Below are positions 1 to 62,230 of a DNA stretch of 62,230 nucleotides, piece after piece (the stretch's first letter is position 1; each line of letters starts with the position of its first letter). The stretch is taken from assembly GCA_017651265.1 (NCBI GenBank), contig JAGCDO010000003.1, positions 1 through 62,230 on the forward strand, written 5' to 3'. The notes under the pieces were generated by a model that did no database searches, was not told where the DNA came from, and was given only the letters and a program-made list of their open reading frames with translations. This stretch comes from Prevotella sp. (GTDB taxonomy: Bacteria > Bacteroidota > Bacteroidia > Bacteroidales > Bacteroidaceae). Made by a program: the position numbers and the translations under genes.

Positions 1-56
1 CAATTTGACGTTCCAATTTTGACAATCTGCAACCGCAAAAAGTGAGAAGGTGCTTA

Positions 57-84
57 ATGCAACATGCAACATGCAACATGCAAC
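57..84. repeat. Heptamer tandem array, 4 copies of ATGCAAC
   Basis: Four exact head-to-tail copies of ATGCAAC are followed by a partial AT. The period of 7 is shared with the arrays at 4968, 5125, 7216 and 18848 although the unit sequence differs. Any adjacent stop codon lies outside or too close to the window edge to judge. Confidence 0.9.
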
Positions 85-266
85 ATTTTGAGGCAGCTAG
101 CATGTTGACATCGTACTGATTTTGGTTGACTCACAAAGTATAACTCTCAAAATCTTTCCTGATCAGGTTGATAGTATTTTCAACTGTTTGAACTGTTCGT
201 TCGTTTGTTTGTTCGCTCCAAACTACACGCTTTGCAAACTATGGCAGTTTCTTGTAGAAAGTGCCT

Positions 267-332
267 CAAACGCTGATAGCGGGAACGTCAAACGCTGATA
301 GCGGGAACGTCAAACGCTGGTAGTGTCTACGG
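267..332. repeat. 22-bp tandem repeat, 2 exact plus 1 diverged copy
   Basis: Units at 267-288 and 289-310 are identical (CAAACGCTGATAGCGGGAAC then GT). A third at 311-332 keeps CAAACGCTGGTAG and then diverges. It is non-coding with no spacer structure, so it is not a CRISPR. Confidence 0.85.
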
Positions 333-623
333 CGTTCAGTGTTTTTTAACAGTTAAATCCTCGTTGTTAAAGGATTTTCACACGCTGTGGCCCCTCAAAT
401 TTGGTAGTATGAAAAATATATCGTAATTTTGTAGCATTACTTACTTGCCATCTCCACCGGCCTTGAGGCAATTGACAATGGACAATTTATTCACATTAGT
501 TTCCATGAATGTATTGAGTACCTCAAAAAACGGCAGCAATACGGCGTATCTGCTTTAGCTTCTCCGCACAGTTCCTAAAAATCATTAAATAGGGATGAGA
601 AGGATTAAGATTTAAGAAATTGT

Positions 624-654
624 TTTGTAGTATGGATTATTTTATATACCTTTG
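624..654 (+). promoter_or_regulatory. Bacteroidetes-type promoter for the MORN gene
   Basis: A -33 TTTG at 624-627 and a -7 TACCTTTG at 647-654 are separated by 19 bp, matching the consensus TTTG-N19-21-TAnnTTTG. Transcription would begin about 20 nt before the GTG start at 680. Confidence 0.8.
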
Positions 655-679
655 GTGATGAATTTAAAACAGACGTATC

Positions 680-1795
680 GTGAAGCATAAAATATTAACA
701 CTGATTTTATTGGTATTACCCGCTACAATCATGGCCCAGAAGATTACACTGGGATCGTGTGTAACCAAGGATGGCGGACAGTATAAGGGCGAGATGGTAG
801 GCGGAAAGCCCCATGGAAAGGGCAGTGCCATCTACAAGAACGGCGACATCTACGAAGGTGAGTACCAGAAGGGGAAACGTCACGGCTACGGTGTCTATAC
901 GTTCTCCGACGGCGAGAAGTATGAAGGCGAATGGTATCAGGACCAGCAGCATGGACGAGGTACCTACTATTTCATGAACAATAATAAATATGTGGGATTG
1001 TGGTTCCGCGACTATCAAGACGGTCATGGCATTATGTACTATTATAATGGTGACCAGTATGACGGTACCTGGAAACTCGACAAACGACAGGGTAAGGGCA
1101 AATACACCTTTGCCAACGGCGCCTATTACAATGGCGAGTGGAAAGAAGACATGAAATGGGGCAAGGGCTTCTTCGACTGGGGCGACGGCAGCACCTACGA
1201 CGGTATGTGGGCCAACAACGTGCGCTCGGGCAAGGGCGTGAACAAATATGCCAACGGTGATGAGTACAACGGCGACTGGGAGGATGATATCCAGAACGGT
1301 CGTGGTATCTATAAGTTTCAGAATGGAGATCGCTATGAGGGTGCTTACCAGCATGGCGAACGCACAGGCGAAGGTATCTTTAAGTATGCCAACGGGGATA
1401 AGTACACAGGCTCTTTCCGCGAAGGTGACAAGAACGGACAAGGTACGTTCTCGTGGAAGAACGGTGATATCTACGTGGGCAGCTGGAAGAACGACAAGCA
1501 GAACGGACGCGGTAAGCTGACCAAGGCAACAGGGGATATCTTTGAGGGGAACTTCAAGGACGGTGTTGTTGAGGGCGAGGTGATTATTCATTTCCACGAC
1601 GGCTCAAAGTTCCGCGGCACCTATCACAACGGTAAGCGCCATGGAGCGGCCATCGAAGAGGATAAGAACGGTAATCGCTTTGAAGGAAGCTATAAGAACG
1701 ACGAACGCGACGGGAAATACGTGGAGAAAGACAAGACTGGAAAAGTAACCGAAACAGGAACCTATGTCAACGGTGTTAAGCAACGTGGTTCATAA
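680..1795 (+). CDS. Secreted MORN-repeat protein
   Basis: The start is GTG, chosen because it gives a clean signal peptide (Lys-His-Lys, a hydrophobic stretch, then Ala-Gln near residue 20) and sits just after a good promoter. The mature protein is almost entirely 14 MORN repeats of exactly 23 residues (pattern YxGxWxxxxxxGxGxxxxxNGDx), plus a partial last one, giving a DNA periodicity of 69 bp. MORN repeats form extended beta-hairpin rods that bind membranes or proteins. In bacteria the role is rarely known. It ends 12 nt before the branching enzyme gene and may be cotranscribed with it. The exported location does not suggest direct involvement in cytoplasmic glycogen synthesis, so the link may only be transcriptional. 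Confidence 0.9.
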   Translation: MKHKILTLILLVLPATIMAQKITLGSCVTKDGGQYKGEMVGGKPHGKGSAIYKNGDIYEGEYQKGKRHGYGVYTFSDGEKYEGEWYQDQQHGRGTYYFMNNNKYVGLWFRDYQDGHGIMYYYNGDQYDGTWKLDKRQGKGKYTFANGAYYNGEWKEDMKWGKGFFDWGDGSTYDGMWANNVRSGKGVNKYANGDEYNGDWEDDIQNGRGIYKFQNGDRYEGAYQHGERTGEGIFKYANGDKYTGSFREGDKNGQGTFSWKNGDIYVGSWKNDKQNGRGKLTKATGDIFEGNFKDGVVEGEVIIHFHDGSKFRGTYHNGKRHGAAIEEDKNGNRFEGSYKNDERDGKYVEKDKTGKVTETGTYVNGVKQRGS

Positions 1796-1807
1796 AAAAT
1801 TATTATT

Positions 1808-3871
1808 ATGACAACGAGGAAGAAAGAGACAACCCAAAAGGCGACAGCCAAGAAGGCAGCGCCCAAACACATCGGACTGGTACAGAACGATGGTTATCTG
1901 GAACCGTTCGAAGAGGCTATCCGCGGCAGGCACGACCATGCCGTATGGAAGATTAACCAACTGACACGCAATGGGAAGAAATCGTTGGAGGACTTTGCCA
2001 GCGGGTATGATTATTTTGGCTTGCACAAGACAGCACGCGGTTGGGTGTTCCGCGAGTGGGCACCGAATGCCACGGAAATCTACCTTGTGGGCGATTTCAA
2101 TAACTGGGAGGAGAACGATAAATACAAGGCCAAGCGCATTGCAGGAACAGGTAACTGGGAACTGAAACTGCCCAACAAGGCCATGAAGCACGGCGACCTG
2201 TATAAGATGCATGTACGCTGGAACGGTGGAGAAGGGGAGCGCATCCCTGCCTGGGCTCGACGGGTGGTACAGGACGAGAATACCAAGATATTCTCGGCAC
2301 AGGTGTGGAACCCGGAGAAACCCTACGAATGGAAACGCAAGACGTTCAAACCTGATAAGAACCCGTTGCTCATCTATGAGTGCCATATTGGTATGGGACA
2401 GGATGCCGAGAAGGTAGGCACCTACCGTGAGTTCCAGGAGAACGTGCTGCCGCGCGTCATCAAGGATGGCTATAACTGTATTCAGATCATGGCCATTCAG
2501 GAGCATCCCTACTATGGCAGCTTTGGTTATCATGTAAGCTCTTTCTTTGCAGCCAGCAGTAGGTTCGGTACCCCTGAGGATCTGAAGGAACTGATTGACA
2601 CAGCTCACAAGAACGGTATTGCTGTGATCATGGACATCGTGCACAGTCATGCGGTGAAGAACGAGGTGGAAGGCTTAGGAAACCTGGCCGGCGATCCGAA
2701 CCAGTTCTTCTACGCAGGAAGCATGCATGAGCATCCCGCCTGGGACAGTCTGTGCTTCGACTACGGTAAGGACGAGGTAATCCATTTCCTCCTTTCTAAC
2801 TGCAAATACTGGCTGAAGGAGTTCCACTTCGACGGTTTCCGCTTCGACGGTGTAACGTCGATGCTGTATTATAGTCATGGACTGGGTGAGGCATTCACCA
2901 ACTACGGGGATTACTTCAACGGCGGACAGGATGATAATGCCATTTGCTATCTTACCTTGGCCAATAAGCTCATCCACGAGGTGAACAAGAACGCCATTAC
3001 CATTGCCGAGGAGGTGAGCGGTATGCCTGGACTGGCTGCGAAGTTTGAGGACGGCGGCTTTGGATTCGACTACCGCATGGCCATGAACATTCCCGATTAC
3101 TGGATCAAGACGATTAAGGAACAGAGTGATGAGAACTGGAAACCCAGTTCGATATTCTGGGAGGTGAAGAACCGTCGTCCAGATGAGAAGACCATCTCGT
3201 ATTGCGAGAGTCACGACCAGGCTTTGGTGGGTGATAAGACCATTATCTTCCGACTGATCGATGCGGATATGTACTGGCACTTTGCCAAGAAGGATGTGAA
3301 CGGGGTGGCTGAACGGGGTATTGCCCTGCATAAGATGATTCGTCTGGTGACGGCTGCAGCCATCAACGGCGGCTACCTGAACTTCATGGGTAATGAGTTC
3401 GGTCATCCGGAATGGATCGACTTCCCGCGCGAGGGGAACGGCTGGAGCTATAAGTATGCCCGCAGACAGTGGAACCTGGTGGATAATGAGGATCTGTGCT
3501 ACCACTGGTTAGGGGATTTCGACCGTGAGATGCTGAAGGTGATCAAGAGTCAGAAGAACTTCCCCAAGACACCCGTCCAGGAGATCTGGCATAACGACGG
3601 TGATCAGATACTGGCCTTTATGCGTGGCGACCTGGTGTTCGTGTTCAATTTCTCACCGACACGCTCGTTCACCGATTATGGCTTCCTGGTGCCTACTGGC
3701 AGCTATGATGTGGTGCTGAACACTGATGCGAAGGAGTTCGGTGGAAACGGCTTCGCCGATGATAGTATGACACACCTCACCAACTTCGATCCGCTCTATG
3801 TAGAGGACCGTAAGGAGTGGCTGAAGCTGTATATACCAGCGCGCTCGGCAGTGGTGCTGAAAAAGAATTAA
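1808..3871 (+). CDS. glgB: 1,4-alpha-glucan (glycogen) branching enzyme, GH13
   Basis: The enzyme transfers alpha-1,4-glucan segments to 6-positions, creating branches in glycogen in the cytoplasm. Of 687 residues, the first 20 are Lys/Thr-rich. A CBM48-like domain follows (WAPNATEIYLVGDFNNW, about 81-97), then the GH13 barrel. Conserved regions are visible: DIVHSH at 276-281, GFRFDG with nucleophile Asp347, AEEVSG with acid/base Glu401, and CESHDQ around Asp470. The signatures (DGVTSMLYYSHG, YCESHDQAL) resemble the eukaryote-type branching enzyme subfamily, also found in Bacteroidetes, rather than classical E. coli GlgB. No other glycogen genes are in the window. Confidence 0.95.
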   Translation: MTTRKKETTQKATAKKAAPKHIGLVQNDGYLEPFEEAIRGRHDHAVWKINQLTRNGKKSLEDFASGYDYFGLHKTARGWVFREWAPNATEIYLVGDFNNWEENDKYKAKRIAGTGNWELKLPNKAMKHGDLYKMHVRWNGGEGERIPAWARRVVQDENTKIFSAQVWNPEKPYEWKRKTFKPDKNPLLIYECHIGMGQDAEKVGTYREFQENVLPRVIKDGYNCIQIMAIQEHPYYGSFGYHVSSFFAASSRFGTPEDLKELIDTAHKNGIAVIMDIVHSHAVKNEVEGLGNLAGDPNQFFYAGSMHEHPAWDSLCFDYGKDEVIHFLLSNCKYWLKEFHFDGFRFDGVTSMLYYSHGLGEAFTNYGDYFNGGQDDNAICYLTLANKLIHEVNKNAITIAEEVSGMPGLAAKFEDGGFGFDYRMAMNIPDYWIKTIKEQSDENWKPSSIFWEVKNRRPDEKTISYCESHDQALVGDKTIIFRLIDADMYWHFAKKDVNGVAERGIALHKMIRLVTAAAINGGYLNFMGNEFGHPEWIDFPREGNGWSYKYARRQWNLVDNEDLCYHWLGDFDREMLKVIKSQKNFPKTPVQEIWHNDGDQILAFMRGDLVFVFNFSPTRSFTDYGFLVPTGSYDVVLNTDAKEFGGNGFADDSMTHLTNFDPLYVEDRKEWLKLYIPARSAVVLKKN

Positions 3872-3891
3872 TATAGTAAATACCCGGTACG

Positions 3892-4971
3892 TTGAAAGAT
3901 AACGCGGTGAAAAGCGGCAGGTCGTTGGTACACATGACCTGCGCGATAGTATTCTTGATATTTACGTTTTGCTACCTGTATTTCTATCAGGCAGACATTC
4001 TTGCCGTCGAGCAGCATCTGCTGTCTGGCGGTAAGACCTATTATGTGCCTTGGATTGGTGCCTTGCTCATCACCTTTGCGTTGTACCTTATCCACTTGGG
4101 AACCTACGGTCTGACGGGTTTGTACAAACGGGCGCATGCGCTGACTTATTTCCCTTCGTTGTTGATTCTGACCATTCTGACGGGAATGAAGATTTCCGAT
4201 GCAGGTTGTACGCTGGGACACTGGCTGTTCACGGGTCCGTTCCTGCTGGTGATCTATGTGTTTGTGGTCATCATGCTCAAGAAGTATCAGCCGTATGAAC
4301 AGCCCATGAACGATATCGGTCCGTTCTCGCGGATGATGTGGGTGAACCTGCTCACCATGGCGGTGATGTTCCTACTGGTGGGCGCCTTCAGTAACCGTGA
4401 CGCCTTGTTCCACAGTAGGATGCGCGTAGAGACATTACTGAAGAAAGGGGAGTATGAGAAGGCATTAGAGGTAGGACGAAGGGCGAGACGTACTGATGCC
4501 TCGTTGTTCCAGCTGAGGGCGTATGCACTGGCAAGGACAAACGGACTGGGGAGTCATCTGTTCGAGTATCCCACAATGAGCGGCTCCAAGGCCTTGCTTC
4601 CTCGACAGGGTGCTTCCAGTACGGTGATGTATCCTGAGATGGAGATCAGACGGTTCGCCTCGACGAAGGCGGCAGATGACTATCGGTTGTGTGCCTATCT
4701 GCTGGACAAGGATCTGCTGAGCTTCGCCAAGTCGGTGTATAAATGCTATGATATCAAGTCGCCCGACCTCCCCAAGCACTACCGCGAGGCATTGACGCTC
4801 TATACGCACAAGAGTAATACGCCTGTGGTTACCTATCATAACAGTGTGGCTGATGCCGACTACGAGGATTTCCAGAAGTTGGCGAGGTCGGAATCTGATA
4901 AACAACAACGGGAGAATGCCGTGAGGGACACCTACGGCAACACGTATTGGTTCTACTACTTTTTTCATTGA
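3892..4971 (+). CDS. Membrane protein, short DUF6057-like paralogue
   Basis: About 359 residues. The first half has roughly five transmembrane helices (about 16-33, 52-72, 84-102, 108-129, 148-166). The second half is soluble and helical (KKGEYEKALEVGRRA and following, TPR-like), ending in an aromatic tail (YWFYYFFH). The same plan and a similar ending are seen in the 625-residue protein at 11566, so I take them as paralogues. Function is unknown. The start is uncertain: TTG at 3892, GTG at 3907 or ATG at 3934; only the last is a canonical codon but it would trim the first helix's flank. The stop codon lies inside the heptamer array at 4968. Confidence 0.75.
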   Translation: MKDNAVKSGRSLVHMTCAIVFLIFTFCYLYFYQADILAVEQHLLSGGKTYYVPWIGALLITFALYLIHLGTYGLTGLYKRAHALTYFPSLLILTILTGMKISDAGCTLGHWLFTGPFLLVIYVFVVIMLKKYQPYEQPMNDIGPFSRMMWVNLLTMAVMFLLVGAFSNRDALFHSRMRVETLLKKGEYEKALEVGRRARRTDASLFQLRAYALARTNGLGSHLFEYPTMSGSKALLPRQGASSTVMYPEMEIRRFASTKAADDYRLCAYLLDKDLLSFAKSVYKCYDIKSPDLPKHYREALTLYTHKSNTPVVTYHNSVADADYEDFQKLARSESDKQQRENAVRDTYGNTYWFYYFFH

Positions 4972-5016
4972 ACTTTGAACTTTGAACTTTGAGCTTTGAA
5001 CTTTGAACTTTGAACT
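4968..5016. repeat. Heptamer array, 7 copies of TTGAACT (left arm)
   Basis: Seven units TTGAACT are present, the fourth reading TTGAGCT. The array begins within the last codons of the upstream plus-strand gene (its TGA stop is 4969-4971). Together with 5017-5024 it forms the left arm of a perfect 57-bp inverted repeat with 5117-5173. Confidence 0.95.
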
Positions 5017-5032
5017 TTATGATTACAATAAG

Positions 5033-5104
5033 GTACAAGCACTAAGGCCAAGCACTAAGGTACAAGCACTAAGGCCAAGCACTAAGGTACAAGCACTAAG
5101 GCCA
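5033..5104. repeat. 27-bp tandem repeat in the hairpin loop
   Basis: About 2.6 copies of a 27-bp unit made of two near-halves (GTACAAGCACTAAG then GCCAAGCACTAAG). It lies between the two heptamer arms. Confidence 0.9.
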
Positions 5105-5116
5105 ATACTTGAAGCA

Positions 5117-5180
5117 AATCATAAAGTTCAAAGTTCAAAGTTCAAAGCTCAAAGTTCAAAGTTCAAAGTTCAAAGCTCAA
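5117..5180. repeat. Heptamer array, 8 copies of AGTTCAA (right arm)
   Basis: Eight units AGTTCAA run 5125-5180, the fourth and eighth reading AGCTCAA. Bases 5117-5173 are the exact reverse complement of 4968-5024, including the position of the variant unit. The array overlaps the stop codon of the minus-strand ABC gene (5170-5172). It may act as a bidirectional terminator or barrier between convergent genes. Confidence 0.95.
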
Positions 5181-6642
5181 AGTGGTTCGTGATGCACGCA
5201 GGGAGTTCTTCTTGGTAGTGCGTGACCATGATCATCGTTTTGTTCTTCCTTTGACAGAACGTCTCGATGATGTCCTTGACCAGACGACGATTGGTGTTGT
5301 CGAGACCGTGTAACGGCTCATCGAGGATGAGCAGACGGGGGTCCTTGACAAAGGCACGGGCCAGGAGGACGAGGCGCTGCTCACCGCTGGAGAGCTTCAG
5401 GAACGTTCGTTCTTCCAATCCTTCCAGACCGAAAATCCTCATCCACTTCCTACAGATCTCATAATCCTCTTCCGTGGGTTTTACATACAAGCCCACCGAG
5501 TCTTTCAGTCCGCTGGCCACTATCCGGATGGCGGGCAGGTCCTTTTGGTAGGCACGATGCATCTCGGGCGACACATAGCCGATGTGCTTCTTGATGTCCC
5601 AGATGCTCTCACCCGTTCCCCTGGGGCGTCCGAACAGGGTAATATCACAGGCGTAGCTCTGCGGGTTGTCGGCACAAACCAGTGAGAGCAGGGTAGATTT
5701 CCCCGCACCGTTCTGTCCGCTGAGTGCCCACCGTTCGCCGTTGAGAACGGTCCAGTCGAGGTTGCTGAGAATGATTCGCGGTCCGTACTGGATGGTCACC
5801 TTATTCATCTTGATAATCTCCTGCGGAGGATTGTCGGTGTCTGTGTAGGGAAGGTCGAGAATCTCCTTTTCACGCTCTGCCGAGAGTACGCGGGTGGGGA
5901 AGGGTGGACGAGTGGAGAGGTATTCATCAAGCGTTTTCTTAACAACAACCTTCTTATCGTGCACCTCTACTACATGCGTGATGAAATCAGGAATATCATC
6001 CACCTTCGACAAGACGAGGATGATTTGCAGGGCTTTCTCCTGCGATACAACAACCAACAGTTCCTTGAGTTGTTCGCGCGTCTCCTTGTCAAGTCCGATA
6101 AAGGGATTGTCCATGATCAGCACACGCGGTTCCGACAGCAGCGTTCTTGCCAACTGGAACTTACGCATCTCGCCACTGGAAAGTAAGATGATATATTTGT
6201 CGAGTAAGGGTTCGAAATGGAATAGTTCATAGAGATGTTGCTGCAACGCCCGTCGTGCAGGTGTGTCCTCACCACTCACTCGGTAAGCCTCTTCCAAGAG
6301 GAAGCCTAAAGTAGGCGTTTCCTTGTCAATTTCCATGGCGTTCCACCGTTGCTGCAGGAAATAGGTACGGTCGTTATCACCACCGTAGTTGTCTTTGAAC
6401 GTGATGTATTTGATATTATCACTGGCCAGGGGTTTTGTGCTGGGAGCGAAATCGTAGTCGGGATCTTTCATGAGCAGCGGATGGGCGTTGGTGAGGATAT
6501 CCACCAACATGGATTTTCCGCCGCCATTGGGACCTACGATGGCCAGATGCTCCTTGTCGAGCAGTTCGAAGTTCACGGGTTCCGCCATACGCCACATGGG
6601 GTGGCGCGTGATTCCGTTCTCGATATGAATGATGCGCTGCAT
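5170..6642 (-). CDS. ModF/PhrA-like protein with two ABC ATPase domains
   Basis: A 490-residue soluble protein with two ABC modules and no membrane segment, the same length and layout as E. coli ModF (PhrA), whose function is poorly defined. Module 1: Walker A GPNGGGKS (37-44), signature LSSGE (154-158), Walker B LIMDNP (175-180). Module 2: Walker A GQNGAGKS (309-316), signature LSSGEQR, Walker B LLILDEPLHGLD. In module 1 the usual catalytic Glu after Walker B Asp is Asn, suggesting one catalytically weak site. No molybdate transporter genes are nearby. The gene is 6 nt downstream of ruvC, and its last three residues (Phe-Glu-Leu) are encoded by the heptamer array. Confidence 0.85.
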   Translation of the reverse strand: MQRIIHIENGITRHPMWRMAEPVNFELLDKEHLAIVGPNGGGKSMLVDILTNAHPLLMKDPDYDFAPSTKPLASDNIKYITFKDNYGGDNDRTYFLQQRWNAMEIDKETPTLGFLLEEAYRVSGEDTPARRALQQHLYELFHFEPLLDKYIILLSSGEMRKFQLARTLLSEPRVLIMDNPFIGLDKETREQLKELLVVVSQEKALQIILVLSKVDDIPDFITHVVEVHDKKVVVKKTLDEYLSTRPPFPTRVLSAEREKEILDLPYTDTDNPPQEIIKMNKVTIQYGPRIILSNLDWTVLNGERWALSGQNGAGKSTLLSLVCADNPQSYACDITLFGRPRGTGESIWDIKKHIGYVSPEMHRAYQKDLPAIRIVASGLKDSVGLYVKPTEEDYEICRKWMRIFGLEGLEERTFLKLSSGEQRLVLLARAFVKDPRLLILDEPLHGLDNTNRRLVKDIIETFCQRKNKTMIMVTHYQEELPACITNHFEL

Positions 6643-6648
6643 GATGGG

Positions 6649-7215
6649 TTACAATCCGTTATTCACCTTTTCCTTGTTCTTGTTGATGAAATCCTTCCAT
6701 CCGCGGTAGTGGACATCACTCTCGGGCTTTCCTGCCTGCATGAAATGACAGTAGGCTGCGGCCAAGGCATCGGTAGCATCCATGAGGTGCGGCATATCGT
6801 CGGTTTTGAGATGAAGGAGTCGTTGCAGCATTCCCGCCACTTGTTCCTTAGACGCATTACCGTTGCCGGTGATGGCCATCTTGATCTTCATGGGAGCATA
6901 TTCGTGGATGGGCACGCTGTGTTGGATGGCTGCGGCAATGGCCACACCCTGCGCCCTTCCTAACTTCAGCATCGACTGTACGTTCTTGCCGAAGAACGGG
7001 GCTTCGATAGCCATCTCGTCGGGCAGGAACTCATCGATAACACCAGTAACGCGTTCGAAAATCCTGCCCAAGCGCAGGTAGGGATCATCCTCACGGCGCA
7101 TGTCGATGACACCCATGGCCATCATCTCCGCCTTGTTACCCGTTACCTTGAGCAAACCGTAGCCCATCACGTTCGTACCCGGGTCAATGCCTAATATAAT
7201 CTTCTCACTGCCCAC
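6649..7215 (-). CDS. ruvC: Crossover junction endodeoxyribonuclease RuvC
   Basis: RuvC resolves Holliday junctions together with RuvAB. The 188-residue length is normal. The acidic tetrad is in place: Asp11 (GIDPGT), Glu71 (AIEAPFF), Asp146 and Asp149 (LMDATDA). The start is GTG at 7215, giving [13 protein letters not shown]. No later Met precedes Asp11. The start codon directly abuts a heptamer array that fills the gap to the upstream hydrolase gene. It is probably in an operon reading rsmG, hydrolase, ruvC, ABC ATPase. Confidence 0.95.
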
Positions 7216-7264
7216 TTCTTGCCTCTTGCCTCTTGCTTCTTGCCTCTTGCCTCTTGCTTCTTGC
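7216..7264. repeat. Heptamer array, 7 copies of TTCTTGC/CTCTTGC
   Basis: Seven 7-bp units alternate TTCTTGC and CTCTTGC (pattern T,C,C,T,C,C,T) and are followed by TTCTTAT. On the minus strand this is a purine-rich AAGCAAG/AGGCAAG run. It fills the gap between the stop of the hydrolase (7268-7270) and the GTG of ruvC (7213-7215). Confidence 0.95.
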
Positions 7265-7267
7265 TTC

Positions 7268-7912
7268 TTATCTAAGATACGGATTCATCCGCAGTTCGTC
7301 ACCAATGGTGGTTTTCGGTCCGTGACCGCTCCATATCGTCGTGTCGGCGGGTAGCTTACCGATTACCTCCTTAAGCGTATGTCTCATGGCTGCATCATCG
7401 CCACCTTCGAAATCGGTTCTGCCTATACTCATCTGGAACAGCGTATCGCCCGTGAAGGCCACCTTCTCTTCCTCGCAGTAGAAAGTAATGCCGCCAGGAG
7501 TGTGTCCCGGGGTGGCTATGACCTTTAAACGGTGTGAGCCGAACTCGATGATATCATCAGGTGACAGATAGTTCCCAACAGGTGGTGTGTCCCGATCATA
7601 CTCCATGCCTAAGAAGTACATGGCCTGATCGTCCATGTGCTTCATCAGGAACTCATCCTTCTTACTCAGCTCCGGTCTCAGTCTATATTCATAATAAACC
7701 GTGTCGATTCCCATACAATGGTCGAAATGACCGTGGGTGCAGAGCAGGTGCTTAGGAGTCAAGCCGTTACCGTTGATATACTCGATGAGTGATAACCGCT
7801 CGTCGTCGAAATAGACGCCGCAATCGATGATCACACATTCCTGTGTCTCGTCACTGACTACATAGGTATTCTCCTGATAAGGATTACATACAAAACGTTG
7901 GATTTTTAGCAT
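7268..7912 (-). CDS. MBL-fold metallo-hydrolase, glyoxalase II-like
   Basis: Of 214 residues, the metal-binding motif THGHFDH gives His60, His62, Asp64 and His65. Further ligands are in TPGHTPGG and TGDTLF, and a last His in SGHGPKT. This matches the small glyoxalase-II-like (YcbL type) subgroup, which lacks the long C-terminal substrate domain of true GloB. The likely role is thioester hydrolysis, such as S-lactoylglutathione-like substrates, in the cytoplasm; the exact substrate is unknown. It is 18 nt downstream of rsmG on the same strand. Confidence 0.9.
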
Positions 7913-7930
7913 ATGATAGTTTAATTATTC

Positions 7931-8554
7931 TTAGATTGGAACATAGATAATATGCTTCCCTTTGAACCACTCCTCCTTGAACCACATATTGATGTCGAGC
8001 ACCTCGGCGATTCGCTTGAAGGGCTGGATCTCCGCCTGTACGTCGCCACCTTTGAGTACGATGACGCCGTTGGGCAGGGGATTGATCTGGTCTTTTCTTG
8101 AGATATTCTTCTTCACGATCTTCATCAGGTCGGGCAGGGGCATGACCGCACGACTCACCACGAAGTCGTACATCCCTTTCTCCTCCTCACCACGCAGATG
8201 TACTGGATGACAGTTCTTCAAGCCAATGGCCTGTGCCACCTCTGATGCCACCCGGATCTTCTTCCCCGTACCATCGATGAGCTTGAACTCACACTCAGGA
8301 AAGAGAATGGCCAGCGGAATACCTGGGAAGCCTCCACCAGTACCGAAATCAAGGATCTTGGTGCCTGGACGGAAGTGAATGGCCTTGGCGATAGACAGCG
8401 AGTGCAGCACATGATGCTCATACAGGTTCTCGATATCCTTGCGTGAGATCACGTTGATCTTCTGGTTCCAGTCGGCATATAGGTCATACAGCGCAGACAG
8501 TTGGTCTTTCTGCGTATCGGTGAGTTCGGGGAAATATCTTAGGATGGTCTCCAT
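7931..8554 (-). CDS. rsmG: 16S rRNA (guanine527-N7)-methyltransferase RsmG
   Basis: A 207-residue Rossmann methyltransferase that uses S-adenosylmethionine to methylate G527 of 16S rRNA. The SAM-binding motif reads DFGTGGGFPGIPLA, and an early motif NVISRKDIENLYEHHVLHSL is typical of the family. It starts 1 nt after the stop of the upstream lipoprotein gene, indicating one transcript. Confidence 0.95.
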   Translation of the reverse strand: METILRYFPELTDTQKDQLSALYDLYADWNQKINVISRKDIENLYEHHVLHSLSIAKAIHFRPGTKILDFGTGGGFPGIPLAILFPECEFKLIDGTGKKIRVASEVAQAIGLKNCHPVHLRGEEEKGMYDFVVSRAVMPLPDLMKIVKKNISRKDQINPLPNGVIVLKGGDVQAEIQPFKRIAEVLDINMWFKEEWFKGKHIIYVPI

Positions 8555-8555
8555 A

Positions 8556-9368
8556 TCATTTTGCGAGTATATGCTTCATGTCTTTATCGTCCAGCTCCAC
8601 CTTGATCTCGCCCACGGTGTGCGGAGCAATCTCAGAGTCGCAGTAGACAAAGGTGATCTCTCCGTCGTCCAGGATGAAGTTCTCCGTAACATACGGGTCT
8701 ATGCCCACAAAGAGTCCTTTTTCCTGGAGTCCTTTCAAATCAGTGACCTCATACTGCTTGCACAGCTTCTCCACAATCAAATCCTTCAGTCCTTGCTCAT
8801 AGCCGGGTACGAAGACATCGCTCAGCTTCAGGATCTTACCCGTCTCCGCGTTGATGTTCTTCACGATGGTTGTGTTCACCCCATGTGCGCCTCCTGCGAA
8901 GCTATACACCTCGGCGATGTAGTTGATGACACCTTTCCTGCCGTTCTCTACCTTGGTGTTGCATGAGTACTGGATACTATACGATGTGCCATGCTCTTTA
9001 TCCATAGCATAGAGTCGTCCGAAGTCCTGCTTGTAGTCGGCTGCATACTTGATGAGGAACGAGTCTACGGCTTCCACAGCACTCATCTTCGAACCGCTGG
9101 CAGAGAGGTAGTCGGGCGTGAGAATGCCTGATCGCAGCAGCGTATCGTTCACCGTTGCCGCGTTCTTGCCAGTAGCATAATGGATCATCAGATGTACCTC
9201 AGCCTGCGGCGAGGAAGCATCGTTGGTGAGTTGGATGGTGGTGTCTTTGACGATACGGTCGAACGCCAGCTCGGCCTCCGCTTCGTTGCCGTCTGTTTTG
9301 CCACCACATGCTGTGATGATGCCCATCAACAGGATAGGCATCAGGGAAGAAAAGAGTAACTTTTTCAT
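8556..9368 (-). CDS. Lipoprotein of the DUF3298/RsiV-like family
   Basis: A 270-residue protein with a signal peptide and lipobox ending ITAC (Cys about residue 21). The mature part has the DUF4163/DUF3298 layout (YSFAGGAHGVNTT, then LSDVFVPGYEQGLKDLI, then a beta-rich end). This domain is found in RsiV anti-sigma factors and in many exported proteins of unknown role. There is no transmembrane anti-sigma part here, so I call it only an envelope lipoprotein. It heads the minus-strand cluster with rsmG, hydrolase, ruvC and the ABC gene. Confidence 0.8.
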   Translation of the reverse strand: MKKLLFSSLMPILLMGIITACGGKTDGNEAEAELAFDRIVKDTTIQLTNDASSPQAEVHLMIHYATGKNAATVNDTLLRSGILTPDYLSASGSKMSAVEAVDSFLIKYAADYKQDFGRLYAMDKEHGTSYSIQYSCNTKVENGRKGVINYIAEVYSFAGGAHGVNTTIVKNINAETGKILKLSDVFVPGYEQGLKDLIVEKLCKQYEVTDLKGLQEKGLFVGIDPYVTENFILDDGEITFVYCDSEIAPHTVGEIKVELDDKDMKHILAK

Positions 9369-9450
9369 GATGAATCCGCTAAAACCTATGCAAAATTACA
9401 AGAATCATACGAAAACAGCAAATATTTTCCATTATATTTTAGAAAATGCG

Positions 9451-9523
9451 CAACTTTGGCTTCGCCGAAGTTACTCACGTTCGGAAAAACCCAAATAAAT
9501 TTGGTTTTTCGCTCACTTAATCG
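9451..9523. repeat. Dispersed promoter-bearing repeat, copy 1
   Basis: The element runs from CAACTTTG through an inverted repeat (CTTCGCCGAAG, 9460-9470) and an A-rich/T-rich pair (GGAAAAAC ... GTTTTTCGC) to TTAATCG. A near copy follows at 9524-9606 and a third is at 39678-39751. Each ends at a TAnnTTTG box. Confidence 0.85.
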
Positions 9524-9531
9524 TAACTTTG
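9500..9531 (+). promoter_or_regulatory. Promoter inside repeat copy 1 (upstream member of a tandem pair)
   Basis: TTTG at 9500-9503 and TAACTTTG at 9524-9531 are 20 bp apart. It lies in tandem with the promoter at 9583-9614, giving the HAD gene two candidate start sites. Confidence 0.65.
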
Positions 9532-9606
9532 ACTTCGCCGAAGTTACTATCACTCGGAAAACCGAACAAAAACAAGCTTTTGTTTGGTTTTTCGCTCGTT
9601 TAATCG
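9524..9606. repeat. Dispersed promoter-bearing repeat, copy 2
   Basis: A second unit, 83 bp, has the same order of motifs: TAACTTTG, CTTCGCCGAAG, CACTCGGAAAA, an A-rich then T-rich arm, TTTTCGCTCGTTTAATCG. It differs mainly in the loop between the A-rich and T-rich arms. Confidence 0.85.
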
Positions 9607-9614
9607 TAACTTTG
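9583..9614 (+). promoter_or_regulatory. Promoter of the HAD phosphatase gene, inside the repeat
   Basis: TTTG (9583-9586), 20 bp, TAACTTTG (9607-9614), then the ATG at 9660, giving a leader of about 40 nt. The spacing is identical to the copy at 39728-39759 upstream of the second HAD gene. Confidence 0.8.
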
Positions 9615-9659
9615 CACCCGATTTCAAATAACGCTCATAATTAGCAATCAAAACAGCGC

Positions 9660-10301
9660 ATGCAATCCATATACGATATCCGTTTCAAAGCTGCCTTGTT
9701 CGACCTTGACGGGGTGGTCTTCGATACAGAACCGCAGTACTCTGTTTTCTGGGGGGAACAGTGCCGACGCTATCATCCTGAGGAGCCCGGACTGGAACAC
9801 CGCATCAAAGGACAGACGCTTACGCAGATCTTTGACGCTCATTTCTCGGGTGATCTACTGGAGGAACAGGGGAAGATTACCGAACGACTGAATGAGTTTG
9901 AGTCGAAGATGAACTTCATATATGTTGCTGGCTTCCTCAACTATATCCAACGTCTGCGCCAAGAAGGTGTGAAAACGGCTGTCGTTACAAGCAGTAACAA
10001 GGTGAAGATGGAGGCGGTATATGCTTCGCACCCGGAGTTTACTTCGCTCTTTGATGCGATTCTCACCTCAGAGGATTTTGCCGAGAGTAAACCGTCGCCC
10101 GACTGCTATCTGCGGGCTGCAGCACGGTTTGGCGCTGACCCTGCTGATTGTGTCGTCTTTGAGGATAGCTTCAACGGACTGAAATCGGGTAGGGCAGCAG
10201 GCATGTGCGTGGTAGGACTGTCAACCACGAATCCCGCAGAGAGCATTGCGCCTTTGTGCGATCTGGTTATTTCCGATTATCTGGAATCACAAACACTTTA
10301 A
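9660..10301 (+). CDS. HAD-superfamily phosphatase, beta-phosphoglucomutase-like
   Basis: A 213-residue cytoplasmic hydrolase. Motif I is FDLDGVVFDTE (nucleophile and acid/base Asp), motif II VVTSSN, a Lys in SKPSPDCY, and motif III VFEDSFNGLKSG. The helical cap follows motif I, as in subfamily IA. The substrate is probably a small sugar phosphate or similar metabolite and cannot be fixed from sequence. It is driven by a repeat-borne promoter and followed 35 nt later by an MFS transporter on the same strand. Confidence 0.9.
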   Translation: MQSIYDIRFKAALFDLDGVVFDTEPQYSVFWGEQCRRYHPEEPGLEHRIKGQTLTQIFDAHFSGDLLEEQGKITERLNEFESKMNFIYVAGFLNYIQRLRQEGVKTAVVTSSNKVKMEAVYASHPEFTSLFDAILTSEDFAESKPSPDCYLRAAARFGADPADCVVFEDSFNGLKSGRAAGMCVVGLSTTNPAESIAPLCDLVISDYLESQTL

Positions 10302-10336
10302 GAACTTCATATACTAAAACAATATCCTGACAAAAC

Positions 10337-11503
10337 ATGTACACACAGAATACTCCAGTTCATGTGAAGCTATGGCATCATGACTTCTGGCGACTGGCCA
10401 TTGCGAATATGCTGCTCACCATGTCGGTATATATGCAGATACCTGTGCTGCCCTTGTGGCTGGCACAACATGGGGATGCTATGTCAACGGGTTTGTCCAT
10501 GGGGGCCTACGGACTCGGTTTGTTCGTCATGGGGGGCTGCTGCAACTATCTCGTTCAGCGCTATCGGAGAAACCACGTCTGTCAGCTGGCCATCCTTATG
10601 ATGCTCGCCTGTATTGCAGTAATCTACCTGACTGTCTGCGGACAGTTACCGATGTTGGCAGAGGGGATGGTGGCGCTGGTGGCGCGCTTCTGCCTGGGGG
10701 CTTCCTTCGGCTTGGCACAGATGGTGTTGGTGAGTACGTTGATCATCGACGTATGCGAGTCGTTCCAACGAACGGAGGCGAACCACAGTGCTGCTTGGTT
10801 CGGAAGGTTCTCTTTGTCGTTAGGACCGGTGGCAGCGTTGTTGATTTACCGTTATTTCAATCTTGAATATGTTCTTTTATCATCGGGCGCATGTTGCTTA
10901 TTATCAATGGTGTTAATACAGCTGGTGAGCTTCCCGTTCAAGGCGCCTGAGGATAAGGTGTATAGGTTCTCGCTCGACCGCTTCTTCCTTCCGTCAGGAT
11001 GGTTGTTGTTCGTGAACTTGCTGCTGATAACAACCATCATCGGACTGATTCTTTCTACTCCTTTGTCAAGCATGTTCTACGGGATGATGATGTGCGGATT
11101 CTTCTTCGCATTGCTGGCCGAACGGTTCGTCTTTGTGAATGCCGACCTGAAGAGCGAGTCGGTTACGGGACTGATTCTGATTATCGCCGCCTTACTGATG
11201 ATGCGACAGTCATCAGCACTGGTGAACAACTATATCCCGCCAGTGCTCATCGGCTTTGCCATCGGTATTATAGGCTCCCGTTTCCTGCTGTTCTTCATCA
11301 AGCTGAGCAGACATTGTCAGCGCGGTACTTCGCAGAGTACGTTCTTCCTGGCATGGGAAACGGGTATCAGCTTAGGACTCTTCCTGGGCTTCTCCTATCT
11401 TTCTGAGCATATCTATCTGGTGGGGCTCATCATGGCTGTCGTGGCCTTGGTGGTGTATAATTTCGTGACTCACCCCTGGTATATGCAGCACAAGAACAGA
11501 TAG
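10337..11503 (+). CDS. MFS transporter
   Basis: A 388-residue integral membrane protein with about 12 hydrophobic segments and short loops, the layout of the major facilitator superfamily. The opening (HDFWRLAIANMLLTMSVYMQIPVLP) and a Gly-rich segment (GLSMGAYGLGLFVMGG) around helices 1-2 are typical. The substrate is unknown. It may share the promoter of the HAD gene upstream. Confidence 0.85.
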   Translation: MYTQNTPVHVKLWHHDFWRLAIANMLLTMSVYMQIPVLPLWLAQHGDAMSTGLSMGAYGLGLFVMGGCCNYLVQRYRRNHVCQLAILMMLACIAVIYLTVCGQLPMLAEGMVALVARFCLGASFGLAQMVLVSTLIIDVCESFQRTEANHSAAWFGRFSLSLGPVAALLIYRYFNLEYVLLSSGACCLLSMVLIQLVSFPFKAPEDKVYRFSLDRFFLPSGWLLFVNLLLITTIIGLILSTPLSSMFYGMMMCGFFFALLAERFVFVNADLKSESVTGLILIIAALLMMRQSSALVNNYIPPVLIGFAIGIIGSRFLLFFIKLSRHCQRGTSQSTFFLAWETGISLGLFLGFSYLSEHIYLVGLIMAVVALVVYNFVTHPWYMQHKNR

Positions 11504-11526
11504 GCAACGACAAAAAGGCAGAATAC

Positions 11527-11557
11527 TTTGTTTTTTCAAATAAATAATGTATTTTTG
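11527..11557 (+). promoter_or_regulatory. Promoter of the DUF6057-like gene
   Basis: TTTG at 11527-11530, 19 bp, TATTTTTG at 11550-11557. The ATG at 11566 would lie almost at the start of the transcript. The in-frame ATG at 11578 would leave a short leader, so either is possible. Confidence 0.75.
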
Positions 11558-11565
11558 CAGTCGTA

Positions 11566-13443
11566 ATGAAAACAATCATGAAAAGAATACTACCTGCCGC
11601 CGTGGTGATTATCGCCTTGGTGGTTCTTGCGGTTGTCCTGCTTACCTATGAGCGTGACCTCTTATGGAAGGTTCAGGAGATGAACCTTTTTCTCTATACA
11701 GGACTGTTCTTCAAGGAGATGATGGTTACGTCAGCGGGGTTTCTCTCGTATGTAGGAACCTATCTCACGCAGCACTTCTACTATCCTTGGTTAGGGGTGT
11801 TACTGCTGTGTGGAAGCTGGGGACTGCTGGCATGGATGACCAAACGGGTGTTCTGTATTCCGAATCGTTGGACGGTGTTGTTGCTGATTCCTATTGCCTT
11901 ACTGCTGATGACTGCTATCAGTATGGGCTATTGGCTTTATGTTATCAAACTGAAGGGGTATTTCTGGACGGCTACCATCGCCACCATTGTGGTGGTTGCG
12001 CTGATGTGGGGCTTTAAGAAATTGCCGCAACGACGTATTCTTGCTCCGTTGTTCTTGTTCCTGACGGTGGTGATTGGCTATCCGCTCTTCGGAACTTATA
12101 TCCTTTGGGGCGTATTACTGATGACTGTTTGGTCGTGGCGACTGGAGAAGCAGCGTTCCACAGCCATTATAAACACCGTGGTTGGGGTGATAAGCGTGAT
12201 AGCCATTCCGTTGTTGTATTACCGGTTGGTGTATTACCAGACTAACATCATCAATATCTATTGGACGGGTTTGCCCATCTTCAAGATGAATGCTGAAGGG
12301 GAGAAATGGTATTACCTGCCGTATATCCTGCTGCTGCTTTTCTATCTGGTCTTGGTGATTACCTATCGTGAGACCTGGGATAAGAAGGAACCTGTGGTGA
12401 ACCCTCATCAGAAGAAGGGGGTTAAGCCGCAGAAGGGTTCGACCAAACTGATGCAGTATCTGCCCCAGACTGCTGTGTTGATTGCTGTGGTATGTGGCGT
12501 ATGGCATTTCTGGTTTAAGGACGAGAACTTCCACCATGAGCTGACCATGCAGCGCTGCGTGGAGAATCTTGATTGGCAGGGGGTGATGAATGAGGCTGAA
12601 AACGTGAAGGATATGCCTACTCGTTCCATCGTCATTATGCGCAACATTGCGCTTTCGCGCTTAGGACGGGCTACGGAGATCTATAACTATCCCAATGGCG
12701 ACAAAGCCTGCAATTCGCCGTTCCCGATTTACCAGTCGAACATGATTGGCAGGATGCTGTACTACAACTACGGGGCACTCAATGCGTGTCATCATTACTG
12801 TCTTGAAGAGGCGGTGGAGTTCGGGTGGAAGGCTGCTTACCTGAAGTATATGGCGCTTTGTGCCATGCTCTCGGGTGAAGAGGCTGCGGCCAGTAAGTAT
12901 TTCGGCTTGTTGCGCCAGACACGTTATTTCGGTGACTGGGCAGATGAGTACGAGGCCATGAACGGTCGTAAGGACCTGCAGACAAAATCGGCAAGCACGG
13001 GTCCTATTTGTCATATGCTCCACTACGACAACAGTGTGGGTACAGATAACGGCGGTCATGCTGAATCATTCCTGATGAAGCTTTTGGCTGATCTTGACGC
13101 CAACGATCCTGTTTTCCAGGAGCAGGCTTTATTGGCTGCGCTATGGACGAAGAATCCCAGAATGTTCTGGCCGCGTTTCAAACAGTACGTCAATCTACAC
13201 CCCAACGACCCGATGCCACGGATCTTCCAGGAGGCCGCCTATCTTTTCTGTAAGGAGGAAAACCGTCCTACGGAGGGAATACCGTTTGATAAGGAGGTCA
13301 TCACCACTTATCAAGACATGGCAGACAAGGTGCAGCAGTATGATGGCATGGATCTGGAACAGGTACGTGCGATACTATACCCTTCGTTCGGTCATACATA
13401 CTACTACGACTATTACCTGATGAAACAATTGAACTACAACTAA
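11566..13443 (+). CDS. DUF6057-like membrane protein
   Basis: A 625-residue protein. Residues 1-330 hold about 9 transmembrane helices. The rest is a helical, extracytoplasmic-looking domain with TPR-like pairs (EAVEFGWKAAYLKYMALCA, EEAAASKYFGLLRQT) and a Tyr-rich end (HTYYYDYYLMKQ). I recognise it as the Bacteroidetes family known as DUF6057, with no known function. It is followed 11 nt later by the propeller lipoprotein, so the two probably act together at the inner membrane/periplasm. A shorter relative is encoded at 3892-4971. The start may be the second Met (11578). Confidence 0.8.
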   Translation: MKTIMKRILPAAVVIIALVVLAVVLLTYERDLLWKVQEMNLFLYTGLFFKEMMVTSAGFLSYVGTYLTQHFYYPWLGVLLLCGSWGLLAWMTKRVFCIPNRWTVLLLIPIALLLMTAISMGYWLYVIKLKGYFWTATIATIVVVALMWGFKKLPQRRILAPLFLFLTVVIGYPLFGTYILWGVLLMTVWSWRLEKQRSTAIINTVVGVISVIAIPLLYYRLVYYQTNIINIYWTGLPIFKMNAEGEKWYYLPYILLLLFYLVLVITYRETWDKKEPVVNPHQKKGVKPQKGSTKLMQYLPQTAVLIAVVCGVWHFWFKDENFHHELTMQRCVENLDWQGVMNEAENVKDMPTRSIVIMRNIALSRLGRATEIYNYPNGDKACNSPFPIYQSNMIGRMLYYNYGALNACHHYCLEEAVEFGWKAAYLKYMALCAMLSGEEAAASKYFGLLRQTRYFGDWADEYEAMNGRKDLQTKSASTGPICHMLHYDNSVGTDNGGHAESFLMKLLADLDANDPVFQEQALLAALWTKNPRMFWPRFKQYVNLHPNDPMPRIFQEAAYLFCKEENRPTEGIPFDKEVITTYQDMADKVQQYDGMDLEQVRAILYPSFGHTYYYDYYLMKQLNYN

Positions 13444-13454
13444 TACCTCATACC

Positions 13455-14975
13455 ATGAAGCTTCATTCATCTACCTCTCGTCATGCAACAGGTTGTTTGA
13501 TCACCGTCATCGCATTGCTGCTTACAGCCTGCGGTCACCGTGTGCCTACGCAATTTGCGCAGTCGACTGACTACCCCAAGATCTATCCTGATTATATCAA
13601 TGTGACGGTTCCTGTGAACATCGCTCCACTGAGTTTTCAGATGGATACGAAGAGCGAGGAGATGGTGGTGCGCTTTTCGGTGGGTGATGAGGAGATGGTA
13701 TGTGGCGGTGAACAGGCCTGTCCTTCTATCAAGAAATGGAGACAGCTTACCGACAAGGCCAAGGGTTCTGCCATTCAGGTGGAGGTATATGCGCGGCATG
13801 ATGATCAGTGGACGCGCTTCAAACCGTTCCAGATCTTCGTATCGCCTGATTCCATAGATCCTTATATCAGCTATCGTTGTATTCATCCTTCGTTCGTGAC
13901 CTACGAGGAGCTTACCATCCGTCAGCGGTGTCTGGAGGATTATGAGGAGAGCGTGATCTACGACAATATGCTGTGCGGTGAGGAACTGAAAGGACAGTGC
14001 ATCAACTGTCATCATTACCAGAACTATAATCCCAACAGGATGCAGTTCCATGCGCGTCAGTATCATGGCGGTACGGTGATTGCCTACGACGGAAAGCTGA
14101 AGAAGGTGAACATGCGGAATGACTCGATTCTCTCGGCTGGTGTGTATCCTGCTTGGCACCCGTCGCTGAACCTTATTGTCTATTCCACGAACAAGACCTT
14201 CCAGGGTTTCCTCACCACCGACAAGAACAAGATTGAGGTGTACGATACGGCCAGTGATCTTATTCTGTATGATGTGGAGCGTGACGAGGTGACGAATATC
14301 GAGAACGACAAGGATGAGATGGAGGTGTTTCCTTGCTGGACGCCCGACGGTAAGACGCTTTATTACTGCAGTGCGCACTTTGTCTTGTCTGATTCGATCA
14401 AAGACAAGAACTACGAGTTACTTTCGCGGATGAACGAGGTGAAATACAGTATCTATAAGAAAGAGTTTGATGCGCAGACCAAACGGTTTGGTCCCAGACA
14501 GCTGGTGTTTGATGCTGCTGCGATGAATATGAGTGCTACCTTACCTCGGGTGTCTGCCGATGGTCGCTACCTGATGTTTACGATGGGTGTGCGCGGTGTG
14601 TTCCACATCTGGCACCATGATGCTGATCTGTGGCTGATCGACCTGCAGACCGGCGAGGCACGGGCCATGAACGAGTTGAACTCGCCCGACACGGAGAGTT
14701 ACCATTCATGGTCGAGCAACGGTAAATGGGTGGTGTTCAGCAGTCGCCGTGATGACGGGAACTTCACGCGTCCGTTCATCGCGCATATTGATGCGAACGG
14801 AAAGGGAACAAAGCCATTTGAGCTGCCGAGTAAGAATCCTAACTACCACCGTGAGTTTCTGAAGAGCTATAACGTCCCGGAATTCATGAACGGTCCTGTC
14901 ACCATCACCCCGCAATCGTTTGCAGATGTGCTGAAGAAGGATGATGGTGTGGCGGTGAAATACGTGAATAAGTAA
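13455..14975 (+). CDS. Lipoprotein with TolB-like beta-propeller and a CxxCH motif
   Basis: A 506-residue protein. The lipobox is LLTAC (Cys about 26). An N-terminal beta domain (about 40-170) is followed by GQCINCHH near residue 180, a possible haem c-binding CxxCH. The C-terminal half is built from PD40/WD40-like blades (AGVYPAWHPSLNLIVYSTN, MEVFPCWTPDGKTLYYCSA, YHSWSSNGKWVVFSSRR). These suggest a periplasmic scaffold, possibly redox-active. Whether haem is attached cannot be judged; no cytochrome maturation genes are nearby. It is in an operon with the DUF6057-like gene and converges on uvrB with a 4-nt gap. Confidence 0.8.
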   Translation: MKLHSSTSRHATGCLITVIALLLTACGHRVPTQFAQSTDYPKIYPDYINVTVPVNIAPLSFQMDTKSEEMVVRFSVGDEEMVCGGEQACPSIKKWRQLTDKAKGSAIQVEVYARHDDQWTRFKPFQIFVSPDSIDPYISYRCIHPSFVTYEELTIRQRCLEDYEESVIYDNMLCGEELKGQCINCHHYQNYNPNRMQFHARQYHGGTVIAYDGKLKKVNMRNDSILSAGVYPAWHPSLNLIVYSTNKTFQGFLTTDKNKIEVYDTASDLILYDVERDEVTNIENDKDEMEVFPCWTPDGKTLYYCSAHFVLSDSIKDKNYELLSRMNEVKYSIYKKEFDAQTKRFGPRQLVFDAAAMNMSATLPRVSADGRYLMFTMGVRGVFHIWHHDADLWLIDLQTGEARAMNELNSPDTESYHSWSSNGKWVVFSSRRDDGNFTRPFIAHIDANGKGTKPFELPSKNPNYHREFLKSYNVPEFMNGPVTITPQSFADVLKKDDGVAVKYVNK

Positions 14976-14979
14976 CTCT

Positions 14980-17022
14980 TTAATTCCCTTTCTCCAGCAG
15001 TTTCTGCAGACGTAAGACTTCATCGCGGTATTGTGCGGCTTGGATGAAGTCGAGGTTTTTGGCGGCCTGCTTCATCAGCTTAGTGGTATTGTCGATGCTC
15101 TTCTGCAACTGCTCGCGCGACATCTTCTTGATAATCGGATCAGCAGCCATGTCCATGGAGTCGGGTTCAATGTACGGACGATAGGTGGTGGCGCTCTTGT
15201 CAAGACCTTTACTGATATCCGTGCTCTGAACCAGTCCACCCTGACCGATGGCTTTGATGATCTGTTTGGGCGTGATACCGTGTTCCTCGTTGTATTTCAG
15301 CTGCTTAGCGCGACGGCGATTGGTCTCGTCGATGGTAAGCTGCATGCTCTGCGTGATGGTGTCGGCATACATGATTACCTTTCCGTTGACGTTTCGGGCA
15401 GCACGTCCGGCAGTCTGCGTCAACGACCGGTGTGAGCGAAGGAAACCTTCCTTGTCAGCATCAAGAATCGCCACCAGCGAGACCTCCGGCAGGTCGAGTC
15501 CTTCGCGGAGCAGGTTGACGCCTACCAGTACGTCAAAAGCACCGGAACGCAGATCACTCATGATCTTCACACGGTCGAGCGTAGCCACATCACTATGGAT
15601 ATAGTTCGCTTTGATATCGTGGTTCAGCAAGTATTCCGTTAGCTCTTCAGCCATGCGTTTTGTTAGCGTGGTTACCAGTACACGCTCCCCACGATGACAG
15701 CGGGTGAGAATCTCGTCCATCAGATCATCAATCTGATTCTCGCTCGGACGCACCTCAATCTCCGGGTCAAGCAGACCCGTAGGGCGAATCAGCTGTTCCA
15801 CTACCACGCCTTCAGCCTCGTTAAGCTCGAAGTCTGCAGGGGTAGCAGACACATAGATTACCTGGTTTACCAATTCCTGAAACTCCTCGAACTTCAGGGG
15901 TCGGTTGTCGAACGCCGCAGGAAGACGGAACCCATACTCCACGAGGTTGGTCTTACGGGCACGGTCGCCTCCATACATCGCATTGATCTGCGGAACACTT
16001 ACATGACTCTCGTCGATGACCAGCAGATAATCCTCGGGGAAGAAGTCGAACAGACAGTAGGGTCGTTGCCCTTCCTCCCTGCCGTCAAAGTAGCGGGAGT
16101 AGTTCTCTATTCCACTGCAATGCCCCAACTCCTTGATCATCTCCATGTCATATTCAACTCTTTCTTTAATACGCTGTGCCTTAATGGAATCGCCCATCTC
16201 GTTGAAGAAATTAATTTGCTTAACGAGATCATCCTGAATAGCCCGGATAGCATGCTCGGTCTGCTCCTTGGAAGTGACGAACAAATTGGCGGGATATACC
16301 TGGTATTCATCAAACGAAGCGAGTCGGTGGTAGGTAAGGGAGTCGAGTTCCTCAATCGCATCAATCTCATCATCCCACCATGTGACACGCAGGACATGAT
16401 CGCTGTAGGCCATGAACACATCCACCGTATCACCTTTCACACGGAAGTTTCCGCGTTTCAGTTCAATGTCATTACGCACATACAGGGCATCAACCAACTG
16501 ACGGAGGAAGCGGTTACGGTCAAGCGTCTGACCTTTCTTAATAGTAATCACACTGTTGGCCATGGCCACCGGACCGCCCATACCATATATGCACGATACA
16601 GACGATACAACCACCACATCTTTCCTGCCAGAGAGTAGGGAAGAAACGGCGGAGAGGCGCAGTCGGTCGATCTCCTCGTTGATATTAAGATCCTTCTCAA
16701 TATAAGTATCGGTCTGCGGCAGATAGGCCTCTGGCTGGTAGTAGTCATAGTAGGATACATAGTACTCCACGGCATTATTCGGGAAGAATCCCCTCATTTC
16801 CTCGTAGAGCTGGGCAGCCAGTGTCTTGTTGTGACTCAAGATGAGCGTGGGCTTGTTCACCTGGGCAATGACATTCGCAATGGTGAAGGTCTTGCCCGAG
16901 CCCGTCACACCCAGCAGAACCTGCGACTTATCGCCGCGGGCAATGCCGTCGCAAAGTTCCCGTATAGCCTCCGGCTGATCGCCCGTGGGCTGGTATTCTG
17001 ATGTGAGTTGAAACGCCTTCAT
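14980..17022 (-). CDS. uvrB: UvrABC excision nuclease subunit B
   Basis: UvrB verifies DNA damage and loads UvrC in nucleotide excision repair. The 680-residue length is normal. Walker A is GVTGSGKT (38-45), the beta-hairpin region reads YYVSYYDYYQPEAYLP, the DEAD-type box is VIDESH, the helicase motifs include YVSATP and TQTAGRAARN, and the C-terminal UVR motif is near DFIQAAQYRDE. It is a single-gene unit convergent with the propeller lipoprotein and divergent from bamD. Confidence 0.97.
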   Translation of the reverse strand: MKAFQLTSEYQPTGDQPEAIRELCDGIARGDKSQVLLGVTGSGKTFTIANVIAQVNKPTLILSHNKTLAAQLYEEMRGFFPNNAVEYYVSYYDYYQPEAYLPQTDTYIEKDLNINEEIDRLRLSAVSSLLSGRKDVVVVSSVSCIYGMGGPVAMANSVITIKKGQTLDRNRFLRQLVDALYVRNDIELKRGNFRVKGDTVDVFMAYSDHVLRVTWWDDEIDAIEELDSLTYHRLASFDEYQVYPANLFVTSKEQTEHAIRAIQDDLVKQINFFNEMGDSIKAQRIKERVEYDMEMIKELGHCSGIENYSRYFDGREEGQRPYCLFDFFPEDYLLVIDESHVSVPQINAMYGGDRARKTNLVEYGFRLPAAFDNRPLKFEEFQELVNQVIYVSATPADFELNEAEGVVVEQLIRPTGLLDPEIEVRPSENQIDDLMDEILTRCHRGERVLVTTLTKRMAEELTEYLLNHDIKANYIHSDVATLDRVKIMSDLRSGAFDVLVGVNLLREGLDLPEVSLVAILDADKEGFLRSHRSLTQTAGRAARNVNGKVIMYADTITQSMQLTIDETNRRRAKQLKYNEEHGITPKQIIKAIGQGGLVQSTDISKGLDKSATTYRPYIEPDSMDMAADPIIKKMSREQLQKSIDNTTKLMKQAAKNLDFIQAAQYRDEVLRLQKLLEKGN

Positions 17023-17108
17023 GATCGGTCTGTTCTGGTATTATCCGACAAAATTACTAAAAAAGACCTAATCTATAGCCATTTTTTGCTAAAAATCTGC
17101 GGAGATGC

Positions 17109-17139
17109 TTTGTATTTCGTGGAAATATGTGTAATTTTG
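17109..17139 (+). promoter_or_regulatory. Promoter of bamD
   Basis: TTTG at 17109-17112, 19 bp, TAATTTTG at 17132-17139. It overlaps any upstream in-frame ATG (17127), so the start at 17157 must be the real one. Confidence 0.75.
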
Positions 17140-17156
17140 CACTCCAAATGCGAAAT

Positions 17157-17993
17157 ATGAAGAAGTTATTAATAGGCGTATGTGCTGCGTTGGTGCTGAC
17201 AGGTTGTGCCAACGAGTTCAACAGGGTGTATAAAACGCAGGACTACAACTATAAATATGAATATGCCAAGGAGTGTTTTGCCAATGGCAAATACGTCAAG
17301 GCCATCACACTGCTTGAAGAGCTGGTGACTGTAACTAAAGGCACCGACAATGGTGAGGAGTGTCTTTATATGTTGTCTATGGCGCAGTTCTGCAATGCTG
17401 ATTATGAAGCAGCCTCCATGGGCTTTAAGAAGTATTATCAGAGTTACCCCAAAGGACGGTTCGCCGAGATGGCTTCTTACTATGCCGGAGAAAGTCTTTA
17501 CATGAGTACTCCGGAACCCAGACTGGACCAATCGGCTACGGTCATGGCTATTACAGCTTATCAGGAGTACCTGGACATCTATCCTGATGCCACCTTGAAG
17601 CGGAAGGCGCAGGAACGGTTGTTCGATCTTCAGGACAAACTGGTGAAGAAAGAATTGCTCTCGGCTCAGCTGTACTACAATCTGGGTTCTTATTTCGGCA
17701 ATTGCGTGATGGGCGGTTCTAACTATGAAGCTTGTATCGTTACTGCGCAGAACGCCATGAAGGACTATCCCTATAACTCTATGCGTGAGGATTTTGCCGT
17801 GCTCATCATGAAGAGCAAATACGAACTGGCACATCAGAGCGTGGAATCAAAGAAGCTGGAGCGTTACCAGGATGCTGAGGATGAGTGCTACGGATTCATC
17901 AATGAGTATCCCGAGAGTAAGGAGCGCGCCACAGCTGAGAAGTATATTGCTGCTTGCAAGCGGTTTATTGGTGATCAGAGAGAGGAAGACTGA
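17157..17993 (+). CDS. bamD: Outer membrane assembly lipoprotein BamD
   Basis: A 278-residue lipoprotein from the ATG at 17157, chosen because the promoter overlaps the earlier ATG and because MKKLLIGVCAALVLTGC is a textbook lipoprotein signal. The mature part has TPR-like helices (YEYAKECFANGKYVKAITLLEELV, DYEAASMGFKKYYQSYPKG). BamD is the essential lipoprotein of the BAM complex that inserts beta-barrels such as SusC. It is followed by rpoZ and a DUF4293 gene in the same direction. Confidence 0.92.
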   Translation: MKKLLIGVCAALVLTGCANEFNRVYKTQDYNYKYEYAKECFANGKYVKAITLLEELVTVTKGTDNGEECLYMLSMAQFCNADYEAASMGFKKYYQSYPKGRFAEMASYYAGESLYMSTPEPRLDQSATVMAITAYQEYLDIYPDATLKRKAQERLFDLQDKLVKKELLSAQLYYNLGSYFGNCVMGGSNYEACIVTAQNAMKDYPYNSMREDFAVLIMKSKYELAHQSVESKKLERYQDAEDECYGFINEYPESKERATAEKYIAACKRFIGDQREED

Positions 17994-18060
17994 TCGAACT
18001 AATGGCCGCAATTGGCAATAAAAGAATGTAAAAAGGAAAGAATGTATAATTAAGAATAAT

Positions 18061-18390
18061 ATGGATTACAAGAAATCAAAAGCACCCGTAAACACAGTTA
18101 CACGTAACATCATGGATCTCAGTAAGGACACTGGTAATATCTATGAGAGCGTGGCTATCATTGCTAAGCGCGCGAATCAGATTTCCGTTGAAATCAAGCA
18201 GGATCTGAGTAAGAAACTGGCTGAGTTCGCTTCTTATAATGATTCTCTCGAGGAAGTATTCGAGAACCGCGAGCAAATTGAGATTTCACGTTACTATGAG
18301 AAGCTCCCGAAGGCCTCACTGCTGGCTACACAGGAGTTCATCGAAGGGAATGTGTATTATCGTGACCCGTCAAAAGACAACCAGAACTAA
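18061..18390 (+). CDS. rpoZ: RNA polymerase omega subunit (Bacteroidetes type)
   Basis: A 109-residue protein with VTRNIMDLSKDTGNIYESVA, then IIAKRANQI, matching the Bacteroidetes Rpb6/omega family that is often left unannotated. Omega helps fold and assemble beta-prime. It lies 67 nt after bamD and overlaps the next gene by one base. The same order bamD-rpoZ-DUF4293 is, as far as I recall, common in Bacteroidales. Confidence 0.88.
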   Translation: MDYKKSKAPVNTVTRNIMDLSKDTGNIYESVAIIAKRANQISVEIKQDLSKKLAEFASYNDSLEEVFENREQIEISRYYEKLPKASLLATQEFIEGNVYYRDPSKDNQN

Positions 18391-18848
18391 TGATTCAACG
18401 TAAGCAGACCCTTTTCTTGCTCCTGGCGCTGATTATCACAGTAATCTGCCTTTGTCTGCCTGTGGCAACACTTGTTCCTCAAGGGATGGGGGTAGATATG
18501 CCTATGTATAATCTCTGGGTGGTTGACGCTAATGGAGGGCACCAGTTTAGTGTGTGGGTACTGTTCGCTATCTTGCTCGTAACATGTCCCCTCGCACTTA
18601 TTGCTATCTTCCTGTTCAAGAACCGAAAGGCGCAGATCAAATTGTGTGTGATCAATATCCTGTTCATGCTATGTTGGTATTCGGTCTATGCCTTCCATGC
18701 CATCAATCTGGGAGATAAGCTGCACGCATCATTCCAGTTGGAGTTTGCTGCAGGTTTGCCTTTCTTCGCACTCATCTTCTATTTCTTAGCGCTGAGAGGA
18801 GTGCGGGCAGATGAGGCACTGATCAAGTCGATGGACAGGATCAGGTGA
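18390..18848 (+). CDS. DUF4293 family membrane protein
   Basis: A 152-residue protein with four transmembrane helices (about 8-27, 50-72, 80-102, 112-135) and short loops, the DUF4293 layout. Function is unknown. Its ATG shares the last A of the rpoZ stop, implying translational coupling. Its TGA stop (18846-18848) is the first base of a heptamer array. Confidence 0.85.
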   Translation: MIQRKQTLFLLLALIITVICLCLPVATLVPQGMGVDMPMYNLWVVDANGGHQFSVWVLFAILLVTCPLALIAIFLFKNRKAQIKLCVINILFMLCWYSVYAFHAINLGDKLHASFQLEFAAGLPFFALIFYFLALRGVRADEALIKSMDRIR

Positions 18849-18882
18849 CAAGTTTCAAGTTACAAGTATCAAGTTTCAAGTG
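18848..18882. repeat. Heptamer array, 5 copies of a CAAGTT-type unit
   Basis: Five 7-bp units (ACAAGTT, TCAAGTT, ACAAGTA, TCAAGTT, TCAAGTG) begin on the last base of the stop codon of the DUF4293 gene. They are more degenerate than the other arrays but strictly in 7-bp register. Confidence 0.85.
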
Positions 18883-18910
18883 TGATTACCGGAACTGGAG
18901 TGGAAAGATA

Positions 18911-18942
18911 AAAAAAGAGATTGCCGAAGCAATCTCTTTTTT
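18911..18942. terminator. Bidirectional intrinsic terminator
   Basis: A perfect 14-bp stem (AAAAAAGAGATTGC with its complement) closed by a CGAA tetraloop (18925-18928), with A-run and T-run on the two sides. It serves both the DUF4293 gene (+) and the Ala-rich lipoprotein (-). Confidence 0.92.
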
Positions 18943-18967
18943 ATTGTGATAATTGAATAGACAATTC

Positions 18968-19597
18968 TTAGATTCCAAGAGCCTTCTTTGCACCGTCAGC
19001 AGCCTTGTCAACAGCCTCGCCTGCCTTATCCTTAGCAGCGTCAACAGCGTCAGTAGCCTTGTCAACAACAGCATCTTTTGCATCCTTAGCAGCGTCAACA
19101 GCAGCATCAGCAGCACCCTCGATAGCGTCGCCTGCAGCGTCAACAGCCTTGCCAGCCAATGAAGCAGCGTCGATACCCAGACCCTTCAGAGCATCGCCAG
19201 CACCGAGAAGAGCGTCAACAGTGTCGCTAGGAATAGCGTTCACAGTGTCGAGCAGACCAGCCACAGCAGCGTTACCTGCTACGAGACCCTTGATCTTGTC
19301 AGCATTGTCCTTCAGGAAGCCCTGAACCTTTGCCAGATACTCCTTGGCAATCTCCGGGTTCTTAGCAATGAACTCAGCAACCTTAGCCTTTACAGCCTCC
19401 AATGCATTCTGGATACCAGTAGCGTCAGTAGCATCTGACAACTGTGCAATCACTTCGTCTGCAGCAGCATTTGCCTCCTGCAGTGCTACTTCTGTTGAAT
19501 CGATAGCTTCCTCAACGGGAGCCGGAGCGGGTTTGTTTGTACAACTTGCGAACATCAAACCTACAGCTGCAAGAGCCATAAAAAATACTTTCTTCAT
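18968..19597 (-). CDS. Ala/Lys/Asp-rich helical lipoprotein, LEA-like
   Basis: A 209-residue protein with lipobox FASC (Cys about 19). The rest is low-complexity, strongly helical and amphipathic. The last 80 residues repeat motifs such as DAAKDKAGEAVDKAADG, resembling LEA or apolipoprotein-type 11-mer repeats. No catalytic residue is visible. Plausible roles are membrane-surface coating, envelope spacing or stress protection; none is shown. It stands alone between a terminator and rpsA with a leader of moderate length, suggesting its own promoter. Confidence 0.8.
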   Translation of the reverse strand: MKKVFFMALAAVGLMFASCTNKPAPAPVEEAIDSTEVALQEANAAADEVIAQLSDATDATGIQNALEAVKAKVAEFIAKNPEIAKEYLAKVQGFLKDNADKIKGLVAGNAAVAGLLDTVNAIPSDTVDALLGAGDALKGLGIDAASLAGKAVDAAGDAIEGAADAAVDAAKDAKDAVVDKATDAVDAAKDKAGEAVDKAADGAKKALGI

Positions 19598-19750
19598 AAT
19601 TTGTTGGATTTAGTTAATAAATAAAGATAAATATTTGGCCGTAAAGATACACTTTTTCCATATACGTTGTATCACTTTTTTACAAGGTTTAACAAAAAAA
19701 GTGCATTATTCGTGTAACTTTTTGGATTTTGCGTATTTTTAGAAACAAAA

Positions 19751-19783
19751 AATAGCATGCCTGCAAACGCAGACATGCTATTA
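19751..19783 (-). terminator. Intrinsic terminator downstream of rpsA
   Basis: A hairpin with stem AATAGCATG/CATGCTATT extended through a mismatch by CTGC/GCAG around an AAAC loop. It lies 20 nt past the rpsA stop, with a T-run on the minus-strand side (plus-strand A-run before 19751). Confidence 0.8.
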
Positions 19784-19803
19784 TATAATAGGTGGAGTGG
19801 GGA

Positions 19804-21579
19804 TTACTCGCCCTTCTCCAACTTAGCCTTCAGTTCGGCCAGTGCATCAATATCACCCAGGGTTGTACCTGCAGCAACATTGTTGATCACGGGAGCCTCT
19901 TCCTTCTTAGCGGCACGCTTAGCACGAGGAGCCTTCTTGGTCTCATCCTTAGCATCCTCGAAGGTACGACTATGAGACAGGATGATACGCTTGGTCTCCT
20001 TTACAAACTCGATTACCTTGAACTGGAGATCCTCACCAAGCTGAGCCTGACTGCCATCCTCCTTTACAAGGTGCTTCGGTGTTGCAAAGCCTTCACCACC
20101 TTCGTTCAGTGCGATAACTGCACCCTTGTCCATGATCTCTGTGATCTTACCAGCGTGAACGCTACCCGGTGTGTAGATGGTCTCGTAAGTATCCCAAGGA
20201 TTCTCCTCGAGCTGCTTGTGACCGAGTGAGAGACGACGGTTCTCCTTGTCGATTTCGAGAACGACAACCTCAATCTCTGCACCTACCTGAGTGAACTCAG
20301 ACGGATGCTTCACCTTCTTGGTCCAAGACAGGTCGCTGATGTGGATCAGACCGTCAACACCTTCCTCCAGCTCAACGAAGATACCGAAGTTAGTGAAGTT
20401 GCGTACACGTGCGGTGTGCTTGCTGCCCACAGGATACTTGGTCTCGATGGTCTCCCACGGATCTTCCTTGAGCTGCTTGATACCGAGAGACATCTTGCGC
20501 TCCTCGCGGTCGAGGGTCAGAATAACTGTCTCTACCTCGTCGCCAACGTGCATGAACTCCTGAGCGCTGCGCAGGTGCTGGCTCCATGACATCTCTGATA
20601 CATGGATCAGACCCTCCACACCCGGAGCGATCTCCACAAATGCGCCGTAGTCAGCAATCACAACAACCTTACCCTTTACGTGGTCGCCCACCTTCAGGTT
20701 CTCATCCAGAGCATCCCATGGATGCGGGGTGAGCTGCTTCAGACCGAGGGCGATACGCTTCTTGTCATCATCGAAGTCGAGAATAACCACGTTGATCTTC
20801 TGATCAAGTGCCACAACCTCATGCGGATCGCTTACGCGGCCCCAAGACAGGTCAGTGATGTGGATGAGTCCGTCAACACCACCGAGGTCAACAAACACAC
20901 CGTAAGAGGTGATGTTCTTGACTGTACCCTCGAGGATCTGACCCTTCTCAAGCTTACCGATGATCTCTCTCTTCTGTGCTTCCAACTCAGCTTCGATAAG
21001 AGCCTTGTGAGAAACAACAACATTGCGGAACTCCTGGTTGATCTTCACAACCTTGAACTCCATGGTCTTTCCTACGAATACGTCGTAGTCGCGTATGGGA
21101 TGAACGTCAATCTGGCTGCCCGGGAGGAATGCCTCGATACCAAACACATCAACGATCATACCGCCCTTAGTGCGGCACTTGATGTAGCCCTGGATCACCT
21201 CCTCGTTGTCGAGGGCGGCGTTCACGCGCTCCCAGCTCTTGCTCAGACGAGCCTTCTTGTGTGAGAGAATCAGCTGACCCTTCTTGTCCTCTGCGTTCTC
21301 TACATAAACCTCAACGGTGTCACCAACTTTCAGATCCGGATTGTAGCGGAACTCTGAAGAGGGGATGATACCATCGCTCTTGTAACCGATGTTCACGATT
21401 ACTTCTTTTTTGTCGACGGAGATAACCTTACCGTCAACGACCTGATGCTCACTGACCTTGTTCAGTGTGTCATCATAAGCCTTCGTCAGCTCTTCTTTGC
21501 TGATTTCCTGGCTGCTGCCGTTCTCGAATTCTTCCCAGTTGAAGTCCTCTAACGGCTGTACATTTTTTAAGTTAGACAT
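19804..21579 (-). CDS. rpsA: 30S ribosomal protein S1
   Basis: A 591-residue protein with six S1 (OB-fold) domains in a row. Typical strands recur: GYKSDGIIP, GGMIVDVFGIEAFLP, YGVFVDLGGVDGLIH, YGAFVEIAPGVEGLIH, FGIFVELEEGVDGLIH, and a last diverged one (KGAVIALNEGGEG). A charged tail follows (RAKRAAKKEE). S1 helps mRNAs dock to the 30S subunit. In Bacteroidetes, where Shine-Dalgarno sequences are rare, it is thought to matter especially. The leader (21580-21655) contains a small GCGC hairpin that could be autoregulatory. Confidence 0.97.
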   Translation of the reverse strand: MSNLKNVQPLEDFNWEEFENGSSQEISKEELTKAYDDTLNKVSEHQVVDGKVISVDKKEVIVNIGYKSDGIIPSSEFRYNPDLKVGDTVEVYVENAEDKKGQLILSHKKARLSKSWERVNAALDNEEVIQGYIKCRTKGGMIVDVFGIEAFLPGSQIDVHPIRDYDVFVGKTMEFKVVKINQEFRNVVVSHKALIEAELEAQKREIIGKLEKGQILEGTVKNITSYGVFVDLGGVDGLIHITDLSWGRVSDPHEVVALDQKINVVILDFDDDKKRIALGLKQLTPHPWDALDENLKVGDHVKGKVVVIADYGAFVEIAPGVEGLIHVSEMSWSQHLRSAQEFMHVGDEVETVILTLDREERKMSLGIKQLKEDPWETIETKYPVGSKHTARVRNFTNFGIFVELEEGVDGLIHISDLSWTKKVKHPSEFTQVGAEIEVVVLEIDKENRRLSLGHKQLEENPWDTYETIYTPGSVHAGKITEIMDKGAVIALNEGGEGFATPKHLVKEDGSQAQLGEDLQFKVIEFVKETKRIILSHSRTFEDAKDETKKAPRAKRAAKKEEAPVINNVAAGTTLGDIDALAELKAKLEKGE

Positions 21580-21659
21580 AAAATGAATTAATAAATAAAA
21601 TTGTAACTAATAAAGTGAGACTTTATGTTGTGCCTCGCGCATGACGCGCAAAGCGGCTG

Positions 21660-21667
21660 CAAAATTA
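21660..21667 (-). promoter_or_regulatory. -7 box of the rpsA promoter
   Basis: On the minus strand this reads TAATTTTG, matching TAnnTTTG. It implies a leader of about 75 nt before the rpsA ATG. No clear -33 TTTG is present at the expected spacing. Confidence 0.55.
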
Positions 21668-21734
21668 CTCATTTTTAATGAGATACGTGTCTTGTTCTTT
21701 CTATAACACTAATGATTTATAGAAATTTAACAGT

Positions 21735-22571
21735 CTATTGGTTATTATGTACACGTAATTGCCAGAAAGCTACTGCTGCAGCGGCAGCAACATTGAGAGA
21801 ATCCACCTGATGAGACATAGGGATTCGGGCCACATAATCCGTTTCTTCGATGACTTCCTGGGGCAGACCATCTCCTTCTGTTCCCATGACGATGGCCAGA
21901 CGTTCTTCCTGGATGAGTGGGGGATAATCAATGGGAACAGAGCGGTCGGTCAATGCCATGGAAACGGTCTTGAATCCCAGTCGGTGCAGACTGTTCACGG
22001 GTTCATGGAGCCAAGTCCAGGGAACCAGAAAGACTGAGCCCATCGACACCCTTACCGCCCTTCGGTTATATGGATCGCAGGAGTTGCGCGTCATAAGTAC
22101 TCCATCGATACCCAAGGCTGCGGCAGAACGGAAGATCGCTCCGATGTTTGTCGTGTCAACCACCCCGTTGATAATGACGATACGGCGGGCTTCCCTGCAG
22201 ACCTCTTCCACCCGTTTGTCTTTCGGTCGCCGCATGGCACACAACACACCTCGTGTCAATGTGTAGCCCGTCAATGAGGCTAACAAGTCACGTTCTCCTG
22301 TATATACGGGAAACTCCCCGATGTTCTTTTGTCGGGCATACTCCTCGCAACGACTGATAATGTCGCGGGCATCTCCCTCAATGTGTTTCTTTTCGCAGAG
22401 CAGGGCCACGGGCTCGTAGCCTGCGGTTAACGCTACGCGAATCACTTTAGGACTCTCGGCAATGAAGATTCCCTTGTCGGGTTCTAACTTGTTCCGCAGT
22501 TGCGCTTCCGTCAGTGTACTGAACATTTCCACACCTGGGTGGGAGAGGGAGGTGATTTCTATCAGGTTCAT
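21735..22571 (-). CDS. RNA 2'-O-methyltransferase, TrmH/SpoU family
   Basis: A 278-residue protein from the ATG at 22571. A longer reading to 22718 is unlikely because a -7 box lies inside it. An N-terminal substrate-binding domain (about 20-100) is followed by the SpoU knot: NGVVDTTNIGAIFRSA, then MGTEGDGLPQEV, then PMSHQVDSLNVAAAAAVAF. These are the three SAM-binding motifs of 2'-O-ribose methyltransferases acting on tRNA or rRNA. The target is not predictable. Confidence 0.9.
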   Translation of the reverse strand: MNLIEITSLSHPGVEMFSTLTEAQLRNKLEPDKGIFIAESPKVIRVALTAGYEPVALLCEKKHIEGDARDIISRCEEYARQKNIGEFPVYTGERDLLASLTGYTLTRGVLCAMRRPKDKRVEEVCREARRIVIINGVVDTTNIGAIFRSAAALGIDGVLMTRNSCDPYNRRAVRVSMGSVFLVPWTWLHEPVNSLHRLGFKTVSMALTDRSVPIDYPPLIQEERLAIVMGTEGDGLPQEVIEETDYVARIPMSHQVDSLNVAAAAAVAFWQLRVHNNQ

Positions 22572-22592
22572 GGATTGTAATGAATTGTGCTG

Positions 22593-22600
22593 CAAAAGTA
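22593..22600 (-). promoter_or_regulatory. -7 box of the SpoU methyltransferase gene
   Basis: TACTTTTG on the minus strand, about 22 nt before the ATG at 22571. This decides the start codon against the longer open frame. Confidence 0.6.
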
Positions 22601-22697
22601 CTGCATTTTTCTCAATAGGTAAAAATGAAATACACGTTTTTTGTGTCAAATGAGAAAAAAAATCATCATTTTTCATGACTGTTTGGATTTTTTTGTG

Positions 22698-22705
22698 TAT
22701 ATTTG
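22698..22705 (+). promoter_or_regulatory. -7 box of the dehydrogenase gene
   Basis: TATATTTG matches TAnnTTTG, 42 nt before the ATG at 22748. It is divergent from the methyltransferase promoter. No TTTG is seen at -33. Confidence 0.6.
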
Positions 22706-22747
22706 CGCTATCATACATGTACGTAACAAAATCAATCTATTAATTAT

Positions 22748-25700
22748 ATGACGACATCTACTAACACAACAAGCACCAGGAATCCACAAGTATATGCGGA
22801 TTTCCTTGCTGAGATCAAGAAGTTTGTGCCTTCTGACAGAATCTATACAGATGAGTTACGAACATTAGGGTGGGGAACTGATGCCAGTTTCTACCGCCAG
22901 ATACCCAAGGTGGTTGTAAGAAGTGAAGGTGAGGAGCAGATGGCCAAGATCATCCGCGCTTGTAACCAGTTCCATCTTCCTTTCACATTCCGTGCTGCAG
23001 GAACTTCCCTGTCAGGACAAAGTGTGAGCGACTCGGTATTGATCGTAGCCGGAAAGCATTGGGAACGTTATGAAATCGGTCCTGATCAGGAGACAATCCG
23101 ACTGCAGCCTGGTATTGTGGGTGCCCGCGTGAATGAGCTGCTTAAACCTTATGGTAGGGTATTCCCTCCGGATCCCGCTTCTATTGGAAGTGCCATGGTG
23201 GGTGGTATTGTGATCAATAATGCCTCGGGTATGAACTGTGGCGTTCATGCCAATAGCGACCGTATGATGATTAGTGCCCGTCTGATCCTGACCGATGGTA
23301 CAGTGGTTGACACAGGCGACGAGAAGAGTAAGGAACTGTTCAGGAAGTCGCACCCAGAATTCATCAAGAAGATCGAGGATCTGCGTGATAGGGTTCGTGC
23401 TGACCAGGAATTAGCCGACAGTATTCGTCTGAAATACAGCATCAAGAACGTAACGGGCTTGAATATCCGTCCGCTGTTAGCCTACGATGATCCGTTTGAT
23501 ATCATGGCACACTGTATGGTGGGTTCTGAGGGAACGCTGGCGTTCTTGTCGGAAGTAACCATGAAGACCTTGCATGATTATCCTTTCAAGGCATCGGCCA
23601 TGGTGTATTTCATGACGATGAAGGAGAGCTGTGAGGCTGTGGTGGCCATGAAGAAACTCAAGGCAGGTGATGAAGACCTGAAGATGAGTGCGGAGAACCT
23701 GATGGTGAAGAGTGCTGAAATGCTCGATTATAAGTCGCTGAGTTCAGTGGACGATCCCGTCTATCTGCAATACCAGAAGGATGTGGATACTGGGAAAATC
23801 CCGGGTGTGGAGCCAGGCGATTACCATAACCTGACCGCCATTCTGACGGAGACGAAGGCGGTGTCACATGAGCAGCTGTTGGAGAAGATTGACAAGATCA
23901 AGGAATGTCTCTCGCAATTCAGTCTGTATATCCCCGCAGAGTTCACCGAAGATCCCGCCATCTATGGTAAGTACTGGGCTATACGCTCAGGTATCTTCCC
24001 CTCTGTAGGAGGAACTCGTCCGGTAGGTACTTCATGTCTCATCGAAGATGTGGCATTCCACATCGAGGATCTGCCCGAGGCAACGGTCAAACTGCAGAAA
24101 CTCATTGCCGACCATGGCTATTCCGATGCTTGTATCTACGGTCATGCGTTTGAAGGTAACTACCACTTCATCCTCAACCAGAGCTTCAAGAGCGAGAGCG
24201 AGGTGAAACGCTATGAGGAGATGATGCGCGATGTGGCCCGTCTGGTGGTTGAGGAGTATGACGGCTCCTTGAAGGCTGAGCATGGAACGGGAAGGAACAT
24301 GGCTCCGTTCGTGAAGTACGAATGGCGCGACAAGGCATATGAGGTAATGAAGGAACTGAAGGCGATCTTCGATCCCGAAGGTCTGCTGAACCAAGGTGTA
24401 ATCTTTAACGATGATCCGGAATGCTTCATCAAGTGTCTGAAACCGTTACCTGTGCTCGATTTCGATTTCGACAAGGTTCCTGATGGCGGAAAGTACCTGA
24501 TGGATCCGTCTCTTTCCACTGCCCATGAGACGATTGAGCAGGTGAAACGAGCCAATAAGTGTATTGAGTGCGGATTCTGCGAAGTGAACTGTATGTCGTG
24601 CGGTCTTACCTTATCTTCAAGAATGCGTATTGCCGTACAGCGAGAGATCAGGGAACTGGAATCCACGGGTGCTGATCCAGAGCGTGCCGCCAGGTTGCGT
24701 AAGCAATATAAGTATTATGGCGATCAGACCTGTGCTACCGATGGTCTTTGTTCTACCTCTTGTCCGATGAAGATCAACACAGGTGAGTTAACCCACCTGA
24801 TCCGTCAGATGGACATGAACAGCAACAAGCTGGGTTATAAGGTCGGTGAGTTTGCTGCCAACCACATGGCCGGCATCAAGTCGGGCCTGCGCGTCGTACT
24901 GGATGTGGCTCACTTAGGACATGTCACCTTGGGACCGACGCTGATGACGAGTATTTGTAGAGGTATGAACAAGATGGGTATGCCCCTTTGGACAACCGCT
25001 ATGCCGAAAAAACATCGACAGCCGAAGAAGTCTGACCTGACCCAGTTCATCATCGAGAAGTCCATCCCCCAACATGAGGAGGAGCATTCGCCGCTGAAGG
25101 TGGTCTATTTTCCCAGCTGTATCAACCAGACGATGGGACAGTCGAAACGGGATGGTAAGATTCACGATCTTGTGGATGAGGTAATCCAACTGATGGCGAA
25201 GGCCGGTTATGAGGTGATCTTCCCCGATGGTATGGAGAAGATGTGCTGCGGACAGATCTGGGAGTCGAAGGGAATGCTAGACATAGCCGACCGTAAGAGC
25301 GCTGAGCTCGAAGAGGCCTTGTGGAAAGCATCCGAACAAGGGAAGTACCCTGTGCTCTGTGCCCAGAGTCCTTGTCTGCACCGCATGAAGAAGGTGATGA
25401 AGAAGATGAAGCTGTACGAGCCCGCAGAGTTTATCATGGAGTATCTCGTGCCACGTCTCGACTTCCATCCGACAGACCGTCATATCGCCCTTCACCTGAC
25501 CTGCTCTACTCGTCAGATGGGCGTTGACAAGGATATGATAGCTCTGGCCAAGCTCTGCTCCACCAATGTGTTCCTACCTGAGGGTGTAGGCTGTTGCGGC
25601 TTCGCTGGTGACCGTGGATTCACCTTCCCAGAGCTGAATAAGTATGGCTTGCGTAAGCTTCGTCCGCAGATCGAGAAGAACCATATCGAGGTAGGCTATT

Positions 25701-25810
25701 CTAACAGTAGGACCTGTGAGATCGGATTGGAGACCAATACGGGCATTCCTTATATGAGCATCGTGTATCTGGTGAATGAGTGCACCACAAAGAAAGAGAA
25801 CATCCTGTAA
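22748..25810 (+). CDS. FAD/Fe-S D-lactate (glycolate-type) dehydrogenase, three modules fused
   Basis: A 1020-residue protein. In order: an FAD-binding PCMH domain (about 45-270, RAAGTSLSGQSVSD and PPDPASIGSAMVGG), an FAD-linked oxidase C-terminal domain (about 280-560), a two-cluster ferredoxin-like module (CIECGFCEVNC near 604, CATDGLCSTSCP near 661), and two CCG domains (CCGQIWESKG near 833, GCCGFAGDRG near 948). This equals the parts of GlcDEF or LldE-like enzymes in one chain. It would oxidise D-lactate or another 2-hydroxy acid and pass electrons to the membrane chain. The substrate is inferred from family only. deoD follows 23 nt downstream. Confidence 0.9.
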   Translation: MTTSTNTTSTRNPQVYADFLAEIKKFVPSDRIYTDELRTLGWGTDASFYRQIPKVVVRSEGEEQMAKIIRACNQFHLPFTFRAAGTSLSGQSVSDSVLIVAGKHWERYEIGPDQETIRLQPGIVGARVNELLKPYGRVFPPDPASIGSAMVGGIVINNASGMNCGVHANSDRMMISARLILTDGTVVDTGDEKSKELFRKSHPEFIKKIEDLRDRVRADQELADSIRLKYSIKNVTGLNIRPLLAYDDPFDIMAHCMVGSEGTLAFLSEVTMKTLHDYPFKASAMVYFMTMKESCEAVVAMKKLKAGDEDLKMSAENLMVKSAEMLDYKSLSSVDDPVYLQYQKDVDTGKIPGVEPGDYHNLTAILTETKAVSHEQLLEKIDKIKECLSQFSLYIPAEFTEDPAIYGKYWAIRSGIFPSVGGTRPVGTSCLIEDVAFHIEDLPEATVKLQKLIADHGYSDACIYGHAFEGNYHFILNQSFKSESEVKRYEEMMRDVARLVVEEYDGSLKAEHGTGRNMAPFVKYEWRDKAYEVMKELKAIFDPEGLLNQGVIFNDDPECFIKCLKPLPVLDFDFDKVPDGGKYLMDPSLSTAHETIEQVKRANKCIECGFCEVNCMSCGLTLSSRMRIAVQREIRELESTGADPERAARLRKQYKYYGDQTCATDGLCSTSCPMKINTGELTHLIRQMDMNSNKLGYKVGEFAANHMAGIKSGLRVVLDVAHLGHVTLGPTLMTSICRGMNKMGMPLWTTAMPKKHRQPKKSDLTQFIIEKSIPQHEEEHSPLKVVYFPSCINQTMGQSKRDGKIHDLVDEVIQLMAKAGYEVIFPDGMEKMCCGQIWESKGMLDIADRKSAELEEALWKASEQGKYPVLCAQSPCLHRMKKVMKKMKLYEPAEFIMEYLVPRLDFHPTDRHIALHLTCSTRQMGVDKDMIALAKLCSTNVFLPEGVGCCGFAGDRGFTFPELNKYGLRKLRPQIEKNHIEVGYSNSRTCEIGLETNTGIPYMSIVYLVNECTTKKENIL

Positions 25811-25833
25811 AACTTTAATTAAATAATAAGAAT

Positions 25834-26541
25834 ATGAGTCAAACACCAACTCCCCACATCGGGGCGAAGAAAGGCGAAATTGCCGAGACAGTAATCATGG
25901 CGGGTGATCCGCTACGTGCAAAACTGATGGCCGAACGGTTCCTGGAGAACCCCGTGCAGTTCAACAATGTTCGTGGTATGCTGGGCTATACGGGTACCTA
26001 TAAAGGTAAGCGGGTCAGTGTGATGGGACATGGTATGGGTATGCCGTCAATCGGTATCTACACCTACGAGTTGTATAACTTCTATGGGGTGAAGACCATC
26101 ATCCGTGTGGGATCGGCAGGATCTATCAATAAGGAACTGCACATTGGCGACCTGGCCATTGCGATGGGCGCTTGCACGAATAGCAACTATGCTGATCAGT
26201 ATGAGATGCCTGGTACCTATGCACCGATAGCCGACTTCAGTCTGATTCGTGCAGCAGTTGAGGCATGCGAGAAGTTCGGCTACAACTACAAGGTCGGTAA
26301 TGTGTTGTCATCGGATGTATTTTACGGCGAGAACCCGCACAACGACAAGTGGATCAACATGGGTGTAATGGCCGTAGAGATGGAGATTGCAGCCCTGTAT
26401 ATGAATGCAGCCCGCTCAGGAAACCGCGCGCTGGGCATCTGCACCATCTCAGATAATATCCTGACAGGGGAGGCTACAACGGCTGAGGAGCGTCAGAATA
26501 ATTTCACCCACATGATGGATGTGGCGTTCTCACTGATTTAA
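25834..26541 (+). CDS. deoD: Purine-nucleoside phosphorylase, DeoD type
   Basis: A 235-residue homohexameric-type enzyme that splits purine (deoxy)nucleosides with phosphate into base and (deoxy)ribose-1-phosphate. Conserved stretches: [37 protein letters not shown] (phosphate site), [10 protein letters not shown] (substrate Glu) and TISDN (catalytic Asp). Length and spacing are normal. Confidence 0.95.
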
Positions 26542-26564
26542 TCGCTCGGAGAACTGAAAGGAGG

Positions 26565-26605
26565 TAAGTCCGTTATCTGACATTCGTATGTTGATAACGG
26601 ACTTA
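26565..26605 (+). terminator. Hairpin between deoD and ettA
   Basis: A perfect 13-bp stem, TAAGTCCGTTATC with its complement (26593-26605), with an inner ACAT/ATGT pairing in the loop. The T-run after it is weak, so it may be an inefficient terminator or attenuator rather than a full stop. Confidence 0.65.
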
Positions 26606-26630
26606 TTGTGAAAAGTATAAAACAAGAATT

Positions 26631-28328
26631 ATGGCTACAGTAGACGACAAGAAAGTAATCTTCTCGATGGTTGGAGTGAGCAAGACCATCCAGCAGAACC
26701 AAAAACAAGTGCTCAAGAATATCTACCTGAGTTTTTTCTATGGAGCAAAGATCGGTATCATCGGTCTGAACGGTGCGGGTAAATCCACACTGATGAAGAT
26801 CATTGCCGGATTAGACCAGCAGTATCAGGGTCAGGTGGTGTGGAGCCCGGGCTATACCGTGGGCTATCTGCCGCAGGATCCGCCGCTCAATGAGGAGAAG
26901 ACCGTGAAGGAAAACGTGATGGAAGGGGTGCAGCATGTGTATGACGCGTTGGCGGAATATGATGAGATCAACGTGAAGTTCGGACTCCCTGAGTATTACG
27001 AGGATCCTGATAAGATGGACAAGCTGATGAGTCGTCAGGCGGAACTGCAGGATATCATCGACAGTACCGATGCTTGGAACATGGATTCAAAGCTTGACCG
27101 CGCTATGGCAGCGTTGAACTGTCCGCCGGGCGACTGGAGTGTGAAGACGCTTTCAGGAGGTGAGCGCCGCAGGGTGGCACTCTGTCGGTTGCTCCTTCAG
27201 AAACCTGATGTACTGTTGCTCGATGAGCCTACCAACCACTTGGATGCGGAGAGTATCGACTGGTTGGAGCAGCATCTGCAGCAGTATGAAGGAACAGTGA
27301 TTGCCGTAACTCACGACCGTTATTTCCTCGATGATGTGGCAGAATGGATTCTGGAGCTTGACCGTGGTGAGGGAATCCCATGGAAAGGCAACTACTCATC
27401 GTGGCTCGAGCAGAAGTCACAACGCTTGGCACAGGAGGAGAAGTCTGCTTCCAAGCGCCGCAAGACGCTGGAACGCGAGCTGGAATGGGTGCGTATGGCT
27501 CCCAAGGCCCGTCATGCCAAGGGTAAGGCCCGTCTGAACTCCTACGAGATGATGCTTAACGAGGAGCAGAAACAGAAGGAAGAGAAGCTAGAGATCTTCA
27601 TTCCAAACGGTCCCCGACTGGGTAACAAGGTCATCGAAGCAGAGCATGTAGCGAAAGCCTATGGCGAGAAAACGCTCTTCTCCGATCTGAACTTCATGCT
27701 TCCTCCGAACGGTATCGTGGGCGTGATAGGTCCTAACGGTGCCGGTAAGACAACCCTCTTCCGTCTGATCATGAATCTGGAACAGCCTGATGCAGGTACG
27801 TTCAGTATCGGTGATACGGTGAAGCTCTCTTATGTGGATCAGCAACATAAGGATATTGATCCTGAGAAGACCGTTTATCAAGTGGTGAGTCAGGGTAACG
27901 AGACCATTCGTATGGGCGGTAAAGACGTCAATGTCAGGGCTTATCTCTCTCGTTTCAACTTCAGTGGAGCCGACCAAGAGAAGAAATGTGCCGTACTCTC
28001 CGGTGGCGAACGTAATCGTTTGCATCTCGCCATTGCCTTGAAACAAGAGGGTAATGTGTTACTTTTAGATGAGCCTACTAACGATATCGATGTCAACACA
28101 TTACGAGCCTTGGAAGAAGGTCTGGAAGCCTTTGCCGGATGTGCCGTTATCATCAGTCACGACCGCTGGTTCCTGGATCGTATCTGTACCCATATCCTGG
28201 CGTTCGAAGGAGAGGGTAGTGTCTTCTATTTTGAAGGTAACTACAGTGAGTATGAAGCCAACAAAGCACAACGTCTTGGATTGGAAGAGCCAAAACGTGC
28301 ACGCTATCGTAAACTGATGGAGGAATAG
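26631..28328 (+). CDS. ettA: Energy-dependent translational throttle protein EttA (ABC-F)
   Basis: A 565-residue soluble protein with two ABC domains. Walker A1 is GLNGAGKS (45-52), signature LSGGERRR, Walker B LLLDEPTNHLD; Walker A2 is GPNGAGKT, signature LSGGERNR, Walker B LLLDEPTNDID. The linker (PtIM, about 240-300) joins them. EttA binds the ribosomal E site and gates the first elongation step according to ATP level. It ends 3 nt before the next gene, a polysaccharide-cluster member. Confidence 0.94.
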   Translation: MATVDDKKVIFSMVGVSKTIQQNQKQVLKNIYLSFFYGAKIGIIGLNGAGKSTLMKIIAGLDQQYQGQVVWSPGYTVGYLPQDPPLNEEKTVKENVMEGVQHVYDALAEYDEINVKFGLPEYYEDPDKMDKLMSRQAELQDIIDSTDAWNMDSKLDRAMAALNCPPGDWSVKTLSGGERRRVALCRLLLQKPDVLLLDEPTNHLDAESIDWLEQHLQQYEGTVIAVTHDRYFLDDVAEWILELDRGEGIPWKGNYSSWLEQKSQRLAQEEKSASKRRKTLERELEWVRMAPKARHAKGKARLNSYEMMLNEEQKQKEEKLEIFIPNGPRLGNKVIEAEHVAKAYGEKTLFSDLNFMLPPNGIVGVIGPNGAGKTTLFRLIMNLEQPDAGTFSIGDTVKLSYVDQQHKDIDPEKTVYQVVSQGNETIRMGGKDVNVRAYLSRFNFSGADQEKKCAVLSGGERNRLHLAIALKQEGNVLLLDEPTNDIDVNTLRALEEGLEAFAGCAVIISHDRWFLDRICTHILAFEGEGSVFYFEGNYSEYEANKAQRLGLEEPKRARYRKLMEE

Positions 28329-28331
28329 GAG

Positions 28332-30203
28332 ATGAGACGACCAGTTGGAAATATGGGTTTATGCCTGATGATGCTTTTGCTGTCAGCCTTGCCAGTCATG
28401 GCCAAGCATACGAACTTCAAGGTGTCGATATATGTCCGTGCCTATGAGGTACAGAAGATGAAGGACACTGAGTGGCTGGAGTCATCGTGGAAGACCATCT
28501 CGAGTCAGCTTGATGTGGATAAGATCTACCTGGAAACGCATCGTGATCTACTGATTGTGGATGATGCCACCATTGAGAAAGCCAAGAAGTTCTTCCTGAA
28601 ACAAGGACTGGAGGTGGCTGGCGGCATTACCTATACGATCAATGAGAGAAACGACTTCGAGACCTTCTGCTATTCTGATCCTGAACACCGTAAGATGGTT
28701 AAGCACATCGCTGAAGTCACAGCCAAGCATTTTGATGAGTTCCTGTTAGACGACTTCTTCTTCACCAGTTGCAAGAGTGAGGTGGAGATAGCTGCGAAAG
28801 GTGACAGGACATGGACGGAATACCGCTTGGATCTGATGAACGATGCGGCGAAGAACCTGGTGATTGGTCCTGCCAAGACCGTCAATCCCAAAGTAAAGGT
28901 AATCATCAAATACCCCAACTGGTATGATCATTTCCAAGGTCTGGGCTTTAACCTCGCGGACGGTCCGATGCTCTTCGACGGTATTTGGACAGGTACGGAA
29001 ACACGTGATCCTGCCAGTGCCCAGCATCTGCAGAACTACCTGAGCTATAACATTATTCGTTACTTTGAGAATCTGCGTCCAGGTTATAACGGTGGCGGAT
29101 GGGTTGATGCCGGAGGTATTCAGATGAGCATGGACCGCTATGCGGAACAGTTGCATCTTACTGCCATCGCCAAGGCACGCGACGTGATGCTGTTTGCCTA
29201 TAACCAACTGCTCGACTATCCGCTGCGCGATGAGTATCGGGCTCCTTGGCAGGGAACAGGTACCAGTTGGGATTACGACCAGATGCGGGCTCCTTTCAAG
29301 AATGGGAACAAGACCGTTACGCCCACCACGATGGCACGTATCGCTGATGTGGTGTTGCGGCAAGCAGATCATCTGGTGGGAAAGTTAGGGAATCCCATAG
29401 GAATACAGTCGTATAAACCCTTCCATTCCTTGGGAGAGGACTTCCTGCAGAACTACCTCGGTATGATCGGTCTGCCCATGGATATTCATCCTTCCTTTGC
29501 CAAGGATCAGGAGGTGATCCTGCTTACTGAACAGGCTGCTGGTGATGCTGATATCATGAAGAAGATAGAGCAGCAATTGAGGAGCGGACATGACGTGGTG
29601 ATTACCAGCGGTCTGCTGAAAGCTATTCCCGAGAAGATAGCTCAGGTTTGCGAACTTCGGTGTTCAGACTTGAAAGCTATTGTGAACGACTTCGGTCGGT
29701 ACGGGAAGAGTAACCGTGACATCCTGATTCCGCAGGTTCGTTACCAGACCAACGACAGCTGGGAGGTGATCAGTGCGGGTCGTCCCTTGACAGGGGGCGT
29801 CTCTGGTTTCCCTATTCTCCATAAAGCCAAGTATGCCAATGCGTACCTTTATGTACTGACGGTTCCTGATGACATGGGTGGACTGTATGACTATCCCTCC
29901 GCTGCGCTTACGGAGATACGCAGGGTGATGAGTAAAGGGTTAGACTTCTATCTCGATGCACCTGCTAAGGTGAGTCTGTTCCTCTATGACAACCACACAC
30001 TCATCGTGGAGAACTTCAACGACGAGCCGGTGGATGTGAAACTGGTGAGTACCAAGGATGAGAACAAGCGTCTGACGAGTCTGGATGACGGTCGTGTCAT
30101 TGATGGTGCATTGGAGGACTATTGGGTAGGCTGGAACAGAAATCAGGCCATGAAGATTCCCGTTTCCCTCAAACCGCATTCGTATATGGCGTTCAAGTAT
30201 TAA
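28332..30203 (+). CDS. Secreted protein, TIM-barrel glycosidase-like, first gene of the Sus cluster
   Basis: A 623-residue protein with a signal peptide (LCLMMLLLSALPVMA). I do not place it in a numbered GH family. The N-terminal 350 residues look like a beta/alpha barrel: KVSIYVRAYEVQKM, VDKIYLETHRD, LEVAGGITYT, EFLLDDFFFTSCKSE (an acidic strand end), VKVIIKYPNWYDHFQG, GIWTGTETRD. The C-terminal part looks beta-rich, with an accessory Ig-like end (LYDNHTLIVENFNDEPVDVK). By position before susC/susD it is probably a surface or periplasmic glycan-acting enzyme. The acidic pair in LLDDFFF would be my first guess for the active site. Confidence 0.65.
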   Translation: MRRPVGNMGLCLMMLLLSALPVMAKHTNFKVSIYVRAYEVQKMKDTEWLESSWKTISSQLDVDKIYLETHRDLLIVDDATIEKAKKFFLKQGLEVAGGITYTINERNDFETFCYSDPEHRKMVKHIAEVTAKHFDEFLLDDFFFTSCKSEVEIAAKGDRTWTEYRLDLMNDAAKNLVIGPAKTVNPKVKVIIKYPNWYDHFQGLGFNLADGPMLFDGIWTGTETRDPASAQHLQNYLSYNIIRYFENLRPGYNGGGWVDAGGIQMSMDRYAEQLHLTAIAKARDVMLFAYNQLLDYPLRDEYRAPWQGTGTSWDYDQMRAPFKNGNKTVTPTTMARIADVVLRQADHLVGKLGNPIGIQSYKPFHSLGEDFLQNYLGMIGLPMDIHPSFAKDQEVILLTEQAAGDADIMKKIEQQLRSGHDVVITSGLLKAIPEKIAQVCELRCSDLKAIVNDFGRYGKSNRDILIPQVRYQTNDSWEVISAGRPLTGGVSGFPILHKAKYANAYLYVLTVPDDMGGLYDYPSAALTEIRRVMSKGLDFYLDAPAKVSLFLYDNHTLIVENFNDEPVDVKLVSTKDENKRLTSLDDGRVIDGALEDYWVGWNRNQAMKIPVSLKPHSYMAFKY

Positions 30204-30250
30204 CATAGTATAGAATCTAAACGACTGCTATGGTGGCAGTGAATAATCCC

Positions 30251-32920
30251 ATGAAGAAAAACATTTTGCTGTTTGTCACTCTGACTTTATCTGCATCGTT
30301 ATCAGCACAGATCATACAAAGAGACTCAACCGTTAACGTGCGGATTGGTTACTCCAGCGGTAATCAGAACACATTGGCAGGTGCTGTGGAGAAGGTTACA
30401 GGGGAGCGGATCAACAAAGGACTCGTCACTTCTTCCATCGAAGCCCTGAGCGGTCAGGCGGCTGGTGTGCAGGTGACGTCAGGTGGTAACCAGGAGGCAA
30501 TGGTGAGTGCTGTGCGCGTTCGAGGTACCACCTCGCTGACAGGTGGAAACGACCCGCTGGTCATTATAGATGGTGTGACTTCCGATCTGGCGACGCTCTC
30601 CACCATCTATCCTGCCGACATCGAGAGCTTTACCATTCTGAAGGATGCTTCGGAAACGGCCCAGTATGGTTCACGAGGTGCCTCCGGTGTTATTCAGGTA
30701 GCAACAAAGAAAGGTAGGCAGTCGCAGTTCCATATCAGTTTCGACGGTACGGTGGGCTTCGAGGATATCTACAAGCATATCAACATGCTCAATGCAGCCC
30801 AGTTCCGTCAGGCAGCCACACAGCTCGGTCTTGACTATATCGACCTGGGGGCGAACACCAATTTCAGTAAGACGATTGAACGTACTGGTTTTGTGCAGAA
30901 CCATCATATCGCCTTCGGCGGTGGTTCTGAGACGGCTAACTATCGTGCTTCTGTGGGTGTGATGGAACACAAGACGGTGATAAAAACCAATAACTACCGT
31001 ACTTACATCGCTAAGCTCGACATCTCTCAGCAGGCTTTCGAGAATCGCATGACCGTTGACCTCGGACTTTTCGGTTCTCTCCAGAAGAATAACTACCTGC
31101 CTTTCCAGCAGAAACTGTTGTATTCTTCAAACACCTTCAACCCCACCTATCCCGATGGAGTCAACGATGATGGAACCTACGGACAGGTAACTGATGCTCT
31201 TTGGATCAATAACCCCAATTCGCTGCTGACCATGAAGCAGGATGAGGACAACGGACATTTCAATGTCCACCTGAATGCAACCTACAGTCTGCTGGAAAAC
31301 CTGAAACTGCGGGTGTTCGGTTCCTATAGTTATAATACGGTGAATAACTCCCACCATTATCCTACCATTGTATGGAGCCACGGCGAGGCCTATCGTGGAA
31401 ACGACAAGAGCGAGGAGTCGTTAGGTAATATCTCACTCGACTACATCCTTAAGTGGCGGAACTCTTCCTTGAATCTGATGGGACTGGTGGAAGAGAGTGT
31501 GGAGAAGGGTACAGGTTTCTATACTACCGTATCGAATTTCTCAACCGATGATTTCGGTTACGATAAGCTCTCTGCAGGATCAGCGCGTCCTTGGGACGGT
31601 ACCGATTCCCACTATACCGATGCACACATGGAGTCGTTCCTGCTGCATGCCCAGTACTCTTTATTAGACCGATACACAATTACTGCCAATGCCCGAGCCG
31701 ACGCTTCTTCGAAGTTCGGTAAGAACAACCGTCAGGGTTTCTTCCCTTCAGTGAGCGGTGCATGGGTGATCAGTAAGGAAGCTTGGATGAAAAACCTGCA
31801 GTTCATCAACAATGCCAAGCTGCGTGTGGGCTACGGACTCTCTGGTAACCTGGGAGGCATTGGTCCTTATAACTCCATGCAGCTTATACAGCCCAACGGC
31901 GTGGTGCCCGTGAACGGGGCGCTTGTCACGACACTTGGTATTATCCGAAATGCCAATCCCGACTTGAAATGGGAGGTGAAGCGTACGTTCAACGTGGGTC
32001 TTGACCTGTTGTTATGGGATAGTCGCATAGCCCTTACCGTTGATCACTACCATTCCAAGACCACCGATATGCTCTATGTCTATGATGTACCCGTACCGCC
32101 TTACACCTACGACAAGCTCTTGGCCAATATGGGTTCCATGAAGAACAGCGGTTTTGAGATTGGCTTTGGTATTACTCCGCTTCGTACCAAGGATATGGAC
32201 CTGACCATCAATATGAACTGGAGCTTTGAGCGCAACAAGTTGATTTCTCTCGACGGTGATTACAACGGTCAGCACCTTACTGCTCCCACGATGAAAGGTA
32301 TCTCGTCTCTTTGGGGACCAGGCTTCCATGGTGCATCCGATGTAGTGATGCAGATCGTGGGACAGCCGCTGGGTGTCTTCTATCTGCCGCATTGCAAGGG
32401 TCTGGCGAAAGATGATGACGGGTCGCTGTACTATGATGTGACCGATGAGAAATACATCTGTGGACAAGCTACTCCGAAAGCCATGATGGGTTCGAACATC
32501 GCCTTCCGCTACCGTCAGTGGGATGTGACCATTCAGATGAACGGTGCTTTCGGTCATAAGATCTACAACGGTACGAAACTCAACTATATGAATATGTTGT
32601 CGTTGCCCAACTACAACGTGATGCAGGGTGCGCCTGAGATGAATATCCAGGATCAGACCATCAGCGACTATTGGCTGGAGAGGGGCGACTATGTGAATAT
32701 CGACTATCTGACCATTGGCTGGACTGTTCCTCTGCGTACCAAGTATGTGCAGGGGTTGCGACTGGCCGGGTCTGTGAATAACCTTGCCACCATTACAGGG
32801 TATAGCGGACTCTCACCGATGATTAACTCCAGCGTCATCAACGGTACGCTGGGCATTGACGATAAGAATGTCATTCCTCCTTACCGCAGTTATACCATGA
32901 GTCTTAGTATTCAGTTCTGA
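30251..32920 (+). CDS. SusC-like TonB-dependent receptor
   Basis: An 889-residue protein from the ATG at 30251, which gives a proper signal peptide (MKKNILLFVTLTLSASLSAQ); an in-frame ATG at 30230 would put a non-signal extension in front. The plug domain is recognisable (ALSGQAAGVQVTSGGNQEA, RVRGTTSLTGGNDPLVIIDG, KDASETAQYGSRGASGVIQV), then a 22-strand-type barrel ending in Phe (SIQF). It imports oligosaccharides with SusD as lid. Unusually for SusC it lacks the roughly 80-100-residue carboxypeptidase-like N-terminal extension between signal peptide and plug. Confidence 0.93.
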   Translation: MKKNILLFVTLTLSASLSAQIIQRDSTVNVRIGYSSGNQNTLAGAVEKVTGERINKGLVTSSIEALSGQAAGVQVTSGGNQEAMVSAVRVRGTTSLTGGNDPLVIIDGVTSDLATLSTIYPADIESFTILKDASETAQYGSRGASGVIQVATKKGRQSQFHISFDGTVGFEDIYKHINMLNAAQFRQAATQLGLDYIDLGANTNFSKTIERTGFVQNHHIAFGGGSETANYRASVGVMEHKTVIKTNNYRTYIAKLDISQQAFENRMTVDLGLFGSLQKNNYLPFQQKLLYSSNTFNPTYPDGVNDDGTYGQVTDALWINNPNSLLTMKQDEDNGHFNVHLNATYSLLENLKLRVFGSYSYNTVNNSHHYPTIVWSHGEAYRGNDKSEESLGNISLDYILKWRNSSLNLMGLVEESVEKGTGFYTTVSNFSTDDFGYDKLSAGSARPWDGTDSHYTDAHMESFLLHAQYSLLDRYTITANARADASSKFGKNNRQGFFPSVSGAWVISKEAWMKNLQFINNAKLRVGYGLSGNLGGIGPYNSMQLIQPNGVVPVNGALVTTLGIIRNANPDLKWEVKRTFNVGLDLLLWDSRIALTVDHYHSKTTDMLYVYDVPVPPYTYDKLLANMGSMKNSGFEIGFGITPLRTKDMDLTINMNWSFERNKLISLDGDYNGQHLTAPTMKGISSLWGPGFHGASDVVMQIVGQPLGVFYLPHCKGLAKDDDGSLYYDVTDEKYICGQATPKAMMGSNIAFRYRQWDVTIQMNGAFGHKIYNGTKLNYMNMLSLPNYNVMQGAPEMNIQDQTISDYWLERGDYVNIDYLTIGWTVPLRTKYVQGLRLAGSVNNLATITGYSGLSPMINSSVINGTLGIDDKNVIPPYRSYTMSLSIQF

Positions 32921-32928
32921 AGAAATAA

Positions 32929-34551
32929 ATGGGAATTATGATGAACAAGAGATATCAGAAACGCCAGTTTACAACATGGATGATTTGTTGTTTGTGCAGT
33001 ACATTACTCGTGTCGTGTACCTTGGACGAGAGTCCTCGCGACCAGATTCCTGAGGATGCGGCTTACCAATCAGCCACCTCTCTCTTTCAGAATACCGTGG
33101 CCACCTTGTATACCTATATAGGTGGTTCTGAAGACGGACAAGGATTGCAGGGTACCTGTCGTGGTGTTTACGATTTGCAGACATTCGGATCGGATGAGGC
33201 CATGCTGCCCACGAGAGGCGGCGACTGGTATGATGGCGGTCTGTGGCAAGATATGTATCGTCATTCTTGGACCGCTGGTCATGAACTCCCTAAGAATGCG
33301 TGGCTCTATCTATATAAGGTGATCACCCTTTGTAACCGTTCGTTGGAACAGTTAGAGACACATAGCATCTTGCTCTCTGACAACGATTACAAGAGTTATG
33401 TGGCTGAGGTGCGGGCGCTCAGGGCCATCTATTATTGGTATCTGCTCGACCTCTTTGGTAATGTACCCATCGTCACCTCATCAGCAGTCTCCATGCAGGA
33501 GGTGAAACAGTCGTCCCGTGCTGAAGTCTTCTCGTTCGTCGTGAAGGAGTTACAAGACACAAGGGCTTATCTGTATTGGAGCTACAGTCAACAACCAGGC
33601 GACTACTACGGTCGTGTTACCTATCCAGTTGCTACCTTCGTGCTTGCCAAGCTCATGCTCAACGCAGAGGTGTATAGCGGTAAGGCGCATTGGCAGGAAA
33701 CCATTGAGTACTGTAACGAGATAGAGAATATGGGGTATAAGCTGGAGTATGACTACTATAGGAACTTCACCGTGTATAACGAGTACTCCTCAGAGAATAT
33801 CTGGACTATTCCGATGGACAAGGATCTATACACCAACCAACAGCAGAACCTCTTCCGTTCGTACCACTACCGTCATGCTGCAGCCTATGGCTTTACCGGT
33901 GAGAATGGCTCTTGTGCCACGCAGAAGGTCCTTGACATCTTTGGTTACGGCTCTAACCACGAGGATGCCCGTTTCTTCCTAAACTATTGGTCGGGAGAAG
34001 TGTACGACCTGTATTTCAACTATGTAACCGACCGGACAGGTAATCAGTTGATATACTATCCACGCGAAGTGGCGATGGATCTGAGCGGCAGTCCGTATGT
34101 AGAAACTGCCGGTGCCCGAATGAAGAAATACGAGGTGGATAAGAATGCCACGAAAGACGGGAAGCTGATGGATAATGATATTGTATTGTTCCGTTTTGCT
34201 GATGTCCTACTGATGCGTGCCGAAGCCAAATTCCGTCTTGGAGGGGCTACCTATCAGTATGACGGAGAGGGTCCTACGGCACAGGATGACTTCAATGCCG
34301 TGCGCGATAGGGTAGCGGAGAATTACCGTGAACTCACGCTTCAGAACTTGTTAGACGAGCGTCTGCTGGAACTCTGCTGGGAGGGCTGGCGCCGACAGGA
34401 CCTCATTCGCTTCGGACAATATGAGAGTCTGTTTGAAGGTAACGCCTATTATACTAAGGTTAACGAGAAAGACGGTCATACCCGTCTTTTCCCCATCCCC
34501 GCTGATGCCATGGCTACGAACCACAATCTGGTACAGAATCCCGGTTACTAA
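32929..34551 (+). CDS. SusD/RagB-like glycan-binding lipoprotein
   Basis: A 540-residue lipoprotein with lipobox LLVSC. TPR helices are typical (YVAEVRALRAIYYWYLLDLFGNVPIV), and the family end is present (LLDERLLELCWEGWRRQDLIRFG, then RLFPIPADAMATNHNLVQNPGY). It binds the glycan at the cell surface over the SusC channel. Start options are ATG at 32929, 32938 or 32941; the last gives the most usual signal peptide. It is 8 nt after susC and in the same operon. Confidence 0.93.
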   Translation: MGIMMNKRYQKRQFTTWMICCLCSTLLVSCTLDESPRDQIPEDAAYQSATSLFQNTVATLYTYIGGSEDGQGLQGTCRGVYDLQTFGSDEAMLPTRGGDWYDGGLWQDMYRHSWTAGHELPKNAWLYLYKVITLCNRSLEQLETHSILLSDNDYKSYVAEVRALRAIYYWYLLDLFGNVPIVTSSAVSMQEVKQSSRAEVFSFVVKELQDTRAYLYWSYSQQPGDYYGRVTYPVATFVLAKLMLNAEVYSGKAHWQETIEYCNEIENMGYKLEYDYYRNFTVYNEYSSENIWTIPMDKDLYTNQQQNLFRSYHYRHAAAYGFTGENGSCATQKVLDIFGYGSNHEDARFFLNYWSGEVYDLYFNYVTDRTGNQLIYYPREVAMDLSGSPYVETAGARMKKYEVDKNATKDGKLMDNDIVLFRFADVLLMRAEAKFRLGGATYQYDGEGPTAQDDFNAVRDRVAENYRELTLQNLLDERLLELCWEGWRRQDLIRFGQYESLFEGNAYYTKVNEKDGHTRLFPIPADAMATNHNLVQNPGY

Positions 34552-34624
34552 ACAGTAGGGTAGGTAATCCTTATCTGACAAATCTGTCATGCAAAATGTC
34601 AGATTGTCAGCCTTATACCCCATA

Positions 34625-34638
34625 GGCACATTTGTTGC
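34625..34638 (+). promoter_or_regulatory. Sigma-54 (RpoN)-type promoter of hsp20
   Basis: GGCACATTTGTTGC followed by A fits the -24/-12 consensus (T)GGCACN5TTGC(A): GG and GC are exactly 10 bp apart. No TAnnTTTG box is found at a usual distance from the gene. Confidence 0.65.
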
Positions 34639-34706
34639 ATCTATGTTGGTGAGACCGCTACGAAGCGGTTCCCAATATAAACAAATGTTTCACTTAAAGT
34701 ATAATT

Positions 34707-34711
34707 GGAGG
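34707..34711 (+). promoter_or_regulatory. Shine-Dalgarno sequence of hsp20
   Basis: GGAGG ends 8 nt before the ATG at 34720. A full Shine-Dalgarno is unusual in this window and fixes the start at 34720 rather than the in-frame TTG at 34705. Confidence 0.75.
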
Positions 34712-34719
34712 TATTGATT

Positions 34720-35145
34720 ATGTTACCAGTAATGTTTAAAAACAGTTGGTTCCCAACATTATTTGACGATTTCCTGAACACTGATTTCATGCCTCGTGCC
34801 AATGCAACAGCACCTGCAGTCAATGTAAAGGAGAGTGACGAAGCTTATACCATGGAGGTAGCTGCTCCGGGCATCAAGAAAGAATACTGTCGTGTAAGCA
34901 TCAACGACGAGGGTAACCTGTCCATCGCTATTGAGAACAAGATGGAGCACAAGGAGGAAGATAAGCACAACCATTATCTGCGCCGCGAGTTCTCATATGC
35001 TAACTACGAGCAGAGCTATGCACTTCCTGATGATGTGGAGCGTGAGCACATCTCAGCCAAGGTTGATAACGGCATCCTGACCGTTGTCCTTCCGAAGATG
35101 AAGAAGGAAGAGAAGAAGTTGTCTAAGAGCATCGAGATCGCATAA
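34720..35145 (+). CDS. Hsp20/alpha-crystallin small heat shock protein
   Basis: A 141-residue holdase. The N-terminal arm is short (FKNSWFPTLFDDFLNTDF), the alpha-crystallin domain covers about 30-130 (PAVNVKESDEAYTMEVAAPG ... GILTVVLPK), and the tail ends with the IXI-type motif IEIA. These proteins bind unfolding proteins without ATP. A sigma-54-type promoter with a Shine-Dalgarno leader sets it apart from its neighbours, so it is probably under special stress control. Confidence 0.93.
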   Translation: MLPVMFKNSWFPTLFDDFLNTDFMPRANATAPAVNVKESDEAYTMEVAAPGIKKEYCRVSINDEGNLSIAIENKMEHKEEDKHNHYLRREFSYANYEQSYALPDDVEREHISAKVDNGILTVVLPKMKKEEKKLSKSIEIA

Positions 35146-35173
35146 AGCTCAAACGACACGCTCGTTAGTTATA

Positions 35174-35209
35174 AAAACGCCCAGATCCTTATAGGGATTT
35201 GGGCGTTTT
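35174..35209. terminator. Bidirectional terminator between hsp20 and amtB
   Basis: A 15-bp stem (AAAACGCCCAGATCC with its near-perfect complement, one G-T pair) around a 6-nt loop (35189-35194), flanked by A and T runs. It serves both convergent genes. Confidence 0.92.
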
Positions 35210-35235
35210 CGTTTTCTTGTATTCTTAGTCTTGTT

Positions 35236-36621
35236 TTACTTGTTCTTTTCGCGAATATGTTCCTCGTATTCTGCCAGTTCACGTTCACCGATATGAGCCA
35301 GTCCGTAGTGCTCGTCGTGCTGTGAGAAGTCGAGACCAACCTTTTCGCTGTAAGCCGAGACACGCATCGGGATGAGCATGTCGATCAGTTTATAGCCCAC
35401 CCAGCTCATGACAAAGGTATAGACGAATACGATGACGATGGCTAACAGGTGATAAAGGAAGATGACAAAGCCGTCCCATGTACCTGCAATCAGTCCTTCC
35501 TGAATGAACACACCTGTCAGTATCGTACCGAAGATACCGCCAGTTCCGTGCGTGGGGAATACATCGAGGGCATCATCAATCCTGGAATGTGAGCGCCAAT
35601 AGACAGCGATGTTACAGATCATGGTGATGACGAAGGAGATGAAGATGCTCTGTCCCACGGTGACATATCCTGCAGAGGGTGTGATGGCCACCAAACCTAC
35701 CACACAACCTACAGCAGCACCCATGGCAGAAGGTTTACGTCCGCGCAGACAGTCGAAGAAAATCCAGGTCATCATGGCCGTTGCCGAAGCGGTATTGGTG
35801 TTGAGGAACGCCTTGATAGCCTGTCCGTCGCCATGCAGTGAAGAACCGGCATTGAAACCGAACCAACCCAGCCACAACATCGCAGCACCTAACAGTACGA
35901 ACGGGATGTTGGCAGGTTCACTCTTACGCGTCTCTGCCTTCCTTCGTCCAAGGAAGATGGCACCGGCAAGAGCTGCCACACCACTGGAAGCATGTACAAC
36001 AATACCACCGGCGAAGTCTATCACACCCCATTTCATAAACAAGCCTTCAGGGTGCCAGGTCATGTGCGCCAGTGGACAATAGATCACAAAGAAGAAGAAC
36101 ATCATGAAGAACATGTATGCCGAGAAGCGTACACGTTCTGCAAACGAACCGGTAATCAATGAAGGGGTGATGATGGCGAACTTCATCTGGAACAGGGCGA
36201 ACAACGCCAACGGGATGGTTGCACCACCTAAGATATTACCTGCCGGAGTGGTATATACAGCACCGCCCACATTGTGGAACATCGGGAATGTCAAGGGATT
36301 ACCGATGATGCCGCCGATATCGTCGCCAAAACACAAAGAAAAGCCGACAGCCACCCACAGTACCGAAATCAGTCCCATGGCGATAAACGACTGTAGCATG
36401 GTGGATATCACGTTCTTGGCTCCCACCATACCGCCATAGAAGAAAGACAGACCAGGGGTCATCATCAACACGAATATCGTAGCTGTGATAAGCCATGCTA
36501 CATCGGCCGCAGAAATTACCGACCAGTCACACTCAAATGTAGGCTCGCCTACAAACACACCTATTAGGGCAATCAACGTCATTGCCGCCATTAGGATGAT
36601 CCAACGTTTCTTTACCTTCAT
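35236..36621 (-). CDS. amtB: Ammonium transporter AmtB
   Basis: A 461-residue protein from the ATG at 36621, with an N-terminal hydrophobic segment and 11 further membrane spans. Amt signatures: TPGLSFFYGGMVGAKNV, FALFQMKFAIITPSLITG, DFAGGIVVHASSGVAALAGA (pore His), GWFGFNAGS and FPTHGTGGIFG (second pore His). It conducts ammonium across the inner membrane. A longer frame (36660) would start within the -7 box, so it is rejected. No glnK/PII gene is next to it, which is less common. Confidence 0.95.
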   Translation of the reverse strand: MKVKKRWIILMAAMTLIALIGVFVGEPTFECDWSVISAADVAWLITATIFVLMMTPGLSFFYGGMVGAKNVISTMLQSFIAMGLISVLWVAVGFSLCFGDDIGGIIGNPLTFPMFHNVGGAVYTTPAGNILGGATIPLALFALFQMKFAIITPSLITGSFAERVRFSAYMFFMMFFFFVIYCPLAHMTWHPEGLFMKWGVIDFAGGIVVHASSGVAALAGAIFLGRRKAETRKSEPANIPFVLLGAAMLWLGWFGFNAGSSLHGDGQAIKAFLNTNTASATAMMTWIFFDCLRGRKPSAMGAAVGCVVGLVAITPSAGYVTVGQSIFISFVITMICNIAVYWRSHSRIDDALDVFPTHGTGGIFGTILTGVFIQEGLIAGTWDGFVIFLYHLLAIVIVFVYTFVMSWVGYKLIDMLIPMRVSAYSEKVGLDFSQHDEHYGLAHIGERELAEYEEHIREKNK

Positions 36622-36657
36622 ATCTTTTTGGATTGTTGATTTGACATTTTTCGGATG

Positions 36658-36665
36658 CAAAAGTA
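36658..36665 (-). promoter_or_regulatory. -7 box of amtB
   Basis: TACTTTTG on the minus strand, about 37 nt before the ATG at 36621. No TTTG at -33. Confidence 0.6.
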
Positions 36666-36812
36666 ATACAAAAAGAAATATGAATGATAGAAAATGTGTC
36701 GTTTTGCGATGTAAAACAAATAGGTGCTTACATTCTGCTAATAATTTATTATATTTATCTGCAGATTGTAAGCAATTTCTTTAGTTTGTCTAACAGTCCG
36801 TCACGAATAGGC

Positions 36813-37484
36813 TTATTCAATCAGTTTCTCAATCTGCCTATCCGTTGCTTCAGGTAAGATGGAACGGAGGTGTGATAACAGACGGTGGTAGGATTCCTCT
36901 GGGGTGCGTTGACACTTCATACTTTCATAACCCAACAACTGCTCGGGTGTGGTGAGCAATGCCCACCCCCAGCCATACTCACGGTTATGCTTGTCACGCG
37001 GATAGACGAAATCCTCGGTCACTATTCTACAAGCCATCTGCATACGGGTGATGTAGCCGTCGAACCTGCTGCGCATCTTCGGTCCTGTAAAGCCACAGGC
37101 AGCACGCAGCTGACGGGTAATCAGACTCCCGTGCTCCTGTAGTGTCAACAGGATGGCTTCCTCAATACTTCCCTCTGCAGGTTCAGGATGCTTGCTCCGA
37201 CGATAGTTGCAGAAGTCGGGCCACCACGCACGACTGATGAACCCGGCCTTGCTGGCAAAGAACTTACCATACACGCAGTTCCCTTCCTGTACGATAGGAC
37301 CCTTCCACTTCCATAGAGGCCAGTCCCAGCCACCATCGGGGAGCACAACGTAGCGGTTGTCCTCGTCCACCACATCCTCGGCTGAGAAGCCGGGAATACC
37401 ACTATCCAGGAGTGGCAGGAAGCCTACCTCCTGGATATATGCCATCAGTTCAGGACAGCTGTGTATCTTTTCCCGGCCTATCAT
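36813..37484 (-). CDS. AlkZ-related winged-helix protein
   Basis: A 223-residue soluble protein. The middle (EEAILLTLQEHGSLITRQLR, then GFTGPKMRSRFDGYITRMQM) looks like winged-helix repeats as in AlkZ/YcaQ DNA glycosylases. Trp-rich stretches precede it (PDGGWDWPLWKWKG) and an aromatic segment (REYGWGWALL) follows. AlkZ enzymes unhook DNA crosslinks, but this shorter relative has no assigned activity. It is 24 nt upstream of the GH67 gene's stop on the same strand and is not obviously related to it. Confidence 0.65.
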   Translation of the reverse strand: MIGREKIHSCPELMAYIQEVGFLPLLDSGIPGFSAEDVVDEDNRYVVLPDGGWDWPLWKWKGPIVQEGNCVYGKFFASKAGFISRAWWPDFCNYRRSKHPEPAEGSIEEAILLTLQEHGSLITRQLRAACGFTGPKMRSRFDGYITRMQMACRIVTEDFVYPRDKHNREYGWGWALLTTPEQLLGYESMKCQRTPEESYHRLLSHLRSILPEATDRQIEKLIE

Positions 37485-37508
37485 CTTCCTTGGATAGTAT
37501 ATTCCTAT

Positions 37509-39569
37509 TTATTTATTATATCCGCTTTCAGGGTTTTCGTAATTGCTGATAGGAATCCTGAACTTCATCATCTCATCGAGATTATGAACGGGATGCTCCA
37601 TATCCGATGGGATAGGACGGTGTGAGAATGTCTGGAAATAGAGCAGACAGGCATCACGCCACCACTCGCTGTCACGGACCTGGATGCGGAGCTTGCGCTG
37701 TACGTCATCAAAGCGCTGCGTGTCAATATATGGCTCCATCGTATCCCATATCTTCAGGAAACGGCGGGCCTCTTGCACACCATCGTCATACTTGTGGCAC
37801 AGCTCGTCCCAGAAGGTACGTCCGCTCTTCATCTTAAAGTCCCAAGGCACATGATGGAACCATACCAGCACTTCCTCCGGACAGGTGTTGATATCGTTGT
37901 AGAGCTTACAGAGCTCGTCGGGATACTGCTTCACATTACCTGATCCTTTCGTCGTGCGGTCAAAGCCCATACCGATGCTGTCGGCCTTATGGTAGTAGGG
38001 TGGGGTCCAGTCGGCCCTCAAGCCGCGTGGTGCATACCAAGGCTCAGGACCGTAATGGTGCCCTCCTGCAAAGATATGATGAATACCTAATGGCATCATG
38101 TAGTTCACGCAGGCCTCCCTACTGGACATCATCAGGTCAACAAGGGTTCCCCAAGGTTCCCCGTATCTTGCCGGATAGAGGGCACTACACAGATCTGTTC
38201 TGGTAGCGGGATGCTTATAATCTGAAATGAGATTCCATGTCTGTCTGAGCCACTCATAGGCAATATCTGCCGATCTCAGATTGGGGTTCCATGCCAGACG
38301 ACCGAAGGCGTACCAATTGGCTTGTGCGAAGTGGTGACCGCACCAGTTCACATCGTCGCCGATGTTCGCCACACCAGCCATGGCCTTCAGACTGCCAGGT
38401 TTTACAAACGAGAAGAACTCCTGCCACATCGGGGCAAGATAAACCAGGTGGTTGGCGGCACCCAGATACTCCTGCGTGATCTGGAACTCCACCATCATCT
38501 GCGTCTTTTTCATGGCAGTGAATAGCGGACTGTACGGCTCACGCGGCTGGAAGTCAACCGGACCGTTCTTGATCTGGATGATGACATTATCAGCAAACTG
38601 TCCGTCGAAGGGCATGAACTCCTCGTAGGCTTGGTTGGCACGGTCGCTGCTCTGGGGATTATATACGAAGGCTCGCCACATCACAATACCCTTGTGCGGC
38701 TTGAGTGCACCAGCCAGCATGTTCGCACCATCAGCGTGCGTACGTCCGAAATCCTGCGGGCCGGGTTCCCCCTCCGAGTTCGCCTTCACCAGGAAGCCAC
38801 CGAAGTCGGGTATGAGCTTGTAGATCTCATTCACCTTGTTCTTCCACCACTTGATGACATTCGCATCGAGCGGGTCGGCAGTCTCCAATCCGCCCACCTT
38901 GATAGGCGAGGCGAAATTGATGGAGAGATAGACGCGAATACCGTAAGGACGTAACTGATCAGCAATACTCTTGGCTTTCTGCAGACTCTCGGTGGAGAGT
39001 GCCTCAGGTTTGGCGTTCACATTGTTGAGCACCGTACCGTTGATACCCACCGACGCATTGGCACGGGCATACATCTTCATCCGCTCCGGCGTGGGATTCA
39101 GGAAGATGCTCTTACCCGCAAAGCCACGCTCCACCGTACCGTTGGGATTATCCCAGTGGTTCAGGATACGCAGGTCGTAGAAAGGCTTCTCCGTGATATC
39201 CAGATGGTCCATGGATTGATCAAAATAAACCCCGTTCTCGGATATCTGCTGCAGGCGTAACAAGTGATAAGCACCGTAAAGCAACCCCGCATCGTTCGCA
39301 GCCGAGATTACGGTCTTTCCCCCCTGACTCTTGATGGTGTAGCCATCTTTGGGCAAGCCCTTCTGTCGTTTCAGAATCACCGGGCCACCCTGCCAGTAGG
39401 TTTGCAGTTCGGTCATGGCCGTACCCTTGACTCCTGTGATTGTTGATGTTGTTTTAGCCGTGTCAAAGCGTAGCCACAGACTACTGCCGTCTTCTACACT
39501 TGTTGCAGCGGTCATGCATCCTGCAAACAGCAGGACGAGTGCTGAGATTAGCGTCCTTTTCATTGTCAT
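37509..39569 (-). CDS. Alpha-glucuronidase, GH67
   Basis: A 686-residue exported enzyme (signal peptide MKRTLISALVLLFAGCMTAA; a lipobox-like AGC may make it a lipoprotein). GH67 removes 4-O-methyl-glucuronic acid from xylo-oligosaccharides. Catalytic residues fit: acid Glu266 (KANSEGEPGP), and the Asp339 (KNGPVDFQPREP) plus Glu361 (MMVEFQITQEYLG) pair that activates water. Substrate-binding stretches NWCGHHFAQANWYAFGRLAW and PLGIHHIFAGGHHYGPEPW are intact. Two ATGs (39569, 39563) are possible starts. It is divergent from the HAD-GH2 pair and points to xylan use. Confidence 0.95.
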   Translation of the reverse strand: MTMKRTLISALVLLFAGCMTAATSVEDGSSLWLRFDTAKTTSTITGVKGTAMTELQTYWQGGPVILKRQKGLPKDGYTIKSQGGKTVISAANDAGLLYGAYHLLRLQQISENGVYFDQSMDHLDITEKPFYDLRILNHWDNPNGTVERGFAGKSIFLNPTPERMKMYARANASVGINGTVLNNVNAKPEALSTESLQKAKSIADQLRPYGIRVYLSINFASPIKVGGLETADPLDANVIKWWKNKVNEIYKLIPDFGGFLVKANSEGEPGPQDFGRTHADGANMLAGALKPHKGIVMWRAFVYNPQSSDRANQAYEEFMPFDGQFADNVIIQIKNGPVDFQPREPYSPLFTAMKKTQMMVEFQITQEYLGAANHLVYLAPMWQEFFSFVKPGSLKAMAGVANIGDDVNWCGHHFAQANWYAFGRLAWNPNLRSADIAYEWLRQTWNLISDYKHPATRTDLCSALYPARYGEPWGTLVDLMMSSREACVNYMMPLGIHHIFAGGHHYGPEPWYAPRGLRADWTPPYYHKADSIGMGFDRTTKGSGNVKQYPDELCKLYNDINTCPEEVLVWFHHVPWDFKMKSGRTFWDELCHKYDDGVQEARRFLKIWDTMEPYIDTQRFDDVQRKLRIQVRDSEWWRDACLLYFQTFSHRPIPSDMEHPVHNLDEMMKFRIPISNYENPESGYNK

Positions 39570-39596
39570 TATTTTAGTAATTCTTCAAATCATCTA

Positions 39597-39604
39597 CAAA
39601 GATA
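39597..39604 (-). promoter_or_regulatory. -7 box of the GH67 gene
   Basis: TATCTTTG on the minus strand, about 28-34 nt before the start codon. No -33 TTTG at the usual distance. Confidence 0.6.
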
Positions 39605-39677
39605 CGCAAAAAAAAGCAGTGTAGCTAACTTTACCAACAATATTAACAAATATTGAGTCTATATCGAAATAATTGCG

Positions 39678-39751
39678 TACCTTTGACTACGTCGAAAGTA
39701 CTCACGTTCGGGAAAACTCAAATTTTATTTGGTTTTCCGCTCACTTAATCG
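39678..39751. repeat. Dispersed promoter-bearing repeat, copy 3
   Basis: The same element as at 9451 and 9524: TACCTTTG, an imperfect palindrome (GACTACGTCGAAAGTACTC), CACGTTCGGGAAAAC, TTTGGTTTTCCGCTCACTTA. It is 74 bp between the two TACCTTTG boxes. Confidence 0.85.
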
Positions 39752-39759
39752 TACCTTTG
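39728..39759 (+). promoter_or_regulatory. Promoter of the second HAD gene, inside the repeat
   Basis: TTTG at 39728-39731, 20 bp, TACCTTTG at 39752-39759. The ATG at 39770 is only about 10 nt further, so the transcript has almost no leader. Confidence 0.8.
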
Positions 39760-39769
39760 CACACAATAA

Positions 39770-40441
39770 ATGAAAAAAGGACTAATCATATTCGACTTTG
39801 ACGGAACGCTGGGCGATACCCGACGGAATATCGTCACGACCATGCAGATGACGATCAACGAGATGCAGCTGCCGTATCGGGCAGAGGAAGAGTGTGCCAG
39901 CACGATCGGTCTGCCGCTCACTGTCTGCTTTGAGACATTGTTTCCTCATTTGCAGAAAGAAGAGGTACAACGATGTGCCGATACTTACCGCCGTATCTTC
40001 GCCGCGAACCTTCAGTCGATGACCCCGCAGCCTTTTCCTGGCGTCATCCAAACACTCAAAACCTTGAAACAACAAGGTTTTGTGCTTACCATTGCTTCTT
40101 CCCGTTCACATGTTTCCCTTGTTGAGCTGACGCATAACATGGGTATAGCCGATTGTATCTCTTACCTCATCGGGGCTGACGATGTGAAAGAGGCGAAGCC
40201 AAAGCCGGAGCCTGTTCTGCAGACGCTCGATGCCATGCATTTCCCTGCCAGTGAGACACTTGTCGTAGGCGATATGGCAGTAGATATCCTCATGGGAGCC
40301 AATGCCGGTGCAAAAACCTGTGGCGTGTCATGGGGTAATGGCAGCAAAGAAGAACTGGAGCAGGCTGGGGCAGACCATATCATTGACCATATGGAACAAC
40401 TGTTGGATATCATTCATTTTACACAATCATATGACTATTAA
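39770..40441 (+). CDS. HAD-IA phosphatase, phosphoglycolate-phosphatase-like
   Basis: A 223-residue hydrolase. Motif I FDFDGTLGDT, motif II TIASSR, Lys in KEAKPKPEP, motif III VVGDMAVDILMGANAG. It is probably a phosphatase for a sugar or glycolate phosphate. Its last 11 bases overlap the start of the GH2 gene, suggesting translational coupling and a shared role in handling the released sugar. It shares the same repeat-borne promoter type as the HAD gene at 9660. Confidence 0.9.
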   Translation: MKKGLIIFDFDGTLGDTRRNIVTTMQMTINEMQLPYRAEEECASTIGLPLTVCFETLFPHLQKEEVQRCADTYRRIFAANLQSMTPQPFPGVIQTLKTLKQQGFVLTIASSRSHVSLVELTHNMGIADCISYLIGADDVKEAKPKPEPVLQTLDAMHFPASETLVVGDMAVDILMGANAGAKTCGVSWGNGSKEELEQAGADHIIDHMEQLLDIIHFTQSYDY

Positions 40442-43400
40442 AAAACTAATCATTTGTCTGATTGCAACCTGTTCGTTGCAGGCCAATGCTCAGTATCTTG
40501 AGCACATTTACGATTATATCGAGAACACCTCCGTCTTTGAAGAGAACCAAGAGGAAGGACACGCCTATTATCAGGCCAGTCAGCAGCTTTCGCTCAACGG
40601 TAACTGGCGATTCTTCTTTGCCAATACCCCCGAGGAAGTGCCGCAGAACTTCTTTGCCACGAACTTCAAGGATGGCAAGTGGCGCAACATCCCTGTGCCC
40701 AGCAACTGGGAGATGGAAGGTTATGGCGATGCACAGTTCCGCAATGTGCCTGCTCCGTTCAAGGCCAATCCTCCTTTTGTGCCCCGTGAGTATAACCCCA
40801 CTGGCGCTTATAGGAAGACCTTTACCATCCCCTCATCATGGAAGGGCCAGCAGATATTCCTTCGTATGGAGAAGACACAAAGTGCCTCTTTCGTATGGAT
40901 GAACGGTCATCAGGTGGGTTATAACGAAGGCGGTCAGGAGCCTGCCGAATACGACGTAACTCCTTATGTACAACCAGGAAAGAACCTTTTGGCTGTATGT
41001 GTACTTAAATATAGCGACGGCTACTATCTCGAAGGACAAGACTACTGGCGCCTGGCGGGTATCTTCGATGATGTGACGCTCTATGCCACACCCAAGACGC
41101 GCTTGTTCGACTGGTATGTAACCACCGATCTTGACGACCAATACAAGGATGCTACCCTCAAGGTGGCTGTCGATGTGAAGAAATACGAGGACGCTCGTGG
41201 CTCCTACGCCGTGCGTGCCACGCTTACCGATGCGAAAGGTCATCAGGTGAAGCAGCTCACCACCGACCCCTTCACGATGGAAGGGAAGGGGAAGAAGACC
41301 GTGGAGCTGTCATCCCTCATCGCCAACCCCGATAAGTGGACCTGCGAGACGCCTGTGCTCTACCAGCTGAAACTCGAACTGCTCAGCCAGTCAGGACAGG
41401 TCATGCAGCAGATAAGCAGTAAGATGGGATTCAAGGAAACCGAGATCCGTCATCAGGTGTTCTACCTGAACGGTAAGCCCATCAAGATCAATGCCATCAA
41501 CACGCACATGCAGCACCCCGATTTGGGGCACACCATGAACGAAGCCACCATCCGCAAGGATATGGAGATACTGAAACAGCACAACTTCAACGCCGTACGA
41601 ACCTCGCACTATCCTCCTGTGAACAAATACCTGGAGCTGGCCGACGAGTATGGTCTGTACATCATCGACGAGGCAGGTACCGAGGCGCACGCCACGGAAT
41701 TTATCTCGAACGACCAGCGTTTCCGCGAGATGTACTTGGAGCGTGTGCAGAAGTTGGTGTTGCGCGACCGCAATCATGCTTGTGTGCTCTTCTGGAGTGC
41801 GGGTAACGAGAGCGGCGAAGGTCCGCTCATCACCGAGGTGGTGAAGGAAGGCAAACGCCTCGATCCCACACGCTATTTCATGTACGGTGGTAATGCATAC
41901 GCCCATCCCGGCGAAGAAATCATCGGTCCGCGCTACCCAACACCTTACGAGCTGGAGATGAACACCGCCATGGTGCCCGAGAGCGAAGACCCCCGTCCGT
42001 CGTTCATGGACGAATACCTCTCCGTGGCCGGTAATGCAGGTGGCGGACTGGATGAATACTGGTCTGTTATCCGTCGCCATCCCCGTTTGATGGGTGGTGC
42101 TATCTGGGATTTCGTCAACCCCGGTCTTACCGAGCATATCCGTCCTTTGAAAGACAGTTCTCCTTTCAACACCCCCGTACACCTCATGGGTGCTGCCAAG
42201 GTGGAAAAAGGTGTGTTGCGCCTGAGTGGACACGACGAGTGGGTGGAAGTGTACCGCAGCAGCAATGTGGAACTGTCCGGAAAAGCCCTGACCATCAGTT
42301 TCGATGTGAAACCCGGTAAGCTGAGCGGCACCTACGAGGGAGCCCCGTATATCACCAAGGGAAACACCCAGTTCGGTGTTGTCCAGAAAGGGAATGACAA
42401 GCTGCAGTTCTATCTGCACTCTGGTGTGAAGCACACGCTCGACGTTGATCTGCCCGCCAACTGGGTAGGCAACTGGCATCATGTAACAGCCACCTGGGAC
42501 AGCAAGGAAATGAAACTCTACATTGACGGTCAGCTGAAAGGCACCGAGAAGACCGCTGCTGCAGAGCCGACCAACATGCGTCGCGGCCCCAGAGGTGGTG
42601 GTGGCGGTGAACGCGGCGTACTGAGCAATTTCCCGTACCCCATCAACATCGGTAGGTTGGCCGGTAATCATGCCCAGGACCCCCAGACCATCTTTACGGC
42701 TGATGCCGAGATGGACAATGTGGCAATCTACAACCAATGTCTGGCTGATTGCGAAGGACGGGCCGACGATGCGGTGCTCTATCTGACGTTTGACGGTAAT
42801 GGCGACGAAGGCACCTTCTTTACCATTGGCGGTAATATGCGCACCTATGGCTGTATCTGGCCCGACCGTACGGTGCAGCCTGAGATGAAACAGATGAAGT
42901 GGACCACCCAGCCCATCAGCTTCCGTCTGCTCAATGCAGAGACAGGTGAGGCAGAGGTTACCAACCGACTGTTCTTCACCGATCTCTCGCAGTATGCCAC
43001 CCATTGGACGCTGATGGCCGACAATCAGGTGTTGGAAGAGGGCGATATCCAGCTCGCTACAGCACCGCAGCAGAAACAGCTCATCAGGATTCCCTATCAT
43101 AAACCCACCATTGTACCGGGAAAGGAGTATCGTGTCACCATCAGTTCTTCGTTGAAGAACGATGAGGTGTGGGCCAAGACCGGCCATGAGGTGGCTTGGG
43201 ATCAGCTGGAGCTCTCGTCGTGGAACATCCCAGCACCTGCAGAAAAGCTGTCAGCAAAGAATCTGCGTATGCAGCAAGACGACCAGCAGATTACGATATC
43301 CGGCAAGGATTTCTGCTATGTCATCAGTAAGGAAACCGGTAATCTGGAGCAGGTGGAGATTGAGGACAAGCCTGTACTCATGGAGCCCCTCACGTTCAAC

Positions 43401-44210
43401 CTCTGGCGAGCTCCTACTGCCAACGAGTTCGACTCATGGGATGCGTTCCGTGTCAATGGCGGCTATGCTGAAGGATACGGTAACATGATTTCCACCTTGT
43501 GGTATTCCAAAGGCGTGAACCAGCTCAGCATCCGTCCTTCTCATGTGGAAGTAACGCACAACGACCGCGAGACAACCGTTACCGTGAATCAGCTGGTGCA
43601 GGTAGGTGCCTCATCCTTTGGAGCGCTCGACTTGTATATCCAGGGTGTGCAGCTGTGCGGATTCACCCTCGACTATACCTATCATTTCTACGACGACGGT
43701 ACGGTTAAGATCGATAACCATCTCAGTCCGCAGGGTCGTTTGCCCGAGATGCTTCCCCGCATCGGTTTCACTACCTCAGTGGCGAACGATTTCGACTGTA
43801 TCACCTGGTATGGTCGCGGACCCGAAGAGAACTATCCCGACCGTAAGACGGGCTATCAGGTGGGCGTTTGGAGCAAGACGGTTGCTGATATGTACGAGCC
43901 GTACCTCCTGCCGCAGGATCATGCGCTGCGTACCGATAACCGATATGTCCGGCTGTTAGACAAGGAGGGCAGGGGCGTACAGATATCCATGAACGAACCC
44001 TTCAACTTCAACGCCTATCCCTTCACCACCGACAACCTCACCAAGAGTCAGTTCACCTATCAGTTGAAGCCGCAGGCCGACCGCTACACCCTTAACCTCG
44101 ACTACAACACCACGGGTGTTGGTTGCACCTGTGTCTATGTGCTCGACGAATACAGGGTAAAGCCGGAATCGTATAACAGGGTGATTACGATCAAGCCTTG
44201 TGGGAAGTGA
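40431..44210 (+). CDS. Glycoside hydrolase family 2 (beta-galactosidase-like) with inserted LamG-like domain
   Basis: A 1259-residue exported enzyme. The ATG at 40431 gives a signal peptide (LIICLIATCSLQANA). GH2 sugar-binding domain (about 45-225), immunoglobulin-like domain (225-345), TIM barrel with acid/base Glu460 in SAGNES and likely nucleophile Glu528 (MDEYLSVAGNAGGG). At about 583-775 a LamG/concanavalin-like domain (LTISFDVKPG, WHHVTATWD, LYIDGQLKG) with a Gly-rich loop (GPRGGGGGERG) interrupts before the C-terminal domains and the beta-galactosidase small domain (FDCITWYGRGPEENYPDRK). The insert probably binds polysaccharide. The true sugar could be galactose or another beta-linked residue. 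Confidence 0.9.
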   Translation: MTIKKLIICLIATCSLQANAQYLEHIYDYIENTSVFEENQEEGHAYYQASQQLSLNGNWRFFFANTPEEVPQNFFATNFKDGKWRNIPVPSNWEMEGYGDAQFRNVPAPFKANPPFVPREYNPTGAYRKTFTIPSSWKGQQIFLRMEKTQSASFVWMNGHQVGYNEGGQEPAEYDVTPYVQPGKNLLAVCVLKYSDGYYLEGQDYWRLAGIFDDVTLYATPKTRLFDWYVTTDLDDQYKDATLKVAVDVKKYEDARGSYAVRATLTDAKGHQVKQLTTDPFTMEGKGKKTVELSSLIANPDKWTCETPVLYQLKLELLSQSGQVMQQISSKMGFKETEIRHQVFYLNGKPIKINAINTHMQHPDLGHTMNEATIRKDMEILKQHNFNAVRTSHYPPVNKYLELADEYGLYIIDEAGTEAHATEFISNDQRFREMYLERVQKLVLRDRNHACVLFWSAGNESGEGPLITEVVKEGKRLDPTRYFMYGGNAYAHPGEEIIGPRYPTPYELEMNTAMVPESEDPRPSFMDEYLSVAGNAGGGLDEYWSVIRRHPRLMGGAIWDFVNPGLTEHIRPLKDSSPFNTPVHLMGAAKVEKGVLRLSGHDEWVEVYRSSNVELSGKALTISFDVKPGKLSGTYEGAPYITKGNTQFGVVQKGNDKLQFYLHSGVKHTLDVDLPANWVGNWHHVTATWDSKEMKLYIDGQLKGTEKTAAAEPTNMRRGPRGGGGGERGVLSNFPYPINIGRLAGNHAQDPQTIFTADAEMDNVAIYNQCLADCEGRADDAVLYLTFDGNGDEGTFFTIGGNMRTYGCIWPDRTVQPEMKQMKWTTQPISFRLLNAETGEAEVTNRLFFTDLSQYATHWTLMADNQVLEEGDIQLATAPQQKQLIRIPYHKPTIVPGKEYRVTISSSLKNDEVWAKTGHEVAWDQLELSSWNIPAPAEKLSAKNLRMQQDDQQITISGKDFCYVISKETGNLEQVEIEDKPVLMEPLTFNLWRAPTANEFDSWDAFRVNGGYAEGYGNMISTLWYSKGVNQLSIRPSHVEVTHNDRETTVTVNQLVQVGASSFGALDLYIQGVQLCGFTLDYTYHFYDDGTVKIDNHLSPQGRLPEMLPRIGFTTSVANDFDCITWYGRGPEENYPDRKTGYQVGVWSKTVADMYEPYLLPQDHALRTDNRYVRLLDKEGRGVQISMNEPFNFNAYPFTTDNLTKSQFTYQLKPQADRYTLNLDYNTTGVGCTCVYVLDEYRVKPESYNRVITIKPCGK

Positions 44211-44265
44211 AATAGAGAATCCGCATAGTGTGTGTTCATAAAAGACCTCAGTGGTCTATGGTTAC

Positions 44266-44297
44266 AAAACGAGGAGGAAAGTAGTCCTCCTCGTTTT
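44266..44297. terminator. Bidirectional terminator
   Basis: A perfect 13-bp stem AAAACGAGGAGGA with its complement around AAGTAG, followed by a T-run. It separates the GH2 gene (+) from the small winged-helix gene (-). A second small hairpin (AGACC-TCAGT-GGTCT) lies just upstream. Confidence 0.92.
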
Positions 44298-44299
44298 TT

Positions 44300-44473
44300 T
44301 TACTTGGCCGGAGCCCATTTGCAGCGTACGGGTGATATGATGGCACCCTCTTTCTTCAGTTCGGCAAATGCCTTGTCCACTTCTTTGCGGTCGGCTCCTA
44401 AAGCCTTGGTCACTTCGCCTGCCGAGACGGGTTTACCAGCCTCGCGCATGGCCTGTAAAACTTGTTCTTTCAT
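44300..44473 (-). CDS. Small winged-helix DNA-binding protein (57 aa)
   Basis: A short gene, easily missed. From the ATG at 44473 it reads MKEQVLQAMREAGKPVSAGE, then VTKALGADRKEVDKAFAELK and a C-terminal wing-like KEGAIISPVRCKWAPAK. This is one winged-helix (helix-turn-helix plus wing), as in small MarR/TrmB-like regulators of Bacteroidales. It stands alone and ends directly at the terminator. The target is unknown. Confidence 0.8.
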   Translation of the reverse strand: MKEQVLQAMREAGKPVSAGEVTKALGADRKEVDKAFAELKKEGAIISPVRCKWAPAK

Positions 44474-44663
44474 ACCTTCAAATATTTTATAATGTGATCT
44501 TTGAATCTGTAATAGTTTGATTATATAATGGTTTTTAAGTTATATGTTGCAAAGATATGATTTTTTTCAATACCATCCAAATCTGAAACGATATAAATGA
44601 GAAAAATAGCAGGTTCCTGTCACGCAAAAAAAACCGTTATCAACTGTTAAAATAGGGAAGATA

Positions 44664-44795
44664 ATGAATAAACTGGGGTATTCGGTGAGAAAGACCAATG
44701 GTCATTATAAGTACTATGTTGAAGAACTGCAATATGATGATATTCAAAGGATTATAAAAAATAAGGTAGCCAAATTTGACATCCGCCTCTTCTGA
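44664..44795 (+). pseudogene. Short orphan frame, possible gene 3' remnant (43 codons)
   Basis: Reads MNKLGYSVRKTNGHYKYYVE and then EELQYDDIQRIIKNKVAKFD up to a TGA at 44793. It looks like the C-terminal end of a larger protein rather than a complete one. I suspect a Bacteroidales mobile-element primase or VirE/DUF3874-like protein, but this is a guess from memory. It stops 6 nt before the hairpin pair. Confidence 0.3.
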
Positions 44796-44801
44796 TATTT
44801 C

Positions 44802-44921
44802 AGGGAGGATAGGGAGGATAGGGAGGTAAAATTATAAACTTTATAAATTTTCGGGCGCGAGAGAAAGAAAAATAATATATATTGTTTTAAAAACATCCTC
44901 CCTATCCTCCCTATCCTCCCT
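44802..44921. repeat. Hairpin 1: inverted arms of a 9-bp tandem repeat
   Basis: The left arm (44802-44826) is 2.8 copies of AGGGAGGAT. The right arm (44897-44921) is its exact reverse complement, 25 bp. The 70-nt loop (44827-44896) contains TATAAACTTTATA, CGGGCGCGA and TGTTTTAAAAACAT. The left arm is G-rich enough for a two-layer G-quadruplex. Confidence 0.95.
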
Positions 44922-44936
44922 AAATTGTCCTTCCAA

Positions 44937-45061
44937 GGGGTGGTAGATGTGGCAGATGTGGCAGATGTTTTTAAAACATTATATATTTTCGCGCCCGAGA
45001 CTTATATATTATTCTATAAAGTTTATAAAACTACTGCCACATCTGCCACATCTACCACCCC
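44937..45061. repeat. Hairpin 2: inverted arms of a different 9-bp tandem repeat
   Basis: The left arm (44937-44964) is GGGGTGG plus copies of TAGATGTGG/CAGATGTGG. The right arm (45034-45061) is its exact reverse complement, 28 bp. The 69-nt loop (44965-45033), read on the minus strand, carries the same motifs in the same order as the loop of hairpin 1 (TATAAACTTTATA, CGGGCGCGA, TGTTTTAAAAACAT). Confidence 0.95.
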
Positions 45062-45084
45062 TCACATCAACCATCCAGCACCAA

Positions 45085-45145
45085 GTTATAAGGCTAGTTT
45101 CACCCACTTATCAGCCTAGTTTCTACCACTTATCAGCCTTATAAC
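45085..45145. repeat. Inverted repeat GTTATAAGGCT with inner CCACTTATCAGCC repeats
   Basis: GTTATAAGGCT (45085-45095) pairs with AGCCTTATAAC (45135-45145). Between them CACTTATCAGCCT occurs twice. A further partial copy, ACTAGGCTTGTAAC, follows at about 45154. Confidence 0.8.
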
Positions 45146-45220
45146 TACCACTAACTAGGCTTGTAACTCACGCGGTTATGAGGAGTTTTCGAGGGGCAGA
45201 GCAAAAAGGTAAAGCAAAAT

Positions 45221-45251
45221 TTTGGTGATTCGGAAATAATTCTTACCTTTG
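45221..45251 (+). promoter_or_regulatory. Promoter of the TlpA-like gene
   Basis: TTTG at 45221-45224, 19 bp, TACCTTTG at 45244-45251. The leader to the ATG at 45352 would be about 95 nt. Confidence 0.8.
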
Positions 45252-45351
45252 CACTACCAGAACCCTCCAAGCCTCTCTATGATGCTCAAATGTGCGGGTC
45301 GTTTTATTGATACTATGAGAGTATGTTTCTATTTACATTCACTATAAAAAA

Positions 45352-46961
45352 ATGAATCAAATGAACAAGAAAAACACCTTAATCATTTTGCTTGCGCTGC
45401 TTATTGCACCTACCTGCATGGCGGCAAAGAAGAAAGTAAAGAAAGTAGAGAAAGTAGAGGTTCCTCAGTTGCTGAACTATCCCAGTGCAGAGATCAGCGA
45501 ATATCGTCTGCATGGAGGCAACGTGGTGATACAGGGACACCTTGAATTACCTGATGAAGCGAAGGGGGAGAAGATTCCTCAGGAGGTACTCGACAAGATA
45601 AATGGTTATTTTTCGGTTGTCGTGCGCAACTATATCGTTGACAAGGAGGAGCAATCTCTTATCGAGTTCAAGGACGACGGCACCTTCTCGCTCAACGTCT
45701 ATGTGCCTTACCCTATGCCATTACTCGTTTATCCGTTAGGAATGGCTTATGGCTGTCCTGGCGATACCATTAACATCACTCTTGATATGAAAAAGCCATC
45801 GCTTCAAGAGGGTGTGACGTTTGACGGTACAGGCCTTGGCGGGGAGGTTTCCAGAACGTTTCAGCAGATGTGGGAAAAATACCACCTGACTTCCAGACCG
45901 AGTGATGAGGCAGAGAATAATCTTGACTCGCTGATGATGTGGAAGGACAGACAGGTGGCAGAGATGGACGAGCTGGTCAGGAAAATGAACGACGGACTGC
46001 CGGAGCTGGCTGACTGCTCGCCTTTGGCTTCCGACATCTTGCGAACCTTTATTCTTGGAGAGTATATGAGTAATATTTGTGGCACTTTTATGATGGCAGA
46101 GGACCTGCTGGATAATGATAACACGATATCCCGCGATGACTATTGGCAGCAGTTCTTCAGTTTTGTGGCACCACGTGAGAAATACCTGACCGACAATCCG
46201 CTACTGTTGATCGCTGGCGACTGGAGCTTCTTCAACAGGATGCAGTTTCAGGTCTTCCGCCCTACAAAGTATAGAGTGCTAAATTACATCCCCTTTGATT
46301 ACGACCCCAAGAAAGCTGAGCATATGGCAGAGGTTCAGGAGGTGTTCCGTCGCGAGAACAGGAAATATACATTGGATTTGCTACAGGAAAAACTGCACAT
46401 CAGTCCTACCGACTTTAGTGTCCAGGTGGTGATGTTGCTCGACTTTTTCGGCGACACACGATGGAACAAGGGACAGTATGATGTGATTGCTGATGACTTT
46501 GCTTGCACCATGAACTTTGTCTCTCATCCTGAACTGATTCGACAGGGTGTTCTGGGCTTTCGTGAATTCATTAAGGAGAACGAGATCAAGGTGGCGGAAG
46601 ACAAGCCATTGACCAAGGGCGACAGTATCTTCCAACGCATCATCGAACCGTACAAAGGTAACGTGCTCTACGTGGATTTCTGGGAGATGTCGTGCGGCCC
46701 CTGCCGTGCAGGTATGCTGGCCATGCGCGATGAGGTAAAGGCGAACAAGGACAGGCCCGTGAAGTATCTCTACGTGACTGATGACACACCAGAGGAATGT
46801 AAGTCGTTCCTGGAACCCAACAACATCCAGGGCGAGCACATCCATATCACTCGCTCAGAATGGGCCTATTTGAAGCAGAAGTTCAATTTTTCAGCCATAT
46901 TGTCGATAAACAGGGCAGGGTGCGTGAAGACGTGACGGTGGAGCAGCTGTTAAGTGAATAG
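45352..46961 (+). pseudogene. TlpA/thioredoxin-like secreted protein with a 3' frameshift
   Basis: The open frame gives 527 residues to a TGA at 46933. Signal peptide (IILLALLIAPTCMA), a Bacteroidetes DUF-type N-terminal half, then a thioredoxin fold with CGPC (Cys448-Cys451) in VDFWEMSCGPCRAGM. After KQKFNFS the frame loses the expected Gly-Ile-Pro loop and ends in an unrelated tail (AILSINRAGCVKT). The +1 frame at the same place reads HIVDKQGRVREDVTVEQLLS and stops at 46959, the normal end of the family. A deletion near 46893-46905 has thus removed the cis-proline loop and shifted the frame. It may be dead or keep only partial redox ability. An ATG also occurs at 45361. Confidence 0.8.
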
Positions 46962-46965
46962 TGGT

Positions 46966-48069
46966 TTATTCGCTATAGTTATGGTCCACCACGATGACAA
47001 CCTGTAAATCGGGAGCCAACGGCTGTATCTCTTGGGTTAGATTACTGATAAGGGCGGCATCGTCGTGCACGGAGAGATCGGGAACCACATCGACGGAAAG
47101 CAACTGGTCTTTTTCGGAATAGAGGAAACCGTGTACTTGAACAATCTCTTTGTGGGCAGCGAGGGTTTGTATGACTTTCGACTGCAATTCGGCGCGTTTG
47201 TTCTCTCCCGTGGCTATAGCATAAATGCCCACAGTCATGATGATACCATGTTTGTCGAACATATCGGTGGTGATCTTTCGTGTCAGGGCGTGGATATCGT
47301 GTGCCGACAAGGTGTCATAGACATTGATGTGGAGCGAGCCGATCTTCACGTCGGGACCGTAATTGTGGAGTATCAAGTCGAACACGCCATGAACGCCCTC
47401 GTAGTCGGATACTTCTTTCTTGATCTGACTGGTGAGCTCGGCAGGGATACTGGTGCCCAACAGTTCGTTCACAGGAGAGGCAAGCATCTCGATACCTGCC
47501 TTGATGATAACCAGGGATATCAAGGCGCCGAGGATACCGTCGAGCGAAACACCCCAGAGCAGCATAATACCAGCCGAGACAAGCGTGGCTAAGGTGATAA
47601 TGGCATCGAACAGCGCATCAGAGCCGGAGGCTATCAAGGCATCGCTCTTCAGCTGTTCACCCTTGCGCTTGACGTATTGACCTAACACCAGTTTCACCAC
47701 AATGGCCACCACGATGACGATGAGCGTTACTGTGGTGTAGCTGGGTTCGGTTGGATCGAAGATTTTCTTGACCGATTCGATGAGGGAGGTGATACCTGCC
47801 GACAAGACGATAACGGCAATGATGATGGCGCTGAAATACTCGATACGACCGAAGCCGAAAGGATGCTTACGGTCGGCCGGGCGTTGTGAGAGCTTGGTGC
47901 CCACAATGGTAATGACACTTGACAGCGCGTCGCTGAGGTTATTGACAGCGTCCATCACAATAGCAACAGAGCTGGACAGAATGCCCACTACTGCCTTGAA
48001 TCCTGCCAGCAGGACATTGGCCACAATGCCTATCCAACTGGTGCGGATGATTTCCTTACTTCGGTCCAT
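46966..48069 (-). CDS. Cation diffusion facilitator (CDF) transporter
   Basis: A 367-residue protein with six membrane spans and a cytoplasmic C-terminal domain (about 210-290) with a further extension. Metal-site motifs: VMDAVNNLSDALSS (helix 2), SDALIASGSDALFDAI (helix 5) and GVHGVFDLILHNYGPD in the C-terminal fold. It exports Zn, Mn or Fe. The Asn/Asp composition of the site (DxxxN, DxxxD) leaves the metal open. Its stop is 4 nt from the end of the frameshifted thioredoxin-like gene. Confidence 0.9.
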   Translation of the reverse strand: MDRSKEIIRTSWIGIVANVLLAGFKAVVGILSSSVAIVMDAVNNLSDALSSVITIVGTKLSQRPADRKHPFGFGRIEYFSAIIIAVIVLSAGITSLIESVKKIFDPTEPSYTTVTLIVIVVAIVVKLVLGQYVKRKGEQLKSDALIASGSDALFDAIITLATLVSAGIMLLWGVSLDGILGALISLVIIKAGIEMLASPVNELLGTSIPAELTSQIKKEVSDYEGVHGVFDLILHNYGPDVKIGSLHINVYDTLSAHDIHALTRKITTDMFDKHGIIMTVGIYAIATGENKRAELQSKVIQTLAAHKEIVQVHGFLYSEKDQLLSVDVVPDLSVHDDAALISNLTQEIQPLAPDLQVVIVVDHNYSE

Positions 48070-48089
48070 AGGGTTTACAATGTTGTTTA

Positions 48090-48569
48090 CTACTCTTTAG
48101 AATCCTCTTCGACCTCACAATGCAAGAAGCCCATTTCCTTGGCCTTCTCTTCGTTCATCAGAAAATAGATGGCTTCGCCCTCGTTGCAGAGTTCGCCTTT
48201 GCTGTTGGTGATCTCGGCACTGATATAGGCAAGGTTGCGCACTTGTTTGATGACCTTAGCCCTGATGGTGAGTTCGGGTTCGGTGGTGGGAACAGCTTTG
48301 CGGAACTTCACATTGAGCTGAACGGTGTAGCCGCTGGTCTGCAGCTTACGGGTGACAACCCATCCACACACTTCATCAATGAGCGTGCTCAAGATACCTC
48401 CGTGCATGGTGTCGACCCAACCTTGATAGTTGTGTTCGGGATGCCAGGTGCTTACGATATAGTCGCCATCCTCATAGAATTCCAGGTGCAGACCGATGGG
48501 GTTGTCAGGACTGCAGCCGAAACAGTTGTATCCTTCGTGGTTGCGCCAAGGGTTGATGATCTTCTTCAT
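48090..48569 (-). CDS. Hotdog-fold thioesterase, PaaI-like
   Basis: A 159-residue protein with the hotdog signature MHGGILSTLIDEVCGWVV and a family-typical opening (NCFGCSPDNPIGL). It probably hydrolyses an acyl-CoA; the substrate is unknown. It is 20 nt from the CDF gene and directly followed from upstream by a lipoprotein gene on the same strand. Confidence 0.88.
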   Translation of the reverse strand: MKKIINPWRNHEGYNCFGCSPDNPIGLHLEFYEDGDYIVSTWHPEHNYQGWVDTMHGGILSTLIDEVCGWVVTRKLQTSGYTVQLNVKFRKAVPTTEPELTIRAKVIKQVRNLAYISAEITNSKGELCNEGEAIYFLMNEEKAKEMGFLHCEVEEDSKE

Positions 48570-48571
48570 GT

Positions 48572-48928
48572 TTACTTTTTCTTCAGATAGTCGAATATGT
48601 TAATGGTTCCTGTTTCGTTTTCTATGTCGAGAGCTGGAACATACTCTACCATGCGGGTGGCGCCTGTTGCTTTGTTGACGTAGAAATAGGTCATTGCAGC
48701 CGTATAGCTGCGGAAGATGACCTGGTATGTGGAATCGGTTTCTTCTCCCATGGTGACGTACATGATGGAAGGATTCTCTTCTGCGACACTCCAATCATAC
48801 GTACTATGGCAATAGTTGTTGACACCTTCGTAGGCTGTTTCCGCAGTGATCTCACTCTTAGGGGCGTTGCTATGGCAAGCGCTTAGAAGCAAGACTGTTA
48901 GGATGAATGAATAAACAATTTGTTTCAT
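48572..48928 (-). CDS. Small lipoprotein of unknown function
   Basis: 118 residues from the ATG at 48928. Signal and lipobox IVYSFILTVLLLSAC. The mature part has one conserved-looking core (YVTMGEETDSTYQVIFRSYT, then FYVNKATGATRMVEYV), resembling a small beta domain. An earlier in-frame start (48964) would run through the msrA remnant and is rejected. It is 2 nt from the thioesterase gene. Confidence 0.7.
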   Translation of the reverse strand: MKQIVYSFILTVLLLSACHSNAPKSEITAETAYEGVNNYCHSTYDWSVAEENPSIMYVTMGEETDSTYQVIFRSYTAAMTYFYVNKATGATRMVEYVPALDIENETGTINIFDYLKKK

Positions 48929-48929
48929 A

Positions 48930-49149
48930 TTATTTCTTACATTTGGCTTGTCGGGCAAATTCAAATAGCGACTGAGGAAGGTGGCAATACCAGTGGGGTT
49001 CTATATACCTCTTTGTATGTGGGGTTCTCGGTGTGTCCGTTGGCGAATCCCACTTCCGTTTCCAGCACTCCCTCGATCTGTTTGAAGTAATGTTCTGTTC
49101 CCCAGAAACAGCCTCCAGCGAGGTAAATATCTTTTGTTTTCATACTCAT
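48930..49149 (-). pseudogene. msrA: Peptide-methionine (S)-S-oxide reductase msrA, internally deleted
   Basis: The N-terminal 50 residues are typical MsrA with the catalytic Cys motif [11 protein letters not shown] and the stretch [17 protein letters not shown]. The frame then ends early (stop after [11 protein letters not shown]). In another frame the sequence continues [19 protein letters not shown] and stops at 48930, which fits an MsrA C-terminus. About 100 central residues are gone. The gene cannot make active enzyme. The start may be the second ATG (49143). Confidence 0.8.
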
Positions 49150-49217
49150 CTTTTATTCAAATAACTAAAATCACTTAATTATGTGTGCAAATATACTCAT
49201 TTTTGTCCAATTATTTG

Positions 49218-49225
49218 TATATTTG
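49218..49225 (+). promoter_or_regulatory. -7 box upstream of the small membrane protein gene
   Basis: TATATTTG, about 20 nt before the ATG at 49245. No TTTG at the normal -33 spacing. Confidence 0.55.
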
Positions 49226-49244
49226 CATCAAATTAATAAGTTAT

Positions 49245-49538
49245 ATGAGCGAAAAAGAACAAGAGCTGCATGGCATCCGAAAGATGTTCGTTGGCGTGAA
49301 GCGCTGGCTACAATCTCTGTCGTTCAAGTCGGGTGTCATCGTGTTGCTGTGCTGCATTCCCTTCTATATCTTGTCGTTCGCCCAGATGCTATTGCCCATC
49401 AGCGTAGCGGCAAAAGGTGTTTTATGGACCGTTCTTTTCGGATTGGCCAAGACCTGTCAGTATGGGGGCTTGACAATTTTAGGCGTAGAGGGATACAAAC
49501 GATTAAAGAGTAAATTCATGAGAAATAGTAATTCGTAA
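49245..49538 (+). CDS. Small membrane protein of unknown function (97 aa)
   Basis: From the ATG at 49245 (MSEKEQELHGIRKMFVGVKR). Two hydrophobic segments (about 29-49 and 56-80) and basic ends (KRLKSKFMRNS). Earlier in-frame ATGs lie before or in the promoter and are rejected. The family is not recognised. It is followed 12 nt later by a thioredoxin-like protein, so it may be in one operon with it. Confidence 0.65.
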   Translation: MSEKEQELHGIRKMFVGVKRWLQSLSFKSGVIVLLCCIPFYILSFAQMLLPISVAAKGVLWTVLFGLAKTCQYGGLTILGVEGYKRLKSKFMRNSNS

Positions 49539-49550
49539 AGCTTTGCTGAT

Positions 49551-50054
49551 ATGAAAAAACGAATAGGTTTTGTATGGTTCTTTGCATGCTTTGTGTTAAC
49601 GCTGCATGCGCAGGGCGGACTGAAGAAAGTGTATAACGAGGAAATCAACCCTATTGAGCAGATTGATCAGGCTATAGTGAAAGCGAAGACTGAGGGAAAG
49701 TACGTGCTCTGTCAGGTGGGCGGCAACTGGTGTCCTTGGTGCTTGAAGTTTGCCGACTTCATCTCGAAGGACACAGCTATTACGAAGGTGATCAATGACA
49801 GCTTTGAGTATATCCATGTGAATTATAATCCCCGAAAGTCGCAAGGGCCCGAGCAAGTGGAGCAGGGAAAGGCGCTGATGAAACGCCTGGACAATGCCGG
49901 ACGGTTTGGATTCCCGGTATTCGTGGTTCTTGATGAAGATGGAAAGATTATTCATATCCAGGATTCCAGTTTCCTGGAGGAGGGTGAAGGCTACAATCAG
50001 GAGAAGGTGCTGCGGTTCTTCAAGAACTGGACTCCCAGTGCTGTAAAAGGGTAG
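49551..50054 (+). CDS. Exported thioredoxin-like protein
   Basis: A 167-residue protein with a signal peptide (FVWFFACFVLTLHAQ) and a thioredoxin fold with CPWC in GGNWCPWCLKF and a cis-Pro loop (FGFPVFVVLDEDG). Closest to the thioredoxin_7/DUF255-like periplasmic group. The probable role is disulfide exchange or reduction in the periplasm. It is followed by the DUF4421 protein. Confidence 0.88.
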   Translation: MKKRIGFVWFFACFVLTLHAQGGLKKVYNEEINPIEQIDQAIVKAKTEGKYVLCQVGGNWCPWCLKFADFISKDTAITKVINDSFEYIHVNYNPRKSQGPEQVEQGKALMKRLDNAGRFGFPVFVVLDEDGKIIHIQDSSFLEEGEGYNQEKVLRFFKNWTPSAVKG

Positions 50055-50094
50055 ATGAAGAGTGATGGTAAGACAGCATGTAACACATAGAACG

Positions 50095-51069
50095 ATGCGT
50101 AGGAGTGGGGTAGTGGCCTTGCTCATCGTCGCGATGAGCTGTATGGTGCTACCATTATCTGCGCAAAGTATCTTCCACCGTTTCGACAGTGTGTTGACCG
50201 AGAACTACCGGAAGGTTAATATCGACACGGCGTATATCACACGACCGAAGACGAAGTGGACCATCAAGGCCCGGCAGAACTTGTCTGGGGCGAAGATTGA
50301 ATCGGAGGGATTCGAGAATGGGGAGCATTTCAATTCGGAGATGACTGCCGATTACAAATCCACGTTCAGCATAGGTGTCAGCTATTTGGGATTCTCTCTG
50401 AACATGGCCCTGAATCCTGCCAAGTTGATGGGGAAATACAAAGACTATGAGCTGAATATCAATTCCTACGGCAACCGTTTCGGCTGGGACTTTATCTACC
50501 AAGATGCGCACAACTTTACGGGGTGGCACGACCATGAGGGTAGGGAGCGCATTGAACTGCCTGCCGACATACTCAAGGTGAAGACGCTCAACCTGAATGC
50601 TTACTATGCCTTCAACAGCAGGCGTTTTTCCTATCCTGCCGCATTCTCGCAGAGTTACATCCAACGACGTTCGGCAGGTAGCTTCCTGTTGGCCGCCTCT
50701 GGAATGGGGCAACATGCCACGCTCGACTGGGAGCAGAAGATGGACCTGAAGATGACGAATATCGGTATCGGTGCTGGCTATGGTTATAACTACGTGCCTG
50801 CTCAAGGCTGGCTGCTTCATATCTCTGCGCTACCAACGTTCATCGTTTATAGTAACACATCGATGACCTTCGGCGATTCCCGCATACCGCTGCACTATCA
50901 CTTCCCTGAAGTGATCATCACGGGGCGTGGTGCTCTGGTTCGGCAGGCGGGCAACATCTTCTACGGTTTGTCGATGGTGTATAACTTCACCAATATCGGC
51001 CAAGAGGAGAGTCTGGCTTTGCATAACACGAAATGGCGGTTACGCGCCTTTTTCGGTGTGCGTCTGTAA
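50095..51069 (+). CDS. DUF4421 family outer-membrane-like protein
   Basis: 324 residues from the ATG at 50095 (signal MRRSGVVALLIVAMSCMVLP to SAQS); a GTG at 50062 or ATG at 50065 would give a longer n-region. The remainder is a series of amphipathic beta strands (FSIGVSYLGFSLNMALN, KTLNLNAYYAFNSRRFSYP, MTNIGIGAGYGYNYV) ending RAFFGVRL, as in outer-membrane beta-barrels. DUF4421 has no known function. Confidence 0.82.
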   Translation: MRRSGVVALLIVAMSCMVLPLSAQSIFHRFDSVLTENYRKVNIDTAYITRPKTKWTIKARQNLSGAKIESEGFENGEHFNSEMTADYKSTFSIGVSYLGFSLNMALNPAKLMGKYKDYELNINSYGNRFGWDFIYQDAHNFTGWHDHEGRERIELPADILKVKTLNLNAYYAFNSRRFSYPAAFSQSYIQRRSAGSFLLAASGMGQHATLDWEQKMDLKMTNIGIGAGYGYNYVPAQGWLLHISALPTFIVYSNTSMTFGDSRIPLHYHFPEVIITGRGALVRQAGNIFYGLSMVYNFTNIGQEESLALHNTKWRLRAFFGVRL

Positions 51070-51103
51070 TGATTATCAATGATTTATCTATAACTTGCAT
51101 CCT

Positions 51104-51241
51104 ATGTTTACACAATCTGATGAATATCGTCGCGACGAGCTTATCCGCATCATAGAGCGTACGATTGAGAAGCTGACGTTAGCGGAACTCGAAGCATTGT
51201 ATTATGATATGACAACGAAGTCGTACATCAATGACAATTAA
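51104..51241 (+). CDS. Small protein of unknown function (45 aa)
   Basis: A short frame that ends 11 nt before the carbonic anhydrase. It reads MFTQSDEYRRDELIRIIERT then IEKLTLAELEALYYDMTTKS, a charged, strongly helical peptide without a signal sequence. The even amino-acid make-up and tight spacing to the next gene favour a real gene. It could be a small partner or regulator. I do not recognise it. Confidence 0.6.
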   Translation: MFTQSDEYRRDELIRIIERTIEKLTLAELEALYYDMTTKSYINDN

Positions 51242-51252
51242 AAGACTTAATT

Positions 51253-51795
51253 ATGATTGACCAGATTATTGACTACAACAAGTCTTTCGTAGCACAAAAA
51301 GGCTACGAGAAGTATCTGACGGATAAGTATCCTGACAAAAAGCTGGCGGTGCTCTCGTGTATGGACACCCGATTGACGGAACTTCTTCCTGCTGCCCTCG
51401 GACTGAAGAATGGGGATGCGAAGATTATCAAGAATGCAGGAGGATTAGTGATATCGGCTTTCGACTCCGCCATGCGTAGTCTGATTGTTGCCATATATGA
51501 ACTGGGCGTAGAAGAGATTATGGTGGTGGCTCATTCTCATTGTGGTGCTTGTCATATGAGTTTCGACCATTTCCATCACGAAATGATAGCCCGTGGTGTG
51601 ACTGATGAAACACTCGATACGATTCAGAAATGTGGAATAGATCTGCACCACTGGTTGGAGGGATTCAAGGATACGCCCACCTCTGTACGAAAGACTGTCG
51701 AGACTATTGTGACTCATCCTCTTGTTCCGAAGGATATAGTGGTTCGTGGATTCATTATTGATTCGGAAACCGGGAAATTAGAAGAAGTATGTTGA
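51253..51795 (+). CDS. Beta-class carbonic anhydrase
   Basis: A 180-residue enzyme. Zinc ligands Cys36 (CMDTRL with the Asp38-Arg40 dyad), His94 and Cys97 (HSHCGAC). It interconverts CO2 and bicarbonate in the cytoplasm. In CO2-requiring rumen and gut Bacteroidales this supports carboxylation (succinate pathway). It is probably cotranscribed with the 45-aa gene upstream. Confidence 0.93.
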   Translation: MIDQIIDYNKSFVAQKGYEKYLTDKYPDKKLAVLSCMDTRLTELLPAALGLKNGDAKIIKNAGGLVISAFDSAMRSLIVAIYELGVEEIMVVAHSHCGACHMSFDHFHHEMIARGVTDETLDTIQKCGIDLHHWLEGFKDTPTSVRKTVETIVTHPLVPKDIVVRGFIIDSETGKLEEVC

Positions 51796-51824
51796 TCCAA
51801 GAATAAGCCTAATCAACAAATATC

Positions 51825-53141
51825 ATGAATATGAAACAGAAAAAGTATTTCGTAATCATTCTTTTAATAACAGTTATGGGAACACTACAGGTACATGCAC
51901 AGGATCAGAATTTCTGGATATTCCTCTGCTTCGGACAGTCGAACATGGCAGGGCAGGCTCCTATAGAGGAGCAGGATTTGGTGGTGAACGACCGCTATCT
52001 CAGTATGGCTACAACCGATGGCCCTGACCGCAAGTTAGGTACATGGCGCAAAGCTGTACCACCACTTTGTCGTGCAGATGCTCATCTCGGACCAGCCGAC
52101 TGGTTCGGACGGACGCTGATGGATGTGGTACCAGAGAATGTTCGTATAGGTATCGTATCGGTGGCTGTTGAGGGTTGTCCCATTACTTTTTTCGACAAGG
52201 ATCAGAATGCGCCGCTTATCGCCAGTGAGGAGCGCGATTGGATGAACGACATTCTTGACCAGTATGGACGTGACCCTTACGAGCGTTTGCTCAGTATGGC
52301 GAAGATAGCTGCCAAAGATGGTGTCATTAAGGGTGTCTTGCTTCATCAAGGTGAGACGGATGCTTATAATGACCAATGGCGCAAGACACTGAGGAAAATC
52401 TATCGCGACCTGCAACAGGAATTGCAATTCGACTCGACTGCTGTTCCGCTGCTGGTTGGTGAGGTGATACGTGGAGAATATGGCGGCATCTGCGGTCATG
52501 CTAATCCTACCATCAATGATATTGCCAACCACTATCCGAACACGTATGTCGTATCATCCGAAGGTTGCATGCCCAGCGAAGATAATCTGCATTTTAGCAG
52601 TGAGGGTTATCGTAAACTGGGTCGTAACTATGCCCTGCGCTATTTGGAGGTTACGAATCCGCAGTTGGCAGAGATCTGCCGACAGAAAGTGAATGGACTG
52701 ACTACTAACAATGAAAGTAAATCGAAAATGACAAACGCAGAATTAAGAGAAAAGATTGGAAAGGCTTTGGAAGATATGAAAGCCAAGGCTATCGAAATGG
52801 GAATTCATGGGGTGGCCACAGCTTCTATCCTCAACAAAGGCGAGACCGTTGACTGGATTGGTGAGATGAAAGTGGTGGGGACTCCTCTTGACACAAAAGG
52901 CAGATTTAATCTTGTGGCCGTTGCATGGTCGAAATGCGGAGAAGTAATTGCTTCAGGAGCCGACAGTGGTAATCCGAATCGTAAGACACTGACAGGTGAA
53001 CTGGGGTATGCTGGTGGTGCCTACGATGAATATAAAGGTTGTAAGCTGGCTTTTGCTTTCAGTGGCGCAACTTCTGAAGAGGATCTCGTCGTGGCCAAAT
53101 ATGGCATAGAGAAGATGAAAGAGTATATTTCCGGTAAATAA
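51825..53141 (+). CDS. Exported SGNH-type acetylesterase fused to a GlcG/HbpS-like domain
   Basis: A 438-residue protein. Signal peptide (VIILLITVMGTLQVHAQ). Residues about 30-290 are a carbohydrate acetylesterase of the sialate O-acetylesterase/CE6 kind: nucleophile Ser39 in FGQSNMAGQ, GVLLHQGETDA and the DNLHFSSEG Asp-His pair. A linker (LTTNNESKSK) leads to residues 302-438, which begin with a Met and look like a GlcG/HbpS-type domain (LREKIGKALEDMKAKAIEMG, then GYAGGAYDEYKGCKLAFAFS). This fusion is not one I know. The C-terminal half could also be translated alone from the internal ATG at 52728. Confidence 0.8.
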   Translation: MNMKQKKYFVIILLITVMGTLQVHAQDQNFWIFLCFGQSNMAGQAPIEEQDLVVNDRYLSMATTDGPDRKLGTWRKAVPPLCRADAHLGPADWFGRTLMDVVPENVRIGIVSVAVEGCPITFFDKDQNAPLIASEERDWMNDILDQYGRDPYERLLSMAKIAAKDGVIKGVLLHQGETDAYNDQWRKTLRKIYRDLQQELQFDSTAVPLLVGEVIRGEYGGICGHANPTINDIANHYPNTYVVSSEGCMPSEDNLHFSSEGYRKLGRNYALRYLEVTNPQLAEICRQKVNGLTTNNESKSKMTNAELREKIGKALEDMKAKAIEMGIHGVATASILNKGETVDWIGEMKVVGTPLDTKGRFNLVAVAWSKCGEVIASGADSGNPNRKTLTGELGYAGGAYDEYKGCKLAFAFSGATSEEDLVVAKYGIEKMKEYISGK

Positions 53142-53155
53142 GTCTGTATTCCGCA

Positions 53156-53776
53156 TCAAAAGCCGTTTGCACCCTGAAAGTGCGTGTGCATGGAGTAAAG
53201 TGATTCAACCAGGGGGACATACCAAGTGCGTACTTCTTCAGCAGTAGGAGTATGCCCTCCTGGGAAGTGAAACGACTTGCTGTAATGCTTCAAGAAAACG
53301 GGTTCAAAATGCGCCAGTGTGTCTTGTTCGCCAAACAATCCCCATACCTTGTCCTTAAAACTCGGATTGCAGTGGTTGAACTGAATAGCCTCCAGTTCGG
53401 CAAACTCCTTTATCAATGTTTCGTCGATGATGAAATCCTGGTTACCGTCAGTCCTTGGCGCCTTGTACTGGTGCGCACCAATGCGTGATATCAGGAAATC
53501 TGTCATCTGAAAGTGTGGATTACCCAGCAAGGCAGGTATGCCTACTACAGGAGCAATCATCTGAGCATAGAACGAACCACAGCTGTTGCCCACCAAAAGG
53601 TTTGGCTTTTCGTGGTCTATCAACTCACAGATAAAGCTGATAGCCTCTTTGGGGTGCATGGGAAGGTCAGGCGTAAGTACCTCTGCACGACCCTCGAAAG
53701 ACTCGCGTAATGCTATTGCCGGCACACACTGACCACTAGCAAAGAAGCCGTGTAGAAAGAGTATCTTCTTATTCAT
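53156..53776 (-). CDS. YqiA/YcfP-like alpha/beta-fold hydrolase
   Basis: 206 residues. Opening LFLHGFFASGQ, nucleophile elbow GNSCGS in LLVGNSCGSFYAQ, and a C-terminal His in FPGGHTPTAE with an Asp in FGEQDTLAHFEP. This is the small UPF0227/YqiA-type esterase group. The substrate is unknown. Confidence 0.85.
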   Translation of the reverse strand: MNKKILFLHGFFASGQCVPAIALRESFEGRAEVLTPDLPMHPKEAISFICELIDHEKPNLLVGNSCGSFYAQMIAPVVGIPALLGNPHFQMTDFLISRIGAHQYKAPRTDGNQDFIIDETLIKEFAELEAIQFNHCNPSFKDKVWGLFGEQDTLAHFEPVFLKHYSKSFHFPGGHTPTAEEVRTWYVPLVESLYSMHTHFQGANGF

Positions 53777-53863
53777 AAATCTACTTATACCTGAAGCTTA
53801 CATTGCTTTATTGCCAATAACGTTCTTTTTATGCTTTTATTGTTATGTATTTTCAGGATAAAG

Positions 53864-53895
53864 TTTGCAGGTTTGGAAAATAGTACTTATTTTTG
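53864..53895 (+). promoter_or_regulatory. Promoter of the YjbQ-family gene
   Basis: TTTG at 53864-53867, 20 bp, TATTTTTG at 53888-53895; then the ATG at 53910. This rules out the in-frame start at 53865. Confidence 0.8.
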
Positions 53896-53909
53896 CATAC
53901 AGAATAATT

Positions 53910-54323
53910 ATGATACAGCAATTTGAATTAACTTTGAAACCGAAACGCAGGGGCTTCCACTTGGTGACGAGTGAGATTCTGAGTCAACTGCCGAAGCTGC
54001 CGAAGACCGGTATTATAAACATCTTCACGAAGCATACGAGTTGTGGACTGAGTCTCAACGAGAATGCAGATCCAGATGTTCGTGTGGATATGGAAACCAT
54101 CTTTAACCAACTGGTTCCTGAGAACTGTTCTCAGTATGTACACACGTTAGAAGGGGCTGATGATATGCCTGCTCATGCCAAGTCAACGCTGAGCGGGGTA
54201 AGTCTGACCATTCCCATTACTAATGGCCGTTTGAATCTTGGAACTTGGCAGGGCATCTACTTCTGCGAGTACCGCAATTATGGTGGTTCAAGGAAGTTGG
54301 TGGTAACAATTATGGGGGAATAG
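53910..54323 (+). CDS. YjbQ/UPF0047 family protein
   Basis: 137 residues from the ATG at 53910. Family motifs: IFTKHTSCGLSLNENADPDV, HTLEGADDMPAHAKSTLSG and LGTWQGIYFCEYRNYGGSR. Some members show weak thiamine-phosphate synthase activity; the true role is unclear. It has its own promoter. Confidence 0.92.
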   Translation: MIQQFELTLKPKRRGFHLVTSEILSQLPKLPKTGIINIFTKHTSCGLSLNENADPDVRVDMETIFNQLVPENCSQYVHTLEGADDMPAHAKSTLSGVSLTIPITNGRLNLGTWQGIYFCEYRNYGGSRKLVVTIMGE

Positions 54324-54368
54324 TAATTATAGTTATCTTAAAACCTGTATGAGTGTGCGAAGGTACCC

Positions 54369-54581
54369 ATGTTAATTCTTTATGTTTCCGTTTTTCTTCT
54401 GACACTGATACTATTGATTGTCTCATGGGTTGTTCTCCTTCCGCTGATGAAGGGCATCGATGAGTGCAGCTACGAGGAGTTTCAATATGCCCTGAGTGTG
54501 GGCGTAACGGCAAGGGCTCTGCACAAAGTGTGCAACGCCCTTGCACAAATACAGTTGAAAAGTTGTCGTAGGCGGACCTAA
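54369..54581 (+). CDS. Possible small membrane protein (70 aa)
   Basis: One strong hydrophobic segment (VSVFLLTLILLIVSWVVLLP) then a soluble tail (CSYEEFQYALSVGVTARALH). It lies 45 nt after the YjbQ gene and converges on the next gene. No family is recognised. It could be chance, but the sequence has a believable composition. Confidence 0.4.
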   Translation: MLILYVSVFLLTLILLIVSWVVLLPLMKGIDECSYEEFQYALSVGVTARALHKVCNALAQIQLKSCRRRT

Positions 54582-54595
54582 GACATGAAGACCGT

Positions 54596-56119
54596 TTATT
54601 TCACGACGATTTTCTTGCCGTTCACCACATAGATGCCCTTATGAGTCTGCTTTACACGCTGGCCGTTCAGGTTATATATGATGTGATTGTCCTGGAATGT
54701 GGGGATTCCCTGAACACTGGCGGCTATACCCCCTTCTTTTTCCACTTTCAGCCAGAGATTAGTCTCATAAGCATCTTTCTCGAAAATCGTGAAGGTGTAA
54801 TGACCTGGATTTCTGATTTCATACCTGTTCTCAGGGTTAGAGAGTATCGGAATGTCATAGCCGACAGCTTCATCAATACTGGTCTGTTGTATAAAGGCAC
54901 CATAGACATTATCTTCATCGTCAGTAAGGAGGAAGGTGTAGGGACCATCACTAACCATCGTATTTGTGACAGCCAAATGAAGTGAATAGGTACCGTCTTC
55001 GTTGTCCGTGAAACGATCATAATAGGGAAGAGAACCATTTTCACCAGGCACTAATAAGTAGTACGCAAAGGGGTCTATATTCACATTAAGTAAAGGAGTA
55101 TTGCTCCTGTTGTCAATCACGAAGTTATAGCCACCCGCTTTGAATACGGGGATTTGGAGCATATAGCCGCCTATGCTCAAAGGAATATTATTGTGGTTCG
55201 TTTCACTAATTTCAACCTTATCTTCTGGTACACCATAAAGGTTGTCGCCGGTGTCAGAGTCAGAAAAACAGAAGCTGAAAGAATTGTAACTAACCATCGC
55301 CCTGGTGATTCTCTTAGAATAAGAGTAAGTGCCATCTTGGTTGTCTGTGAAAATACTATAGTTGTTTTCCGTTGGCTCAAAAAAGTAGAATTCAGTGACT
55401 TTTTCAACCTTCAAAGACGGACTCTTTGGATTACCAAGATTGATTGAAAAAGTGTATTTTCCCGCCTTCCTGATGGTAAGGGGGGTAACAGTTCCAAGAT
55501 CCGAACGACTTAATAAGAAATTTTTATTCTCATTCGTAACTTCGGATGATCCATCGGTGCCGATGCCATAGGTGATACCTGACTCATCTGTAATCGTGAA
55601 CTGGTAGCCATTGGACGATGTCGCCGTTTCCTTATCCACGGTGACATCAAGGTAATAATTTCTGTTGTTAACCCTGATGAACTCACCGCCTTTCGACAGT
55701 GTGTATTTCGTTGCAGGCAATCCTTCAACAGTGACCTCACGAGTAGGTATAATAGCAATGGTCAGATTGTTACTTGTGGCACCTATGACGAAATTTTGGC
55801 CAAATGCGTCATGTGCTCTACCTTGGTTCGTTTCATTTGTCAAATAACAGTCGTAGTCATAGCCAAGACTCCCCTCTTCGTCAAAGTTCCATCCTCCTAA
55901 ATAATTGCCAGTATCATCCTCTACCCAGAATTCGTCGAACTTGTTCATTGAGAGACCAGTCACTTCATAGCGATTGGTAGAAGAATTAAAGGTGAAGGGA
56001 ACCTTTTTGGTTCCGTATTCATAAGCTAAAGTAAAGTTCCACCCTTGTGCCCATGCGTTCATTCCACCAAGGAGAGTGAGCAGGAGCGTCACTGTTAGTT
56101 TTTGTACATATTTTTTCAT
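54596..56119 (-). CDS. Secreted repeat protein with a C-terminal sorting-like tail
   Basis: 507 residues. Signal peptide (LTVTLLLTLLGGMNAWAQ). The middle is three or four related beta-rich modules of about 100-110 residues (DNQDGTYSYSKRITRAMVS / DNEDGTYSLHLAVTNTMVS; GKYTFSINL / GHYTFTIFE). The end reads IIYNLNGQRVKQTHKGIYVV followed by NGKKIVVK, a tail common on surface or secreted Prevotella proteins and similar to type IX sorting signals. The likely role is a surface binding protein. It stands alone. Confidence 0.75.
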   Translation of the reverse strand: MKKYVQKLTVTLLLTLLGGMNAWAQGWNFTLAYEYGTKKVPFTFNSSTNRYEVTGLSMNKFDEFWVEDDTGNYLGGWNFDEEGSLGYDYDCYLTNETNQGRAHDAFGQNFVIGATSNNLTIAIIPTREVTVEGLPATKYTLSKGGEFIRVNNRNYYLDVTVDKETATSSNGYQFTITDESGITYGIGTDGSSEVTNENKNFLLSRSDLGTVTPLTIRKAGKYTFSINLGNPKSPSLKVEKVTEFYFFEPTENNYSIFTDNQDGTYSYSKRITRAMVSYNSFSFCFSDSDTGDNLYGVPEDKVEISETNHNNIPLSIGGYMLQIPVFKAGGYNFVIDNRSNTPLLNVNIDPFAYYLLVPGENGSLPYYDRFTDNEDGTYSLHLAVTNTMVSDGPYTFLLTDDEDNVYGAFIQQTSIDEAVGYDIPILSNPENRYEIRNPGHYTFTIFEKDAYETNLWLKVEKEGGIAASVQGIPTFQDNHIIYNLNGQRVKQTHKGIYVVNGKKIVVK

Positions 56120-56203
56120 AAGCTGTTGATAATAGATGGTTTGCTAATTCATATTGATGCCGCAAATATAATAAAAATGTAGCTAACAAACAAGTATAAT
56201 CGT

Positions 56204-56350
56204 GGTTTTTTCGTTCTGAGGCAAGTGGGGGCCAGTATCTCGGGCGTGACGTTTATCAGTGTGCCAGGTATGGTGCTGAAGATGGATATGACTTATATCC
56301 AGACATGTCTGGGCTTTATCTTAGGTAATATGGCAGTGGCTCTCTTGTAG
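56204..56350 (+). pseudogene. Fragment of a sodium:solute symporter
   Basis: One frame reads ASISGVTFISVPGMVLKMDM, then TYIQTCLGFILGNMAVALL and a TAG at 56348. This matches the region around helices 2-3 of SSS-family transporters (usual form ASxSGVTFISVPG). Neither start nor rest of the gene is present. The surrounding 56120-56500 holds no other clear gene. Confidence 0.75.
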
Positions 56351-56493
56351 GCGGCATGACCCGTCAAATGATTTATCATGGTGATAACGGCTGGAAGTTG
56401 GAAATGTGATAATAAGGTATAATATTACTACTAAGTAGCAGCATCTAACGTCAAAAAAAGTTGTCATGTTACTACCATTTGAAAAATAATTTA

Positions 56494-56501
56494 TATCTTT
56501 G
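56494..56501 (+). promoter_or_regulatory. -7 box of the nitroreductase gene
   Basis: TATCTTTG ends only 5 nt before the ATG at 56507. If used, the transcript would be nearly leaderless. Confidence 0.55.
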
Positions 56502-56506
56502 CAGTA

Positions 56507-57199
56507 ATGAAAGAAATCATACAGAAAGCCATAGAAGCCCGGCATAGTGTAAGGGCTTACAAAGACCAGCCATTAAGCGAGGAAGTAGCCAAAAGGTTGG
56601 AAGAAGAGATAGCCGTGATCAATCAAAAAGGTAATCTTCACATACAGCTCATCCAGAACGAGCCAAAGGCCTTTCAGGGAACAATGGCTAAGTACGGAAA
56701 GTTTCGCAATGTTACCAGCTATTTGGTCATGGCTGGAAAAAAGTCAGAAGACTTGGATGAACGTGTAGGCTACTACGGTGAGCATTTGGTCTTACTCGCC
56801 CAGACGCTTGGTTTGAACACCTGCTGGGTAGGACTCAGTTATTCGAAAGTTCCAGGAACTTATGTGCTTGAGGAGGGCGAAAAGATAGCCTGCTACATTG
56901 CCATCGGCTATGGTGAGACACAGGGCGTAGGCCATAAGATCAAGACAGTCAAGCAAGTGAGTAATGCCAATGACAACACTCCGTCATGGTTCAAGAAAGG
57001 AGTAGAAGCAGCCTTACTTGCTCCTACAGCCGTGAATCAGCAGAAATTCTCGTTTGAGTATGTCGGTGTGAAAGACGGCCGCCATCAAGTACGTGCCAAG
57101 AAAGGCTTCTCTATGATTGGCTATACCCAGATGGACTTGGGTATTGCCAAATATCACTTTGAGATTGGGGCAGGAATAGACAACTTTGAATGGGTATAA
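56507..57199 (+). CDS. Nitroreductase family protein
   Basis: 230 residues. FMN-binding opening AIEARHSVRAYKDQPLSEE, a central VLLAQTLGLNTCWVGLSYSK, and a second-half motif GVEAALLAPTAVNQQKFSFE. This is the longer two-part nitroreductase type (TM1586-like NRDase). It would reduce nitro groups, quinones or flavins with NAD(P)H; the natural substrate is unknown. Confidence 0.9.
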   Translation: MKEIIQKAIEARHSVRAYKDQPLSEEVAKRLEEEIAVINQKGNLHIQLIQNEPKAFQGTMAKYGKFRNVTSYLVMAGKKSEDLDERVGYYGEHLVLLAQTLGLNTCWVGLSYSKVPGTYVLEEGEKIACYIAIGYGETQGVGHKIKTVKQVSNANDNTPSWFKKGVEAALLAPTAVNQQKFSFEYVGVKDGRHQVRAKKGFSMIGYTQMDLGIAKYHFEIGAGIDNFEWV

Positions 57200-57243
57200 A
57201 AGAGCAGACGATAAGATCCATGGTAGATATTGGCTGCTCTTTT
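57198..57243 (+). terminator. Terminator of the nitroreductase gene
   Basis: A 10-bp stem AAAAGAGCAG with CTGCTCTTTT, loop 26 nt, then a T-run. It begins at the stop codon. Confidence 0.7.
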
Positions 57244-57301
57244 TGTGTCATAGATTCTGCAAAAAACTTGTAGAAATCGTCGGCAATTCAAAATAATTCA
57301 G

Positions 57302-57309
57302 TAACTTTG
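57302..57309 (+). promoter_or_regulatory. -7 box before the 47-aa gene
   Basis: TAACTTTG matches TAnnTTTG, 48 nt before the ATG at 57357. No -33 TTTG is seen. Confidence 0.5.
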
Positions 57310-57356
57310 TCCTCGGTGAGTTTGCGAGAATTAAATAATCAAGAAATTGCGCTTCT

Positions 57357-57500
57357 ATGAAAAAGAAAACTGTCAATGAAAAGAGGGAAGTGGTCAAGGA
57401 CCTTTTCGTTCTTTGGATTGCCTTGGCTGCCCTGGGCTGTGCTGCCGTGAACCTACACATCTCCCTGAATATGCTGGGAAGGAAGGAATATCTAGAGTAA
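57357..57500 (+). CDS. Small single-span membrane protein (47 aa)
   Basis: Reads MKKKTVNEKREVVKDLFVLW followed by IALAALGCAAVNLHISLNML. A basic N-terminus and one transmembrane helix (about 16-37). It has a -7 box upstream. It could be a small envelope protein. No family is recognised. Confidence 0.55.
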   Translation: MKKKTVNEKREVVKDLFVLWIALAALGCAAVNLHISLNMLGRKEYLE

Positions 57501-57513
57501 AACCCTAAGGATT

Positions 57514-57612
57514 ATGAAGAAGATTATCATTATTGACGGAGGTCCAAGAAAGAATTTCAATACAGCTTCGATGCCGGAAAACAGATGGCGGAAAAGATTT
57601 TGGCGTAGTTGA
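57514..57612 (+). pseudogene. Flavodoxin-like NAD(P)H oxidoreductase reduced to its two ends
   Basis: The start KKIIIIDGGPRKNFNTASM is the typical N-terminus (first strand and FMN loop) of NAD(P)H-dependent flavin reductases. It then runs out of frame. The other frame of the same bases reads FDAGKQMAEKILA and a TAG at 57606, typical of the C-terminus of the same family. About 150 residues between are missing. The bases TTCGATG at the join fit both ends, pointing to a deletion between short direct repeats. Confidence 0.75.
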
Positions 57613-57623
57613 ATAAGAATGCA

Positions 57624-58775
57624 ATGGACAAAAGAAAGAAGAGTATTATAAGCATCATAGCTTTATGCCTCCTTTTAACTGGTTGCCAGTCAGAATCGCT
57701 AAAGATCAGCATCGAGAGGCAACTGAAAGAGTATCCGGAATCGAGAGTTTTGGATATTTACAAGTGTTTCTGTCAAGATAATTTGGGACCAGAGCACCTT
57801 ATTCCGAATAAAGAGGCTGCACAAAACTATCTGATGTCAGAGTTGGCAGCTTATCGTCATGATCTGGACAGTGCTTTATATGAGAAACCCACACTACGAT
57901 ATTTCTCTGTTGGCGATGAGGGTAACTATGTCCGTGTAGATTTATCGGTTATCCTGGATAGCATGATCAATACCGAGAACTATCTGGATGCGTTTGTGCG
58001 TAGTGCAAACGAGGGCGTGCATAGATCACCAGAGGAATGGAAACAGAAATGGACTGAGATAGCCGATTGTATCAGAGAAAACTTCTCTGACATCCCAAAT
58101 GCGAGTCAGGATCTTGCCTGGATTGATTCCATCATGACTGGAGATGATTTGATTATTCATCACAGCGAGGCTTTCGGCAAAGCATATCATCCTCATTACA
58201 GGATAATATCCAAGGACATCTTCGAGGCTGAAATACTACCCCTGATTCAGAACAAGAAAGTAGCTCCAGCTACTGAAGTCAACGACGCGAAAAATATGAC
58301 TGAGCAGGAAACTACCTATTTTCCTGCTATCGACCGCTATCTGGTGGATGAAATCGGAAAGCATTATTCCGAGGGCGAACACTGCGTGCCTTTCCACCAT
58401 ATCGTAGCTGTAGATGAACGAAACGCAGAAGATATCCTCATCTGGGGAGACTTCTGGGTGTTTAACTACAATCAGGTGGGAGATACACTGAAGTGTGTCT
58501 CAGGGGGCAGTCATCCTGGACTGATGCATGTTGCTCAGACTGAGAACGGCTTCAAAGTGACGGCTTTCGAACAAGTGGAGGACGGCTCCCGGTTCTTACC
58601 GACGGCCAAGAAGATCTTCGGTGACAAGTTCGAGGCCTTCCAAGCCATCAACAGCGACGAAAAGAGTCGTGAAGTGCTTAGGGCCGAAGTGTTGGGCAAT
58701 TATGTTAAGGAGCAGGGCCTATCTGTTACCATGTATCAAGACTATGGATGGCCTGCGAAGAGAATAGGTTTATGA
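57624..58775 (+). CDS. Two-domain lipoprotein of unknown function
   Basis: 383 residues from the ATG at 57624 (lipobox LLLTGC); an earlier ATG at 57609 overlaps the reductase remnant. The N-terminal domain (about 25-215) has QDNLGPEHLIPNKEAAQNYL; the C-terminal one (225-383) has AIDRYLVDEIGKHYSEGEHC and ILIWGDFWVFNYNQVGDTLK. The two halves look like separate families joined by a short linker (APATEVNDAKN). Neither has a known role. Its stop overlaps the next start by 4 nt. Confidence 0.7.
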   Translation: MDKRKKSIISIIALCLLLTGCQSESLKISIERQLKEYPESRVLDIYKCFCQDNLGPEHLIPNKEAAQNYLMSELAAYRHDLDSALYEKPTLRYFSVGDEGNYVRVDLSVILDSMINTENYLDAFVRSANEGVHRSPEEWKQKWTEIADCIRENFSDIPNASQDLAWIDSIMTGDDLIIHHSEAFGKAYHPHYRIISKDIFEAEILPLIQNKKVAPATEVNDAKNMTEQETTYFPAIDRYLVDEIGKHYSEGEHCVPFHHIVAVDERNAEDILIWGDFWVFNYNQVGDTLKCVSGGSHPGLMHVAQTENGFKVTAFEQVEDGSRFLPTAKKIFGDKFEAFQAINSDEKSREVLRAEVLGNYVKEQGLSVTMYQDYGWPAKRIGL

Positions 58776-59110
58776 AATCGGAAGTCGTTAGGATATCAGA
58801 CCGCGAGTGCTATCTGTTCGTTCATCCTTCATCCCGGTATCTGCTCGTTCAGCCCGTGGATGAGCATGATTTGCAGTCTTCAGAAAAACGGCCACTTGCA
58901 AAGTCCATCTATCTCAGCCTTGGCGACAAAGAGGAAAAGGCAAAAAATCCAGTGATGGCTCTGGTCGGTAATGCCATCCGCAAACAGCATGAACTGCTGA
59001 TGGAGCAGGAGGTGAATACGATTCTTGAATGGAACGTAGGTAATCACTTTGTGGATTCCGAGAAACGGATGGCAAAAGGTTTTGCTTGGCTCTTAAACAA
59101 CAAGATATGA
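58772..59110 (+). pseudogene. Alpha/beta-hydrolase (esterase) with an in-frame internal deletion
   Basis: 112 residues from the ATG at 58772. The first 35 (ECYLFVHPSSRYLLVQPVDE) and last 75 (IYLSLGDKEEKAKNPVMALV, LEWNVGNHFVDSEKRMAKGF) match, as I remember the family, the two ends of a Bacteroidales esterase of about 240 residues. The part with the nucleophile Ser elbow is absent, so hydrolase activity is not expected. The deletion keeps the frame, and the ATGA overlaps on both sides are intact, so it is still translated with its neighbours. Confidence 0.65.
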
Positions 59111-59445
59111 CGCTACCAAAGTTTATCATCACTATGGATGGCTATTTCCGTCTTGGTCAAGTCAACCAGCACAAGCATTTGCTGAAGCCGGGTGACCAAT
59201 GCATTGGTGGTGGCTATTACACGTTTGATTTCGTTTCCAACCGCATTATCCTTGACAGGGAGTCCTACGACTTTGGCCGTCCAAAGTGGCATTTGTTGGA
59301 AACGTTGAAGGTTCCTTCTACCTATAGAGGACTGCGTATAATCTACAAATATGATGACGGTTTTCACGATGATTTTGATGTCAGTGAAGAACTGAAAATA
59401 GAGTATTATGATCACACAGAAAATAACGGCAGCCAATGCCGATGA
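59107..59445 (+). CDS. Hypothetical protein (112 aa)
   Basis: Starts on an ATGA overlap with the preceding gene. Reads MTLPKFIITMDGYFRLGQVN, then GDQCIGGGYYTFDFVSNRII and FGRPKWHLLETLKVPSTYRG; no signal peptide. It looks like a complete small beta-rich domain of unknown function. The last residues (HTENNGSQCR) may be an artefact of fusion with the GNAT remnant that follows. Confidence 0.6.
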   Translation: MTLPKFIITMDGYFRLGQVNQHKHLLKPGDQCIGGGYYTFDFVSNRIILDRESYDFGRPKWHLLETLKVPSTYRGLRIIYKYDDGFHDDFDVSEELKIEYYDHTENNGSQCR

Positions 59446-59628
59446 GCGCAACGCCAAGCGTTCTATATCCGTAACGGATTTAAGGACACGAATGTATATC
59501 GCTCTTACAACGACATCACCATGACCATCATGATGAGAGGCGAAGGTACGTTCACCATGCAGGATTGGGATGATCTCGTCCACGAACTGCAACAGTTCTG
59601 GTGGCCTGATGACATCAAGGATGATTAG
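59432..59628 (+). pseudogene. C-terminal remnant of a GNAT acetyltransferase
   Basis: From 59461 one frame reads FYIRNGFKDTNVYRSYNDIT, then MTIMMRGEGTFTMQDWDDLV and a TAG at 59626. This is the end of a GNAT protein (acceptor motif AFYxxNGF). Just upstream, in a different frame, ANADERNAKR looks like the preceding part, so a small out-of-frame deletion lies near 59459. The N-terminal two thirds are missing. Confidence 0.7.
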
Positions 59629-59735
59629 TTTAGGTTATGGATATATTGAATGACTAAAATGTTCCTTTTTCAATAATAAGTGCCACATAGATGAAGATTT
59701 TTAGCAAAATGTGTACAAGGTAATAATAATTGTAT

Positions 59736-59743
59736 TACTTTTG
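59736..59743 (+). promoter_or_regulatory. -7 box of the CPBP protease gene
   Basis: TACTTTTG about 58 nt before the ATG at 59802. No clear -33 element. Confidence 0.5.
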
Positions 59744-59801
59744 CAACATAGATAAGATGGAGGGAAAGAGAGAATAAACAGATAAATCGGAATTTAACTA
59801 T

Positions 59802-60584
59802 ATGAGTAAAGCCGCCAGCCTTCTTAAGCCCTTGATGCCGATAGTTTCGGCAGCTTACGGCATAGTAATCATTTATGTAACAGCTCTGCCTCTCACAGGC
59901 GATCATCCGAATTTCGTTGGCGAAATGCTTACATGGCTGATAACTCTGGCAGGTATCGCTCTGACGCTACTGCTCGTGCGACGTGTCGAACCGAAAGTGT
60001 TCCCAACAACTCGACAGTTCCCGTTGAGGTTGCCTAAGGCTTCCGTCGTAATAGGATTGTTGCTGATTGCGCCTCTATGGCTCGTTGCGGAAGGGTATAT
60101 AGTATATGGCATTACATCGTTGGCACACACCGTTCAAATGGAGCCACTGGCCTACGCGGCAGATGAATTGCGCGAAGACCTTCTGGCCAGCATACATGCA
60201 GTATTACTTGCCCCAGTGCTCGAAGAGCTGTGCTTCCGGCAGATGGCTATTTCTCCATTCCGCAGCCGTGGCGCGCAGATAGCCGCCTGTGTGGTGATGG
60301 CCATTTTGTTTGGAATATTCCATGTGCGCAACTTTCCTGGCGCTTTCATCAGTGCCATGCTCTACGGGGTGGTATTCATTTGGTCAAGAAACATCTGGTA
60401 TAGCATAACAATCCATGCAGGACGCAACCTCACGGCAACTCTCCTTGCTGTTTACTGCTGGTTGCAGCCAGGTAACATGCTGATGACGAAAACGCCCGTT
60501 ATCATCTTGCCCGATATGAAGGTGTTCATCGCAAGTGTGTTTTTAGCCATTATAGGAGTATTATTGTTGAAAAAGAAACAATAA
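59802..60584 (+). CDS. CPBP-family intramembrane metalloprotease
   Basis: 260 residues with about 7-8 membrane spans. The three Abi/CPBP motifs are present: EELCFR (EExxxR), FGIFH (FxxxH) and IHAGRN (HxxxN). These glutamyl/metal proteases cleave within membranes; members act in peptide processing or bacteriocin self-immunity. It is a single gene here, so the role is open. Confidence 0.9.
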   Translation: MSKAASLLKPLMPIVSAAYGIVIIYVTALPLTGDHPNFVGEMLTWLITLAGIALTLLLVRRVEPKVFPTTRQFPLRLPKASVVIGLLLIAPLWLVAEGYIVYGITSLAHTVQMEPLAYAADELREDLLASIHAVLLAPVLEELCFRQMAISPFRSRGAQIAACVVMAILFGIFHVRNFPGAFISAMLYGVVFIWSRNIWYSITIHAGRNLTATLLAVYCWLQPGNMLMTKTPVIILPDMKVFIASVFLAIIGVLLLKKKQ

Positions 60585-60916
60585 ATTCCAATTTATCTGC
60601 TTGTTTAATGTGGTTTAATTTGGCTTACTTTATATATAAAGCGTACAAAACTAAACCTACTTTCCCACGCAGAATCTACTTTCCGATGCAGAAGTTACTA
60701 TCTGCAAATATAAGTGGCTGATAATCAGTGTAAATGCCTTTGTTTTGGGGTATGTAAAGTGACTCCGAGGGACCGGTGGGGGGACGCAAAATAGGCAAAA
60801 ATCTGCAAATATGACTGCCTTCAAAAAAAGAAAATGCAAACATCTGCAAAATCGATTTTCCAGTTCTTTGCACGTTTACACTTTTTAACGCAGATTTTTG
60901 CACATTGTTGCATTAA

Positions 60917-60962
60917 GGTTTAGTTTAGGTTATAGATATTTAATATGGGTATAAACTAAACC
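60917..60962. repeat. Inverted repeat GGTTTAGTTT ... AAACTAAACC
   Basis: A perfect 10-bp stem with a 26-nt loop. The left arm is also complementary to AAACTAAACCT at 60648-60658, bracketing a 279-bp segment. Confidence 0.8.
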
Positions 60963-61056
60963 AAAGGGTTGCGCTATCAAACAGAATAATTGGCTTCTCT
61001 TTTCTTTTGGATGGCAATCATATCTCATATTTAGAGTTATATGCGTGTATTTTGCT

Positions 61057-61085
61057 TCCAAATTCGATAAAAATGCGAATTTGGA
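61057..61085. promoter_or_regulatory. Perfect inverted repeat, candidate AbiEi operator
   Basis: TCCAAATTCG, a 9-nt spacer, CGAATTTGGA. It lies about 90 bp before the abiEi ATG and 65 bp before its -7 box. AbiEi antitoxins are known to repress their operon by binding inverted repeats upstream, so this is the best candidate site. Confidence 0.5.
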
Positions 61086-61149
61086 GATAAAAATCTATAA
61101 AATAGTGTGATTTTAGGCGAAAACAGTACAAAGCTAATATTTTTTTTAT

Positions 61150-61157
61150 TATATTTG
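61150..61157 (+). promoter_or_regulatory. -7 box of the abiE operon
   Basis: TATATTTG, 18 nt before the ATG at 61175. No -33 TTTG at the usual spacing. Confidence 0.6.
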
Positions 61158-61174
61158 CACCAAAATTACTTAGT

Positions 61175-61978
61175 ATGACATTACAAAAGTGGATTGAAGA
61201 TAGAGCTATTCATGGCTTTCCTACGTTTTCTGTTGAGGATGTTAGGGCTGCTGACTTGTGCTCTTCAGAACAGATTCTTCAAAATGAACTCTCCAGGCTA
61301 TGTTCAAATAAGACCATTGCTAGTGTTTATAGAGGGTATTACGTTATTATTCCCGTTCAATATATGTTGCGTGGATCTGTGCCAGCAACCTATTATATAG
61401 ATCAGTTAATGTCGTATCTGCAAAAGCCTTACTATGTCTGTATGCTTAGTGCAGCAGAGATGCTTGGTGCAGCTCATCAACGTCCCCAGCAATTCTCTGT
61501 TATGACGACTTTTCCTAAGCGTCGAGTAGTCTCTACTCGTAATGTAACCATTGATTGGTATTATCGGGATGGACTGCCAGAGGAAGCCCTGATTACAAAG
61601 AATACAGAAACGGGAACTATCCGCATATCCAATCCTCTTCTAACAGCCTCTGACCTCGTACAATATCAGCAACATGTAGGCGGATTGTCGCGAGTCGCCA
61701 CCATACTTGAAGAACTTTCAGAGCAGATTGACATGAATAATCAGTTTGCGCCACTTGCAACTTATGTGAAAAAGGTTGTATGGCAACGACTTGGCTATAT
61801 ACTTGAAAATGTTGTCGGGGAAAAGAAGTTAGCAGATAAATTGTATGAACAGCTTCGTACATCATCGGGTTATTTCAAATATCAACCTTTAAGTACATCG
61901 GCAGAAGATAATTCATCAGACAGAGATAGTCGATGGAAGATAAACATAAACGTAGAAATAGAAACAGACGATATATGA
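61175..61978 (+). CDS. abiEi: AbiEi-like antitoxin
   Basis: 267 residues. An N-terminal winged-helix part (about 1-70, FPTFSVEDVRAAD, LQNELSRLCSNKTIASVYRG) leads to the AbiEi body (PATYYIDQLMSYLQKPYYVC, LSAAEMLGAAHQRPQQFSVM). The pair forms a type IV toxin-antitoxin or abortive-infection system; the antitoxin acts without binding the toxin and represses the operon. Its TGA overlaps the next ATG by 4 bases, standard for this pair. Confidence 0.88.
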   Translation: MTLQKWIEDRAIHGFPTFSVEDVRAADLCSSEQILQNELSRLCSNKTIASVYRGYYVIIPVQYMLRGSVPATYYIDQLMSYLQKPYYVCMLSAAEMLGAAHQRPQQFSVMTTFPKRRVVSTRNVTIDWYYRDGLPEEALITKNTETGTIRISNPLLTASDLVQYQQHVGGLSRVATILEELSEQIDMNNQFAPLATYVKKVVWQRLGYILENVVGEKKLADKLYEQLRTSSGYFKYQPLSTSAEDNSSDRDSRWKININVEIETDDI

Positions 61979-62230
61979 TTAACAGAATAGCGATACAACA
62001 GTGGAGCGAGCATACCCCTTGGATAGATAATGCGCAGATTGAACAGGACCTGATTATATGCCGTGCCTTGGTTTCCATCTTTAACGATGATTTTTTAGCA
62101 TCACAGTTGGCATTCCGAGGTGGAACAGCTTTGCATAAACTCTATCTTTCACCTCAGCCACGCTATAGCGAAGACATCGATTTGGTGCAGATTACTCCAG
62201 GACCTATCAAGCCTATCATGTACCGATTAG
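61975..62230 (+). CDS. abiEii: AbiEii-like nucleotidyltransferase toxin (partial)
   Basis: 85 codons are in the window; the gene runs off the right end. It has the nucleotidyltransferase signature: FRGGTALHKLYLSP and RYSEDIDLVQ (GG then DxD-type metal ligands). AbiEii toxins transfer nucleotides to RNA targets such as tRNA and stop growth after phage infection. The rest of the protein is outside the window. Confidence 0.88.
   Translation, partial: MINRIAIQQWSEHTPWIDNAQIEQDLIICRALVSIFNDDFLASQLAFRGGTALHKLYLSPQPRYSEDIDLVQITPGPIKPIMYRL

What the first reader, a model, noticed from the sequence alone, without database searches (positions are those of the whole stretch)
44802..45061. Twin hairpins: unrelated 9-bp-repeat arms around the same core in opposite orientation
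Two large hairpins stand 15 bp apart. Hairpin 1 has perfect 25-bp arms built from AGGGAGGAT units; hairpin 2 has perfect 28-bp arms built from (T/C)AGATGTGG units. The arm sequences are unrelated, yet both sets have period 9 and are perfectly self-complementary. The roughly 70-nt loops share TATAAACTTTATA, CGGGCGCGA and TGTTTTAAAAACAT in the same order, but on opposite strands. Arms thus change together while pairing and core are kept, as expected of a structured RNA, a single-strand DNA recombination or replication site (attC-like), or an array copied by hairpin template switching. A possible gene remnant ends 6 bp before it. I know no described element with this design.
Basis: partly seen in the sequence, partly recalled or inferred. 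Interest (0 to 1): 0.78.

Follow-up and report, generated by a model that had tools for sequence, protein, structure and literature searches.

The report
Orphan replication origins with inverted iterons
The twin hairpins look like two leftover DNA replication start sites of a helicase gene of the kind carried by mobile elements, in which two mirrored sets of short binding sites change together to suit the helicase; if right, gut bacteria hold a readable lock-and-key code between an initiator protein and its origin.

Summary
In detail: hairpin 1 (44802-44921, perfect 25-bp arms) and hairpin 2 (44936-45062, perfect 29-bp arms) each exceed 1000 dinucleotide shuffles and share a core in opposite orientation. 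The 'gene remnant' is the C-terminal end of a VapE-type helicase, here called Rep. Most of 77 related rep genes, chiefly from ruminant-gut Prevotellaceae, show the same layout at the rep stop codon: two inverted arrays of 7-9-bp repeats around a region with a GC-rich centre. The two arrays match within a locus (score 13 or more in 56 of 77, against 16 of 200 control gene ends). Array sequence follows the Rep winged helix, not the helicase (partial Mantel 0.380 against -0.017); the most informative of 396 Rep columns lies in the predicted wing. Arm pairs often need a gap (41 of 67) and show no wobble bias (27 against 29), against an RNA or hairpin-only reading. Best explanation: a SaPI/PriRep-like origin whose arms are iterons. 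The window copies look like relics: rep is truncated or absent. New variant of a known kind. Binding and replication are inferred, not shown.

The parts
44628..44795 (+). C-terminal remnant (about 55 codons and stop) of a VapE-type Rep: the winged-helix end of the initiator
   Evidence: tblastn-type match to residues 392-446 of the intact Rep of L007, 49% identity, E 3.8e-9; no Pfam family at its cut-off by itself
44802..44826 (+). origin 1, rep-proximal iteron array (AGGGAGGAT units)
44827..44896 (+). origin 1, AT-rich core with GC-rich centre CGGGCGCGAG; same orientation relative to rep as in L004, L007, L011, L012 and L014
44897..44921 (+). origin 1, distal inverted iteron array
44922..44935 (+). 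short 3' flank ending TTGTCCTTCCAA, found also after the arrays in L007, L011 and, with changes, L012 and L014
44936..44964 (+). origin 2, left iteron array ((T/C)AGATGTGG units)
44965..45033 (-). origin 2 core, inverted relative to the flank
45034..45062 (+). origin 2, right inverted iteron array; no rep remnant was recognised beside origin 2
45063..45082 (+). 3' flank of origin 2 (CACATCAACCATCCAGCACC), a diverged form of the TCCTTCCAAC flank

Best explanation
Each hairpin is the replication origin of a VapE/PriRep-type initiator helicase. The arms are two inverted arrays of short iterons, about three units a side. The C-terminal winged helix of Rep reads them; two Rep multimers, probably hexamers, assemble head to head, melt the AT-rich DNA between them and load as helicases. 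When Rep changes specificity both arrays must change, so arms are unrelated between elements but alike within one; the hairpin look is mainly a by-product of inverted iterons, helped in the window's close group by exchange between the arms. In this window rep is cut to its last 55 or so codons (origin 1) or absent (origin 2), so both are probably relics. Shown here by sequence: layout, position at the rep stop codon, matching of the two arrays, co-variation with the Rep winged helix. Inferred: binding, multimers, melting, replication, relic status.
Against: No experiment shows binding or replication. The layout was not clear in 8 of 8 distant VapE relatives taken from plasmids and phages, where replication is least in doubt, and clear in only 2 of 28 order-level loci. 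21 of 77 rep ends fall below 13. A cruder first test gave 21 of 77 rep ends against 21 of 160 controls. Other inverted short-repeat palindromes without VapE occur in the same genomes. Some arms are mirrored even where unit spacing is irregular (L074, L080), which iteron binding alone does not require. Iteron classes were defined by me after seeing the arrays, without a tree-based test.
Confidence: 0.75

Rival explanations
1. Rep-binding control site rather than origin: the inverted iterons are an operator, handcuffing or partition site through which Rep regulates itself or the downstream genes.
For: The co-variation of arrays with the Rep winged helix shows recognition at most, not replication. 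A conserved set of genes follows (DUF4248-like, HU-like, amidase).
Against: The arrays lie at the 3' end of rep, not at its promoter, with an AT-rich core between two sets, as stated for origins next to SaPI rep; Rep is a helicase by family and fold.
Confidence: 0.12
2. A generic palindrome made and kept by template switching or conversion between short tandem repeats, without function.
For: Other inverted short-repeat palindromes exist in these genomes (window 4981-5160; CACGAATTT and CACGGATTT arrays among the best controls). Arms of the close group are mirrored with irregular spacing (L074, L080). Cores of hairpin 2 and L018 are flipped.
Against: Rep ends are strongly enriched (56 of 77 against 16 of 200); the arrays follow Rep wing residues; 41 of 67 arm pairs differ by a gap yet keep the units.
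Confidence: 0.07
3. A structured RNA or transcription terminator at the 3' end of rep mRNA, with arms kept paired by compensatory change.
For: The centre is a GC-rich palindrome often followed by a T run, with changes on both sides in 44 cells against 29.3 shuffled (0 of 500).
Against: No wobble bias (27 against 29); 41 of 67 arm pairs need a gap; two further measures do not exceed shuffles (pairs with a change on both sides 5 against 4.9; pair types 13 against 14.0). Over the hairpins Rfam gave only families below their gathering scores.
Confidence: 0.04
4. Ends or recombination sites of a mobile element (MITE-like or attC-like), the palindrome being what a transposase or integrase acts on.
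For: Copies are scattered; the four rep fragments with at least 49% identity keep the 3' end; one locus differs between three genomes.
Against: The arrays follow Rep, not a recombinase. No recombinase stood out among gene clusters shared by six or more of the 80 loci, but no family search for integrases or transposases was run and no target duplication was worked out.
Confidence: 0.02

Closest known systems
SaPI Rep / PriRep origins (self-loading initiator helicases of staphylococcal islands)
   Different: Bacteroidales host; arrays mirrored, overlapping the rep stop codon in many loci; GC-rich palindromic centre; neighbours DUF4248, HU-like, amidase. I did not compare SaPI origin sequences; that two iteron sets flank an AT-rich region there is recalled
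SCCmec Cch2 origin
   Same: Self-loading helicase whose isolated C-terminal domain binds repeats downstream of its gene (passages of PMC7581432)
   Different: Direct repeats of another sequence and only three iterons; deleting inverted repeats there did not affect binding
Viral initiator origins with inverted sites (SV40 large T antigen pentamers, papillomavirus E1 sites)
   Same: Recalled: oppositely oriented short sites bound by two helicase hexamers head to head
   Different: There an N-terminal domain reads the sites (passage), here a C-terminal winged helix; no homology claimed
Integron attC sites
   Same: Recalled: imperfect palindromes with little conserved sequence
   Different: Here arms are tandem repeats tied to a helicase gene; attC features were not tested

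Membership tests
SaPI/PriRep-type rep-adjacent iteron origin | Initiator helicase of VapE/PriRep fold with a C-terminal winged helix | tested here: met
SaPI/PriRep-type rep-adjacent iteron origin | Origin directly downstream of rep | tested here: met
   Matching arrays around the rep stop codon, 56 of 77 at score 13 or more against 16 of 200 controls; window array starts 6 bp after the remnant's stop
SaPI/PriRep-type rep-adjacent iteron origin | Short iterons in two sets flanking a region that can melt | tested here: met
   Arrays of 7-9-bp units on both sides; core AT-rich in the sequence shown, with a GC-rich centre; two sets in SaPIs is recalled
SaPI/PriRep-type rep-adjacent iteron origin | Rep C-terminal domain binds the iterons | not testable with these tools
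   Co-variation only: partial Mantel 0.380 against -0.017, wing residue 403
SaPI/PriRep-type rep-adjacent iteron origin | Replication in vivo | not testable with these tools
   needs an experiment or read-depth data
Phage-inducible island (SaPI/PICI) as a whole | Integrase, excision and helper-phage induction | not tested
   no integrase or induction search was run; one search clustered neighbours only
Structured RNA | Stems kept by compensatory change with G-U pairs tolerated on the RNA strand | tested here: not met
   For the arms: wobble-type mismatches 27 against 29 on the other strand, 41 of 67 arm pairs gapped. For the centre mixed: two measures at 0 of 500, two not above shuffles
attC-type recombination site | R and L boxes, extrahelical bases, integron integrase | not tested
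   no search run
MITE or IS end | Terminal inverted repeats with target duplication | tested here: inconclusive
   One locus compared in three genomes differs; ends and target duplications were not resolved

The most novel reading that the evidence does not exclude
A so far undescribed family of replicating cassettes lives in Bacteroidales chromosomes: small protein, VapE Rep, mirrored iteron origin, DUF4248, HU-like protein, amidase. Lineages evolve their own Rep-origin pairs largely through residues of the Rep wing (403 and neighbours), giving a natural set of orthogonal initiator-origin pairs. Rep can be lost while the origin stays, so orphan origins such as the two in this window could still be fired in trans by an incoming Rep.
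Probability: 0.45. Interest if true: 0.78.

Novelty: new variant of a known kind. Interest (0 to 1): 0.64.

Why it matters
VapE-type genes recur in these genomes (all six genomes hold several), yet in the held library no paper has VapE together with iteron, and none has DUF3874 or BT4734 with Bacteroides. If the reading is right, such genes are initiators whose origins can be found by rule (mirrored short repeats at the rep stop codon), and a wing residue predicts the iteron class. That makes the evolution of initiator specificity directly testable, could give orthogonal origins for Bacteroidales vectors, and explains palindromes like these.

Tried and rejected
Rfam at E up to 10 over 44500-45400: over the hairpins only families below their gathering scores, mostly eukaryotic microRNAs. 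Core pattern with one mismatch in 398 genus genomes: 7 genomes hit; G000, G094 and G179 hold true copies, the single hits in G337, G218, G008 and G292 (L021, L022, L023, L027) have no hairpin. So the core alone is too narrow, and I went through rep instead. L008, L009, L010 and L013 are chance matches by eye. The first control of rep ends (160 of 574 control ends used) looked only after the stop codon and without gaps: 21 of 77 rep ends against 21 of 160 controls. It was poor because left arrays often lie before the stop and some controls were the same palindrome seen from a convergent gene; one search replaced it (200 of 490 control ends used). Viral contigs: 39 pattern matches, no relative of the query; such scans reach close relatives only. 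Distant VapE genes: 4 plasmid and 4 phage records out of 63 and 316 with a match were fetched; 0 of 8 show the layout clearly, two (L201, L204) have a weak inverted pair. Order level: 28 of the 30 loci fetched were scanned; 2 clear (L171, L199, both of genome G654), five others beat 60 of 60 shuffles without a clear layout (L172, L173, L174, L187, L188), the rest are weak or nothing.

Choices to weigh: iteron classes are motif rules that I wrote after seeing the arrays; 48 of 67 loci fall in the four classes used, 19 were left out; no tree-based test was made. Columns 415-436 of Rep also score (mean z 3.58), but there the left array can lie inside the gene, so that is partly trivial. The 45 sequences were picked for GCGTAC...GTACGC out of 68 listed, so their invariance is partly by choice. 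One search used 67 of 77 loci (arm score 11 or more). Three of 80 loci (L117, L137, L151) had no 3' flank. The 80 loci are the best of 115.

Full report
WHAT IS THERE. Both hairpins are present and far beyond chance. Hairpin 1 pairs 25 of 25 positions (44802-44826 with 44897-44921), loop 70 nt; score 25, maximum 13 in 1000 dinucleotide shuffles. Hairpin 2 scores 33, maximum 12; its perfect part is 29 bp (44936-44964 with 45034-45062) and pairing runs on into the core. The cores share three motifs in the same order on opposite strands.

RELATIVES. Searches of the own genome and of 200 genus genomes (6 with a match, 3 of them real) gave further copies in G000, G094 and G179. Their arms are tandem units of several kinds (AGTGGGGGT in L004 and L011, TGAGGGGGT in L007 and L012, GTAGGGGAT in L014). 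Several lie beside the same short coding remnant as in the window. In L007 the gene is complete: 446 codons, ending 4 bp before the arm. It is a VapE-type protein (Pfam VapE-like 7.8e-33, DUF5906 2.1e-10, weak C-terminal DUF3874 0.012; PHROGs DNA helicase 4.1e-48). The window remnant matches its residues 392-446 (49% identity, E 3.8e-9).

GENERAL DESIGN. A scan of one genome per species found 115 relatives, of which the best 80 were kept, chiefly from ruminant-gut Prevotellaceae assemblies; 77 have enough 3' sequence. Read by eye, most follow one plan: an array near or across the rep stop codon, a short A/T stretch, a GC-rich, largely alternating palindrome (often CGCGTACCG...CGGTACGCG), a second A/T stretch, and a second array of about three units in inverse orientation. 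Exceptions by eye include L108, L125, L134 and L139. Units include ATACAGATG, GGACAGTA, TGACGGAT, GATGGTGAG and GGTGTAGGG, 7 to 9 bp apart. Where the left array lies inside the gene it is translated as an acidic tail such as DTDTDDTDVF.

STATISTICS. Left array against the reverse complement of the right array: mean 15.95 within loci, 7.80 between loci, 0 of 10000 permutations reach the observed mean; the own partner is best in 21 of 77, in the top 5% in 39, in the top 10% in 55. With the centre chosen blindly for every set, rep ends score 16.64 on average and 56 of 77 reach 13; control gene ends of the same loci (200 of 490 used) score 8.46 and 16 reach 13; shuffled rep ends 0 of 77. An earlier, cruder test was much weaker (21 of 77 against 21 of 160).

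WHY NOT RNA OR A BARE HAIRPIN. Of 67 arm pairs 41 need a gap and 5 are perfect. Mismatches that would be G-U pairs on the mRNA strand are as many as those on the other strand (27 and 29; 112 transversions). So the units are kept rather than in-register pairing. Two facts stand on the other side. In the close group arms are mirrored even where spacing is irregular (L074, L080). The central palindrome shows changes on both sides in 44 cells (29.3 in shuffles, 0 of 500; slid versions 10 to 25), though the number of pairs with such changes (5 against 4.9) and of pair types (13 against 14.0) does not exceed shuffles (45 of 68 sequences, chosen for the motif). A structural role of the centre, or exchange between the arms, is therefore possible. 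In the window's group the core points the same way relative to rep in the six rep-adjacent copies compared, and is flipped relative to the flank in the two copies without rep, hairpin 2 and L018.

STATE OF THE WINDOW COPY. Rep is cut to its last 55 or so codons at origin 1 and not recognisable at origin 2. In the own genome (93.9% complete) the best match with a longer open frame has only 32% identity. The four rep fragments with at least 49% identity, at separate loci, keep the C-terminal end (G000:C51, G000:C27, G094:C30, G179:C13); a weaker 47-residue internal match exists in G218 (45%). At one locus three genomes differ: no array or rep in G000, a 126-codon fragment with GTGTAGAGG units in G179, a 43-codon ORF with GTAGGGGAT units in G094. 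This looks like turnover of elements with the origin end kept; how it comes about is not shown.

CONTEXT. Gene clusters recurring in the 80 loci: a small upstream protein (43 loci), an HU-like protein (40), an amidase (22), a DUF4248-like protein (18) and an HTH-like protein (11), chiefly on the rep strand; Pfam names for L065: DUF4248 6.7e-24, HU-HIG 1.1e-18, Amidase_2 8e-21. The layout was clear in 0 of 8 distant VapE relatives from plasmids and phages and in 2 of 28 order-level loci, so it belongs to part of the family.

LITERATURE. [quoted passage not shown] Passages of PMC7145576 describe PLE RepA iterons. Searches for VapE with iteron(s), DUF3874 and BT4734 with Bacteroides found no paper; DUF4248 with Bacteroides gave three, seen in the listing only; a five-term search listed nothing on this by title. 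That two iteron sets flank an AT-rich region in SaPIs is recalled, not seen here.

VERDICT. A SaPI/PriRep-like, mirrored iteron origin of Bacteroidales VapE cassettes, present in this window as two orphan copies. The class is known in principle; the host, the geometry and the Rep-to-iteron code look new in the searches made.

Noticed in passing
window 4981-5160: Another palindrome: perfect 44-bp arms of a 7-bp unit (TTTGAAC) around a 92-nt loop of TTAGTGCTTG repeats, 9 bp after the stop of an ABC-transporter gene and not beside a VapE gene.
   Followed up: partly
L103, L106, L123, L105 (gene ends away from rep): Other inverted arrays with 9-bp units (CACGAATTT, CACGGATTT, CACAGATCT, CACAGAAAC) near genes other than rep; a second class of mirrored short repeats in these genomes.
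   Followed up: no
window 45084-45160; also L004 1095-1180, L014, L006: TTATAAGGCTGATAAGTGG-type repeat stretch next to the origins, with about a dozen more matches elsewhere in the own genome.
   Followed up: no
window 45263-45299: Rfam abiF RNA match above its gathering score (43.8 bits, cut-off 37) just upstream of the gene at 45352.
   Followed up: no
L069 about 9074-9192, and many places in G000 and G179: A roughly 100-bp intergenic repeat with dozens of matches per genome; it borders the truncated rep in L014.
   Followed up: no
L038, L043, L044, L048, L049, L051, L057: VapE genes of other subfamilies lie near other repeat arrays (22-bp TTCCCAACGTGGGAA type, ACTTAAGT, ACATCTAACCC), perhaps origins of another layout.
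   Followed up: no
Rep C-termini of L073-L152: Many Rep tails end in acidic residues and a final F (TDKPF, TDQPF, DDTDVF), which recalls the C-terminal tip of single-strand binding protein; not tested.
   Followed up: no
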